Assembly (NCBI GenBank): GCA_021845505.1 | Contig: JAJZVU010000029.1 | Coordinates: 1-48,900 of the forward strand | Direction of reading: 5' to 3' | Origin: Pseudomonadota bacterium | GTDB taxonomy: Bacteria > Pseudomonadota > Gammaproteobacteria > Burkholderiales > Burkholderiaceae_C | DNA: 48,900 nt | Part shown: one piece after another, positions 1 to 48,900 of the stretch | How the letters are laid out: every line of letters begins with the position of its first letter | How positions within the stretch are numbered: the stretch's first letter is position 1 | The notes under the pieces: model-generated | What the model saw: the letters and a program-made list of their open reading frames with translations, nothing else | Told to the model about the DNA's origin: nothing | Database searches by the model: none | Translations under genes and position numbers: made by a program

Positions 1-378
1 CGTGCTGAACAACGCCTCGTTGTACGCGTCCGCTCCTCGCATCTCTCGTCTCTCACCGTTGCTCGTCACTGCCCCACATCCTCGTCGATCACGGCGCAGC
101 GCGCCAGTATTTCAACGGCCTGCTAGGGATGGTGTTCAGAACTCACGTGGCGCCCGCCGGCCACCGCCCCGAAGGGCTCGGGCCCAGACGAGCGCTGCCC
201 CACCTGTCGGCTTGCCTGTGCCACCGGCACAGGCTGCGCCGCGCAGGCAGGCCATGCCGGGAAGCGCGGGGCGCTCGCCGGACTGTGGCGTGAGAGCAGC
301 GCAAGAACCGCAGCAGAGAACAGGGCCGGAACAGGTGCGCAGCCCGAGCCGACGTAACCCCGGCGTAACCCGGCAACG
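1..378. other. No recognisable gene
   Basis: I see no credible gene in this stretch. Open frames exist on both strands but their translations are rich in Arg, Pro and Ala with no recognisable domain, as expected from GC-rich non-coding DNA. The right part runs into the terminator of the tRNA gene. The left end may hold the edge of a gene lying outside the window; this cannot be decided here. Confidence 0.5.
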
Positions 379-401
379 AAAAAGCCCGCCAAGAGGCGGG
401 C
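379..401 (-). terminator. Intrinsic terminator of tRNA-Thr
   Basis: On the minus strand a 7-bp stem GCCCGCC / GGCGGGC with a TCTT loop (384-401) is followed directly by TTTTT (379-383). It lies 18 bases past the CCA end of the tRNA and fits a Rho-independent terminator for it. Confidence 0.9.
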
Positions 402-418
402 CAAGTCGTTGAGTCTAT

Positions 419-494
419 TGGTGCCGGTGAAAGGAATCGAACCCTCGACCTTCTCATTACGAATGAGCTGCTCTACCGACTGAGCTACACCGGC
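419..494 (-). tRNA. tRNA-Thr (anticodon CGU)
   Basis: The minus strand folds as a full tRNA of 76 bases with CCA encoded: acceptor stem GCCGGTG pairing with CACCGGC, D arm GCTC...GAGC, anticodon loop TTCGTAA, and T arm with GGTTCGATTCC. The anticodon CGT decodes ACG (threonine). The G-A opposition closing the anticodon stem is also present in the E. coli tRNA-Thr(CGU) as I recall it. A terminator follows at 379-401. Confidence 0.95.
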
Positions 495-525
495 GCGAAA
501 CCGTCGATCATACCTGATGGCCCGG

Positions 526-1554
526 TCATGCGGCCGGGGCGGCCTCGGCCTCCAGGTGGTACTGGCGCAGGCGCTCGATTTCGTCGCGCGAGCCCAGCAT
601 CACCGCGGCGCGCTGGTGCAGTTCCTCGGGCTGGATGTCCAGGATGCGCTGGCTGCCGGCGATCGCCAGGCCGCCGGCCTGCTCGACCAGCAGGGCCATC
701 GGGTTGGCTTCGTACATCAGCCGCAGCCTGCCGGCGCGCCGGGGTTCACGGCGATCCCAGGGGTAGAGGAACACCCCGCCGCGCTGCAGCACGCGGTGCA
801 CGTCGGCCACCATGCTGCCGACCCAGCGCATGTTGAAGTCCTTGCCTCGCGGTCCCTCGCGGCCGGCCAGGCACTCGTCGATGTAGCGCCGCACCGGTTG
901 CGCCCAGTGGCGCATGTTGGACATGTTGATCGCGAACTCGGAGGTCGCAGCGGGGATCCGCAGGTCCTGCTGGGCCAGCACGAAGCCGCCCTGGTCGGCG
1001 TCCAGCGTGAACGCGCACACGCCGTGCCCCAGGGTCAGCACCAGTGTGGTCTGCGGGCCGTAGGTGCAGTAGCCGGCGGCGACCTGGCGGCTGCCGGGCT
1101 GCAGGAAGTGCGCGGCCTGCACCTCCTCGACCCCCTCGTCGAGGTGGAGCACCGAGAAGATGGTGCCGATGGTGACATTGACCTCGATGTTGCTCGAGCC
1201 GTCCAGCGGGTCGTACAGCAGCAGGTATTCGCCGCGCGGAAAGCGGTGGGGGATCGGGTGGATGCGTTCGAGTTCCTCGGACGCGATGGCCGCCAGGTGG
1301 CCACCCCATTCGTTGGCCTCGAGCAGCACGTCGTTGGCGATGACGTCGAGCTGCTTTTGCACCTCGCCCTGCACGTTGCTGCTGGGCAGGCTGCCCAGGA
1401 TGCCCTGGGCGGCGCCTCGGTTGACCGCGCGGCTGATGCGCTTGCAGGCGCGCGCCACCTGCTCGATCAGCAGCCGCAGCGAGCCGGGGATGTGGCCGTG
1501 GCTGCGCTGCTGCTCGATCAGCCAGCGCGACAGGCTGACGGGGTTGTCGGACAT
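526..1554 (-). CDS. fbp: Fructose-1,6-bisphosphatase class I
   Basis: This 342-residue protein hydrolyses fructose 1,6-bisphosphate to fructose 6-phosphate in gluconeogenesis, and in the Calvin cycle where one is present. The metal and phosphate motif [14 protein letters not shown] begins at residue 115 and is diagnostic of class I enzymes. Further family blocks are [12 protein letters not shown] near residue 60 and [14 protein letters not shown] in the second half. Length is normal for the family (about 330-340). It lies 55 bases downstream of pepN on the same strand and is probably co-transcribed with it. No other Calvin-cycle gene is in view, so gluconeogenesis is the safer reading. Confidence 0.96.
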
Positions 1555-1609
1555 GGTTGGCCTGGTGGTGAGTGGGCCGCGGCCCGGCCCCGGCGAAACA
1601 TTGTCGGGC

Positions 1610-4264
1610 TCAGGCCAGGGCCTTGTCGAGGATTTCCCGGCAGTCGGCCGAAAGCGCCGGGTCGGCTGCGAGATCGCGGATCACCGGCTCGGCCGCCTGG
1701 GCGTAGGGGGCGGCCAGCTTGCGCCAGCGTTCCATCGCCCGCGCCAGGCGCGCCGCGACCTGCGGGTTGATCGAGTCGAGAGCCCGCACCTGTTCGGCCC
1801 AGAACGCGTAGCCGGCCGCGTCGGCGCGGTGGAAGGCGCCGGGGTTGGCCTGGCAGAAGGTGGCGATCACGCTGCGCGCCCGGTTGGGGTTGCGCAGGCT
1901 GAAGTCGCGGTGGCGCATCAGCTCGCGCACCTCGTCGACCTGCACCCCGGGCGCGGCCGCCTGCAGCGCGAACCACTTGTCCATCACCAGCGGCTCGCCG
2001 GCGAACTGCGAGGCGAAGCGTTGCAATGCGGCGCCGGCCAGTTCGGCGCGCGCGCCGACCAGCGCGGACAACGCGGCGAAGCGGTCGCTCATGTTGTCGG
2101 CGTCCTTCACCGCCTGGTAGGCGCGGCCCTGCCAGGGCGCGTCGCCCAGCAGGCACAGCGAGCCCAGCGCCAGGTTGCGCAGCGCGCGCCGCGCCGCGCT
2201 GGCGAAGTCCGGGCTGTAGCCCTGGCGCGGCGCCAGTCGGTGCCACGCGCGCTGCCAGTCGTCGCGCAGGCCCTCGGCCAGCAGCAGGCGCAGTTGCTGG
2301 CGCGCCTGGTGGATGCGCGGGGGGTCGATCAGCTGCAACTGTTCGGCGATGTAGCCTTCGCCGGGCGGGGTCAGCAGCAGTTCCTGCAAGGCCGGGTCGA
2401 GGCGCGGGTCGGACAGCACCGCGCGCAGCGCGCCCAGGTATGCGGGGTCGAGTCGCGGCGGGCTGCCGGCGGCAGCCGCTGGCAGCAGACGCGCCAGCGC
2501 CAGGCGCTGCGCCGCCTCCCAGCGGTTGAACGCGTCGGTGTCGTGGGCCAGCAGCACCAGGCGCTGCGCGTCGTCCAGGTCGTCGTCGAGGATCACCGGC
2601 GCCGAAAAGCCCCGCAGCAGCGAGGGCACCGGCGGCTGCTCGACTCCATGCAGCGTGAAGCTGTGCTCGGCCTGGTCCAGCACCAGCAGCGCCTCGCCGA
2701 GGGTTTCGCCGTGTTCGTCCAGCCGCATGCGCAGCGGCGTGCCGTCGCGCGCCAGCAGGCCCAGGCGCAGCGGGATCACCTGCGGCTGCTTGTCGGCCTG
2801 GCCTGCGCTCGGCGGGCACGTCTGCTGCACGTGCAGCGTGTAGACGCGCCGCGCGGGGTCGTACTCGCCGCGGCTGCGCAGTCGCGGCGTTCCGGCCTGC
2901 GAGTACCACAGCGCGAAGGCCTCGCGCCGCCGCGCCAGCTCGGAGTCGGGGTTGGCGTCGGCCATCGCCGCCAGGAAATCGTCGCAGGTCACGGCCTGGC
3001 CGTCGTGGCGGGCGAAATATTCCCGCAGGCCGCGCGCGAAGCCCTCGCGCCCGACCAGGGTCTGCATCATGCGCACCACCTCGGCGCCTTTCTCGTAGAC
3101 GGTCGGGGTGTAGAAGTTGTCGATGGCCACGTAGCTGTCGGGGCGCACCGGGTGGGCCATCGGGCCGGCATCCTCGGGGAACTGCAGTGCCCGCAACGCG
3201 CGCACGTCCTCGATGCGCCGCACCGCGCGCGCCGACTCGCCGCCGGCGGCCGCGGCCAGGTCCTGGCTGAACTCCTGGTCGCGGAACACCGTCAGCCCTT
3301 CCTTCAGGCTGAGCTGGAACCAGTCGCGGCAGGTCACGCGGTTGCCGGTCCAGTTGTGGAAGTATTCGTGGCCGACCACCGACTCGATGTTCTGGAAGTC
3401 CGCGTCGGTGGCGGTCGCGGGGTTGGCCAGCACGTACTTGGTGTTGAAGACGTTCAGGCCCTTGTTCTCCATCGCCCCCATGTTGAAGTCGCTGACCGCG
3501 ACGATCATGAAGCGCTCGAGGTCGAGGCTGAGGCCGAAGCGCTGTTCGTCCCATGCCTGCGCCAGCACCAGCGAGCGCATCGCGTGCTCGGTCTTGTCCA
3601 GGTCGCCCTCGCGCACGTAGACCTGCAGCAGATGCTGGCGGCCGTCGCGGCTGCTCACCCGCTGCTGGCGGCTGACCAGCCGTCCGGCGACCAGCGCGAA
3701 CAGGTAGCAGGGCTTGGGGAAGGGGTCGTCCCAGGAGGCCTGCAGGCGCCCGTCGTCGAGCCTGCGCTGCTCGACCAGGTTGCCGTTGCTCAGCAGCACC
3801 GGGAAGCGCGCGCCATCGGCGCGCAGCACCACGCTGAAGCGGCTCATCACGTCCGGGCGGTCGGGCCAGAAGGTGATGCGCCGGAAGCCCTCGGCCTCGC
3901 ATTGGGTGAAGAACGCGCCGCCCGACATGTACAGCCCGGACAGGTGGGTGTTCGACGCCGGCGAGCAGGTGTTGAGCACCTCCAGCTCGAAGCGCTCGGG
4001 CAGCTTGTCCAGCCGGATGCCGCCGGCGGACTGGGCGTAGACGTAGGGCTTGCCGTCGACCCTGAGCGACTGCAGGGTGATGTCCTCGCCGTCCAGGTGC
4101 AGCGCTGCGTCGGCGCCGAAGCCCGGCCTGCGCTGCACCTGCATGCGGCTTTTCACGCGGGTGCGCTCGGGGTCGAGGTCGAATTCCAGCTGCACATGCT
4201 CGATGGCATAGGCGGCGGGGGCATAGTCCAGGCGGGAGATCGCGGGGGCTTGGTCGGTGCGCAT
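1610..4264 (-). CDS. pepN: Aminopeptidase N (M1 family)
   Basis: A cytoplasmic zinc metallopeptidase of 884 residues that removes N-terminal residues during peptide turnover. The substrate-recognition motif GAMEN is at residues 263-267 and the zinc motif HEYFH at 299-303, with the third zinc ligand Glu about 19 residues on, in the stretch [19 protein letters not shown]. Length is close to E. coli PepN (870). The open frame continues about 118 codons upstream but that part overlaps prfB and has no similarity to the family, so I start at the ATG reading MRTDQ. No strong ribosome-binding site precedes it. prfB ends 74 bases upstream, fbp begins 55 bases downstream. Confidence 0.95.
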
Positions 4265-4338
4265 GGGGCTCGTGCTGGCGGGAGGTGGGGTGCCGCAGCG
4301 GGCGGGGCGGGGCCGGCGGGCCGCCGGCGGCCGCGGGC

Positions 4339-5443
4339 TCAGAGGCCCCGCTTCAGGCTGGCGGAAATGAAGTCGTCGAGGTCGCCGTCGAGCACCTTCT
4401 GGGTGTTGGACATCTCGACCCCGGTTCGCAGGTCCTTGATGCGGCTCTGGTCGAGCACGTAGGAGCGGATCTGGTGTCCCCAGCCGACGTCGCTCTTGCT
4501 GTCCTCGAGCTTCTGCTGCTCGGCCTGGCGCTTGCGCAGTTCGTGCTCGTACAGCCGCGAGCGCAGCATCGCCCAGGCCTCGGCGCGGTTCTTGTGCTGC
4601 GAGCGGTCGTTCTGGCATTGCACGACGATCCCGGTCGGCACGTGGGTGATGCGAACCGCCGAGTCGGTCTTGTTGATGTGCTGGCCGCCCGCGCCGCTGG
4701 CGCGGAAGGTGTCGATGCGCACTTCGGCGGGGTTGATCTCGATGGCGATCGAATCGTCGACCTCCGGGTAGACGAACACGCTGGCGAAGCTGGTGTGCCT
4801 GCCGCCCGAGGAGTCGAAGGGGCTCTTGCGCACCAGGCGGTGCACTCCGGTCTCGGTGCGCAGCTTGCCGTAGGCGTAGTCGCCCTCGACCTTGATCGAC
4901 GCGCTCTTGATCCCGGCGACGTCGCCCTCGGACTCCTCCAGCACCTCGACGCGGAAGCCCTGGCGCTCGCAGTAGCGCAGGTACTGGCGCAGCAGCATCG
5001 CCGCCCAGTCGCAGGCCTCGGTGCCGCCGGCGCCTGCCTGGATGTCCAGGAAGCAGTTGCCGGGGTCCATCGGGTTGGAGAACATGCGCCGGAACTCCAG
5101 TTCCTCGACGCGGCCGCCGGTGGCGCGCAGGTCCTCGGCGATGGCCAGCAGCGTGGCGTCGTCGTCCTCGTCGCGCGAGAGGTCGAAGAGTTCCTGGTGG
5201 TCCTGCAGTTCGCGCTCGATGCGCTCGATGGACAGCACCACCGATTCCAGCCCCCGGCGCTCCTTGCCCAGGTCCTGGGCGCGCTGGGGGTCGTCCCAGA
5301 CCTTGGGGTCCTCGAGCGCCGCGCTCACCTCGCGCAGGCGCGCGGACTTGGCAGCGTAGTCAAAGATACCCCCGTAGCAGCTTCGTGCGCTCGGAGAGGT
5401 CACGCAGCTGGGACGACAGGGCGTTGAGTTGTTCGGCTTCCAT
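4339..5443 (-). CDS. prfB: Peptide chain release factor 2 (programmed frameshift)
   Basis: RF2 recognises UAA and UGA and triggers peptide release. The gene is read in two frames. Frame one starts at ATG 5443 and encodes 27 residues ending RGYL, then meets an in-frame TGA at 5362-5360. After a +1 slip on CTT TGA C the ribosome continues with DYAAKSARL to the stop at 4339, giving 367 residues (E. coli 365). The body carries the tripeptide anticodon region [15 protein letters not shown], where SPF reads the stop codon, and the catalytic GGQ in SGAGGQHIN. Translation of the downstream frame alone begins with an unrelated N-terminus, confirming the split. Expression should be autoregulated, as in other bacteria. 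Confidence 0.97.
5359..5373 (-). promoter_or_regulatory. prfB +1 programmed frameshift site
   Basis: The minus strand reads GGGGGTATCTTTGAC. It combines a Shine-Dalgarno-like G run, the slippery CTT codon (5365-5363), the in-frame stop TGA (5362-5360) and a following C, the poorest termination context. From memory the E. coli site differs only by an A preceding the G run. When RF2 is scarce, the ribosome slips and reads GAC (5361-5359) instead of stopping. Confidence 0.96.
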
Positions 5444-5538
5444 GGGCGGGCGTGGCTCGGCGGGTCAGCGGAAAACCAGCATTGTCGCATTCCCCGGCGC
5501 GCCAGCGCAGGCCGCGGCGCGCCCGGCGCCGCGTGTCC

Positions 5539-6663
5539 TCACTTGAAGAACGCCCGCACCTTGTCGGCCCAGCTCTTGCCGCTGGGGGTGTGACGGTCGC
5601 CGCCGCGCTTGAGGGACTCGTCGAGCTGCTCGAGCAGCCGGCGCTGCTCCTCGGTCAGGCGCACCGGGGTCTCGACCTCGATGTGGCAGTACAGGTCGCC
5701 GGAGTGCGCGGCGTGGATGCCCTTGATGCCCTTGCCGCGCAGCCGCAGCGTCTTGCCCGACTGGGTTCCCTCGGGCAGTTCGATCTCCGCGCTGCCGCCG
5801 AGGGTCGGCACCTCGATGCGCGCGCCCAGCGCAGCCGCGGTCATGCCGACCGGGATGCGGCAGTGCAGGTCGTTGCCGTGGCGCTCGAACAGCGGGTGCG
5901 GCTTGATCTGGATTTCCACGTACAGGTCGCCCGCGGGGCCTCCGCCCAGGCCCGGCTCGCCGTTGCCGCTGGAGCGGATGCGCATGCCGCTGTCGATCCC
6001 GGCCGGGATCTGCACTTCCAGGGTCTTCTGGCGCTGCACCCGTCCCTCGCCGCGGCAGCTCGGGCAGGGCTCGGGGATCACCTTGCCGCTGCCGCCGCAG
6101 GTTCCGCAGGTCTGCTGCATCGCGAACGGGCCCATGCGCTGGGTGGTCGCGCCGCTGCCGCCGCAGGCCGGGCAGGCCTTGGGCTTGGTGCCCGGCTTGG
6201 CGCCGCTGCCGTGGCAGGTGGCGCAGGGGTCCCAACTGGGGATGCGCAGCGACTTGGTCGTGCCGTGCGCAGCCTCCTCCAGGCTCAGGCTGAGGGAGTA
6301 GCTCAGGTCGGCGCCGCGGTAGACCTGCGCGCCGCCGCGCTGGCGCGCCCCGCCGCCGAAGATCTCCTCGAAGATGCTGCCGAAGTCGGCGAAGCCGGCG
6401 CCGCCGAACCCGGCACCGCCCATTCCGGCGGCCGACGGGTCGACGCCGGCATGGCCGTAGCGGTCGTAGGCGGCGCGCTTCTGCGGGTCGCTGAGGGTTT
6501 CGTAGGCCTGCTTGACCTCCTTGAACCGCTCCTCGCTGTCCTTGTCCCCCTGCGTGCGGTCGGGGTGGTACTTCATCGCCAGCTTGCGGTAGGCCTTTTT
6601 CAAAGCCTCCTCGTCGGCGTCGCGGGGAACCCCCAGAACTTCGTAGAAATCTCGCTTGGCCAT
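5539..6663 (-). CDS. dnaJ: Chaperone DnaJ (Hsp40)
   Basis: Co-chaperone of 374 residues that delivers unfolded clients to DnaK and stimulates its ATPase. The J domain covers about residues 1-70 with HPD at 33-35; a Gly/Phe-rich linker follows. The zinc-binding region has all four CxxCxGxG repeats ([32 protein letters not shown]), so this is a type I DnaJ. I choose the ATG at 6663 (MAKRDFYEV); a TTG two codons upstream is the alternative. It lies downstream of dnaK, but an intrinsic terminator sits just before its start. prfB follows after 95 bases. Confidence 0.97.
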
Positions 6664-6690
6664 GGTCAAGCCTGCCGGGTGATCAGGACG

Positions 6691-6719
6691 AAAAGGGAGG
6701 GTGCACGCGGCACCCTCCC
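6691..6719 (-). terminator. Intrinsic terminator between dnaK and dnaJ
   Basis: The minus strand has a perfect 10-bp stem GGGAGGGTGC / GCACCCTCCC with a five-base loop, followed at once by TTTT. It lies about 90 bases after the dnaK stop and only 27 bases before the dnaJ ATG. It should end most grpE-dnaK transcripts, and dnaJ would receive only read-through unless it has its own promoter. Confidence 0.85.
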
Positions 6720-6808
6720 GGTCGACTCGGGCAACGCGCCGAGGCGCGGCCGGGGTGCATCATCGCACACTGCCGGCCCGGCTTCACGGCGCGTCGACGC
6801 CTGGCGCA

Positions 6809-8746
<1,938 letters not shown>

Positions 8747-8819
8747 GTTGAACTCCGAATATCGGGTGTGGGTCTTGCCTTGTGGGGTGCCGTGTCGTCT
8801 CTCGGCCTGCTGCGCCTGC

Positions 8820-8847
8820 AGATGCAGGCACTTGCCGCCGATTCAAG
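8820..8847 (-). promoter_or_regulatory. Sigma-32-like heat-shock promoter for dnaK
   Basis: On the minus strand CTTGAA (8847-8842) is separated by 14 bases from CTGCATCT (8827-8820). The consensus is CTTGAAA, 11-16 bases, CCCCATNT; the -35 matches well and the -10 matches four of six core bases. The -10 overlaps a perfect dyad GCCTGCA-GA-TGCAGGC (8814-8829). It would start transcription about 65 bases before dnaK. No CIRCE element is present here. Confidence 0.5.
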
Positions 8848-8879
8848 GGCCCGCAGGCGCATGTGAGCTCGCCGTCCGC

Positions 8880-9467
8880 TCAGGAAGCCTGCGCCGGGGA
8901 CGACCCCTCGGCAGGGCCCGCCACCGTGACCAGAGCCGGGCGCAACGTGCGCTCGGCCAGCACGTAGCCCTTCTGCAACACCGAGACCACGGTGTTGGGC
9001 GGCTGCTCGCTGGCCACGCTGGCGATCGCCTGGTGGCGCGTGGGATCGAAGCGCTCGCCGGCGGCCGGCTGGATTTCCACGATGCGGTTGCGCTCGAAGG
9101 CCGAGCGCAACTGGTTGAGGGTCAGGTCGACCCCGGTCTTCAGCGCGTCGATGCTGCCGCTGGAGTCGGCCAGCGCCGCCTCCAGGCTGTCCTTCACCGG
9201 CAGCAGCGACTGCGCCATCGCCTCGACCGCGAACTTGCGCGCCTTGGCAGCCTCCTCCTCGGCGCGCCGGCGCACGTTCTCCGCCTCGGCCTTGGCGCGC
9301 AGGAACTGGTCCTTCAGCGCGTCGAGTTCGTCCTGGGCGGCTTTCAGCGCCTGCTCCAGCGCGTCGTTGCCGGGCTCGGCAGCGCCCTGCGCCGGCTCGG
9401 CGGCAGGCCGTGGCGGGGTGGGTGGGCACTGCGATGCGGGGGCTTCGGTCTGGCTGTCTGGGGTCAT
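8880..9467 (-). CDS. grpE: Nucleotide exchange factor GrpE
   Basis: GrpE releases ADP from DnaK to reset its cycle. This 195-residue protein has a disordered acidic N-terminus (about 35 residues), a long coiled-coil helix ([17 protein letters not shown] onward), the family block [12 protein letters not shown] near the middle, and the C-terminal beta domain with FDPTRHQAI and [16 protein letters not shown]. It lies 15 bases downstream of a glycosyltransferase gene and 133 bases upstream of dnaK. No clear ribosome-binding site precedes the ATG, so translation may be coupled to the upstream gene. Confidence 0.96.
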
Positions 9468-9482
9468 GGCTGGCGGGAAGGT

Positions 9483-11276
9483 TCATCGGCGCGCCACCGG
9501 GGCGCGGGTCGGATCAGTCTTCGACATGGGGGCGCCCGCAGGGGTTTCAAGGGCCGGCGGGCGGTGGATGAACACCACGCTGCGGTCGAAGGGCAGCGGC
9601 TGCAGCCCGATCGCCAGCCCGCTGGCCAGGAAGGATGCCAGGCGGTCGCGGCTGACCCACACCGCGACCGGCTCCCCGTCTCGCTTGCTGCGGCGCAGCG
9701 CCGACGGCCCGACGCAGGGCGAGGCGGCGCCGGCGTGCCGGCAGCCGAACCACAGGTCGGCACTGACGCTGTCGATCACCCGCAACGGGCCCAGTCCGTA
9801 GAACACCAGCGAGGCATCGTGGTCCTCGAAGGTCTGCCAGGAGTACATCCGCAGCCCGTCGGGGAACAGGGTGTGCAGCGTGCGCGCGACCTGCTGCTGG
9901 GACGCCTGCGGCCCCTTGACCACCTGGAGTTCGGTGACGAACAGGGTCAGCGCGAGCCCGGTCAGCCCGAACACCAGCAGGCCGCCCTGCAGCCTGCCCA
10001 GCAGCAGCAGGCCGGCCGCCAGCAGCGACAGCACCAGCAGCGCCCGCACCAGTTCGTACAGCAGCGGGAACAGGCTGGGAGGCATGCCGCTGTGCAGCAC
10101 CTGCCGATGCAGCGTGGGCCACGACATCACTCCCAGCCACAAGAGCAGCGCGGCCACGCCGAAGGCGGTGCAACCGGCCGCCAGCAGCGGCAGCAGCCGG
10201 CGCAGCGCGTGGGCGTCGCCGGCCAGTTGCTGCAGCCGCACGCCGGCCCACCAGGCCAGCAGCGGGACCACCGGCAGCAGGTAGTACGCCCCCTTGTCGC
10301 TGGAGGCGGAAAAGAACACCAGCAGGATCAGGCTGGCGTTGCGCGCCCAGGTCGCGCTGCGCTCGAGTCCGTCGACCTGGCTCGCCCCGGCGCGCCGGGT
10401 CCACGCCAGCGCCAGCAGCAGCGGAGTCCACTGGAAGGTGCCGATCAGCAGGTGGGGCAGGTAGTACCACCAGGGACCGTGATGGAAGTCGTCGGGGATG
10501 CGGGTGCCCAGGAAGCGGTTGATGGTCTCGTTGATCCAGAAGAACCAGGCGAAGCCGGGCTGCCGCCAGGCCGCCAGCAGTTGCCAGGGCAGGGCCACCA
10601 GCACGAACACGCCGATCGCCCAGGGATCGAGGTACAGCCGCAACAGCCTGCCGCGCGACAGCGGCCCGGGGGACAGCAGCAGTTGCACCAGGCCGACCAG
10701 CCCGAGCAGCGCCAGCGCCTCCGGCCCCTTGCTGAGCACCGCCAGCCCCAGCGCCACCGAGGCCCAGCGCATCAGCGCGCGGCTTTCGCGCTGCTCGGCC
10801 AGCACGACCAGCGCCAGCGCGCTCAGCCAGAACACGCTGAGCAGCGGGTCGAACAGGATGGTGCGGGCGATCTGCACCCAGCCCAGCCCGGTGCCGGCGA
10901 TCAGCGCCGCGCTGCGGCCGGCCAGCGGTGCGCGCAGCCGGCGGCCCAGCACGATGCAGCCCAGGCTGGTCAGCCAGGCCGCGGCCGCGTCGGGCAGGCG
11001 CGCCTGCCACGCGCCGACGCCGAAGGCCTTGTACGCCAGCGCCATCAGCCAATACAGCAGCGGAGGCTTCTCGATGTACGGAACCCCGTCCAGATGGGGG
11101 ATCAGCCACGAGCCGCCATGGCTCATCGCCAGCCCGATGCTGGCGTACAGCGCCTCGTTGTTGTCGCGGATGGGTGGCCGCTCGAGCCCCCAGAACAGGC
11201 AGGCCGCGACCAGCAGCAGCACCAGCACATCGGCCACCCACGGCGGCAGTTCGGCATGCAGCAGGCGCGTCGGCAT
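9483..11276 (-). CDS. ArnT/PMT-like GT-C membrane glycosyltransferase
   Basis: A polytopic membrane protein of 597 residues with about a dozen hydrophobic segments, resembling lipid-linked glycosyltransferases of the ArnT/PMT fold (GT-C), which use an undecaprenyl-phosphate sugar to modify lipid A or other periplasmic targets. The first periplasmic loop has RDNNEALYA (38-45) and PYIEKPPLLYW; a further acidic position is ARTILFDPLL. The usual DE pair of the first motif reads NE. I start at ATG 11276, 13 bases after the hemH stop. The stop lies 15 bases before grpE, so it appears to be part of a hemH-GT-grpE-dnaK transcription unit. The acceptor is unknown; aminoarabinose transfer is possible, but no arn genes are nearby. 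Confidence 0.82.
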   Translation of the reverse strand: MPTRLLHAELPPWVADVLVLLLVAACLFWGLERPPIRDNNEALYASIGLAMSHGGSWLIPHLDGVPYIEKPPLLYWLMALAYKAFGVGAWQARLPDAAAAWLTSLGCIVLGRRLRAPLAGRSAALIAGTGLGWVQIARTILFDPLLSVFWLSALALVVLAEQRESRALMRWASVALGLAVLSKGPEALALLGLVGLVQLLLSPGPLSRGRLLRLYLDPWAIGVFVLVALPWQLLAAWRQPGFAWFFWINETINRFLGTRIPDDFHHGPWWYYLPHLLIGTFQWTPLLLALAWTRRAGASQVDGLERSATWARNASLILLVFFSASSDKGAYYLLPVVPLLAWWAGVRLQQLAGDAHALRRLLPLLAAGCTAFGVAALLLWLGVMSWPTLHRQVLHSGMPPSLFPLLYELVRALLVLSLLAAGLLLLGRLQGGLLVFGLTGLALTLFVTELQVVKGPQASQQQVARTLHTLFPDGLRMYSWQTFEDHDASLVFYGLGPLRVIDSVSADLWFGCRHAGAASPCVGPSALRRSKRDGEPVAVWVSRDRLASFLASGLAIGLQPLPFDRSVVFIHRPPALETPAGAPMSKTDPTRAPVARR

Positions 11277-11289
11277 GCGGCGGGCGATC

Positions 11290-12381
11290 TCAGCGGGAGC
11301 CGGCCAGCGCCGCGGCGCGTTGCGCGCGCTCGCGCAACTCCCCGGCATCCACGGCGTCGCGCGTCGGCCAGCCCTGCAATTCCCGCTCGACCAGGTCGGC
11401 CAGCGCGCCGACCCATCGCGGGTCGCTGTTCAGGCAGCCGATGTAGTGGAACTCCGCGCCCCCGCTGGACAGGAAGGCCTGCCTGGCCTCGATGGCGATT
11501 TCCTCCAGGGTCTCCAGGCAGTCGGCGACAAAACCCGGGCACACCACGTCGACCCGCCGCACCCCCGACCGGGCGAGCTCGCGCAAGGTGGGCTCGGTAT
11601 AGGGCTGCAGCCAGGCCTGGGCGCCGAAGCGCGACTGGAAGGTCACCTGGAACTGCTCGGGCTGCAGATCCAGCGCCTGCGCCAGCAGCCGCGCCGTCTT
11701 GCGGCATTCGCAGTGGTAGGGGTCGCCCTGTTCGAGGGTGCGCAGGGGCATGCCGTGAAAACTCATCAACAGGCGCTGCGGGCGGCCATGCGCGGCCCAA
11801 TGGTCGCGCACCTTGGCGGCCAGCGCGCCGATGTAGCCGGGGTGGTCGGCGAACTGGCGCAGCCAGCGCAGGCCGGGCTGCCGGCGCTGGCCGCGCAGCC
11901 AGTCGCCCAGCGCATCCAGCGCGGTCGCGGTGGTCGCCGCGCTGTATTGGGGATACAGCGGCACGCCGAGCAGCCGCGTCATCCCCTGGCGGTGCAGGTC
12001 GTCCAGCACCTCGGGAGTCGCCGGATCGCCGTAGCGCATCGCGTGGGCGACCAGCAGCCGGTGCCCGCGCCGCTGCAATTCCTGCTGCAACTCGCGCTGC
12101 AGCGCCGCGCTGGCCACCGCCAGCGGCGAGCCCTCGCTGCTCCAGATCCGGGCGTACTTGGCCGCGGTCTTCGGGGAGCGCAGCGGCACGATGATGCCGT
12201 GCAGCAGCGGCAGCCACAGCGCTCGCGGCAGCTCGACCACCCGGCGGTCGGACAGGAACTGGCGCAGGTAGCGCCGCACCGCGGGCGCGGTCGGGGCGCT
12301 GGGGGTGCCGAGGTTGAACAGCACCACCGCGGTGCGTTGCGGGCTGGCGTGGTCGTAGGCGTCGGCTTGGCGATCGGACAT
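11290..12381 (-). CDS. hemH: Ferrochelatase
   Basis: Ferrochelatase inserts Fe2+ into protoporphyrin IX, the last step of haem synthesis, at the inner membrane. The 363-residue protein shows family blocks VVLFNLGTPSAPTAPAVRRYL near the N-terminus, AMRYGDPAT, PLYPQYSAATTA, the catalytic-histidine motif LMSFHGMP and the second active-site block TFQSRFGAQAWLQPYTE. I chose ATG 12381; a GTG two codons upstream is possible. It heads a minus-strand run that continues through a glycosyltransferase to grpE and dnaK. Linkage of hemH to the grpE-dnaK-dnaJ cluster is, as I recall, common in Burkholderiales. Confidence 0.96.
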   Translation of the reverse strand: MSDRQADAYDHASPQRTAVVLFNLGTPSAPTAPAVRRYLRQFLSDRRVVELPRALWLPLLHGIIVPLRSPKTAAKYARIWSSEGSPLAVASAALQRELQQELQRRGHRLLVAHAMRYGDPATPEVLDDLHRQGMTRLLGVPLYPQYSAATTATALDALGDWLRGQRRQPGLRWLRQFADHPGYIGALAAKVRDHWAAHGRPQRLLMSFHGMPLRTLEQGDPYHCECRKTARLLAQALDLQPEQFQVTFQSRFGAQAWLQPYTEPTLRELARSGVRRVDVVCPGFVADCLETLEEIAIEARQAFLSSGGAEFHYIGCLNSDPRWVGALADLVERELQGWPTRDAVDAGELRERAQRAAALAGSR

Positions 12382-12463
12382 GGTCACGGGGAAAGGCGAT
12401 GCACCGCCCCAGGCGCGCAGCCTGTCGCGGCGGCCCGCCGGAAGGGGCGTCAGCGTGCCGGGG

Positions 12464-13378
12464 CTAGCGGTCGAAGACCTCGAACACCACGGTCGGGGCG
12501 GTGGGATCGGTGGGCTTGGCGCCCAGGCAGATTTCTCCCTGCCCGTGCAGCACGCACTCGTTGCGCCGCAGCGCGAGCGCGTTGTCCTGGCCGGCGTAAC
12601 GCACCCAGGTCCCGTTGCTGGAAAGATCGGTCAGCATGAAATAGCTTCCGCGCCATTCGATGCGGGCGTGCTGCCGCGACACCCGGATGTCGTTGACCAC
12701 GAACTCGGCGGCCTGGGTGCGCCCGATGTGCATCACTCCCTGCGCCGCGGGCATTTCCTGGTGCACGTCGAGCCAGCTCAGGCTCAGCCGCTGGTTGGAA
12801 CTGGAGATCACCGTCGGCAGGTGGGGCATGGTCTGGCTGTTCTGCCAGCCCGCGTCCCACTCGATCTGGTGCACCGGCACCGGCTGTTCGTAGCCGCGCA
12901 GGAAGATCGAGCCGAGGTTGCGCAGCCGCGCCTGCAGGTCCAGCGGCAGGCCGTCGGTCACCGCTTCGCCGAGCAGGATCTGGCCGCCGGCAGCCGAGCC
13001 CGACAGCCGCGCCGCGGCGTTGACCGCATCGCCGAAGCAGTCGCCCGGGGTCAGCACCACCGGGCCGCGCGACAGGCCGATTTTCAGCGGAAACGCGCCC
13101 GGCGTCGGGCCCTGCTGGTTCCATGACGCCAGCCGGCGTTGCGCCTCGCAGCAGGCGCGCACCGCCGCGGTGTTGTCGTCGAACACCGCGAGCAGGCCGT
13201 CGCCCAGGGTTTTCACCACCTGGCCCCTTTGCTGCTCGATGGCCTCGCCCGCGGCCCGGGTCACGCGGGTCATCAGCCCGGCCGCCGCGGTGTCGCCCAG
13301 CGACTTGTACAACCCGGTGCTTCCGACCACGTCGGCGAACACCACGGTGCGGATGACGGGCTTGCGCAGGTTGGACAT
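12464..13378 (-). CDS. Class III nucleotide cyclase with C-terminal FHA domain
   Basis: A 304-residue soluble protein. The N-terminal half is a class III adenylate/guanylate cyclase domain with the first metal Asp in [10 protein letters not shown] (Asp16), the second in [13 protein letters not shown], and the transition-state Asn and Arg in [13 protein letters not shown], so it looks catalytically competent. The C-terminal half is a forkhead-associated phosphothreonine-binding domain: [15 protein letters not shown], then VSRQHARI and LSSNGTWV. It probably couples a phosphoprotein signal to cAMP or cGMP production; partner and nucleotide are unknown. It lies 112 bases after rpoD and 76 bases before hemH, all on the minus strand. 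Confidence 0.9.
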
Positions 13379-13490
13379 GGTCCCCCAAGTCTAACGGCCC
13401 GGCACCGCTTGCGCGTGAAAACCGCGCCGCGGCGGCCTGCCGGCGCTGCGCCCGCTGCCGCGCATCGCGACCACCGCCACGCCGCCGCCC

Positions 13491-15818
<2,328 letters not shown>

Positions 15819-16166
15819 AGTCGGATTCCCCGTAGGCTCCTTGCGCATGCGGCGCCGGCGGCAGCTGGACACGGCTGCCGTGTCACAAGAATAGGCCAAG
15901 CCGCCCGCTGCAGCGGCAGGGTGCCCCGGCGTGCTGCCCTTCGTCGGCCGCGTCCGGGGCGCCAGCTGGCGGCCCCGGCCTTCGCCCCGGCGCTTGCCGG
16001 GTCACAGCCCTTCGGGATGGCAGTCCGTCGGGAAACCGCTGGCGGGGAGGCCCGGCCAGGCGGCTCGCAGCCGCTCGCGGGTCCCTCGCCGGCCTGTTGC
16101 AGGCGTTCGTTTGCGCAAAACCCCATAGTATAGGCGGCCCGGGGGATTTCAAGCCCGGGCGGGGGC
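15819..16166 (-). other. dnaG-rpoD intergenic region, probable rpoD leader
   Basis: No convincing gene lies in these 348 bases. From the candidate promoter (16125-16152) a transcript would carry a 5' leader of about 300 nt before rpoD. It holds a GC-rich hairpin around GGGGCCGCCAGCTGGCGCCCC (15958-15978) and a perfect dyad GACACGGC-T-GCCGTGTC at 15868-15884, about 50 bases before the ATG. An open frame starting at ATG 16128 runs the length of the leader and overlaps the rpoD start by 4 bases, but its translation has no family signature. Confidence 0.55.
16125..16152 (-). promoter_or_regulatory. Putative sigma-70 promoter for rpoD
   Basis: On the minus strand TTGAAA (16152-16147) is 16 bases from TACTAT (16130-16125). 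The -35 matches five of six consensus bases and the -10 four. It stands in an AT-rich pocket just after the dnaG stop, the expected place for an rpoD promoter. Confidence 0.5.
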
Positions 16167-18005
16167 TCAAAGGCGCGGCAGCCCGCGCATGAGTTCGCGC
16201 AGCCGCAGCGACAGATTCTGGTATTCCAGCCGCGAAGCCTGGTCGGCGAGCCCGAGTCCGGCCAGTTCCTGCTGGCGCAGCTTGATCCAGTCCATTTCGA
16301 TGCTGGCCAGCGCGCCGCGAAGGTCCGGCTGCAATGCCGCGGCGTCCTGCTCGACCAGCTCGCCAGCCCGCAGCGCCTGCGCCGCCTCCAGCCAACCGCC
16401 GGCGCGCAGGCTTTCCCAGCGATGCGACGCATTCGCATCGGGGTGTTCCTCCCGATACGATTCCAGCCAGCGCGCGAGTTCCCCGGCCGCGCCCGGTGCC
16501 GCCACCAGCAGGTCGCGTTGCGCGGGGCTGATGTCGTTCCACAATTCGGGATGGGCGAGCAGGATCCGCACCGCGGTCGCCGGGTGATCGGCGCGCGGGC
16601 GTTGCAGGTGACGCGACGGCGGCGCCGCGCCACGTGCTGCGGCTGCGGGCAGCGCGCGCCCGCGTTGCGCAGGCGCGTCGGCCAGCAGGCTTTGCGGCTC
16701 GGCGCGCAGGCGCTGCGCCAGTTCGCCGGCGATCTGCTGTTTCAGCGCGGACGCCGGCAGCAGGCGCAGCAGGTCGCGCGCGCGCACGCTGGCCTGGGCG
16801 CGCCCCTCGGCGGTGTCCAGCGCCAGCCCGTCGGCCACGCTGTCGAGCAGGAACACCGACAGCGGCCGCGAGCGCGCGACTTCGCGCTCGAAGGCGTCGG
16901 CGCCATGCGCCCGCACGAAGCTGTCCGGGTCGTGCTCGGGAGGCAGGAACAGGAACTTCACCGAACGCGTGTCGTCCAGCGCCGGCAGCGCGGCCTGCAT
17001 CGCTCGGCTCGCGGCCTTGCGTCCGGCAGCGTCGCCGTCGAAGGCGAAGACCACCTGCGGGCAGTGGCGGAACAGCCGCCGCACCTGGTCCGCGGTGCAG
17101 GCGGTGCCCAACGTGGCCACCGCGTTCCCGATGCCGTGCTGCGCCAGCGCGATCACATCCAGGTAGCCCTCGACGACCAGCGCCTGTCCGCGACGCTGCA
17201 CCGCCTGCCGGGCCTCGAACAGGCCGTAGAGCTCCTCGCCCTTGTGGAACAGCGGGGTCTCGGGCGAGTTCAGGTACTTGGGCTCGCCGCGGTCGAGCAC
17301 CCGCCCGCCGAAGCCGATGAGTTCGCCCTGCAGGTTGCGGATGGGAAAGGTGATGCGGTCGCGCAGACGGTCGTAGCGCCGGCTGACCCGCGCGCCGCTG
17401 GCGCGCGCCGGCTCGAGGTTGTCGCCGTGCTCGTCGCGCGCGACCACCAGGCCCGACTCCACCAGCACGTCGGCCTGGTAGTTGGGAAAGGCCTGCGCCA
17501 GCGCCTGCCAGTCGTCGGGGGCATACCCCAGTCCGAAGCGCTTGGCCGAGTGCCCGTCGATACCCCGCCCCTTCAGGTAGGCGATCGCGCGCTGGTCGCC
17601 GCGCAGCCGGTCGCGGTAGTAGCGCGCGGCCTGCTCGAGCACCTCGCGCAGCCGCTGGCGGTGGTCGCGCTGCTCGGCGGAGCGGCGCTCCGAAGCCGGG
17701 TCGACGGCCTGCTCGGGCACCTCCAGCCCGGCCTCGCGCGCCAGTTCGCGCACCGCCTCGGGGAAGCTCGTGCCGGCGCGCGCCATGACGAAGCCGATCG
17801 CGCTGCCGTGGGCGCCGCAGCCGAAGCAGTGGTAGAACTGCTTGGAAGGGCTGACGGTGAACGAGGCGGTCCGTTCATCGTGGAACGGGCACAGCCCCTT
17901 GTAGTTGGTGCCGGCCTTTTTCAGCTGCACCGACTTGCCGACGATTTCGACGAGGTCGACGCGGTCGAGCAGCTGCTGGATGAACTCTTGCGGAATCAAG
18001 GACAT
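16167..18005 (-). CDS. dnaG: DNA primase
   Basis: Primase lays RNA primers for DNA replication, acting with the DnaB helicase. The 612-residue protein has an N-terminal zinc ribbon (CPFH ... FYHCFGCG, about residues 39-64), the RNA-polymerase core, and a TOPRIM catalytic domain with [14 protein letters not shown] and the metal-binding [11 protein letters not shown]. The C-terminal helicase-interaction domain ends in MRGLPRL. The start reads [15 protein letters not shown], typical for the family. It lies between adk and rpoD; the dnaG-rpoD order is part of the conserved macromolecular-synthesis arrangement, here without rpsU next to it. Confidence 0.97.
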
Positions 18006-18083
18006 GGCAGTGCGGCCCGAGGCGCCGCGGGGGTTTCCCGGGCATCGCACCGCGTGGGCGCGCGGGCCGCGCGCCGGCCGGCG

Positions 18084-18878
<795 letters not shown>

Positions 18879-19661
18879 TCAGCCCCCGCGCTGCTCGAGC
18901 AGCGCGCGTACCCGCCGCAGGTCCTCGGCGGTGTCGACCCCTGCGGCCTCGGCGTGATCGACGCACAGCACCGCGATGCGCCAGCCGTTCCACAGCGCGC
19001 GCAGCTGTTCCAGCGCCTCCTCGCCCTCGAGTTCGCAGGCGGGCAGCGCGGCGAAGGCGCGCAGGGTGCGCAGCCGGAAGGCATAGATCCCCAGATGGCG
19101 CAGGAAGGGCAGGCGCGGCGGCAGGCGCGGTGGCGCGCCATCGGCGTACTGGTCGCGCCGCCAGGGTATCGGCGCGCGCGAGAACAGCAGCGCGCGCTGC
19201 TGCGAATCCACCACCACCTTGACGACGTTGGGGTCGGCGATCGCCTGCGGCAGCTCGATGGGGTGCGCGGCGGTGGCGATCTGCGCCTGCGGGTCGGCGT
19301 GCAGGCGCAGCGCGCAACCGCGGATGAGCTCGGGGTCGATCAACGGTTCATCGCCCTGCACGTTGACCACCAGCGCGTCGTCGTCGAGGTCGAGCCGCTC
19401 GGCCGCCTCGGCGATGCGATCGGTGCCGCTGGCGTGCCGCGGCGAGGTCAGCAGAGCGCGCACCGCATGGGCCGCGCAGACGTCGGCCACCTGCTGGTCG
19501 TCGGTGGCCACGACCACCTGCGCCGCGCCGCTGGCCTGGGCTCGCCGCGCGACCCGCACGACCATCGGCAGCCCGGCGATGTCGGCCAGCGGCTTGTCCG
19601 GCAGCCGGGTGGAGGCCCGGCGCGCCGGGATCAGCACCGTGAAGCTGGGCTCCTTCACCAC
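18879..19661 (-). CDS. kdsB: CMP-KDO synthetase (3-deoxy-manno-octulosonate cytidylyltransferase)
   Basis: Activates KDO with CTP to CMP-KDO for lipopolysaccharide inner-core assembly. The 260-residue protein has the N-terminal nucleotide-binding motif FTVLIPARRASTRLPDKPL, the metal-binding VNVQGDEPLI, and GIYAFRLRTL toward the C-terminus. It starts at GTG 19661, with GGGGGAG five bases upstream; a second GTG follows immediately. It forms a compact LPS unit with lpxK and the Trm112-like gene. Confidence 0.96.
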   Translation of the reverse strand: MVKEPSFTVLIPARRASTRLPDKPLADIAGLPMVVRVARRAQASGAAQVVVATDDQQVADVCAAHAVRALLTSPRHASGTDRIAEAAERLDLDDDALVVNVQGDEPLIDPELIRGCALRLHADPQAQIATAAHPIELPQAIADPNVVKVVVDSQQRALLFSRAPIPWRRDQYADGAPPRLPPRLPFLRHLGIYAFRLRTLRAFAALPACELEGEEALEQLRALWNGWRIAVLCVDHAEAAGVDTAEDLRRVRALLEQRGG

Positions 19662-19698
19662 CGCGGCTCCCCCGCGGCGGCGGCGCCCGCGGCAGCCT

Positions 19699-19902
19699 TC
19701 ATGGCGCGGCGCCCGGGGTATCGGCGGCGGCGGCGGCGCCCTGGGTTTCCCGCGCCTGCTCGACCAGCATCACCGCGATGCCGTCGCGGATCGGAAAGGC
19801 CAGGCGGTCGCGCGGGCAGAGCAGTTCCTGCGCCGCGCGGTCGTACTGCAGCGGGCCCTTGCAGATCGGGCATACCAGCAGGTCAAGCAGGCGTGAATCC
19901 AT
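19699..19902 (-). CDS. Trm112/YcaR family small protein
   Basis: A 67-residue protein of the Trm112 (DUF343) family. It has [17 protein letters not shown] near the N-terminus and a second block [21 protein letters not shown]. Of the four cysteines usual for a zinc ribbon, three are seen (CPIC and one C in the second pair, where CPRD replaces CxxC), so zinc binding may be incomplete. It overlaps the 3' end of lpxK by 20 bases and precedes kdsB, the standard position of ycaR in proteobacteria. Its role is not established. Confidence 0.9.
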
Positions 19903-20926
19903 CGGAAGACCTCGATTGATCGCGCCGCAGGCGCGACAGCAGCCAGCCCGGCAGCGCGGGGTCGACCTCCAGGCGCAGAGGCACCGCCCACAGGCGCTCG
20001 AATCCCGGTTGGCCGGGCCTGCATTTTAGGGCGTCCTTCTCGGTCAGCAGGATCTGTCCCGGCAGCCGCGCCAGCACCTCGGGCGGCAGCGCCTGGTGGT
20101 CGGGCGCGCCGGCCGTGTGCCGCAGGGTCAGGCCGGCGGCGCGCAGCATGTCGAAGAACTGGCCGGGGTGGCCGATCGCCGCCGCTGCCGACACATCCTC
20201 GGCAGCGTAGCGTTGCAGGAATTGCGCGGTCTGCAGCAGCCGCCCGTCGGCCAGGTTGCGCATTCCGGCGGGACTGCGGCGCAGCTCGAAAAAGGGCTCG
20301 GGCGAGTCCGCGCGCGCCTGCGGCGGGCCCAGCGTGGCATCGCGCGGTCGGCCCCACGGCTCGCGCAGCGGGCCGGCCGGCAGCGGCCAGCCGTTGCCGC
20401 GCCCGCGCGCGTCGACCACCACCAGCTGCAAGTCGCGCGCAAGCGCGAAATGCTGCAATCCGTCGTCGCCGAGCAGCACGTCGACCCGCGGGTGGGCGCG
20501 CAGCAGGCACTGCGCGGCCTGCGCGCGCCGCGCCGCCACCCACACCGGGCAGCCGCTGATGCGGTGCAGCAGCAAGGGCTCGTCGCCGACCTGCTCGGGC
20601 GTGCTGTCGTCTTGCACCGCCAGCGGCCGCGCGTCGGCGCGCCGGCGCCCGTAGCCGCGGGAGACGATTCCCGGATGCCAGCCGGCGTCGCGCAGCGCCT
20701 GCGCCAGGTACGCCACCACAGGGGTCTTGCCGCTGCCGCCGGCGGTGACGTTGCCGACGATGATCACCGGGACCGGTGCCCGCCACGGCCGCAGCCAGCC
20801 CGACTGCCAGGCACGGCGTCGCAGCGCCGCCGCCGCTGCGAACAGCAGGGCCGGCGGCAGCAGCAGGCACGCCGCGGCCGAGCGCCGCAGCCACCAGCGT
20901 GGCCAGCCGCCAGCCGCGGGGGTCAC
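19883..20926 (-). CDS. lpxK: Tetraacyldisaccharide 4'-kinase
   Basis: Phosphorylates the lipid A disaccharide precursor at the 4' position, at the inner-membrane inner face. The 347-residue protein has one N-terminal membrane anchor ([17 protein letters not shown]) followed by the P-loop [24 protein letters not shown] and [17 protein letters not shown]. It begins with GTG inside the TGA of exbD (GTGA overlap), so translation is coupled. It ends 20 bases inside the Trm112-like gene. Confidence 0.96.
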
Positions 20927-21342
20927 GACACCGGGCCGTGCTGGGTGGCGAAGGTCAGGCGGCGCAGTCCGAGCAGCCGCGCCGCCTGCATCACGTTGAC
21001 CACCGATTGCTGGGTGCTGCGCGCATCGGCGCTGATCACCAGCAGCACGCCATGCCGCCCGTGCAGCGCCGCGCTCAACGCGCGCACCAGGGCCGGCACG
21101 TCGCGCCCCTGCAGCCAGCGGCCGTCGACCGCGTACTGCCCGGCCGCGCTGACCGCCACGACGAGGCTGCCCGCGGGGGTGTGGGCGGGATTGGCCTCGG
21201 CGGTCGGCAGTTCGATGTTCAGCTGGGTGTACCTCGAATAGGTGGTGGTGATCATCAGGAAGATCAACACCACCAGCAGCACGTCGATCAGCGGGATCAG
21301 GTTGATCTCCGGGTCGTCGGGCCGCGGGCGCTGGAAATTCAT
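20923..21342 (-). CDS. exbD: ExbD/TolR-family biopolymer transport protein
   Basis: A 139-residue inner-membrane protein with a short cytoplasmic N-terminus (MNFQRPRPDDPEINLIPLID), a single membrane helix VLLVVLIFLMITTTY holding the essential Asp just at its start, and a periplasmic domain. With ExbB it forms a proton-driven motor. No tonB is present here; ExbBD placed before lpxK is a common betaproteobacterial arrangement, and its true partner is not known from this sequence. The start is ATG 21342; the stop overlaps the lpxK start by 4 bases. Confidence 0.92.
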   Translation of the reverse strand: MNFQRPRPDDPEINLIPLIDVLLVVLIFLMITTTYSRYTQLNIELPTAEANPAHTPAGSLVVAVSAAGQYAVDGRWLQGRDVPALVRALSAALHGRHGVLLVISADARSTQQSVVNVMQAARLLGLRRLTFATQHGPVS

Positions 21343-21358
21343 CGGCGCACTCCGCGTG

Positions 21359-21994
21359 TCAGCCGCGCGCGGCGCGCGCCGCGTCGACATGGCTTTGCAG
21401 ATGGGTGGCCAGGCGCCGTGCCGCCTGTTCGAGTTCGATGCCGAAGTCGTCGACGCGGCCGCGGAAGTAGCGGTAGAACATCAACGAGGGCACCGCGATG
21501 ATCAGCCCGAAGGCCGTGTTGTACAAGGCCACCGAAATGCCATGCGCGAGCAGCAGCGGGTTGCTGCTGCCGGCGGTCTGCGAGCCGAAGATCTCGATCA
21601 GCCCGACCACCGTTCCCAGCAGCCCCAGCAACGGCGCCGCCGAGGCCACGGTGCCGAGGGCGTTGAGGTAGTGCTGCAGCCGGTGCATGACCGCCCGCCC
21701 GGCGTTTTCCATGTCCTCGCGCAGGCTTTCCGCGCTGGCGTGGGGGCGCCGGGCCGCGCGAAAGCCCGCGGCCAGCACGCTGCCCAGCGGGGAGTTGCGC
21801 TCGAGCTTGTCCACGGTGTCGGGCGCCGGCAGGGTCGTCGCCGACACCGCCAGCGCCTCGTCCAGCAATCGAGGCGGGAGCACCCTGGCCGTGCGCAGCG
21901 AACTCAGGCGCTCGAGCACGATGGCCAGCGCGGTGATGGAGCACAGGATCAGCGGCCAGATCGGCCAGCCGGCGGCTTCGACGAAACTGAGCAA
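21359..21994 (-). CDS. exbB: ExbB/MotA/TolQ-family proton channel
   Basis: A 211-residue inner-membrane protein with three hydrophobic helices: AGWPIWPLILCSITALAIVL at the N-terminus, ALGTVASAAPLLGLLGTVVGLI and ALYNTAFGLIIAVPSLMFYRYF. The middle block is diagnostic of MotA/ExbB channels. I chose TTG 21994 (start MLSFVEAAGWPIWPL) because AGGGG lies eight bases upstream and the resulting N-terminus matches related proteins as I recall them. ATG codons at 22021 and 22030 are in frame but have no ribosome-binding site. It heads the exbB-exbD-lpxK-Trm112-kdsB unit. Confidence 0.88.
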   Translation of the reverse strand: MLSFVEAAGWPIWPLILCSITALAIVLERLSSLRTARVLPPRLLDEALAVSATTLPAPDTVDKLERNSPLGSVLAAGFRAARRPHASAESLREDMENAGRAVMHRLQHYLNALGTVASAAPLLGLLGTVVGLIEIFGSQTAGSSNPLLLAHGISVALYNTAFGLIIAVPSLMFYRYFRGRVDDFGIELEQAARRLATHLQSHVDAARAARG

Positions 21995-22124
21995 AATAGC
22001 TACCCCTGTCCAAGGAACCATCGGTGGCATGGCCGCTGCGGCGCCGCGTCGGCGGCGGCCTGCGGATCGATGCCTGCGGATGGTAATGCGCCGCAGCCTG
22101 GGTCGCCCATCGTGGCGGCAGGGG

Positions 22125-22147
22125 TTATCCCAAAAAACTGTGGATAA
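22125..22147. promoter_or_regulatory. Inverted pair of DnaA-box-like sites
   Basis: TTATCCCAA at 22125-22133 faces TGTGGATAA at 22139-22147. The second is the perfect complement of the DnaA consensus TTATCCACA; the first deviates at two positions. Together they make a dyad TTATCC...GGATAA. Function is untested, and a single perfect 9-mer can occur by chance. Confidence 0.4.
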
Positions 22148-22209
22148 CAATGTGGGTAAGGCGAGGCCGCGGGCGTGGGCGCGCGGCGATTGCACGGCGG
22201 GAATCCGTG

Positions 22210-22245
22210 TGACCATTTTTTGAACATGGAAAAATCTTGACCATT
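22210..22245. repeat. Direct repeat TGACCATT x2, 28-bp spacing
   Basis: TGACCATT occurs at 22210-22217 and again at 22238-22245, the starts exactly 28 bp apart, close to three helical turns less a few bases. The patch between them is AT-rich (TTTTTGAACATGGAAAAATC), unlike its surroundings. It may be a regulator site between exbB and xseA. Confidence 0.45.
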
Positions 22246-22378
22246 CAACGACTTACACGGAAAGACTGGCCCGTGCGCGGCGCCCCGGCCAGGAGCCTCG
22301 GGTTTGCTGGGTTGTGTGGACAGCTTGCCCGCACAGCCGCGGATTTGCTGGCCGCCGCGGCCGCGCGGAGGGACTGAA

Positions 22379-23755
22379 ATGGCCCCGGGCACGACCTGGA
22401 GCGTGGGTGCGCTGGCGCGCGCGCTCGCCGACACCTTGTGGGCGCGCTTCGGGGTCGTCAGCGTGCAGGGCGAGATCAGCGGCTTCACCCGCGCCGCCAG
22501 CGGGCATTGCTATTTCGCGTTGCGCGACCAGACCTCGCAACTGCGCTGTGTGATGTTCCGCCAGCGCGCGGCACTCGTCGACTTCGAGATGCGCGACGGG
22601 CTGAGCGTGGAGTTGCGCGCCGAGGTCGGCATCTACGAGCCGCGCGGCGAGCTGCAACTGCAGGTCGAGTCCATGCGGCGCTTCGGCCAGGGCAGCCTGA
22701 TGGAGCAGTTCCTGCGTCTGAAGGAGCGGTTGCGCGCCGAGGGGCTGTTCGACAGCGGGCGCAAGCGAGCGTTGCCGGCACTGGCGCGCAGCGTCGGGAT
22801 CATCACCTCGCCGCAGGCGGCCGCGCTGCACGACGTGCTGGTCACGCTTCGCCGACGCAGTCCGCAGTTGCGGGTGGTGGTGTACCCGGCCAGCGTGCAG
22901 GGGGCGGCGGCGCCGGCCGAACTGCTGCGCGCGCTGCGTTGCGCGGAGCAACGCGCCGAGGTCGACGTGCTGCTGCTGGTGCGCGGCGGCGGTTCGCTCG
23001 AGGACCTGTGGGCGTTCAACGACGAGGCCCTGGCGCGCGCGCTGGCGCGATCGACCATCCCGGTGATCTGCGGAGTGGGCCACGAGACCGACTTCACGAT
23101 TGCCGATTTCGTCGCCGACATGCGCGCGCCGACCCCGACCGCGGCGGCCGAGCTGTGCGCGCCGCCGCGCGAGCAGCTGCTCGCCGGCCTGCAGCAGCTG
23201 CAGCGCGGGCTGCGCCACGCGGTGCAGGCGCGGCTGGCGCGCGAGCAGCAGAGGATGGACCGCCTGCACATGCGCCTGCCCGCGCCGGCGGCGCTGCTGC
23301 GTCCCGCCGAAGGGCGGCTGCGCGATCTGCAGAACCGGCTGCGACAGGCATGCGGCGCCGCGTTGCAGCAGCGCGAACAGCGCCTGCTGGTGTGGGGACA
23401 GCGCCTGGTCGCGCAGCCCCGGCCCGATTTATTGCGGCGCAGCATGCGGCTCGACGGCCTGGCGCGTCGCCTGCTGCTGGCCGCAGCGCAGGCCAGGCAG
23501 CGGCGCGACCAGCAGTTGCAGGCGCTGCGCGCGCGGCTGCGCGCCCTCGACCCGGCGGCCACGCTGCGTCGCGGCTACTGCCTGGCCTGGCGCTCCGACG
23601 GCGGCTTGCTGCAGGACGCGTCGCGGCTTCGCGCCGGCGACGAATTGCTGCTGGCCACGGCCGGCGCCGCGGCCCGCCTGCTGCTGGCGGATGCGCAGCC
23701 GCAGGCGCATCCGCTGGCGACCCCGGCCGCCACGGGCGACGGGGAATCTTCCTAG
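22379..23755 (+). CDS. xseA: Exodeoxyribonuclease VII large subunit
   Basis: Large, catalytic subunit of the single-strand exonuclease ExoVII used in mismatch and recombinational repair. The 458-residue protein opens with an OB-fold ([14 protein letters not shown] ... [25 protein letters not shown]), followed by the catalytic domain with [34 protein letters not shown] and [20 protein letters not shown] coiled-coil, Arg/Gln/Leu-rich segment follows. The start ATG has GGAGG six bases upstream. sodB follows 89 bases later; xseB is not in the window. Confidence 0.96.
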
Positions 23756-23844
23756 AATCTGCCGCGTGTGGTTGCGCAACGGCGCGCTGGAGGCCAGGGC
23801 CGTTGCGCGCGTGTGCTCAACCCTCAACCTCGAAAGGCCGTCTG

Positions 23845-24429
23845 ATGCAACACCAACTCCCTGCATTGCCCTTCGCGCCGGATTCGCTGGCGCCCCACAT
23901 GTCCCGCGAGACCCTGGAGTTCCACCACGGCAAGCACCACCAGGCGTACGTGACCAACCTGAACAACCTGATCAAGGGCACCGAGTTCGAGGCACTGTCG
24001 CTGGAAGACATCGTTCGCAAGGCTCCGGCAGGCGGAGTGTTCAACAATGCCGCCCAGGTCTGGAACCACAGCTTCTTCTGGAATTGCCTGAGCCCGCAGG
24101 GTGGCGGCGAGCCCACCGGGCCGCTGCGCGCGGCCATCGATGGCAAGTGGGGAAGCTACGCGGCCTTCAAGGAGGCCTTCCACAAGTCGGCCGTGGGCAA
24201 TTTCGGCTCCGGCTGGACCTGGCTGGTCCGCAAGGCCGACGGCAGCCTGGACATTGTCAACACCAGCAACGCCGGCACGCCGCTGACCACCGCCGACAAG
24301 CCGCTGCTGACGGTCGACGTCTGGGAACACGCGTACTACGTCGACTACCGCAACCGGCGGCCCGATTTCGTCACCACCTTCCTCGACAAACTGGCCAACT
24401 GGAAGTTCGCCGAGTCGCAGATGGGCTGA
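23845..24429 (+). CDS. sodB: Superoxide dismutase, Fe type
   Basis: Converts superoxide to oxygen and peroxide in the cytoplasm. The 194-residue protein carries all four metal ligands: His27 ([11 protein letters not shown]), His75 ([11 protein letters not shown]), Asp158 and His162 ([11 protein letters not shown]). Gln71 in AAQVWNH is the position typical of iron enzymes, so I call it Fe-SOD. A TAGAAT that could be a -10 element overlaps the stop of xseA at 23753-23758. Convergent with a DUF192 gene, only 17 bases apart. Confidence 0.97.
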
Positions 24430-24446
24430 TCGGGGGGGCCGCCGCG

Positions 24447-24905
24447 TCAGCGGCGCGGCCCCGCCTGCGCGGCAAGCCCCTGCAGCGTGCTGCCGGGGGC
24501 GACGCCGTGGGCTGCGAACCAGCCCTGCTGCATTTCCAGCGCATAGCGCACCGGGGCGCCGGAGCAATGCGCCTGCAGGGTCAGCGGCTGCATGTCGGCC
24601 AGGCGGACGATCCGGCCATCGCCCGCGATGAACGCGACGCCGAGGGGGATGTAGGTGTCCTTCATCCACATGCACACGGGCTGCGGCCGCCGGAAGACGA
24701 ACAGCATGCCGTGACCCGCCGGCAGGCTGGCGCGCCGCATCAGCCCGGTCTCGCGCTGCGCCGGGGTGCTCGCGACCTCGGCCTCGATGGCCTGCCCGGC
24801 CAGCCGCAACTGCACCTGAGGCAGCGCCGAGGCGCGGGCGCCGGGCGCTGCCGCCAGCAGCAGGGCGGTCATCGTGGCCGTACGCAGCAGCGGGTCGAGG
24901 GGCAT
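24447..24905 (-). CDS. Exported DUF192 family protein
   Basis: A 152-residue protein of the DUF192 family, of unknown function. It has an N-terminal signal peptide (MTALLLAAAPGARASA; the family domain follows). Domain blocks are VEVASTPAQRETGLMRR-like ASTPAQRETGLMRRASL, GMLFVF, CMWMKDTYIPLGVAFI and YALEMQQGWF. The ATG at 24905 (MPLDPLLRTATMTALL) is my choice; the ATG at 24872 just before the hydrophobic core is possible. A G-quadruplex repeat sits 11 bases upstream. The end converges on sodB. Confidence 0.88.
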   Translation of the reverse strand: MPLDPLLRTATMTALLLAAAPGARASALPQVQLRLAGQAIEAEVASTPAQRETGLMRRASLPAGHGMLFVFRRPQPVCMWMKDTYIPLGVAFIAGDGRIVRLADMQPLTLQAHCSGAPVRYALEMQQGWFAAHGVAPGSTLQGLAAQAGPRR

Positions 24906-24915
24906 CGCGCAGTGT

Positions 24916-24963
24916 GGGTCGGGGTCGGGGTCGGGGTCGGCCGGCGCGGCCGGCGCGGCCGGT
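24916..24963. repeat. GGGGTC tandem repeat (G-quadruplex motif) and GGCCGGCGC repeat
   Basis: The plus strand has four G runs, GGG TC GGGG TC GGGG TC GGGG, at 24916-24936, a textbook quadruplex motif with two-base loops. It runs straight into copies of CGGCGCGGC (24942-24963). The array lies 11 bases upstream of the DUF192 start, with the G-rich strand as template of that gene. Confidence 0.85.
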
Positions 24964-24982
24964 GCGGCGGCGCAGGCGACGA

Positions 24983-25006
24983 AAAAGGCGCCCGCAGGCG
25001 CCTTTT
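24983..25006. terminator. Bidirectional intrinsic terminator
   Basis: AAAAGGCGCC (24983-24992) and GGCGCCTTTT (24997-25006) form a perfect 10-bp stem around the loop CGCA. The A and T tracts make it usable in both directions. It would end the transcript of the small basic protein gene (minus strand) 56 bases after its stop. Confidence 0.85.
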
Positions 25007-25062
25007 CCGGTCGGTGCGCGCCGCCGATGGGCTCGCACCGCCTGGCCATGCTGGCGAAGAAT

Positions 25063-25212
25063 TTACTTCTTCGCGGCCTTCTTGGCCATCGGGTGCTTGA
25101 CGACCTTGTGCTTGACGACCTTGTGGGCCGGCTTGTGGGCGGGAGCGGCGGCCTGGGCCAGCGCGGCGGTGGCGAAGAACAGAGCGAACACGGCGGCAAC
25201 GATCTTTTTCAT
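25063..25212 (-). CDS. Small basic exported protein, Lys/His/Ala-rich
   Basis: A 49-residue protein. Residues 1-19 form a clear signal peptide (MKKIVAAVFALFFATAALA), probably cut before Gln20. The mature part of about 30 residues is almost only Ala, Lys, His, Val and Pro, with HKVVK repeated, and ends in AKKAAKK. The composition recalls the acid-shock protein Asr of enterobacteria, but I see no alignable domain. It has its own terminator (24983-25006) and is divergent from icd, so it is probably a single-gene transcript. No strong ribosome-binding site is visible. A dyad GTGATCC-GGCAA-GGATCAC lies 31 bases upstream (25243-25261). Confidence 0.78.
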   Translation of the reverse strand: MKKIVAAVFALFFATAALAQAAAPAHKPAHKVVKHKVVKHPMAKKAAKK

Positions 25213-25242
25213 GATGGACTAGTCTGTGTTGAGCTGAGGAAA

Positions 25243-25261
25243 GTGATCCGGCAAGGATCAC
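25243..25261. promoter_or_regulatory. Perfect 7-bp dyad upstream of the small basic protein gene
   Basis: GTGATCC (25243-25249) and GGATCAC (25255-25261) are exact inverted repeats around GGCAA. It may be an operator or a hairpin in the leader of the minus-strand gene that starts at 25212. There is no T tract, so it is not a terminator. Confidence 0.45.
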
Positions 25262-25353
25262 AGCCGTAACGCGGCCGGGGGAAATCCGGTTGACAGCCGG
25301 TCGCGCGCACCGCGCGGCCCGCGCCCGACGCCCCGCTTTGATCCATGTCTTGT

Positions 25354-25367
25354 GTCTTATAAAAGAC
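25354..25367. promoter_or_regulatory. Dyad GTCTTATAAAAGAC upstream of icd
   Basis: GTCTT and AAGAC are inverted around ATAA, 56 bases before the icd ATG, in the only AT-rich stretch of the intergenic region. The palindromic core CTTATAA-AG resembles sites I recall being predicted before TCA-cycle genes of betaproteobacteria, but I cannot confirm the regulator. The TATAAA inside could also be part of a -10. Confidence 0.45.
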
Positions 25368-25423
25368 TTCGCGTATCCCGGTGCGGCAACGCTAGAATTC
25401 GGTTTCTTGCACCGGAGAACTCC

Positions 25424-26677
<1,254 letters not shown>

Positions 26678-26738
26678 TCGCCGGCGGCGCGGCGCCCGTC
26701 GCGGCGCCGCGCCGCGCCGCGGGCGCCGCCCGGCGCCT

Positions 26739-26784
26739 GCACGCCAGCCTGGCACGCCAGCCTGGCACGCCAGCCTGGCACGCC
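26739..26784. repeat. 13-bp tandem repeat, 3.5 copies
   Basis: The unit GCACGCCAGCCTG is repeated exactly three times (26739-26777) followed by a partial GCACGCC. Each junction makes CTGGC-AC-GCCAG, an inverted repeat, so the array can fold as several hairpins. It lies between icd and clpS in a non-coding stretch that also has GC-rich inverted repeats (26678-26735) and a perfect dyad GTCGCCC-GCGAT-GGGCGAC (26821-26839). Confidence 0.9.
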
Positions 26785-26913
26785 CGCTCGCGCGGTGTTT
26801 GCGCAGGGGCAACAATGCGCGTCGCCCGCGATGGGCGACCACACGGATCGCGCACTTTGTCCGACAATGGACTCCATCAGGCCGCCGTCGCGGCGGAGGT
26901 GCTGTTCCGATCC

Positions 26914-26919
26914 TAGAAT
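26914..26919 (+). promoter_or_regulatory. Candidate -10 element of clpS (leaderless spacing)
   Basis: TAGAAT (five of six -10 bases) ends 6 bases before the clpS ATG. If used, transcription would begin at or next to the A of the ATG. There is no ribosome-binding site in that gap. No good -35 is visible, which lowers confidence. Confidence 0.4.
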
Positions 26920-26925
26920 CCTGTC

Positions 26926-27255
26926 ATGTCCAAGCCCCGCAGACTTCCCGGCGTGAACCCCGGCGCGGCGGTGGTGGTCGAGCGCCAGGAGCAGAGGCTC
27001 AAGCCGCCCCCGCTGTACCAGGTGGTGATGCTGAACGACGATTTCACCCCGATGGAGTTCGTAGTGCTGGTGATCCAGCAGTATTTCTCGAAGGATTTCG
27101 AAACCGCGACCCAGATTATGCTGAGAGTGCACCAGCACGGCAGGGGGGTTTGCGGGGTCTATGCGAAGGACGTCGCCGCGACCAAGGTGGAACAGGTCAT
27201 GGCGGCGGCGCGGCAGGCCGGCCATCCGCTGCAGTGCGTGATGGAGGCCGTCTAG
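26926..27255 (+). CDS. clpS: ClpA adaptor protein ClpS
   Basis: N-recognin that hands N-degron substrates to ClpAP. The 109-residue protein has a flexible N-terminus and the conserved core [18 protein letters not shown], where Asn, Asp, Asp bind the substrate amino terminus, then [21 protein letters not shown]. It ends 11 bases before clpA and the pair is surely co-transcribed. The usual betaproteobacterial neighbour cspD is not seen upstream; that interval is filled by repeats. Confidence 0.95.
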
Positions 27256-27266
27256 GAGAGAGTGTC

Positions 27267-29564
27267 ATGATCGCCCAGGAACTGGAAGTCAGCCTGCATA
27301 TGGCCTTCGTCGAGGCCCGGCAGCAGCGGCACGAGTTCATCACCGTCGAGCACCTGCTGCTGGCGTTGCTGGACAACCCGTCGGCCGCCGAGGTGCTGCG
27401 CGCCTGCTCGGCCAATCTGGACGACCTGCGCAAGAGCCTGAGCAACTTCGTCAAGGACAACACCCCGGTGGTGCCCGGCACCGACGAAGTCGACACCCAG
27501 CCCACGCTGGGTTTCCAGCGGGTGATCCAGCGTGCGATCATGCACGTGCAGTCGTCGAGCAACGGCAAGAAGGAAGTCACCGGGGCCAACGTGCTGGTGG
27601 CCATTTTCAGCGAGAAGGATTCGCACGCGGTGTACTACCTCCACCAGCAGGGGGTCACCCGGCTGGACGTGGTCAACTACCTGTCGCACGGCATCCGCAA
27701 GGCCGACCCGCTCGAGCCCGCCAAGCCGGCCTCGGCGGCTGCCGCGGCCGAGGAGGAGGAGCGCGACGGCAAGGAGACCCCGCTGGACCAGTTCACCCAG
27801 AACCTGAACCAGCTGGCGCGCGACGGCCGCATCGACCCGTTGATCGGCCGCGAGGCCGAGGTCGAGCGGGTGATCCAGGTGCTGTGCCGCCGACGCAAGA
27901 ACAACCCGCTGCTGGTCGGAGAGGCCGGCGTGGGCAAGACGGCGATCGCCGAGGGCCTGGCCTGGCGCATCGTGCAGGGCCAGGTGCCGGCGGTGCTCGA
28001 AGGCGGGGTCGTGTACTCGCTGGACATGGGCGCGCTGCTGGCCGGTACCAAGTACCGCGGGGATTTCGAGCAGCGGATCAAGGCGGTGATCAAGCAGATC
28101 CGGGAAATGCCCCATGCGATCCTGTTCATCGACGAGATCCACACGCTGATCGGCGCGGGTGCCGCCTCGGGAGGCACGCTGGATGCGTCCAACCTGCTCA
28201 AGCCCGCGCTGACCTCCGGGCAGCTGCGCTGCATCGGTGCCACCACCTTCACCGAGTACCGCGGGATTTTCGAGAAGGACGCGGCGCTGTCGCGGCGCTT
28301 CCAGAAGATCGATGTCGTCGAGCCCAGCGTCGAACAGACGGTGGAGATCCTCAAGGGCCTGAAGTCGCGCTTCGAGGAGCACCACGGGGTCAAGTACGGA
28401 GCCGGGGCGCTGACCGCCGCGGCCGAACTGTCGGCCAAGTACATCAACGACCGCCACCTGCCCGACAAGGCGATCGACGTGATCGACGAGGCCGGGGCGG
28501 CGCAGCGCATCCTGCCCAAGAGCCGGCAGAAGAAGACCATCGGCAAGGGCGAGATCGAGGACATCGTGTCGAAGATCGCGCGCGTGCCGGTGCACAGCGT
28601 GACCACCGACGACCGCTCGAAGCTGCGCAACCTGGAACGCGACCTGAAGAACGTGGTGTTCGGCCAGGACGAGGCGATCGGTGCGCTGGCCGCGGCGATC
28701 AAGATGACCCGCTCCGGACTGGGCAAGCCGGACAAGCCGATCGGCTCGTTCCTGTTCAGCGGCCCGACCGGGGTCGGCAAGACCGAGGTCGCGCGCCAGC
28801 TGGCCTTCGTGCTGGGAATCGAACTGGTGCGTTTCGACATGTCGGAGTACATGGAGCGCCACACCGTGTCGCGGCTGATCGGCGCGCCCCCCGGCTACGT
28901 GGGCTTCGACCAGGGCGGGCTGCTGACCGAGGCGGTCACGAAGAAGCCGCATGCGGTGCTGCTGCTCGACGAAATCGAGAAGGCCCACCCCGACGTGTTC
29001 AACGTGCTGCTGCAGGTGATGGACAACGGCACGCTGACCGACAACAACGGGCGCAAGGCCGACTTCCGCAACGTGATCCTGATCATGACCACCAATGCGG
29101 GGGCCGAGGCCATGCAGAAGGGGGCGATCGGCTTCACCGGCAAGCGCGAGCGCGGCGACGAGATGGCCGACATCAAGCGCATGTTCGCTCCCGAGTTCCG
29201 CAACCGGCTCGATGCGATCATCCATTTCCGCGCGCTGGACGAGGCGATCATCCTGCGGGTGGTCGACAAGTTCCTGCTGCAGCTGGAATCCCAGCTGGCC
29301 GAGAAGCGGGTCGAGGCGACATTCACCGACGCGCTGCGCAAGCACCTGGCTGCCGAGGGCTTCGATCCGCTGATGGGCGCCAGGCCGATGCAGCGCCTGA
29401 TCCAGGACACCATCCGGCGCGCGCTGGCCGACGAGCTGCTGTTCGGTCGGCTGGTCGACGGCGGCCGGGTCAGCGTGGACATCGACGAGCAGGGGCAGAT
29501 CCGGCTGGACATCTCCGAGGCCGAGCCCAAGCCCAGGCGCAAGGAGGCGGAAGTCGCCCCCTGA
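27267..29564 (+). CDS. clpA: ATP-dependent Clp protease ATPase subunit ClpA
   Basis: AAA+ unfoldase that feeds proteins to ClpP. The 765-residue protein has the N-terminal Clp repeat domain (about 1-145), ATPase 1 with Walker A GEAGVGKTAI and Walker B ILFIDEIHTLIGAG, and ATPase 2 with Walker A GPTGVGKTEVA and Walker B VLLLDEIEKAH. The ClpP-binding loop motif is near the end of ATPase 2, in KGAIGFTGK. GGAGAG precedes the ATG. Length agrees with E. coli ClpA (758). clpP is not in the window. Confidence 0.97.
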   Translation: MIAQELEVSLHMAFVEARQQRHEFITVEHLLLALLDNPSAAEVLRACSANLDDLRKSLSNFVKDNTPVVPGTDEVDTQPTLGFQRVIQRAIMHVQSSSNGKKEVTGANVLVAIFSEKDSHAVYYLHQQGVTRLDVVNYLSHGIRKADPLEPAKPASAAAAAEEEERDGKETPLDQFTQNLNQLARDGRIDPLIGREAEVERVIQVLCRRRKNNPLLVGEAGVGKTAIAEGLAWRIVQGQVPAVLEGGVVYSLDMGALLAGTKYRGDFEQRIKAVIKQIREMPHAILFIDEIHTLIGAGAASGGTLDASNLLKPALTSGQLRCIGATTFTEYRGIFEKDAALSRRFQKIDVVEPSVEQTVEILKGLKSRFEEHHGVKYGAGALTAAAELSAKYINDRHLPDKAIDVIDEAGAAQRILPKSRQKKTIGKGEIEDIVSKIARVPVHSVTTDDRSKLRNLERDLKNVVFGQDEAIGALAAAIKMTRSGLGKPDKPIGSFLFSGPTGVGKTEVARQLAFVLGIELVRFDMSEYMERHTVSRLIGAPPGYVGFDQGGLLTEAVTKKPHAVLLLDEIEKAHPDVFNVLLQVMDNGTLTDNNGRKADFRNVILIMTTNAGAEAMQKGAIGFTGKRERGDEMADIKRMFAPEFRNRLDAIIHFRALDEAIILRVVDKFLLQLESQLAEKRVEATFTDALRKHLAAEGFDPLMGARPMQRLIQDTIRRALADELLFGRLVDGGRVSVDIDEQGQIRLDISEAEPKPRRKEAEVAP

Positions 29565-29580
29565 CGGCGCGCCGTCGGAA

Positions 29581-29609
29581 GGCGCGCGCGCCGCGTTGCG
29601 GCGCGCGCC
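29581..29609. other. GC-only hairpin after clpA
   Basis: GGCGCGCGC (29581-29589) pairs with GCGCGCGCC (29601-29609). It lies 17 bases after the clpA stop. No T tract follows, so it may stabilise the 3' end or slow polymerase but is not a normal intrinsic terminator. The alternating purine-pyrimidine run is also a possible Z-DNA site. Confidence 0.5.
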
Positions 29610-29705
29610 GGTGCATCGCGCCGGCAGTCCGCCCGCGGGCGGCGCGCGGCGCCGCGCAGGCGCGTGGGCATCGAGCCGGCGCGCCGGCACCGTACACTTG
29701 CGGTC

Positions 29706-30509
29706 ATGCTCATCCATCCCGACTTCAACCCCATCGCGTTTCGAGTGGGGCCGCTGGAGGTCCACTGGTACGGGATCATGTACCTGCTGGGCTTCATCAG
29801 CTTCTGGCTGCTGGCCAGGCGCCGCCTGAAGGACCCTCCCTACGCCGCCTACGGCTGGACCTCGCGCGACATCGAGGACATGCTGTTCGGAGGCGTGCTC
29901 GGCGTGATCCTCGGCGGACGCCTGGGCTACGTGCTGTTCTACCAGCCGGGCTTCTACTTCCATCACCCGGCGCAGATCGTCGCGGTGTGGGACGGCGGCA
30001 TGTCCTTCCACGGCGGGCTGCTGGGGGTGCTGGTCGCGGCCTGGTGGTTCGCCCGCAGGCGGCGCGCCAACTGGCTGGAGCTGGTGGACTTCATCGCACC
30101 GATGATCCCCCCGGGGATCGCCTTCGGGCGGCTGGGCAACTTCATCAACGGCGAGCTCTGGGGGCGCCCGGCGCCGGCCTGGTGGCCTGGCGCGATGATC
30201 TATCCCGAGTCGGGTTCGCTGGTCCCGCGCTATCCGTCCGAACTGTACGAACTGACCCTCGAGGGGGTGTTGCTGTTCGTGCTGTTGTGGTGGCTGCGCT
30301 CCAGGCCGCGGCCTCGGGGTTTCATCGCCGGCTGGTTCGCGCTGGGCTATGGGGTCGCGCGCTTCACCGCCGAATTCTTCCGCCAGCCCGACGCCTTCCT
30401 CGGCTACCTGTGGTTCGGCGCGACGATGGGGCAGCTGCTGTCGATTCCGCTGATCTTCCTCGGCATCGGCCTGATCGTCTGGTCGCGGCGCCAGCCGCTT
30501 CCCGCCTGA
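29706..30509 (+). CDS. lgt: Prolipoprotein diacylglyceryl transferase
   Basis: Transfers diacylglycerol from phosphatidylglycerol to the lipobox cysteine of prelipoproteins in the inner membrane. The 267-residue protein has about seven hydrophobic helices and the family signature GRLGNFINGELWGRP, plus MSFHGGLLG with the key His, and YPSELYELTLEG. The ATG has little ribosome-binding sequence. The stop codon begins a hairpin shared with the convergent PIN gene, 17 bases away. Confidence 0.96.
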   Translation: MLIHPDFNPIAFRVGPLEVHWYGIMYLLGFISFWLLARRRLKDPPYAAYGWTSRDIEDMLFGGVLGVILGGRLGYVLFYQPGFYFHHPAQIVAVWDGGMSFHGGLLGVLVAAWWFARRRRANWLELVDFIAPMIPPGIAFGRLGNFINGELWGRPAPAWWPGAMIYPESGSLVPRYPSELYELTLEGVLLFVLLWWLRSRPRPRGFIAGWFALGYGVARFTAEFFRQPDAFLGYLWFGATMGQLLSIPLIFLGIGLIVWSRRQPLPA

Positions 30510-30535
30510 GCGCCTGCGCCGTGCGCTCAGGCGCT
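30509..30535. terminator. Hairpin spanning the convergent stops of lgt and the PIN gene
   Basis: AGCGCCTG (30509-30516) and CAGGCGCT (30528-30535) are perfect 8-bp inverted repeats around CGCCGTGCGCT. The arms overlap the end of the lgt stop and the end of the PIN coding sequence. It lacks a T tract on either strand, so termination by it alone is uncertain. Confidence 0.45.
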
Positions 30536-30967
30536 GCCGCCGTTCCAGTCGGCGGGGCGCGCGATGCGCACGCCGGCCGCGGCCGCGGCCGGCGCCAGCG
30601 CGAGCAGCGCCTTGTCGCGGGTCAACAGCCAGCACGGGCTGGCGTGCGCAGCCAGGTCGACGAACATCTGGTCGTCGGCGTCGTCGCAGCGCCAGCGGCA
30701 GCGTGCGGCCGCGGGCACCACGCCGCCGTGCGCAGCGCTGGCCTCGGCCACGCGTTGCCGCAGCGCTTGCGCCGGCGCGCCGGCGCGCCGCAGCAGCAGC
30801 GGTCGGCCGAGCACGTCGTCGAGCTCGTCCAGCATCTCCCGGGTGTGCAGCCAGCGTGCCTGCAGGCGCCGCAGCCGGTCGGCGGCAGCGCGCATGCCCG
30901 CATCGTCGAACACCAGCCAGTCGAGCACCGCGTTGGTGTCGAGCACCCAGCGCTCGACCGTCGCCAC
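30527..30967 (-). CDS. PIN-domain protein (putative toxin-like nuclease)
   Basis: A 146-residue PIN-fold protein, probably an RNase. The first acidic residue lies in WVLDTNAVLDWLVFDD, the others in CDDADDQMFVDLA and LLTRDKALL, the usual spacing of PIN catalytic carboxylates. It resembles the group named putative toxin-antitoxin toxin component, PIN family. No antitoxin gene is next to it: upstream is a TauE/SafE permease (8 bases) and downstream convergent lgt. It starts at GTG 30967 with TGAGG upstream. It may be a stand-alone nuclease rather than part of a toxin-antitoxin pair. Confidence 0.82.
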   Translation of the reverse strand: MATVERWVLDTNAVLDWLVFDDAGMRAAADRLRRLQARWLHTREMLDELDDVLGRPLLLRRAGAPAQALRQRVAEASAAHGGVVPAAARCRWRCDDADDQMFVDLAAHASPCWLLTRDKALLALAPAAAAAGVRIARPADWNGGSA

Positions 30968-30975
30968 GCAGTGCC

Positions 30976-31824
30976 TCAGGCGTGGACGCCGGCGAGCCAG
31001 CCCATCTGACGGACCCCGGTGTAGAGCATGTAGGTCGCCAGGGTCAGCAGCACCAGCGAGAACACGCGCTGCAGCAGGTGCCCCGGCAGCCGGTGCGACA
31101 AGCGCGCTCCGAACGGGGCCGAGATCACGCTGGTCACCGAGCAGGCGAGCAGCGCGGGAATGTAGATGTAGCCCATCGAATAGGGCGGCAGCCCCTGCGC
31201 GCCCAGGCCCGCGGTGACGTAGCCGAGCAGGCCGCCGATGGCGATCAGCAGCCCGGTCGCGGCGCTGGTTCCCACCGCATTGCGCATCGGGACTCCGCGC
31301 CAGCGCAGGAAGGGGATGGTGATGAAGCCTCCGCCGGCACCCAGCAGCGACGACAGCGCGCCGATGCCGCCGCCCACGGCCAGCACCACCGGCCCGGCAG
31401 GCACGCGCTGCTGCGCGGCCTGCGCGCTGTCGGGCTTGGCGCCGTGGAACATGCGCAGCGCCGACAGGCTGACGAAACAGCCGAAGAACACAGCCAGCCA
31501 GCCCGAGTGCAGATGGCTGGCCACGTGCGCGCCGAGGAAGGTGCCCACCAGCGCTCCGACTCCCAGCCAGCGCACGATGCCCCACTGCACCGAGCCGCGG
31601 CTGTGATGGGCGCGCACGCTGGAGGCCGCGGTGAACACGATGGTCGTCAGCGACGTGGCGATCGCCATGTGCACCACCAGCGACGCGGGAAAGTGCTGGT
31701 GACCGAACATGAAGGTCAGGAAGGGCACCAGCAGCATGCCGCCGCCCAGTCCGAGCAGCCCGGCGAAGCAGCCCGTGAAGGCGCCCAGCAACATCAATTC
31801 CAGCACGAAGACGAGTGGCAGCAT
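30976..31824 (-). CDS. TauE/SafE family membrane permease
   Basis: A 282-residue inner-membrane protein with about eight hydrophobic helices and the internal duplication typical of TauE/SafE (formerly DUF81): GLLGLGGGMLLVPFL in the first half and SLLGAGGGFITIPFL in the second. Members export sulfite, sulfoacetate or other organic anions; the substrate here cannot be told. The ATG 31824 lacks a good ribosome-binding site; an ATG at 31794 is possible. It lies 89 bases downstream of the 6S RNA 3' end. Confidence 0.9.
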   Translation of the reverse strand: MLPLVFVLELMLLGAFTGCFAGLLGLGGGMLLVPFLTFMFGHQHFPASLVVHMAIATSLTTIVFTAASSVRAHHSRGSVQWGIVRWLGVGALVGTFLGAHVASHLHSGWLAVFFGCFVSLSALRMFHGAKPDSAQAAQQRVPAGPVVLAVGGGIGALSSLLGAGGGFITIPFLRWRGVPMRNAVGTSAATGLLIAIGGLLGYVTAGLGAQGLPPYSMGYIYIPALLACSVTSVISAPFGARLSHRLPGHLLQRVFSLVLLTLATYMLYTGVRQMGWLAGVHA

Positions 31825-31913
31825 GGCGAGGTCGATGCGGGCGCGGCCGCGGCGTGCCGCGACTGCGGGAGGCACGACGGGTGCGCGGCTGCGGCGCCCG
31901 TGGTGACGGAGGA

Positions 31914-32086
31914 GTCTGCCCGAGCCGCGCCGGTCGTGGATCCCTGAACCCTTCCGGGACAGGTGGGCGAGGTCACCACATTTCGGGAGCGTCTGCGCGA
32001 GACACTGCGCGCCCATGCGGAATGTTCCAAGCCCGAGGCACAGCGCATCGGTTCAAGAAATGCCTGATCGGCGCAGCCAGGCAGAC
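31914..32086 (-). ncRNA. ssrS: 6S RNA
   Basis: 6S RNA mimics an open promoter and sequesters sigma-70 RNA polymerase in stationary phase. The minus strand between these positions folds as one long hairpin: the ends GUCUGCC and GGCAGAC pair, then GCUGCGCCG pairs with CGGCGCGGC. Internally UUCUUGAACC faces GGGUUCAGGGA across the central region. The length of about 173 nt is right for 6S RNA. It lies just downstream of zapA on the same strand, its conserved position. A dedicated promoter is at 32094-32121. Exact ends are estimated from the closing stem. Confidence 0.9.
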
Positions 32087-32093
32087 ATCATGG

Positions 32094-32121
32094 ATTGTAC
32101 GGGCGTTGCGGGTTTCGTCGA
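32094..32121 (-). promoter_or_regulatory. Promoter of 6S RNA
   Basis: On the minus strand TCGACG (32121-32116) is 16 bases from TACAAT (32099-32094). The -10 matches five of six bases and the -35 four. The predicted start, about 7 bases after the -10, coincides with the first base of the 6S closing stem. Confidence 0.7.
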
Positions 32122-32138
32122 CAGCCCGCGCCGCGCGG

Positions 32139-32459
32139 CTACAGCAGCTGGCCGTCGTCGTCGAGCACGGCGTCCAGCCGGCGCTGCAGCCGCTGCAGTC
32201 GCGCCGACAGCTCGGCCGGCCATTGCGCCGGCTCGCCGGCGCCGGCAGGCGTGCCCGTCAGCTTGGCGTGCGCCAGGTTCAGCGCCGCCAGCACCGCGAT
32301 GCGCTCGCGCGCGCGGATGCGCCCGAGATCGCGGATGCTGCACATCTCGCGGTCCACCTCGGCGACCGCCCGGCGCAGCGCCTCCTGCTCGCCCTCCGGG
32401 CACGCCAGCACGTAGCTTTGCCCCATGATGCTGACTTCCAGGGTCGCCGTGGTGCTCAT
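32139..32459 (-). CDS. zapA: Cell division protein ZapA
   Basis: ZapA bundles FtsZ filaments at the division ring. The 106-residue protein begins with the ZapA globular domain (LEVSIMGQSYVLACPEGEQEALRRAV, then RERIAVLAALNLAHAKL) and continues in a C-terminal coiled coil. The ATG at 32459 reads MSTTATLEV. A small zapB-like gene lies just upstream (43 bases) and 6S RNA just downstream, the usual proteobacterial order. Confidence 0.93.
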   Translation of the reverse strand: MSTTATLEVSIMGQSYVLACPEGEQEALRRAVAEVDREMCSIRDLGRIRARERIAVLAALNLAHAKLTGTPAGAGEPAQWPAELSARLQRLQRRLDAVLDDDGQLL

Positions 32460-32502
32460 CGATCGGTCCTCCCGCTTGCCGTCGTGCCGCAATCGCGCGC
32501 GT

Positions 32503-32745
32503 TCACCCGAGCTCGCCCGCGGCGGGTCCGGTCTGGTCCTGCTGCAGCCTGGCCAGCAGGTGGTCCACCCGGCTGCGTGCCTCGCCCAGGCGCTGGCGCA
32601 GGCTGTCGCGCTCGGCCTCGAGTTGCTGCAGGCGTTGCTGCATCAGCGCCTGCGTGCGTCGCGCTTCGGCGTGGCGCAGCGCCAGGCGCTCCACCTTGTC
32701 CTGCAGTTGGTCGAGCTGGGCGCTCCAATCGGCGGCTGGGTCCAT
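32503..32745 (-). CDS. Small coiled-coil protein, zapB-like (TIGR02449 type)
   Basis: An 80-residue protein that is nearly all coiled coil: LDQLQDKVERLALRHAEARR followed by QRLQQLEAERDSLRQRL and RVDHLLARLQQDQ. Such proteins regularly precede zapA and probably help organise the Z ring, but I do not see specific ZapB residues. A TAGAAT lies 7 bases before the ATG with no ribosome-binding site between, suggesting a leaderless message. It is divergent from the btuC-like gene. Confidence 0.82.
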   Translation of the reverse strand: MDPAADWSAQLDQLQDKVERLALRHAEARRTQALMQQRLQQLEAERDSLRQRLGEARSRVDHLLARLQQDQTGPAAGELG

Positions 32746-32752
32746 GGCGGCG

Positions 32753-32758
32753 ATTCTA
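32753..32758 (-). promoter_or_regulatory. Candidate -10 element of the zapB-like gene
   Basis: TAGAAT on the minus strand ends 7 bases before the ATG at 32745, so transcription would start at about the ATG. The flanks CTAGAATC are the same as those before clpS. No good -35 is seen. Confidence 0.4.
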
Positions 32759-32838
32759 GTGTCCTGTCCCGCTAATAACTGGCATTTCGTTCGCGCGCCC
32801 GGGCATGCAATACGATCCTGCACTTCGCGAGTCCATCG

Positions 32839-33816
32839 ATGAACCTGCCCCTGGCCCCCTGGCCCGCCGCCCAGACCGCCGGCACGGCGCCGCGCAGCAC
32901 CGTGCTGGCGGTGCTGGTCGCGCTCGCGCTGGCCGGCATGCTGGCGCTGGAGCTGGCGGTCGGCGCCGCCGGCTGGTCATGGCCGCTGGTGCGCGAACTG
33001 CGTCTGCCGCGGGCACTGGCCGCCGCCGGAGTCGGCGCGCTGCTGGCGCAGGCCGGGCTGGCGATGCAACTGGTCCTGCGCAACCCGCTGGCCGATCCCT
33101 ACGTGCTCGGCGCCTCCGGCGGGGCGGGGCTCGGCGCTCTGCTGATGCTGGTGGCCTTCGGCGGGCTGCTCGGCCTGGGCAGCCTGCTGGGGGCGCTGGC
33201 CGCGCTGGCCGCGCTGATGCTCATCGGGCGGCGCGCGATGGCCGCCACCGACGAGCAGGCGCCGGCGCAGCTGATCCTGATCGGCGCCATGCTGGCGGCG
33301 GTCTGCGGGGCCTGCTCCACGCTGACCCTGGCGCTCGTTCCCGAGCACGCGCTGCGCGGCGCGGTGTTCTGGCTGGTCGGCGACCTGTCGGGAGCCAGCC
33401 ACGGCGGCTTGCTGTGCCTGCTCGCGCTGCTGCTGGCGGGCGCGCTGCGCGCGGCGGCCCGCCGCCTGGACCGGCTGGCGCTGGGCGCCGAGCAGGCCTG
33501 GCTGCTCGGCGAGCCGGTCCGGCGCATGCGCCTGGCGCTGGTGCTGCTGGCAGCGCTGGCCACCGCGGCCGCGGTATCGCAGGCCGGCGCGGTGGGTTTC
33601 GTCGGGCTGGTCGTCCCGCATGCGCTGCGCCTGTGCGGCGTGCAGCGCATGCGCCAGCAGTCCTGGGCCGTGCCGGCGCTGGGAGCTGCGTTGCTGCTGG
33701 GAGCCGATGCGATCGCGCGCGCGGTGGCGATGCCCTATGAACTGCCGGTGGGCGCGATCACCGCGCTGCTCGGGGCGCCGGTGTTCGTGCTGCTGCTGCT
33801 GCGCGGACAGGCGTGA
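32839..33816 (+). CDS. ABC transporter permease, BtuC/FecCD family
   Basis: A 325-residue inner-membrane permease with about ten helices. The family blocks are LRLPRALAAAGVGALLAQAGLAMQ, NPLADPYVLGASGGAGLGA and AVGFVGLVVPHALRLCG, the latter near the ATPase-coupling loop. This family imports cobalamin, haem or Fe-siderophores. A BtuF-like binding protein 1.8 kb away points to cobalamin, but no cobalamin riboswitch and no btuB are present. Its stop overlaps the start of the ATPase gene. Confidence 0.88.
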   Translation: MNLPLAPWPAAQTAGTAPRSTVLAVLVALALAGMLALELAVGAAGWSWPLVRELRLPRALAAAGVGALLAQAGLAMQLVLRNPLADPYVLGASGGAGLGALLMLVAFGGLLGLGSLLGALAALAALMLIGRRAMAATDEQAPAQLILIGAMLAAVCGACSTLTLALVPEHALRGAVFWLVGDLSGASHGGLLCLLALLLAGALRAAARRLDRLALGAEQAWLLGEPVRRMRLALVLLAALATAAAVSQAGAVGFVGLVVPHALRLCGVQRMRQQSWAVPALGAALLLGADAIARAVAMPYELPVGAITALLGAPVFVLLLLRGQA

Positions 33817-34571
33817 TGGCCGATCCGGCGCTGCTGGAACTGCAGCCGCAGACCCTGCGCGCGGGCGCTCAGGTGCTGGCGCGCGAACTGAGCCTGCAGG
33901 TGCGGCGCGGACAGCGCTGGGCGGTGATCGGGCGCAACGGCGCGGGCAAATCCACGCTGCTGCGGCTGCTCGCCGGGTTGCCCGCGCCCGGGCGGCCGCC
34001 GATCCGGCTGCAGGGGCGGCCGCTGGGCGAACGGTCGCCGGCCGAGCTGGCGCGCTGCCGCTCCTACATGGCGGCGCTGCCGCATGACCGTTTCGGCATC
34101 GCGGTGCTCGACGCGGTGATGCTGGCGCAGCGCCAGCCCGACGCGCAGCGCGCGCTGCAATGCCTGCTGCGGGTCGACGCGCAGCACCTGGCGCGGCGCT
34201 CGCTGCTCGGACTGTCCGCCGGCGAGCGCCAGCGCGTGGCACTGGCGCAGGTGCTGGCGCAGGACACTGCGCTGGCGCTGCTCGACGAGCCGGCGAGCTT
34301 CCAGGATCCGAGGCACCAGGCATGGCTGCTGCGGCTGCTGCGCGAGCAGGTGCCCCGGGCGGGCGAGCGCGCGCTGGTGTTCAGCGCCCACGACGTGAAC
34401 TGGGTGGCTTCGCTGGCCACCGACGTGCTGGCCCTGCTTCCCGAGGGCCGCTGGCTCGCCGGCAGCGCGGCCGACGTGCTGCAGGCCGACACGCTGCAGG
34501 CGGTCTACGACTGCGCGTGGCAGCGCATCGAGCGCAGCGGGCGCGGCGACCTGTGGCTGGCGCTGGATTGA
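33816..34571 (+). CDS. ABC transporter ATP-binding protein, BtuD/FecE family
   Basis: The 251-residue ATPase for the preceding permease. It has Walker A GRNGAGKST (about residues 41-49), the signature LSAGERQRVALAQVL (usually LSGGE), and Walker B ALALLDEPAS with the switch His in FSAHDVNW. Start and upstream stop overlap as TGATG, so translation is coupled. It converges on the binding-protein gene with 40 bases between. Confidence 0.92.
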   Translation: MADPALLELQPQTLRAGAQVLARELSLQVRRGQRWAVIGRNGAGKSTLLRLLAGLPAPGRPPIRLQGRPLGERSPAELARCRSYMAALPHDRFGIAVLDAVMLAQRQPDAQRALQCLLRVDAQHLARRSLLGLSAGERQRVALAQVLAQDTALALLDEPASFQDPRHQAWLLRLLREQVPRAGERALVFSAHDVNWVASLATDVLALLPEGRWLAGSAADVLQADTLQAVYDCAWQRIERSGRGDLWLALD

Positions 34572-34611
34572 ACGGGTCCGGGCGGGCTGCGCGCAACGCC
34601 GCCGCTGGCGG

Positions 34612-35562
34612 TCAGCGAGCCAGGCCGCGGCGCGTGGCTTCGATGGCCCGGCACAATTGCTGCACGCCGTCGAGCACGTGCAGGCCCATCGCCGGCAGGG
34701 CGTCGGGGTCGAGCAGCACCAGGCGGGAATGGCGCACCGCCGAGATCTGCCCGAAGGCGCGCCAGCCGCGCAAGGCGTCGGCCCGCGTGCTGGCGGCGAC
34801 GATGAGCTGCGGGTCGCGGGCGAGCACGGCTTCGCGGCTGACCTGCGGCGCCGGCGCGCGCAGATCGCCGAACACATTGACCCCGCCGCACAGTCGGATC
34901 GCACGGTCGATCAGCTGATCGGCGCCGATGGTCATCAGCGGCGCCGACCACGCCTGGTAGAACACGCGCACCGGAGCCAGGCCGCGCGCCGCCTGGCGCA
35001 GCGCGTGCAGGCGCCGCGCATAGGCCTGCGCCCATTCGCGCGCGGCCGCCTCGGTGCCGGCGAGGGTGCCGATTCGCAGCACCGTCGAGGCGACGTCGCG
35101 CAGCCTGCGGGTTTCGCTCCAGTACACCGGGATTCCCAGGCGCAGCAAGGTCGCCACCTGGCGCTGCGGCGTGCCGCTGCGCCAGGCCAGGATGAGATCC
35201 GGGCGCAGCATCGCGACCGCTTCCAGGTCGATGCCGAAGGCATCGCCGACCGCCGGCAGGCGACGGGTCGCGGCCGGCATGTCGGGGCCGCGCACCACCC
35301 CGACCAGGCGCGAGGCGGCGCCGGCGGCCACGCACAGTTCGACCAGCTGCGGCGACAGCGCGACCATGCGTCGCGCCGGGCGCGCCAGGCGTACCAGGCG
35401 GCCGCTGTCGTCGCGCACCTCCAGCGCCTGGCGCGCCGCCGCGGGGCGCAGCGCCAGCGCGGCCGGACACGCCAGCAGCAGCCGCCGGCGCGCTCGCGTC
35501 AGCGCGGCGGCGGGGTCTTCGGGCGATACGGGCACAGGTCGCTCAGCGCGCAGCGCCAGCAT
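34612..35562 (-). CDS. Periplasmic binding protein, BtuF-like (helical-backbone)
   Basis: A 316-residue (or shorter) exported protein. The domain has RMVALSPQLVELCVAAGAASRLVGVV, FGIDLEAVAMLRPDLILAW and QISAVRHSRLVLLDPDAL, as in cobalamin-, haem- and Fe-siderophore-binding proteins. A signal sequence RARRRLLLACPAALALRPAAA lies after residue 25 or so from ATG 35562, so GTG 35535 or a still later start would be more natural. LLAC could be a lipobox. The coding region overlaps the 3' end of nth by 64 bases. It likely serves the convergent permease and ATPase. Confidence 0.8.
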   Translation of the reverse strand: MLALRAERPVPVSPEDPAAALTRARRRLLLACPAALALRPAAARQALEVRDDSGRLVRLARPARRMVALSPQLVELCVAAGAASRLVGVVRGPDMPAATRRLPAVGDAFGIDLEAVAMLRPDLILAWRSGTPQRQVATLLRLGIPVYWSETRRLRDVASTVLRIGTLAGTEAAAREWAQAYARRLHALRQAARGLAPVRVFYQAWSAPLMTIGADQLIDRAIRLCGGVNVFGDLRAPAPQVSREAVLARDPQLIVAASTRADALRGWRAFGQISAVRHSRLVLLDPDALPAMGLHVLDGVQQLCRAIEATRRGLAR

Positions 35563-36164
35563 TCGGGACGACGCGCCTTGCAGACGTGGCGGCCGTGCAG
35601 GATCAGCCAGTGGTGGGCGTCGTGGGCGTAGGCGGCGGGAACCACGCGGGACAATTCCTCCTCCACCTGCAGCGGGGTCTTGCCGCGCGCCAGCCCCAGG
35701 CGCTGCGCCACGCGCAGCACATGGGTGTCGACAGCCAGCGTGGGCTGCCCGAAGGCCACGTTGAGCACCACGTTGGCGGTCTTGCGGCCCACTCCGGGTA
35801 GCGCCTCCAGGGCCTCGCGGGTGGAAGGCACCTGTCCCTGGTGGCGCTCCACCAGCAGGCGGCTGAGCTCCACCACGTTGTGCGCCTTGGTGCGGTACAG
35901 GCCGATGGTGCGGATGCGTTCGGCCACGCCCGGCTCGCCCAGTTCCACCATCGCCTGCGGGGTGGGGGCGAGGGCGAACAGGCCGGGAGTGGCCTTGTTC
36001 ACCCCGGCGTCGGTCGACTGCGCCGACAGCACCACCGCGACCAGCAGCTCGAAGGGATTGCGGAAGTGCAACTCGCTGCGCGGGTGCGGGTCGGCCTGGC
36101 GCAGTCGCGCGAACAGGGCTTCGACGCGGGCGGCGCGGGCTGCGGAGGTGGCGGAGGCTGGCAT
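35499..36164 (-). CDS. nth: Endonuclease III
   Basis: A DNA glycosylase/AP lyase that removes oxidised pyrimidines. The 221-residue protein has the helix-hairpin-helix LPGVGRKTANVVL with the catalytic Lys, the catalytic Asp in TLAVDTHVLRV, and the [4Fe-4S] cluster motif CKARRPECWRCALSDLC at the C-terminus (C-x6-C-x2-C-x5-C). The chosen ATG (MPASATSAAR) is the nearest to the conserved core. It follows rsxB on the same strand by 32 bases. Confidence 0.96.
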   Translation of the reverse strand: MPASATSAARAARVEALFARLRQADPHPRSELHFRNPFELLVAVVLSAQSTDAGVNKATPGLFALAPTPQAMVELGEPGVAERIRTIGLYRTKAHNVVELSRLLVERHQGQVPSTREALEALPGVGRKTANVVLNVAFGQPTLAVDTHVLRVAQRLGLARGKTPLQVEEELSRVVPAAYAHDAHHWLILHGRHVCKARRPECWRCALSDLCPYRPKTPPPR

Positions 36165-36196
36165 GGGCGCTGGAGCGGGCGTGGCGGGTCGCGGCT

Positions 36197-36799
36197 TCAG
36201 ACGGGTCGTGCCGACTGGCGCTGGCGGGCCCTTTCCAGCGCGGCGCGGATGCGCTGCGGGTCGGGGGCGGGCGCGGCCGCGGGCACGGCGACCGCGGCCG
36301 CCAGGCGCTGCCGGCGTGCCAGGTAGCGCCGGCGGGCCGCTTCGGCCTGGCCGGCGCTCCAGGCCTGCCAGCCGGTGGCATGCGCCAGCGATGCGGGCGC
36401 GTGCATCGCGATGCAGTCGGTCGGGCAGGCCGGAAGGCACAGCTCGCAGCCGGTGCACCAGTCGGCCACCACGCTGTGCATGCGTCGCGGCGCGCCGGCG
36501 ATCGCGTCCACCGGACAGGCCTGGATGCACAGTGTGCAGCCTATGCAGGCCGACTCGTCGACGCGGGCGATTCGCCTCGGCGCCTCGTCGCCGCAGCCGG
36601 GGTCCAGCGCCAGCGGCGCGCGGCCGGTGAGGGTCGCCAGCCGCAGCACGCCTTCGGCGCCGCCGGGCGGGCAGCGGTTGATCGCCTCGCCGTCGACCAT
36701 CGCCTGCGCGTAGGCCCGGCAATCGGCATAGCCGCAGCGCCTGCACTGGGTCTGCGGCAGCGCCGCGTCGAGTCTCTCGAGCAGGGCGTCGGGGCTCAT
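36197..36799 (-). CDS. rsxB: RnfB/RsxB-type ferredoxin protein
   Basis: A 200-residue iron-sulfur protein. The N-terminal Fe-S domain starts [21 protein letters not shown] and ends with a further Cys in INRCPPGG. Two [4Fe-4S] ferredoxin motifs follow: [14 protein letters not shown] and [15 protein letters not shown]. The hydrophobic N-terminal anchor of RnfB is missing and no other rnf/rsx gene is present, so this is the stand-alone soluble form. Its neighbour nth also holds a [4Fe-4S] cluster; an electron-transfer or cluster-maintenance role is possible but unproven. Confidence 0.9.
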
Positions 36800-36842
36800 C
36801 GGGACTGGCCGGGGCGACGGTGGGCCGGCGCGCGCGCGGCCC

Positions 36843-38132
36843 TCAGGCGCTGCGGCGACGGCGCGCCACCACCGGCTCGGCGATCTGCCCGGACTGGCGA
36901 TGGCGGGCGATGAACTCGCGCACCCTGGGGTAGACCAGTTCGCGCCAGCGCTTGCCGGAGAAGATGCCGTAATGCCCGGCCCCCGGAACCGTGTAGTGGG
37001 ACCGGTGCTCGGGCGCGATGGAGGTGCACAGGTCGTGCGCGGCCTGTGTCTGCCCGGCGCCGGAAATGTCGTCGAGCTCGCCCTCCACGGTCAGCAGCGC
37101 CGAGGCATGGATGTCCTGCGGCCGTACCGGCTCGCCGGCGACCCGCCAGCTGCCCTGCACCAGCGCGAACTCCTGGAACACCGTGCGGATGGTGTCCAGG
37201 TAGTAGTCGGCGTCCATGTCGAGCACCGCGTTGTACTCGTCGTAGAAGCGCCGATGGGCATCGGCGTCGCCGTCGTCGCCCCGCACCAGGTGCAGGAAGA
37301 AGTCGTAGTGCGACTGCATGTGGCGGTCCGGGTTCATCGCCATGAAGCCGGTGTGCTGCAGGAACCCGGGGTAGACGCGGCGCCCCGCGCCGGGGTAGTT
37401 GACCGGGACGCGGTAGATCACGTTGGACTCGAACCACTTCAGGCTCTTGGTCGTCGCCAGGTTGTTCACCGCGGTCGGCGAGCGCCGCGCATCGATCGGG
37501 CCGCCCATCATCACCATGGTGCGCGGGGCGACGTCGCCGGCCGAAGCCAGCAGCGAGATCGCTCCGAGCACCGGGACCGTCGGCTGGCAGACCGAGATGA
37601 CATGCACGTCGGGGCCGATGTGGCGCACGAACTCCTGCACGTAGGCCACGTAGTCGTCGAGCGGGAAGGTCCCGTGCTCGGTGGGCACCATGCGGGCGTC
37701 GACCCAGTCGGTGATGTAGACCTTGTGGTCGCGCAGCAAGGTGCGCACGGTGTCGCGCAGCAGGGTCGCGTGGTGGCCCGACAGCGGCGCCACGACGAGC
37801 ACCGTCGGATGGCCCTTGAGCTGGCGCAGCACCTCGTGGTCGTCGCTGTAGCGCTTGAAGCGCAGCAGCCGGCAGAAGGGCTTGTCGATGGCCACCTGCT
37901 CCTGCACCGCCACGTCGCGTTCGCCGATGCGCACCGAGGCAATGCCGAACTGCGGTTTTTCGTAGCTCTTGAGCAGGCGGTGCATCAGCTCGTAGCTGGC
38001 CGACACCCGCTGCATGCTCGGCGCCTGTGACAGCGGCCACAGGGGGTTGGTGTAGAACTTCGACGCGGCTTGCGCGAAGTCGGCCAACGGGCTCAGGATC
38101 GCCCGTTGCGACTCGTACCAATCGTAAATCAT
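36843..38132 (-). CDS. phaZ: Intracellular polyhydroxybutyrate depolymerase
   Basis: Mobilises stored polyhydroxyalkanoate granules to 3-hydroxybutyrate units. The 429-residue protein has the opening [13 protein letters not shown] and the nucleophile Cys182 in [10 protein letters not shown], in place of the lipase Ser, as in the R. eutropha PhaZa1 type. C-terminal [16 protein letters not shown] holds the catalytic Asp and [10 protein letters not shown] the His. GGGGAG is placed 4 bases before the ATG. A TACAAT and a small dyad (38161-38181) lie upstream. The organism therefore probably stores PHB. Confidence 0.95.
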
Positions 38133-38160
38133 CCGACTCCCCTCATGATGCGCTGCACCA

Positions 38161-38181
38161 ATTGTAGTTCCTTGCCGGAAC
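38161..38181 (-). promoter_or_regulatory. Candidate phaZ promoter -10 with adjoining dyad
   Basis: TACAAT on the minus strand (38166-38161) is abutted upstream by the inverted repeat GTTCC-GGCAA-GGAAC (38181-38167). It lies 29 bases before the phaZ ATG, a suitable place for -10 plus an operator. No clear -35. Confidence 0.4.
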
Positions 38182-38241
38182 GAGGGGGATCGGGGGCCAC
38201 CCGGGGGCGACGAAGGCCGCCGGGGCCTCCGATTGGTTCAC

Positions 38242-39447
38242 TTACTTCATCACCGCGGCGATCGACCGGGCCACATAGTCGACATTGCCTGGGTTCAGCG
38301 CAGCGATGCAGATACGCCCGGTGCTGATGCCATAGATGCCGAATTCCTTCCTCAACCTCTCCATTTGTTCGGGGTTGAGTCCAGAATAGCTGAACATTCC
38401 GCGCTGTTGGACGATGAAGTCCAGGTCGCCCTGGACCCCGTGCGCCTTCAGCCGCTCGACCAGCGCCGAGCGCATGCCGCGGATGCGCTCGCGCATCATC
38501 CCCAGCTCCTGCTCCCACTGCGCGCGCAGCGCCGGCGTCGACAGCACCATGGTGACGATCTGCGCGCCATGGGTCGGGGGGTTCGAATAGTTGGAGCGGA
38601 TCACCCGCTTGAGCTGGCTTTGCACCTTTTGCGCCTCGTCGCGGTTGCCGCAGACGATGCTCAACGCCCCCACGCGTTCGCCGTACAGCGAGAAGCTCTT
38701 GGAGAACGACGACGCGACGCAGAAGCTCAGGCCGGCCTGGACCAGCCGGCCGATCAGCGAGCCGTCCTCCGCGATGCCCTCGGCGAAGCCCTGGTAGGCC
38801 ATGTCGACGAAGGGCATCAGCCCGGCCGCCCGCACCGCCTCGATCACCTGCTGCCATTGCGCCCCGTCGAGGTCGTAGCCTGTGGGGTTGTGGCAACAGG
38901 CGTGCAGCACGACGATGGTGCCGGCCGGGGCCGCCCGCAGCGCCTGCAGCATCGCGGGGAACGCGACGCCGCGGGCGGCCGCGTCGTAGTAGGGGTAGGT
39001 GCCGACCTCGAAGCCGGCCGCCTCGAACAGCGCGCGGTGGTTTTCCCAGCTGGGGTCGGAAATCAGCACCTTGGCGGCCGGGTTCATGCGCCGCAGGAAG
39101 TCCGCGCCGACGCGCAGCGCTCCGGTGCCGCCCAGCGCCTGCGCGGTGACCACGCGGCCGTTGCGCAGCGGTTCCGAATCGGCGCCGAACACCAGCGACT
39201 GCACCGCCTGGTCGTAGGCGGCGATGCCGTCGATCGGCAGGTAGCCGCGGGGCTTCGGGCTTTCGGCGATCAGGTTCTCCGCTTCCTTCACGCAGGCCAG
39301 CAGGGGCAGCTTGCCGTTTTCGTCGGTGTACACCCCGACGCCCAGATTGACCTTGGAGGGATTGGGGTCCGCCTGGAATTGTTCGGTCAGGCCCAGGATG
39401 GGGTCGCGTGGAGCCATGTCCACGGCGGAAAACAGGGAAGCGCTCAT
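38242..39447 (-). CDS. Aspartate/aromatic aminotransferase (class I)
   Basis: A PLP enzyme of 401 residues exchanging amino groups between aspartate or aromatic amino acids and 2-oxoglutarate. Family blocks are VNLGVGVYTDENGKLPLL, the ring-stacking region SDPSWENHRALFEAAGF, HACCHNPTGYDL, and the PLP lysine in SSFSKSFSLYGERVGAL. It resembles the AspC/TyrB group; I cannot separate the two by eye. It is divergent from uvrB. Confidence 0.94.
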   Translation of the reverse strand: MSASLFSAVDMAPRDPILGLTEQFQADPNPSKVNLGVGVYTDENGKLPLLACVKEAENLIAESPKPRGYLPIDGIAAYDQAVQSLVFGADSEPLRNGRVVTAQALGGTGALRVGADFLRRMNPAAKVLISDPSWENHRALFEAAGFEVGTYPYYDAAARGVAFPAMLQALRAAPAGTIVVLHACCHNPTGYDLDGAQWQQVIEAVRAAGLMPFVDMAYQGFAEGIAEDGSLIGRLVQAGLSFCVASSFSKSFSLYGERVGALSIVCGNRDEAQKVQSQLKRVIRSNYSNPPTHGAQIVTMVLSTPALRAQWEQELGMMRERIRGMRSALVERLKAHGVQGDLDFIVQQRGMFSYSGLNPEQMERLRKEFGIYGISTGRICIAALNPGNVDYVARSIAAVMK

Positions 39448-39635
39448 GAAGGTACGGTGGTTGGGAATCGGAAGGCGGTTCCAGGCCCGGGGGTCGTCGT
39501 GCCGCCGCCGGGCGCCAGGCCAGCCGGCGCGGGGCGGGCGAGGCAGCCAGCCAGCAAGCCAGCCGACACCGGCCCGGCTCCCCCAGAACCGCCGGGCCCG
39601 CCTAGCCGCGGGCGCCGCCGGCGCGTTTGCCGCAA

Positions 39636-39649
39636 AATGCGCATTTTAG
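39636..39649. promoter_or_regulatory. 14-bp perfect palindrome AAAATGCGCATTTT
   Basis: An exact palindrome in the 247-bp divergent region between the aminotransferase and uvrB, 46 bases upstream of the uvrB ATG. It is the only AT-rich site there. It may be an operator or overlap the promoters; on the minus strand TAAAAT could be a -10. There is no LexA box of the CTGT-N8-ACAG form. Confidence 0.5.
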
Positions 39650-39694
39650 CCCCCGGCCGCCGGCGCCGCTGTGCGGCCCCGGGGGCCCGCTGCC

Positions 39695-41777
<2,083 letters not shown>

Positions 41778-41785
<8 letters not shown>

Positions 41786-42374
41786 CGCGTGGCTGCGGCG
41801 CTGGTTGCGCAAGGCCGCTGCGGGCGGCCCCGAGCAGGCGTCCGCGCCGGCGGCGCAGGCGGCGCGCGCGGAGTATGCGGTGCTGTTTTGCTGCACCGCG
41901 AACATCTGCCGCTCGCCGACCGCCGAGCAGATGTTTCGCGCCGCCGCCGAGGAAGCCGGAGTGGCCTCGCGGCTGCGCATCGACTCGGCCGGAACCCACG
42001 ACTACCAGCTCGGCCAGCCCCCCGACCCGCGCGCCCGCCACCACGCGCAGCTGCGCGGCCTGGACCTCGGCGGCCTGCGGGCGCGCAGGGTGACGCGGCG
42101 GGATTTCGACGAATTCGACCTGATCGTCGCGATGGACGACGACAACCTGCAGGCGCTGCACTTCGCCTGTCCGGAGGACCTGCGCCACAAGCTCAGGCTG
42201 GCGATGAGCTTCGCGCCGCGTGCCGGCAGCCGGGTGGTCCCCGACCCCTATCTCGGAGGGCCGGAGGCCTTCGAGCGGGTGCTCGACCTGCTCGAGCTGG
42301 CCTGCGCCGGAGTGCTGGGCCATGTCCAGGCCGAGTTGCTGCTGCGCCGCCGGCAACCCGCCGGCCCGGCCTGA
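41778..42374 (+). CDS. Low-molecular-weight protein-tyrosine phosphatase
   Basis: A 198-residue phosphatase. The P-loop reads CTANICRSP after LFC (C-x5-R), and the general-acid loop is VVPDPYLGG. About 30 residues rich in Ala and Arg precede the domain. The start ATG 41778 lies within the last codons of uvrB; ATG 41769 is possible. The pairing with uvrB suggests translational coupling. Substrates might be tyrosine kinase-regulated polysaccharide enzymes or arginine-phosphate proteins; nothing here decides it. Confidence 0.9.
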
Positions 42375-42379
42375 AGGCG

Positions 42380-43565
42380 CTACATCAGCTCGGCCCGCGG
42401 TGCCGGCGCGTCGTCGCGGCGCAGCGGGGTATGGGCCTGCAGTTCCTCGAGTTGCTGCTCGAGCAGCGGGGTCTCGCGTCCCAGCCACGACCGGATGGCC
42501 GCGTGCAGCCGCGGGTCGGCGATCCAGTGCGCCGACGTGCACGACACCGGCAGCAGCCCGCGCGCCATCTTGTGGCTGCCCTGGGCGCCGCCCTCGAACA
42601 CCTCGTAGCCGTTTTCGATGCAGAACTCCAGCGGCTGGTAGTAGCACAGCTCGAAGTGCAGCAGCGGAACGTGGCGCAGCGCGCCCCAGTAGCGGCCGTA
42701 GGCCCGCCTGCGCTGCGGGTCGAGCAGCACCAGCGAGCATGCGATGTCCTGGCCGTCCAGGCTGGCGACCACCAGCAGCACCCGATCGGCCAGCGTGCGC
42801 CCCAGGCGCAGGAAGAAGTCCAGGTTCAGGTACGGCATCGAGCCGTGCTCGGCATAGGTCTGCTCGTAGCAGCGCACGAACAGCCGCCACGTCGCCTCGT
42901 CGATCCGCCCGCCGTGCAGCCGGCGCAACGCGACCCCGCTGTGCCCGACCTTGCGCCGTTCCTGGCGCAGCTTCTTGCGCTTGTCGTGGTTCATCGCTGC
43001 GACGAAGGACTCGAAATCCGGCCACGGCGGGTCGGCCTGTCGCCAGTGGAACTGCACGGTGGTGCGCAGCATCAGCCCGGCCTGTTCGCACAACCGGCGT
43101 TCGTCGGCACTGAGGAACAGCAGGTGCAGCGACGACACCGCGCTGGCCCGCGCCAGCCGCAGCAAGGCCTGCAGCAGCGCGCCGCGCGCGGCCTCGTCGC
43201 GCCCGAGCAGCCGCGCCCCCGTGGCCGGGGTGAACGGAGTGGCCAGCAGCAGCTTGGGGTAGTAGTCCAGGCCGGCGCGCCGATGGGCGTCGGCCCAGCT
43301 CCAGTCGAACACGTATTCGCCCATCGAGTGTCCCTTGGCGTAGACCACGCAGGCCGCGGCCAGCCGCCCCGCGGCGTCGCGCAGTTGCACCGCCAGCGGC
43401 TGCCAGCCGGTCTGCGGCAGCGCGCAGCCGCTGGCCTGCAGCGCCGACAGCCAGGCGTGGCGCTGGAACACCGTGGTGCCGGGGGTCGCGTCGGCCAGCG
43501 CATCCCACTGCGCGGCGTCGATCGAATCCACCCCTTCGGTGATGTCGATGCGAAAATCCTCGTCC

Positions 43566-43567
<2 letters not shown>
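42380..43567 (-). CDS. FemAB-like N-acetyltransferase (DUF482/COG3146)
   Basis: A 395-residue protein of the GNAT superfamily type once named DUF482, predicted peptidoglycan-related. It opens with WDALADATPGTTVFQRHAWLSAL, then MGEYVFDWSWADAHRRAGLDYYPKLL, FVAAMNHDKRKKLRQERRKV, and the C-terminal FCIENGYEVFEGGAQGSHKMARGL. Function of the family is not settled. Its ATG at 43567 shares the sequence CATG with the nadE start on the other strand. Its stop is 5 bases from that of the phosphatase gene. Confidence 0.85.
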
Positions 43568-45673
<2,106 letters not shown>

Positions 45674-45691
45674 GCCACGGCGCCGGGCGCC

Positions 45692-46276
45692 TCAGATGCT
45701 CTCGCGCATGCGCCACCAGGGGTCTTCCGACACCGGTTGCGCGCCTGCGATGCGATCGAGCAGGCGCTGCGGATCGGGGTCGACCAGCAGCAGCCCGAGC
45801 ATGTCGGGAGAGACGAAGCCCTGTTCGTGGGTCTGGGCAAGGAAGTCCAGCAGCCCGTCGTAATAGCCTTCGCAGTTGACCAGGCCCACCGGCTTGTTGT
45901 GGTAGCCGAGCTGGCGCCAGGTCCAGATCTCGAACAATTCCTCCAGGGTCCCGAGGCCGCCGGGCAACGCGATGAAGGCGTCGGCGAAGTCGGCCATCAT
46001 TTTCTTGCGCTGGTGCATGGTCTGCACCACGTGCAGTTCGCTCAGGCCCTGGTGCGCGACCTCGCGCCGCATCAGCAGTTCGGTGGTCACGCCGACCACC
46101 CGTCCGCCGGCAGCCAGCGCGGCCTCGGCCGCCCGGTGCATCAGGCCGACGCTGCCCCCGCCGTAGACCAGGGTCATCGCGCGCTCGGCGATCGCGCGGC
46201 CCAGGCGGGTCGCGCAGTCCGCGTACGCGGAGTCGGCTCCGGCGCGGGAGCCGCAGTACACACAGACCGAATGCAT
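45692..46276 (-). CDS. LOG-family protein (cytokinin riboside 5'-monophosphate phosphoribohydrolase type)
   Basis: A 194-residue Rossmann-fold protein of the TIGR00730/LOG family. It has VCVYCGSRAGADSAYA, VYGGGSVGLMHRAAEAA and the catalytic motif LPGGLGTLEELFEIWTW. In plants and some bacteria the family frees the base from nucleoside monophosphates. The bacterial role is often unclear, and simple AMP or nucleotide hydrolysis is possible. It follows dgkA by 71 bases on the same strand and converges on glnB (18 bases). Confidence 0.92.
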   Translation of the reverse strand: MHSVCVYCGSRAGADSAYADCATRLGRAIAERAMTLVYGGGSVGLMHRAAEAALAAGGRVVGVTTELLMRREVAHQGLSELHVVQTMHQRKKMMADFADAFIALPGGLGTLEELFEIWTWRQLGYHNKPVGLVNCEGYYDGLLDFLAQTHEQGFVSPDMLGLLLVDPDPQRLLDRIAGAQPVSEDPWWRMRESI

Positions 46277-46347
46277 GGTGGGATGCCCGAGGCTTAGCTG
46301 AGAAGGCGAAGCTGCCGCGCGCCCGGCGCGCCTACGCCGCGCACGGC

Positions 46348-46722
46348 TCACAGCCAGCGCGGCAGCAGCACCAGCGCCCAGGTCGCCGCGCACAGCAGCA
46401 AGGTTAGCAGCACCGCGGCGCTGCCCAGGTCCTTGGCCTGTCCGCTGAGGTCATTGTGCTCCAGGGAGATGCGGTCGATCGCGCATTCCAGCGAGGTGTT
46501 GAGCAATTCGACGATCGGCACCAGCAGCACCGAGGCGACCAGCAGCGCGCGCTGCGTGCCGTCGTCGCCCAGCCACAGGCCCAGCGGCACCAGCAGCGCG
46601 GCGAGCAGGCCTTCCTGGCGCAGCGCCGACTCGGTGCGCCAGGCCGCGCGCAGTCCGCGCAGCGAATTGCGCAACGCACCCCAGGCTCGCCGCAGGCCCG
46701 AGGTCTTGTAGGGCGACGCCAA
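46348..46722 (-). CDS. dgkA: Diacylglycerol kinase
   Basis: Phosphorylates diacylglycerol to phosphatidate in the inner membrane. The 124-residue protein has three membrane helices and the family core: AAWRTESALRQEG, then NTSLECAIDRISLEHNDLSGQAKDLGSAAV, which holds the Glu and Asn of the active site. It starts at TTG 46722 with GAGGG seven bases upstream, giving the length of E. coli DgkA (122). It begins 10 bases after the stop of the GT4 gene and is in one unit with it and plcP. Upstream genes are predicted to make and consume diacylglycerol. Confidence 0.93.
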   Translation of the reverse strand: MASPYKTSGLRRAWGALRNSLRGLRAAWRTESALRQEGLLAALLVPLGLWLGDDGTQRALLVASVLLVPIVELLNTSLECAIDRISLEHNDLSGQAKDLGSAAVLLTLLLCAATWALVLLPRWL

Positions 46723-46732
46723 GCCAGCGCCC

Positions 46733-47767
46733 TCAATCCCCGCCGGTCGGCTGGCCGCACAGCTCGCGTTCGGCGGCCCGGCGCAGTTGCGACAGGAACT
46801 GTTCGGTGGCGCGCTCCCAGCTGAAGCGGCGGGCATGGGCCACTGCATTGTGGCGAGGCACGTGCAGCGCCTGCAGGCAGGCGTTGCGCAGGTCCTCGTC
46901 CAGCACTCCGGCGGCCGAGTCGCCGATGACGTCCAGCGGGCCGCTGACCGGATAGGCGGCCACCGGGCAGCCGCAGGCCAGCGCCTCGACCAGCACCAGC
47001 CCGAAGGTGTCGGTGCGGCTGGGGAAGACCAGCACGTCGGCGCCCGAGTACACCTCGGCCAGGCGCTCGGGGCTGAGCAGGCCGAGGAACCGCGCTTCGG
47101 GATAGCGTCGGCGGATGCGCGGCAATTCGGGCCCTTCGCCGACCACCCACTTGGTTCCCGGCAAGTCCAGCCGCAGGAAGGCGTCGATGTTCTTTTCCAC
47201 GGCCACGCGGCCGACGTACAGGAACACCGGCGGCTGGCCCGACAGCCGGCTGCCGGGGCGGGGATGGAACACCTGCAGATCGACTCCGCGCGACCACAGA
47301 GCGAGGTTGCGCAGTCCGCGCAAGCGCAATTCCTCGCAGATTCCCCGCGTGGGCACCAGGGTGGTGCGAGCCGCGCCGTGGAACCAGCGCAGGTAGGCGT
47401 AGGTCCACGCCAGCGGCACGCCCACGCGAGGGCGTATGTATTCGGGGAAGCGGGTGTGGTAGGCGCTGGTCAGCGGGATTCCCATGCGCAGCGCGGCGCG
47501 CCGCGCCGCCAGCCCCAGGGGCCCCTCGGTGGCCAGGTGCACCACGTCGGGGTCGAAGTCGTGCACCCGCGCGCGCACCGCGCGGTAGGGCAGCAGGCTG
47601 AGGCGGATCTCCGGGTAGGTCGGGCAGGGCAGCGTGGCGAAGGAGCCGGGTTCGATCACCTCGACTTGTTCGCCGCGCTGGCGCAACTGCTCGACCGTGG
47701 TCTGCAGGGTGCGCACCACCCCGTTGACTTGCGGGCTCCAGGCGTCGGTGGCGATCAGGATGCGCAC
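46733..47767 (-). CDS. GT4 glycosyltransferase, Agt-like (glycolipid synthesis)
   Basis: A 344-residue cytoplasmic or peripheral membrane glycosyltransferase of the GT4 family. It opens RILIATDAWSPQVNGVVRTLQT, typical of lipid glycosyltransferases, has FLYVGRVAVEKNIDAFL in the C-domain and the donor-binding motif FPSRTDTFGLVLVEALACG. It starts with GTG 47767, 13 bases inside the metallophosphoesterase gene. Agt enzymes glycosylate diacylglycerol in phosphate-starved bacteria; the same gene pair with plcP is known there. The lipid acceptor is inferred from context. A mannosyltransferase for another acceptor is the alternative. Confidence 0.85.
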   Translation of the reverse strand: MRILIATDAWSPQVNGVVRTLQTTVEQLRQRGEQVEVIEPGSFATLPCPTYPEIRLSLLPYRAVRARVHDFDPDVVHLATEGPLGLAARRAALRMGIPLTSAYHTRFPEYIRPRVGVPLAWTYAYLRWFHGAARTTLVPTRGICEELRLRGLRNLALWSRGVDLQVFHPRPGSRLSGQPPVFLYVGRVAVEKNIDAFLRLDLPGTKWVVGEGPELPRIRRRYPEARFLGLLSPERLAEVYSGADVLVFPSRTDTFGLVLVEALACGCPVAAYPVSGPLDVIGDSAAGVLDEDLRNACLQALHVPRHNAVAHARRFSWERATEQFLSQLRRAAERELCGQPTGGD

Positions 47768-48687
47768 GCGCGCGCTCCCGGCAGCAGCTCGGCGAGCACC
47801 CGCGGACTGGCCGATGCGGGAGTCCACATCAGCAACTGCAGCGCTCCGTTGTCGAGTTCGGCCACCGCGGTCAGGCTTTCCACCCAGTCGCCGCAGTTGG
47901 CGTACACGAGGGAGCCGATGCGCCGCAGTTCGGCGCGGTGGATGTGGCCGCACACCACCCCCTCGCAGCCCCGCCGCGAGGCCTCCTCGGCGAGCAGCTG
48001 CTCGAAGTGGGAGATGTAGCTGACCGCGTTCTTGACCTTGCCCTTGAGGTACTGCGAAAGCGACCAGTAGGAAAAGCCCATGCGGTGGCGAACATGGTTC
48101 AGCCAGCGGTTGAGCTTGAGGGTGAACACATACAGCGCGTCGCCCAGGTGGGCCAGCCAGCGGGCGTGCATCACCACGCCGTCGAACCAGTCGCCATGCA
48201 CCACCCACAGCCGGGCGCCTCCGGCGGTCAGGTGCACGGCGTCGCTGAGCACCTCGATGCCGCCGAAATGCAGCCCCGCGTAGTGCCTGGCGAATTCGTC
48301 GTGGTTGCCCGGCACGAACACCACCCGGCTGCCCTTGCGAGCCTTGCGCAGCAGCTTCTGCACCACGTCGTTGTGGGCCTGCGGCCAGTACCAGCCCTTG
48401 CGCAGTTGCCAGCCGTCGATGATGTCCCCGACCAGGTAGATGGTCGTGGCATGGCAGTTGCGCAGCAATTCCAGCAGCACCGTGGCCTTGCAGTCGCGGG
48501 TACCCAGGTGCACGTCGGACAGCCACAGCGTGCGGTAGCGGTGCGCCTCCGGCTCGTCGACGCCGTCGGAGGCGGCGAGACCGGCGGTCGGGCCGGGCGG
48601 CGCGACGGACTGTGTCGGCGGCGGCAGGTCGCGGCGGGACAGGCCTGCGCCGCCGCGCTGAGCCAGGGTCGTGAATGCGGGCCACAT
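47755..48687 (-). CDS. Metallophosphoesterase, PlcP-like (COG2908)
   Basis: A 310-residue binuclear-metal phosphoesterase. Metal motifs are in order: LSDVHLGT (Asp58, His60), YLVGDIIDGW, VPGNHDE, VVHGDWFD and GHIHRAE. Such proteins are often labelled UDP-2,3-diacylglucosamine diphosphatase, but the block GWYWPQAHNDVVQKLLRKAR and the GNHDE-to-FGGIEV stretch match, from memory, the PlcP phospholipase C of Sinorhizobium, which degrades phospholipids under phosphate limitation. An N-terminal extension of about 45 residues, Pro-rich, precedes the domain. Four Pho-box-like repeats lie 24 bases upstream. The GT4 gene overlaps its 3' end. Confidence 0.85.
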   Translation of the reverse strand: MWPAFTTLAQRGGAGLSRRDLPPPTQSVAPPGPTAGLAASDGVDEPEAHRYRTLWLSDVHLGTRDCKATVLLELLRNCHATTIYLVGDIIDGWQLRKGWYWPQAHNDVVQKLLRKARKGSRVVFVPGNHDEFARHYAGLHFGGIEVLSDAVHLTAGGARLWVVHGDWFDGVVMHARWLAHLGDALYVFTLKLNRWLNHVRHRMGFSYWSLSQYLKGKVKNAVSYISHFEQLLAEEASRRGCEGVVCGHIHRAELRRIGSLVYANCGDWVESLTAVAELDNGALQLLMWTPASASPRVLAELLPGARACAS

Positions 48688-48695
48688 GAGCCTTC

Positions 48696-48752
48696 ATTGC
48701 AGCGTGGCTGCATGACGGCCGCGTGACGCCTGGATGACGCGTCGATGACGAT
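48696..48752 (-). promoter_or_regulatory. Pho-box-like array upstream of plcP
   Basis: Reading the minus strand, CGTCAT, CGTCAT, CGTCAC and CGTCAT recur with starts exactly 11 bp apart (plus-strand TGACG at 48713, 48724, 48735 and 48746). PhoB boxes are direct repeats of CTGTCAT with 11-bp period, so four half-sites make two boxes. The core GTCA(T/C) is kept while the leading CT is C. TGCAAT at 48701-48696, about 10 bases past the last repeat, could be the -10; the start would then fall almost on the ATG at 48687. Confidence 0.6.
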
Positions 48753-48900
48753 CGCGAGTTGCCGGCGACGCCGTCGGCGCGGCGCGGGCGCGTGGCCTCA
48801 GCGCCCGGTGCCCGTTGCCGCTGTGTTGCCTGGTGCGCCGGCGCTGGCGGCCGGGGATGGCGCGCTGGCCCGCGGGGCCGCAGCGCTGGCTCGCGGGGCG

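Follow-up and report, generated by a model that had tools for sequence, protein, structure and literature searches.

Among the systems described so far, the closest to the locus reported here is the plcP-agt1 pair of Pseudomonas aeruginosa (PA3219-PA3218), in which the Agt1 pathway makes glycolipids at low phosphate and a Pho box is reported upstream (PMC8528852). No dgkA follows agt1; the next gene is an adenylate cyclase gene on the opposite strand, and the word 'kinase' is absent from the main text of that paper. In marine bacteria, the Type 2 neighbourhoods likewise consist of plcP and then an agt homologue with predicted Pho boxes, and again the main text is without the word 'kinase', the neighbourhoods themselves being listed in supplementary tables (PMC4796936). 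A diacylglycerol kinase, DagK, is raised at low phosphate together with PlcP among the lipid-remodelling proteins of Pseudomonas putida BIRD-1, although the portion of the article at hand states neither a linkage of the two genes nor the type of the kinase (PMC5082522). Finally, the phosphate islands of HIMB59 carry LpxH-, RfaG- and DGK-named genes together with pst, phoRB, ppk, ppx and sixA; the 2023 paper, in the part available, gives them no lipid-remodelling reading, and views the glycosyltransferase and the kinase as having no direct function in phosphate (PMC10734472).

The locus studied here belongs to a Burkholderiales bacterium and lies in a window of 48,900 nucleotides, by which we mean the whole stretch of DNA analysed. 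It has the same gene order as the P. aeruginosa pair, also with overlapping genes, with identities of 56.2% over 249 aa between the esterase and the PlcP-locus protein and of 51.4% over 327 aa between the GT4 protein and Agt1, and unlike that pair it has a dgkA as its third gene (Table 1). On the whole, we consider it probable (about 0.7) that the locus is a plcP-agt-type operon for membrane remodelling under phosphate starvation, in which an orthodox DgkA has the third place and would buffer diacylglycerol during starvation. What looks new here is the third gene; the plcP and agt steps are already known elsewhere.

Table 1. Features of the plcP-GT4-dgkA locus, with positions in the window
Feature	Position	Strand	Details	Basis
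Pho-box-like array	48712..48749	-	four GTCAY units, 11-base spacing; TGCAAT (-10-like) 10 bases past last unit	
plcP, PlcP-type metallophosphoesterase (putatively phospholipid to diacylglycerol)	47755..48687	-	310 aa, ATG	homology
agt-like GT4 glycosyltransferase (putatively diacylglycerol to glycolipid)	46733..47767	-	344 aa, GTG	homology
dgkA, prokaryotic-type diacylglycerol kinase	46348..46722	-	124 aa, TTG start	homology
LOG-family gene	45692..46276	-	71 bases past dgkA; conserved genus neighbour	

The tight packing of the three genes on one strand, which the sequence-only reading had noticed, is confirmed: the open reading frames, an overlap of 13 bases between the GT4 gene and the end of plcP, and a spacing of 10 bases from the GT4 stop to the TTG of dgkA. 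The three genes are putatively co-transcribed. The LOG-family gene is probably not a member of the lipid unit. A promoter search revealed no sigma-70 consensus promoter within 45600-48900, and no terminator was found in the interval between dgkA and the LOG gene, both sites that were found lying elsewhere (1.0 expected). The GT4 protein matches the Pfam families Glyco_transf_4 (2.6e-24) and Glycos_transf_1 (5.1e-19); by its identity to Agt1, and because it adjoins and overlaps plcP, it is Agt-like as proposed, with a monoglycosyl-diacylglycerol as its putative product. The third protein matches DAGK_prokar at 5.9e-31 (106.8 bits, cut-off 22.3), has 47.4% identity to E. coli DgkA over 114 aa, and in the alignment with it keeps the stretches RQEG, ELLN..E..D and AKD, which we take to be catalytic. 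In 19 of the 28 genomes of the genus the trio-linked DgkA is the only DgkA-type gene found. That it is a spare paralogue is hence rejected for most of the genus, though not for the present genome, where a divergent second DgkA-like gene is present along with a weak match to DAGK_cat.

A dgkA in this position had been thought unusual, which the neighbourhood survey does not bear out. Within the genus, plcP, GT4 and dgkA stand on one strand in 24 of 26 other loci and the remaining two run off the contig, showing that the gene order is not due to chance; with the window included, the trio is kept in 25 of 25 readable loci. The LOG-family gene adjoins 23 of the 24 other trios, the exception being L058, where the trio is intact and LOG, glnK and nadE are not found alongside. 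Beyond the genus, the trio occurs in 16 of 100 further genomes from the same order, where neighbours were read in 94 of the 95 genomes with PlcP relatives stronger than about 1e-95 (G235 left out) and in six added genomes, weaker relatives (42-52% identical, the C2-relative group) being outside the survey. It is also present in 24 of 80 named loci. Overall, dgkA recurs as the third gene in SAR116 and in another five families of the order, with trio loci known from Burkholderia, Paraburkholderia, Cupriavidus, Polynucleobacter and SAR116. A unique gene order is thereby ruled out. In the literature searched we found no paper describing plcP-GT4-dgkA as a unit, and the third gene looks like a recurring, undescribed addition to the known plcP-agt steps. 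In a quick tree of DgkA, which has long branches and in which plcP-dgkA loci without GT4 (L111, L262) are labelled as linked, the linked proteins form two or more distinct groups, so that the link of dgkA to plcP-GT4 probably arose more than once.

This distribution also bears on the possibility that dgkA is a housekeeping gene merely lying downstream, which recycles diacylglycerol from periplasmic glucan or LPS decoration and whose position has no regulatory meaning. As the sole DgkA-type gene in most of the genus, the linked copy would have the housekeeping task fall to it. Moreover, of 63 plcP-GT4 pairs read in the rest of the order, 44 lack a dgkA in third place (three more stop at the contig edge), which, together with the P. 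aeruginosa pair, shows that adjacency is unnecessary for the pathway, and the gap from GT4 to dgkA is about 190-505 bases in Burkholderia and Paraburkholderia, making a single transcript doubtful there. However, dgkA is kept in all readable loci of the genus, even where the downstream neighbours have changed, it recurs as third gene in other families, and the link was probably made repeatedly; we thus regard a meaningless position as rather unlikely.

The suggested connection to Pho regulation is upheld by the array in front of plcP, at the level of a putative membership of the Pho regulon. The three-unit GTCAY pattern has no match in 100 dinucleotide shuffles of the window, and 60 shuffles of the sequence upstream of plcP all scored below the plcP array. 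Elsewhere in the 3.7-Mb genome, the exact three-unit array occurs at one place, a short way ahead of an OlsB-like gene (ornithine lipids), which itself adjoins ppx-ppk-phoR-phoB. Over the genus there are 35 matches versus one for the reversed pattern, five of the 35 (four distinct sites) having no locus and being left unclassified, and 21 of the 28 distinct sites read stand before plcP or olsB. The exact array is present at just 6 of 27 plcP loci of the genus and nowhere in 10 of its 28 genomes; a check for GTCAY units covered 21 of 26 genus loci. Outside the genus, 7 of 31 trio upstream stretches scored no better than shuffles, these 31 comprising 11 of 16 order-genome trios and 20 of 22 named trios. 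In Cupriavidus, whose laboratory strains also carry the trio, no box was seen in the 250 bases upstream of plcP in C. necator (L162), and one was seen in C. pinatubonensis (L166).

From the array we infer that a PhoB-type regulator would be its reader. The array might instead be read by an orphan OmpR-type regulator having GTCAY units in its own promoter: the next gene looks OmpR-type at 4 of the 28 distinct genus sites (one by the Pfam family Trans_reg_C, the others by reading), the ortholog in the present genome, at C35:14108-14758, has two GTCAY units upstream, and the plcP array differs from the pstS box in its G+C-rich spacers and in a C for T before GTCAT. Against such a reader, the olsB with the same array is located within the ppx-ppk-phoR-phoB cluster; plcP, olsB and pstS have in common the last half-site, 10 bases and a -10-like hexamer (by a loose hexamer pattern); and the Pho box published in the P. 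aeruginosa study, CTGTCATNNNNCTGTCAT, agrees with the array in core and period (PMC8528852). An orphan regulator in place of PhoB is accordingly judged unlikely.

For the operon reading we propose the following course. At low phosphate, a PhoB-type regulator would act on the GTCAY array; PlcP would remove the phosphate head group of membrane phospholipids to give diacylglycerol, to which the GT4 enzyme would add a sugar, yielding a phosphorus-free glycolipid. DgkA would convert the diacylglycerol that is not glycosylated into phosphatidate, by which the level of free diacylglycerol and the share of phospholipid may be held during starvation, and leftover enzyme might speed the recovery. Making phosphatidate amid phosphate starvation looks wasteful, and this counts against the proposal. 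The diacylglycerol node had been called closed, and it is so in part: the three enzymes meet at diacylglycerol, but the other half is open, because the substrate of DgkA is free diacylglycerol rather than glycolipid, and the unit has no enzyme leading from glycolipid back to diacylglycerol. The role first given to the kinase, returning diacylglycerol to phosphatidate once phosphate is back, is not supported. Such a role has in its favour that the diacylglycerol pool is the same, and a membrane enzyme produced under starvation might outlast it; however, the shared box would presumably activate dgkA during starvation and shut it down on recovery, and glycolipid is no substrate of DgkA. Control of diacylglycerol during starvation fits the regulation better, and a recovery role seems quite improbable. 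More tentatively, and possible at somewhat less than even odds, the locus may represent a recurrent diacylglycerol switch, in which a sole orthodox DgkA has repeatedly been put under starvation control and one transcript sets the partition between glycolipid and phosphatidate, with olsB co-regulated and even an orphan OmpR-type reader possible.

The first gene is PlcP-type rather than LpxH, a point on which the sequence-only reading is supported. The esterase has a Metallophos match of 2e-10 and the metal-site motifs of the calcineurin-like fold (SDVH from 57, GNHD from 127, GHIH from 247). Compared with its 56% identity to the PlcP-locus protein, it has 26-28% to LpxH over 123-132 aa, and it fails both LpxH models, with 31.6 bits for TIGR01854 (cut-off 190.35) and 38.9 bits for NF003743 (cut-off 134), whereas a separate LpxH of the same genome, on another contig, has 192.2 bits, barely above its cut-off. 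E. coli LpxH has GNRD in place of GNHD. In a quick tree with PlcP and LpxH sequences, the branch between the two is fully supported and the esterase falls apart from LpxH, whose branches are long. Among solved structures a single weak LpxH match was obtained (E up to 0.01); as PlcP and LpxH share the fold, comparing folds would not tell them apart. That the esterase is nevertheless the lipid A enzyme, and the unit a part of envelope or LPS synthesis, is hardly credible, for although its best NCBIfam matches are LpxH models, its relatives carry the LpxH name and the fold is common to both, the sub-cut-off scores, the proper LpxH elsewhere, GNHD, the complete split in the tree, and the neighbour genes and promoter array indicating lipid remodelling all stand against it. 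The esterase is thus PlcP-type, with a predicted phospholipid-cutting activity. The expected masking by the LpxH label is also encountered, as the P. aeruginosa PlcP-locus gene is annotated 'UDP-2,3-diacylglucosamine diphosphatase' and the HIMB59 study, in its available part, takes LpxH as the lipid A enzyme (PMC10734472).

This label can conceal plcP units in genome surveys and in phosphate islands. For the organisms themselves, our reading would add Thiomonas-like bacteria to those with phosphate-saving lipid remodelling, and it presents a testable paradox, that a phosphate-spending diacylglycerol kinase is repeatedly placed behind phosphate-saving enzymes.

The three genes near the right end of the window probably form a version of the plcP-agt operon, already known for lipid remodelling, in which dgkA takes third place, and the sequence-only reading of them is sound in its observation and mostly sound in its interpretation. 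The window makes up the whole of contig C8 in a 3.70-Mb assembly that comprises 84 contigs, and the contig runs on for only 213 bases beyond plcP. The LOG-family gene, found behind dgkA in 23 of the 24 other trios of the genus, is followed by glnK and nadE (both named by reading) on the opposite strand. Among the best 80 loci in a scan of named genomes, the nearest records are a pair of MAGs filed as 'Proteobacteria' (82 and 81%), then a 'Thiomonas sp.' (78%); the window's genus is Thiomonas-like and belongs to the order Burkholderiales.

Features of the plcP-GT4-dgkA locus in the window
Feature	Coordinates	Strand	Remark
GTCAY array	48749 to 48712	minus	four units, 11-base spacing, upstream of plcP
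Metallophosphoesterase (plcP)	47755-48687	minus	near the window's right end
GT4 glycosyltransferase	46733-47767	minus	GTG start, 13-base overlap with plcP
Prokaryotic-type diacylglycerol kinase (dgkA)	46348-46722	minus	TTG start, 10 bases past the GT4 stop
LOG-family gene (cytokinin-type phosphoribohydrolase)	45692-46276	minus	71 bases past dgkA

Judged by its sequence, the esterase is a PlcP and not an LpxH, as had been proposed. The two LpxH models, which demand 190.35 and 134 bits, give it no more than 31.6 and 38.9, and a separate proper LpxH is found on contig C23 of the same genome (192.2 bits, barely above the cut-off). It shares 56.2% identity over 249 residues with the P. aeruginosa PA3219-type protein, whose record was taken as PA3219-PA3218 from gene order and the description in the accessible text of PMC8528852, and 50.0% with the Sinorhizobium pSymB homologue, versus 28.0% over 132 residues with the LpxH of its own genome and 26.0% over 123 residues with that of E. 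coli. Where the four PlcP-type proteins examined read GNHD in the fold motif, E. coli LpxH has GNRD. A quick maximum-likelihood tree (121 rows) sets the two LpxH proteins apart with full support; their branches are long, and the placement of Sinorhizobium and P. aeruginosa in it is unsure. The low model scores, the LpxH on C23, the motif and the tree together reject an LpxH identity. The glycosyltransferase reaches none of the NCBIfam equivalog cut-offs; with P. aeruginosa Agt1 it shares 51.4% identity across 327 residues, which marks it as Agt-like and agrees with the earlier prediction. The PlcP-Agt pathway of P. aeruginosa yields monoglucosyl- and glucuronosyl-diacylglycerol at low phosphate (PMC8528852, accessible text).

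Some other PlcP loci were met in the survey. The window's genome has a second PlcP relative (52% identical) at L004:4560-7371 (G000:C2:9559-12370), with a gene for a VTT-domain protein and then another GT4 (27% identity to the window's) behind it; this is possibly a second lipid-remodelling unit, and the whole-genome pattern search found no three-unit array there. Three P. aeruginosa records labelled as plasmids carry plcP, one of which (L227, NZ_CP137508.1) has agt1 and a chromosome-like neighbourhood. In three 1.3-Mb genomes of one family (G242, G270 and G182), the PlcP match holds a TAA and the open frame has 250 aa, so that these small genomes may encode a protein that ends earlier or one in decay.

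The array before plcP has the same core and period as the published Pho box CTGTCATNNNNCTGTCAT (PMC8528852, accessible text). On both strands of the whole genome, the exact three-unit pattern occurs only at plcP (two overlapping matches) and at C24:91662-91688, and the reversed pattern has no match. The latter array starts 83 bases before an OlsB-like gene (with its array, L276:1501-2363), whose best NCBIfam match is L-ornithine N-acyltransferase with 156.5 bits, under the cut-off of 350. The gene order there is sixA-olsB-ppx-ppk1-phoR-phoB, the first being a histidine-phosphatase (SixA-like) gene, with pstS about 10 kb off; the pstS box differs in look from the plcP array. Formation of glycolipids and of ornithine lipids are both known kinds of phosphate-starvation response. 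Since the three-unit array is found in this genome only at plcP and olsB, one rare array marks the predicted glycolipid operon and the ornithine-lipid gene, and its presence in a phoR-phoB cluster argues for the Pho link suggested earlier.

Across the 28 genus genomes, the three-unit pattern has 35 matches in 18 genomes, against one for the reversed pattern; these are 32 distinct sites, which are not independent events because the genomes are relatives. Among the 28 sites read, 15 stand before olsB, 6 before plcP, 4 before an OmpR-type regulator gene and 3 before others. The exact three-unit form is present at no more than 6 of the 27 plcP loci of the genus, which counts against the Pho reading. 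By raw count, all 21 plcP upstreams of the genus read besides the window carry two or more exact units spaced 11 bases apart. Outside the genus, the upstreams of 31 trio loci and of P. aeruginosa plcP were each scored against 60 shuffles. The P. aeruginosa control scores 16, reached by no shuffle (the window scores 15); no shuffle reached the real score in 13 of the 31, seven are at chance level (L076, L097, L135, L162, L165, L172 and L209), and the remaining ones fall in between. In addition, an orphan OmpR-type DNA-binding protein has GTCAY units in its own promoter (L301, L302, L304 and L303; the ortholog in the window's genome is L311, G000:C35:14108-14758). In the one member examined, Pfam recognises nothing in the front part of the protein, which may be a member of the regulon or the regulator.

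The addition of dgkA, held to be unusual by the sequence-only reading, turned out to recur. A PlcP relative at 1e-60 is present in 131 of 250 sampled genomes of the order, and neighbourhoods were read in 100 non-genus genomes (94 of the 95 with PlcP stronger than about 1e-95, and 6 from another search). GT4 follows plcP in 63 of them, with dgkA third in 16 (five families), absent in 44, and a contig edge in 3; the other 37 comprise 4 with dgkA downstream of plcP and no GT4 between, 31 with plcP alone and 2 at an edge. The trio is absent in all ten genomes from other genera of the window's family. It is present in 24 of the best 80 named loci: Paraburkholderia 7, Burkholderia 5, window's genus 2, Cupriavidus 2, SAR116 2, Caballeronia 1, Polynucleobacter 1, an alphaproteobacterium 1 and MAGs 3; the named and anonymous sets overlap, and their counts are not additive. 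Measured from one aligned part to the next, the GT4-dgkA gap spans 16-93 bases at seven loci of the genus; it is about 40-80 in Polynucleobacter and SAR116 and reaches about 190-505 in Paraburkholderia and Burkholderia.

Mapped on the quick PlcP tree, the trio label requires nine changes or more, only two of them forced by strongly supported branches; the quick DgkA tree requires four between linked and unlinked rows, two forced. In the latter tree, linked DgkAs form one group in the window's genus, a second in family f43 among unlinked rows (one f26 row near), and a third, weakly supported, of f32 (which holds Burkholderiaceae), f23, f30, f39 and SAR116. Therefore two or more origins of the linkage are likely, with gain indistinguishable from loss in these sequences.

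The window's DgkA is orthodox, with 47.4% identity to E. coli DgkA over 114 residues and the catalytic RQEG, ELLN..E..D and AKD stretches retained. DAGK_prokar genes number one in 20 of the 28 genus genomes (several incomplete), two in 6, including the window's, and none in 2. The single gene is the plcP-linked one in 19 of the 20; in the last (G015) it lies on a different contig, and the contig that carries plcP comes to its end. It is unlikely that the only DgkA of the cell simply sits in the unit, since the linkage recurs in separate groups. Second copies from G000, G012 and G022, those put in the tree, form a distant group, and the other candidate kinase of the window's genome is a DAGK_cat match of 29.5 bits only. 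A divergent DgkA-like gene lies directly behind a BioF/serine-palmitoyltransferase-like gene (L008:1465-3238, G000:C37 near 92.4 kb), and may act on another lipid.

Should all three genes be under the array, DgkA would be made when phosphate is scarce, where it might limit the free diacylglycerol that PlcP releases and secure enough phosphatidate for the minimum of essential phospholipids. The role first given to it, returning diacylglycerol to phosphatidate once phosphate is back, is quite unlikely, as the regulation would suggest otherwise; persisting DgkA could aid recovery, and it would be unable to undo the glycolipid because its substrate is diacylglycerol.

A 2015 SAR11 paper reportedly describes a phosphate-responsive lipid gene cluster. 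Operons of plcP and agt are well known (PMC8528852, PMC4796936, PMC9239053 and PMC8231724), the proteins that P. putida BIRD-1 raises at low phosphate include both PlcP and DagK (PMC5082522), and a phosphate island carries genes named LpxH, RfaG and DGK that were not read as lipid remodelling (PMC10734472), all according to the accessible text. The single paper found with both 'plcP' and 'dgkA' has dgkA in a table of searched-for genes, and the open text searched (subscription papers, figures and supplements being outside its scope) holds no description of plcP-agt-dgkA as a unit. What appears new is the placement of the sole DgkA inside the operon in most of the genus, the recurrence of the trio outside it, and the array common to plcP and olsB.
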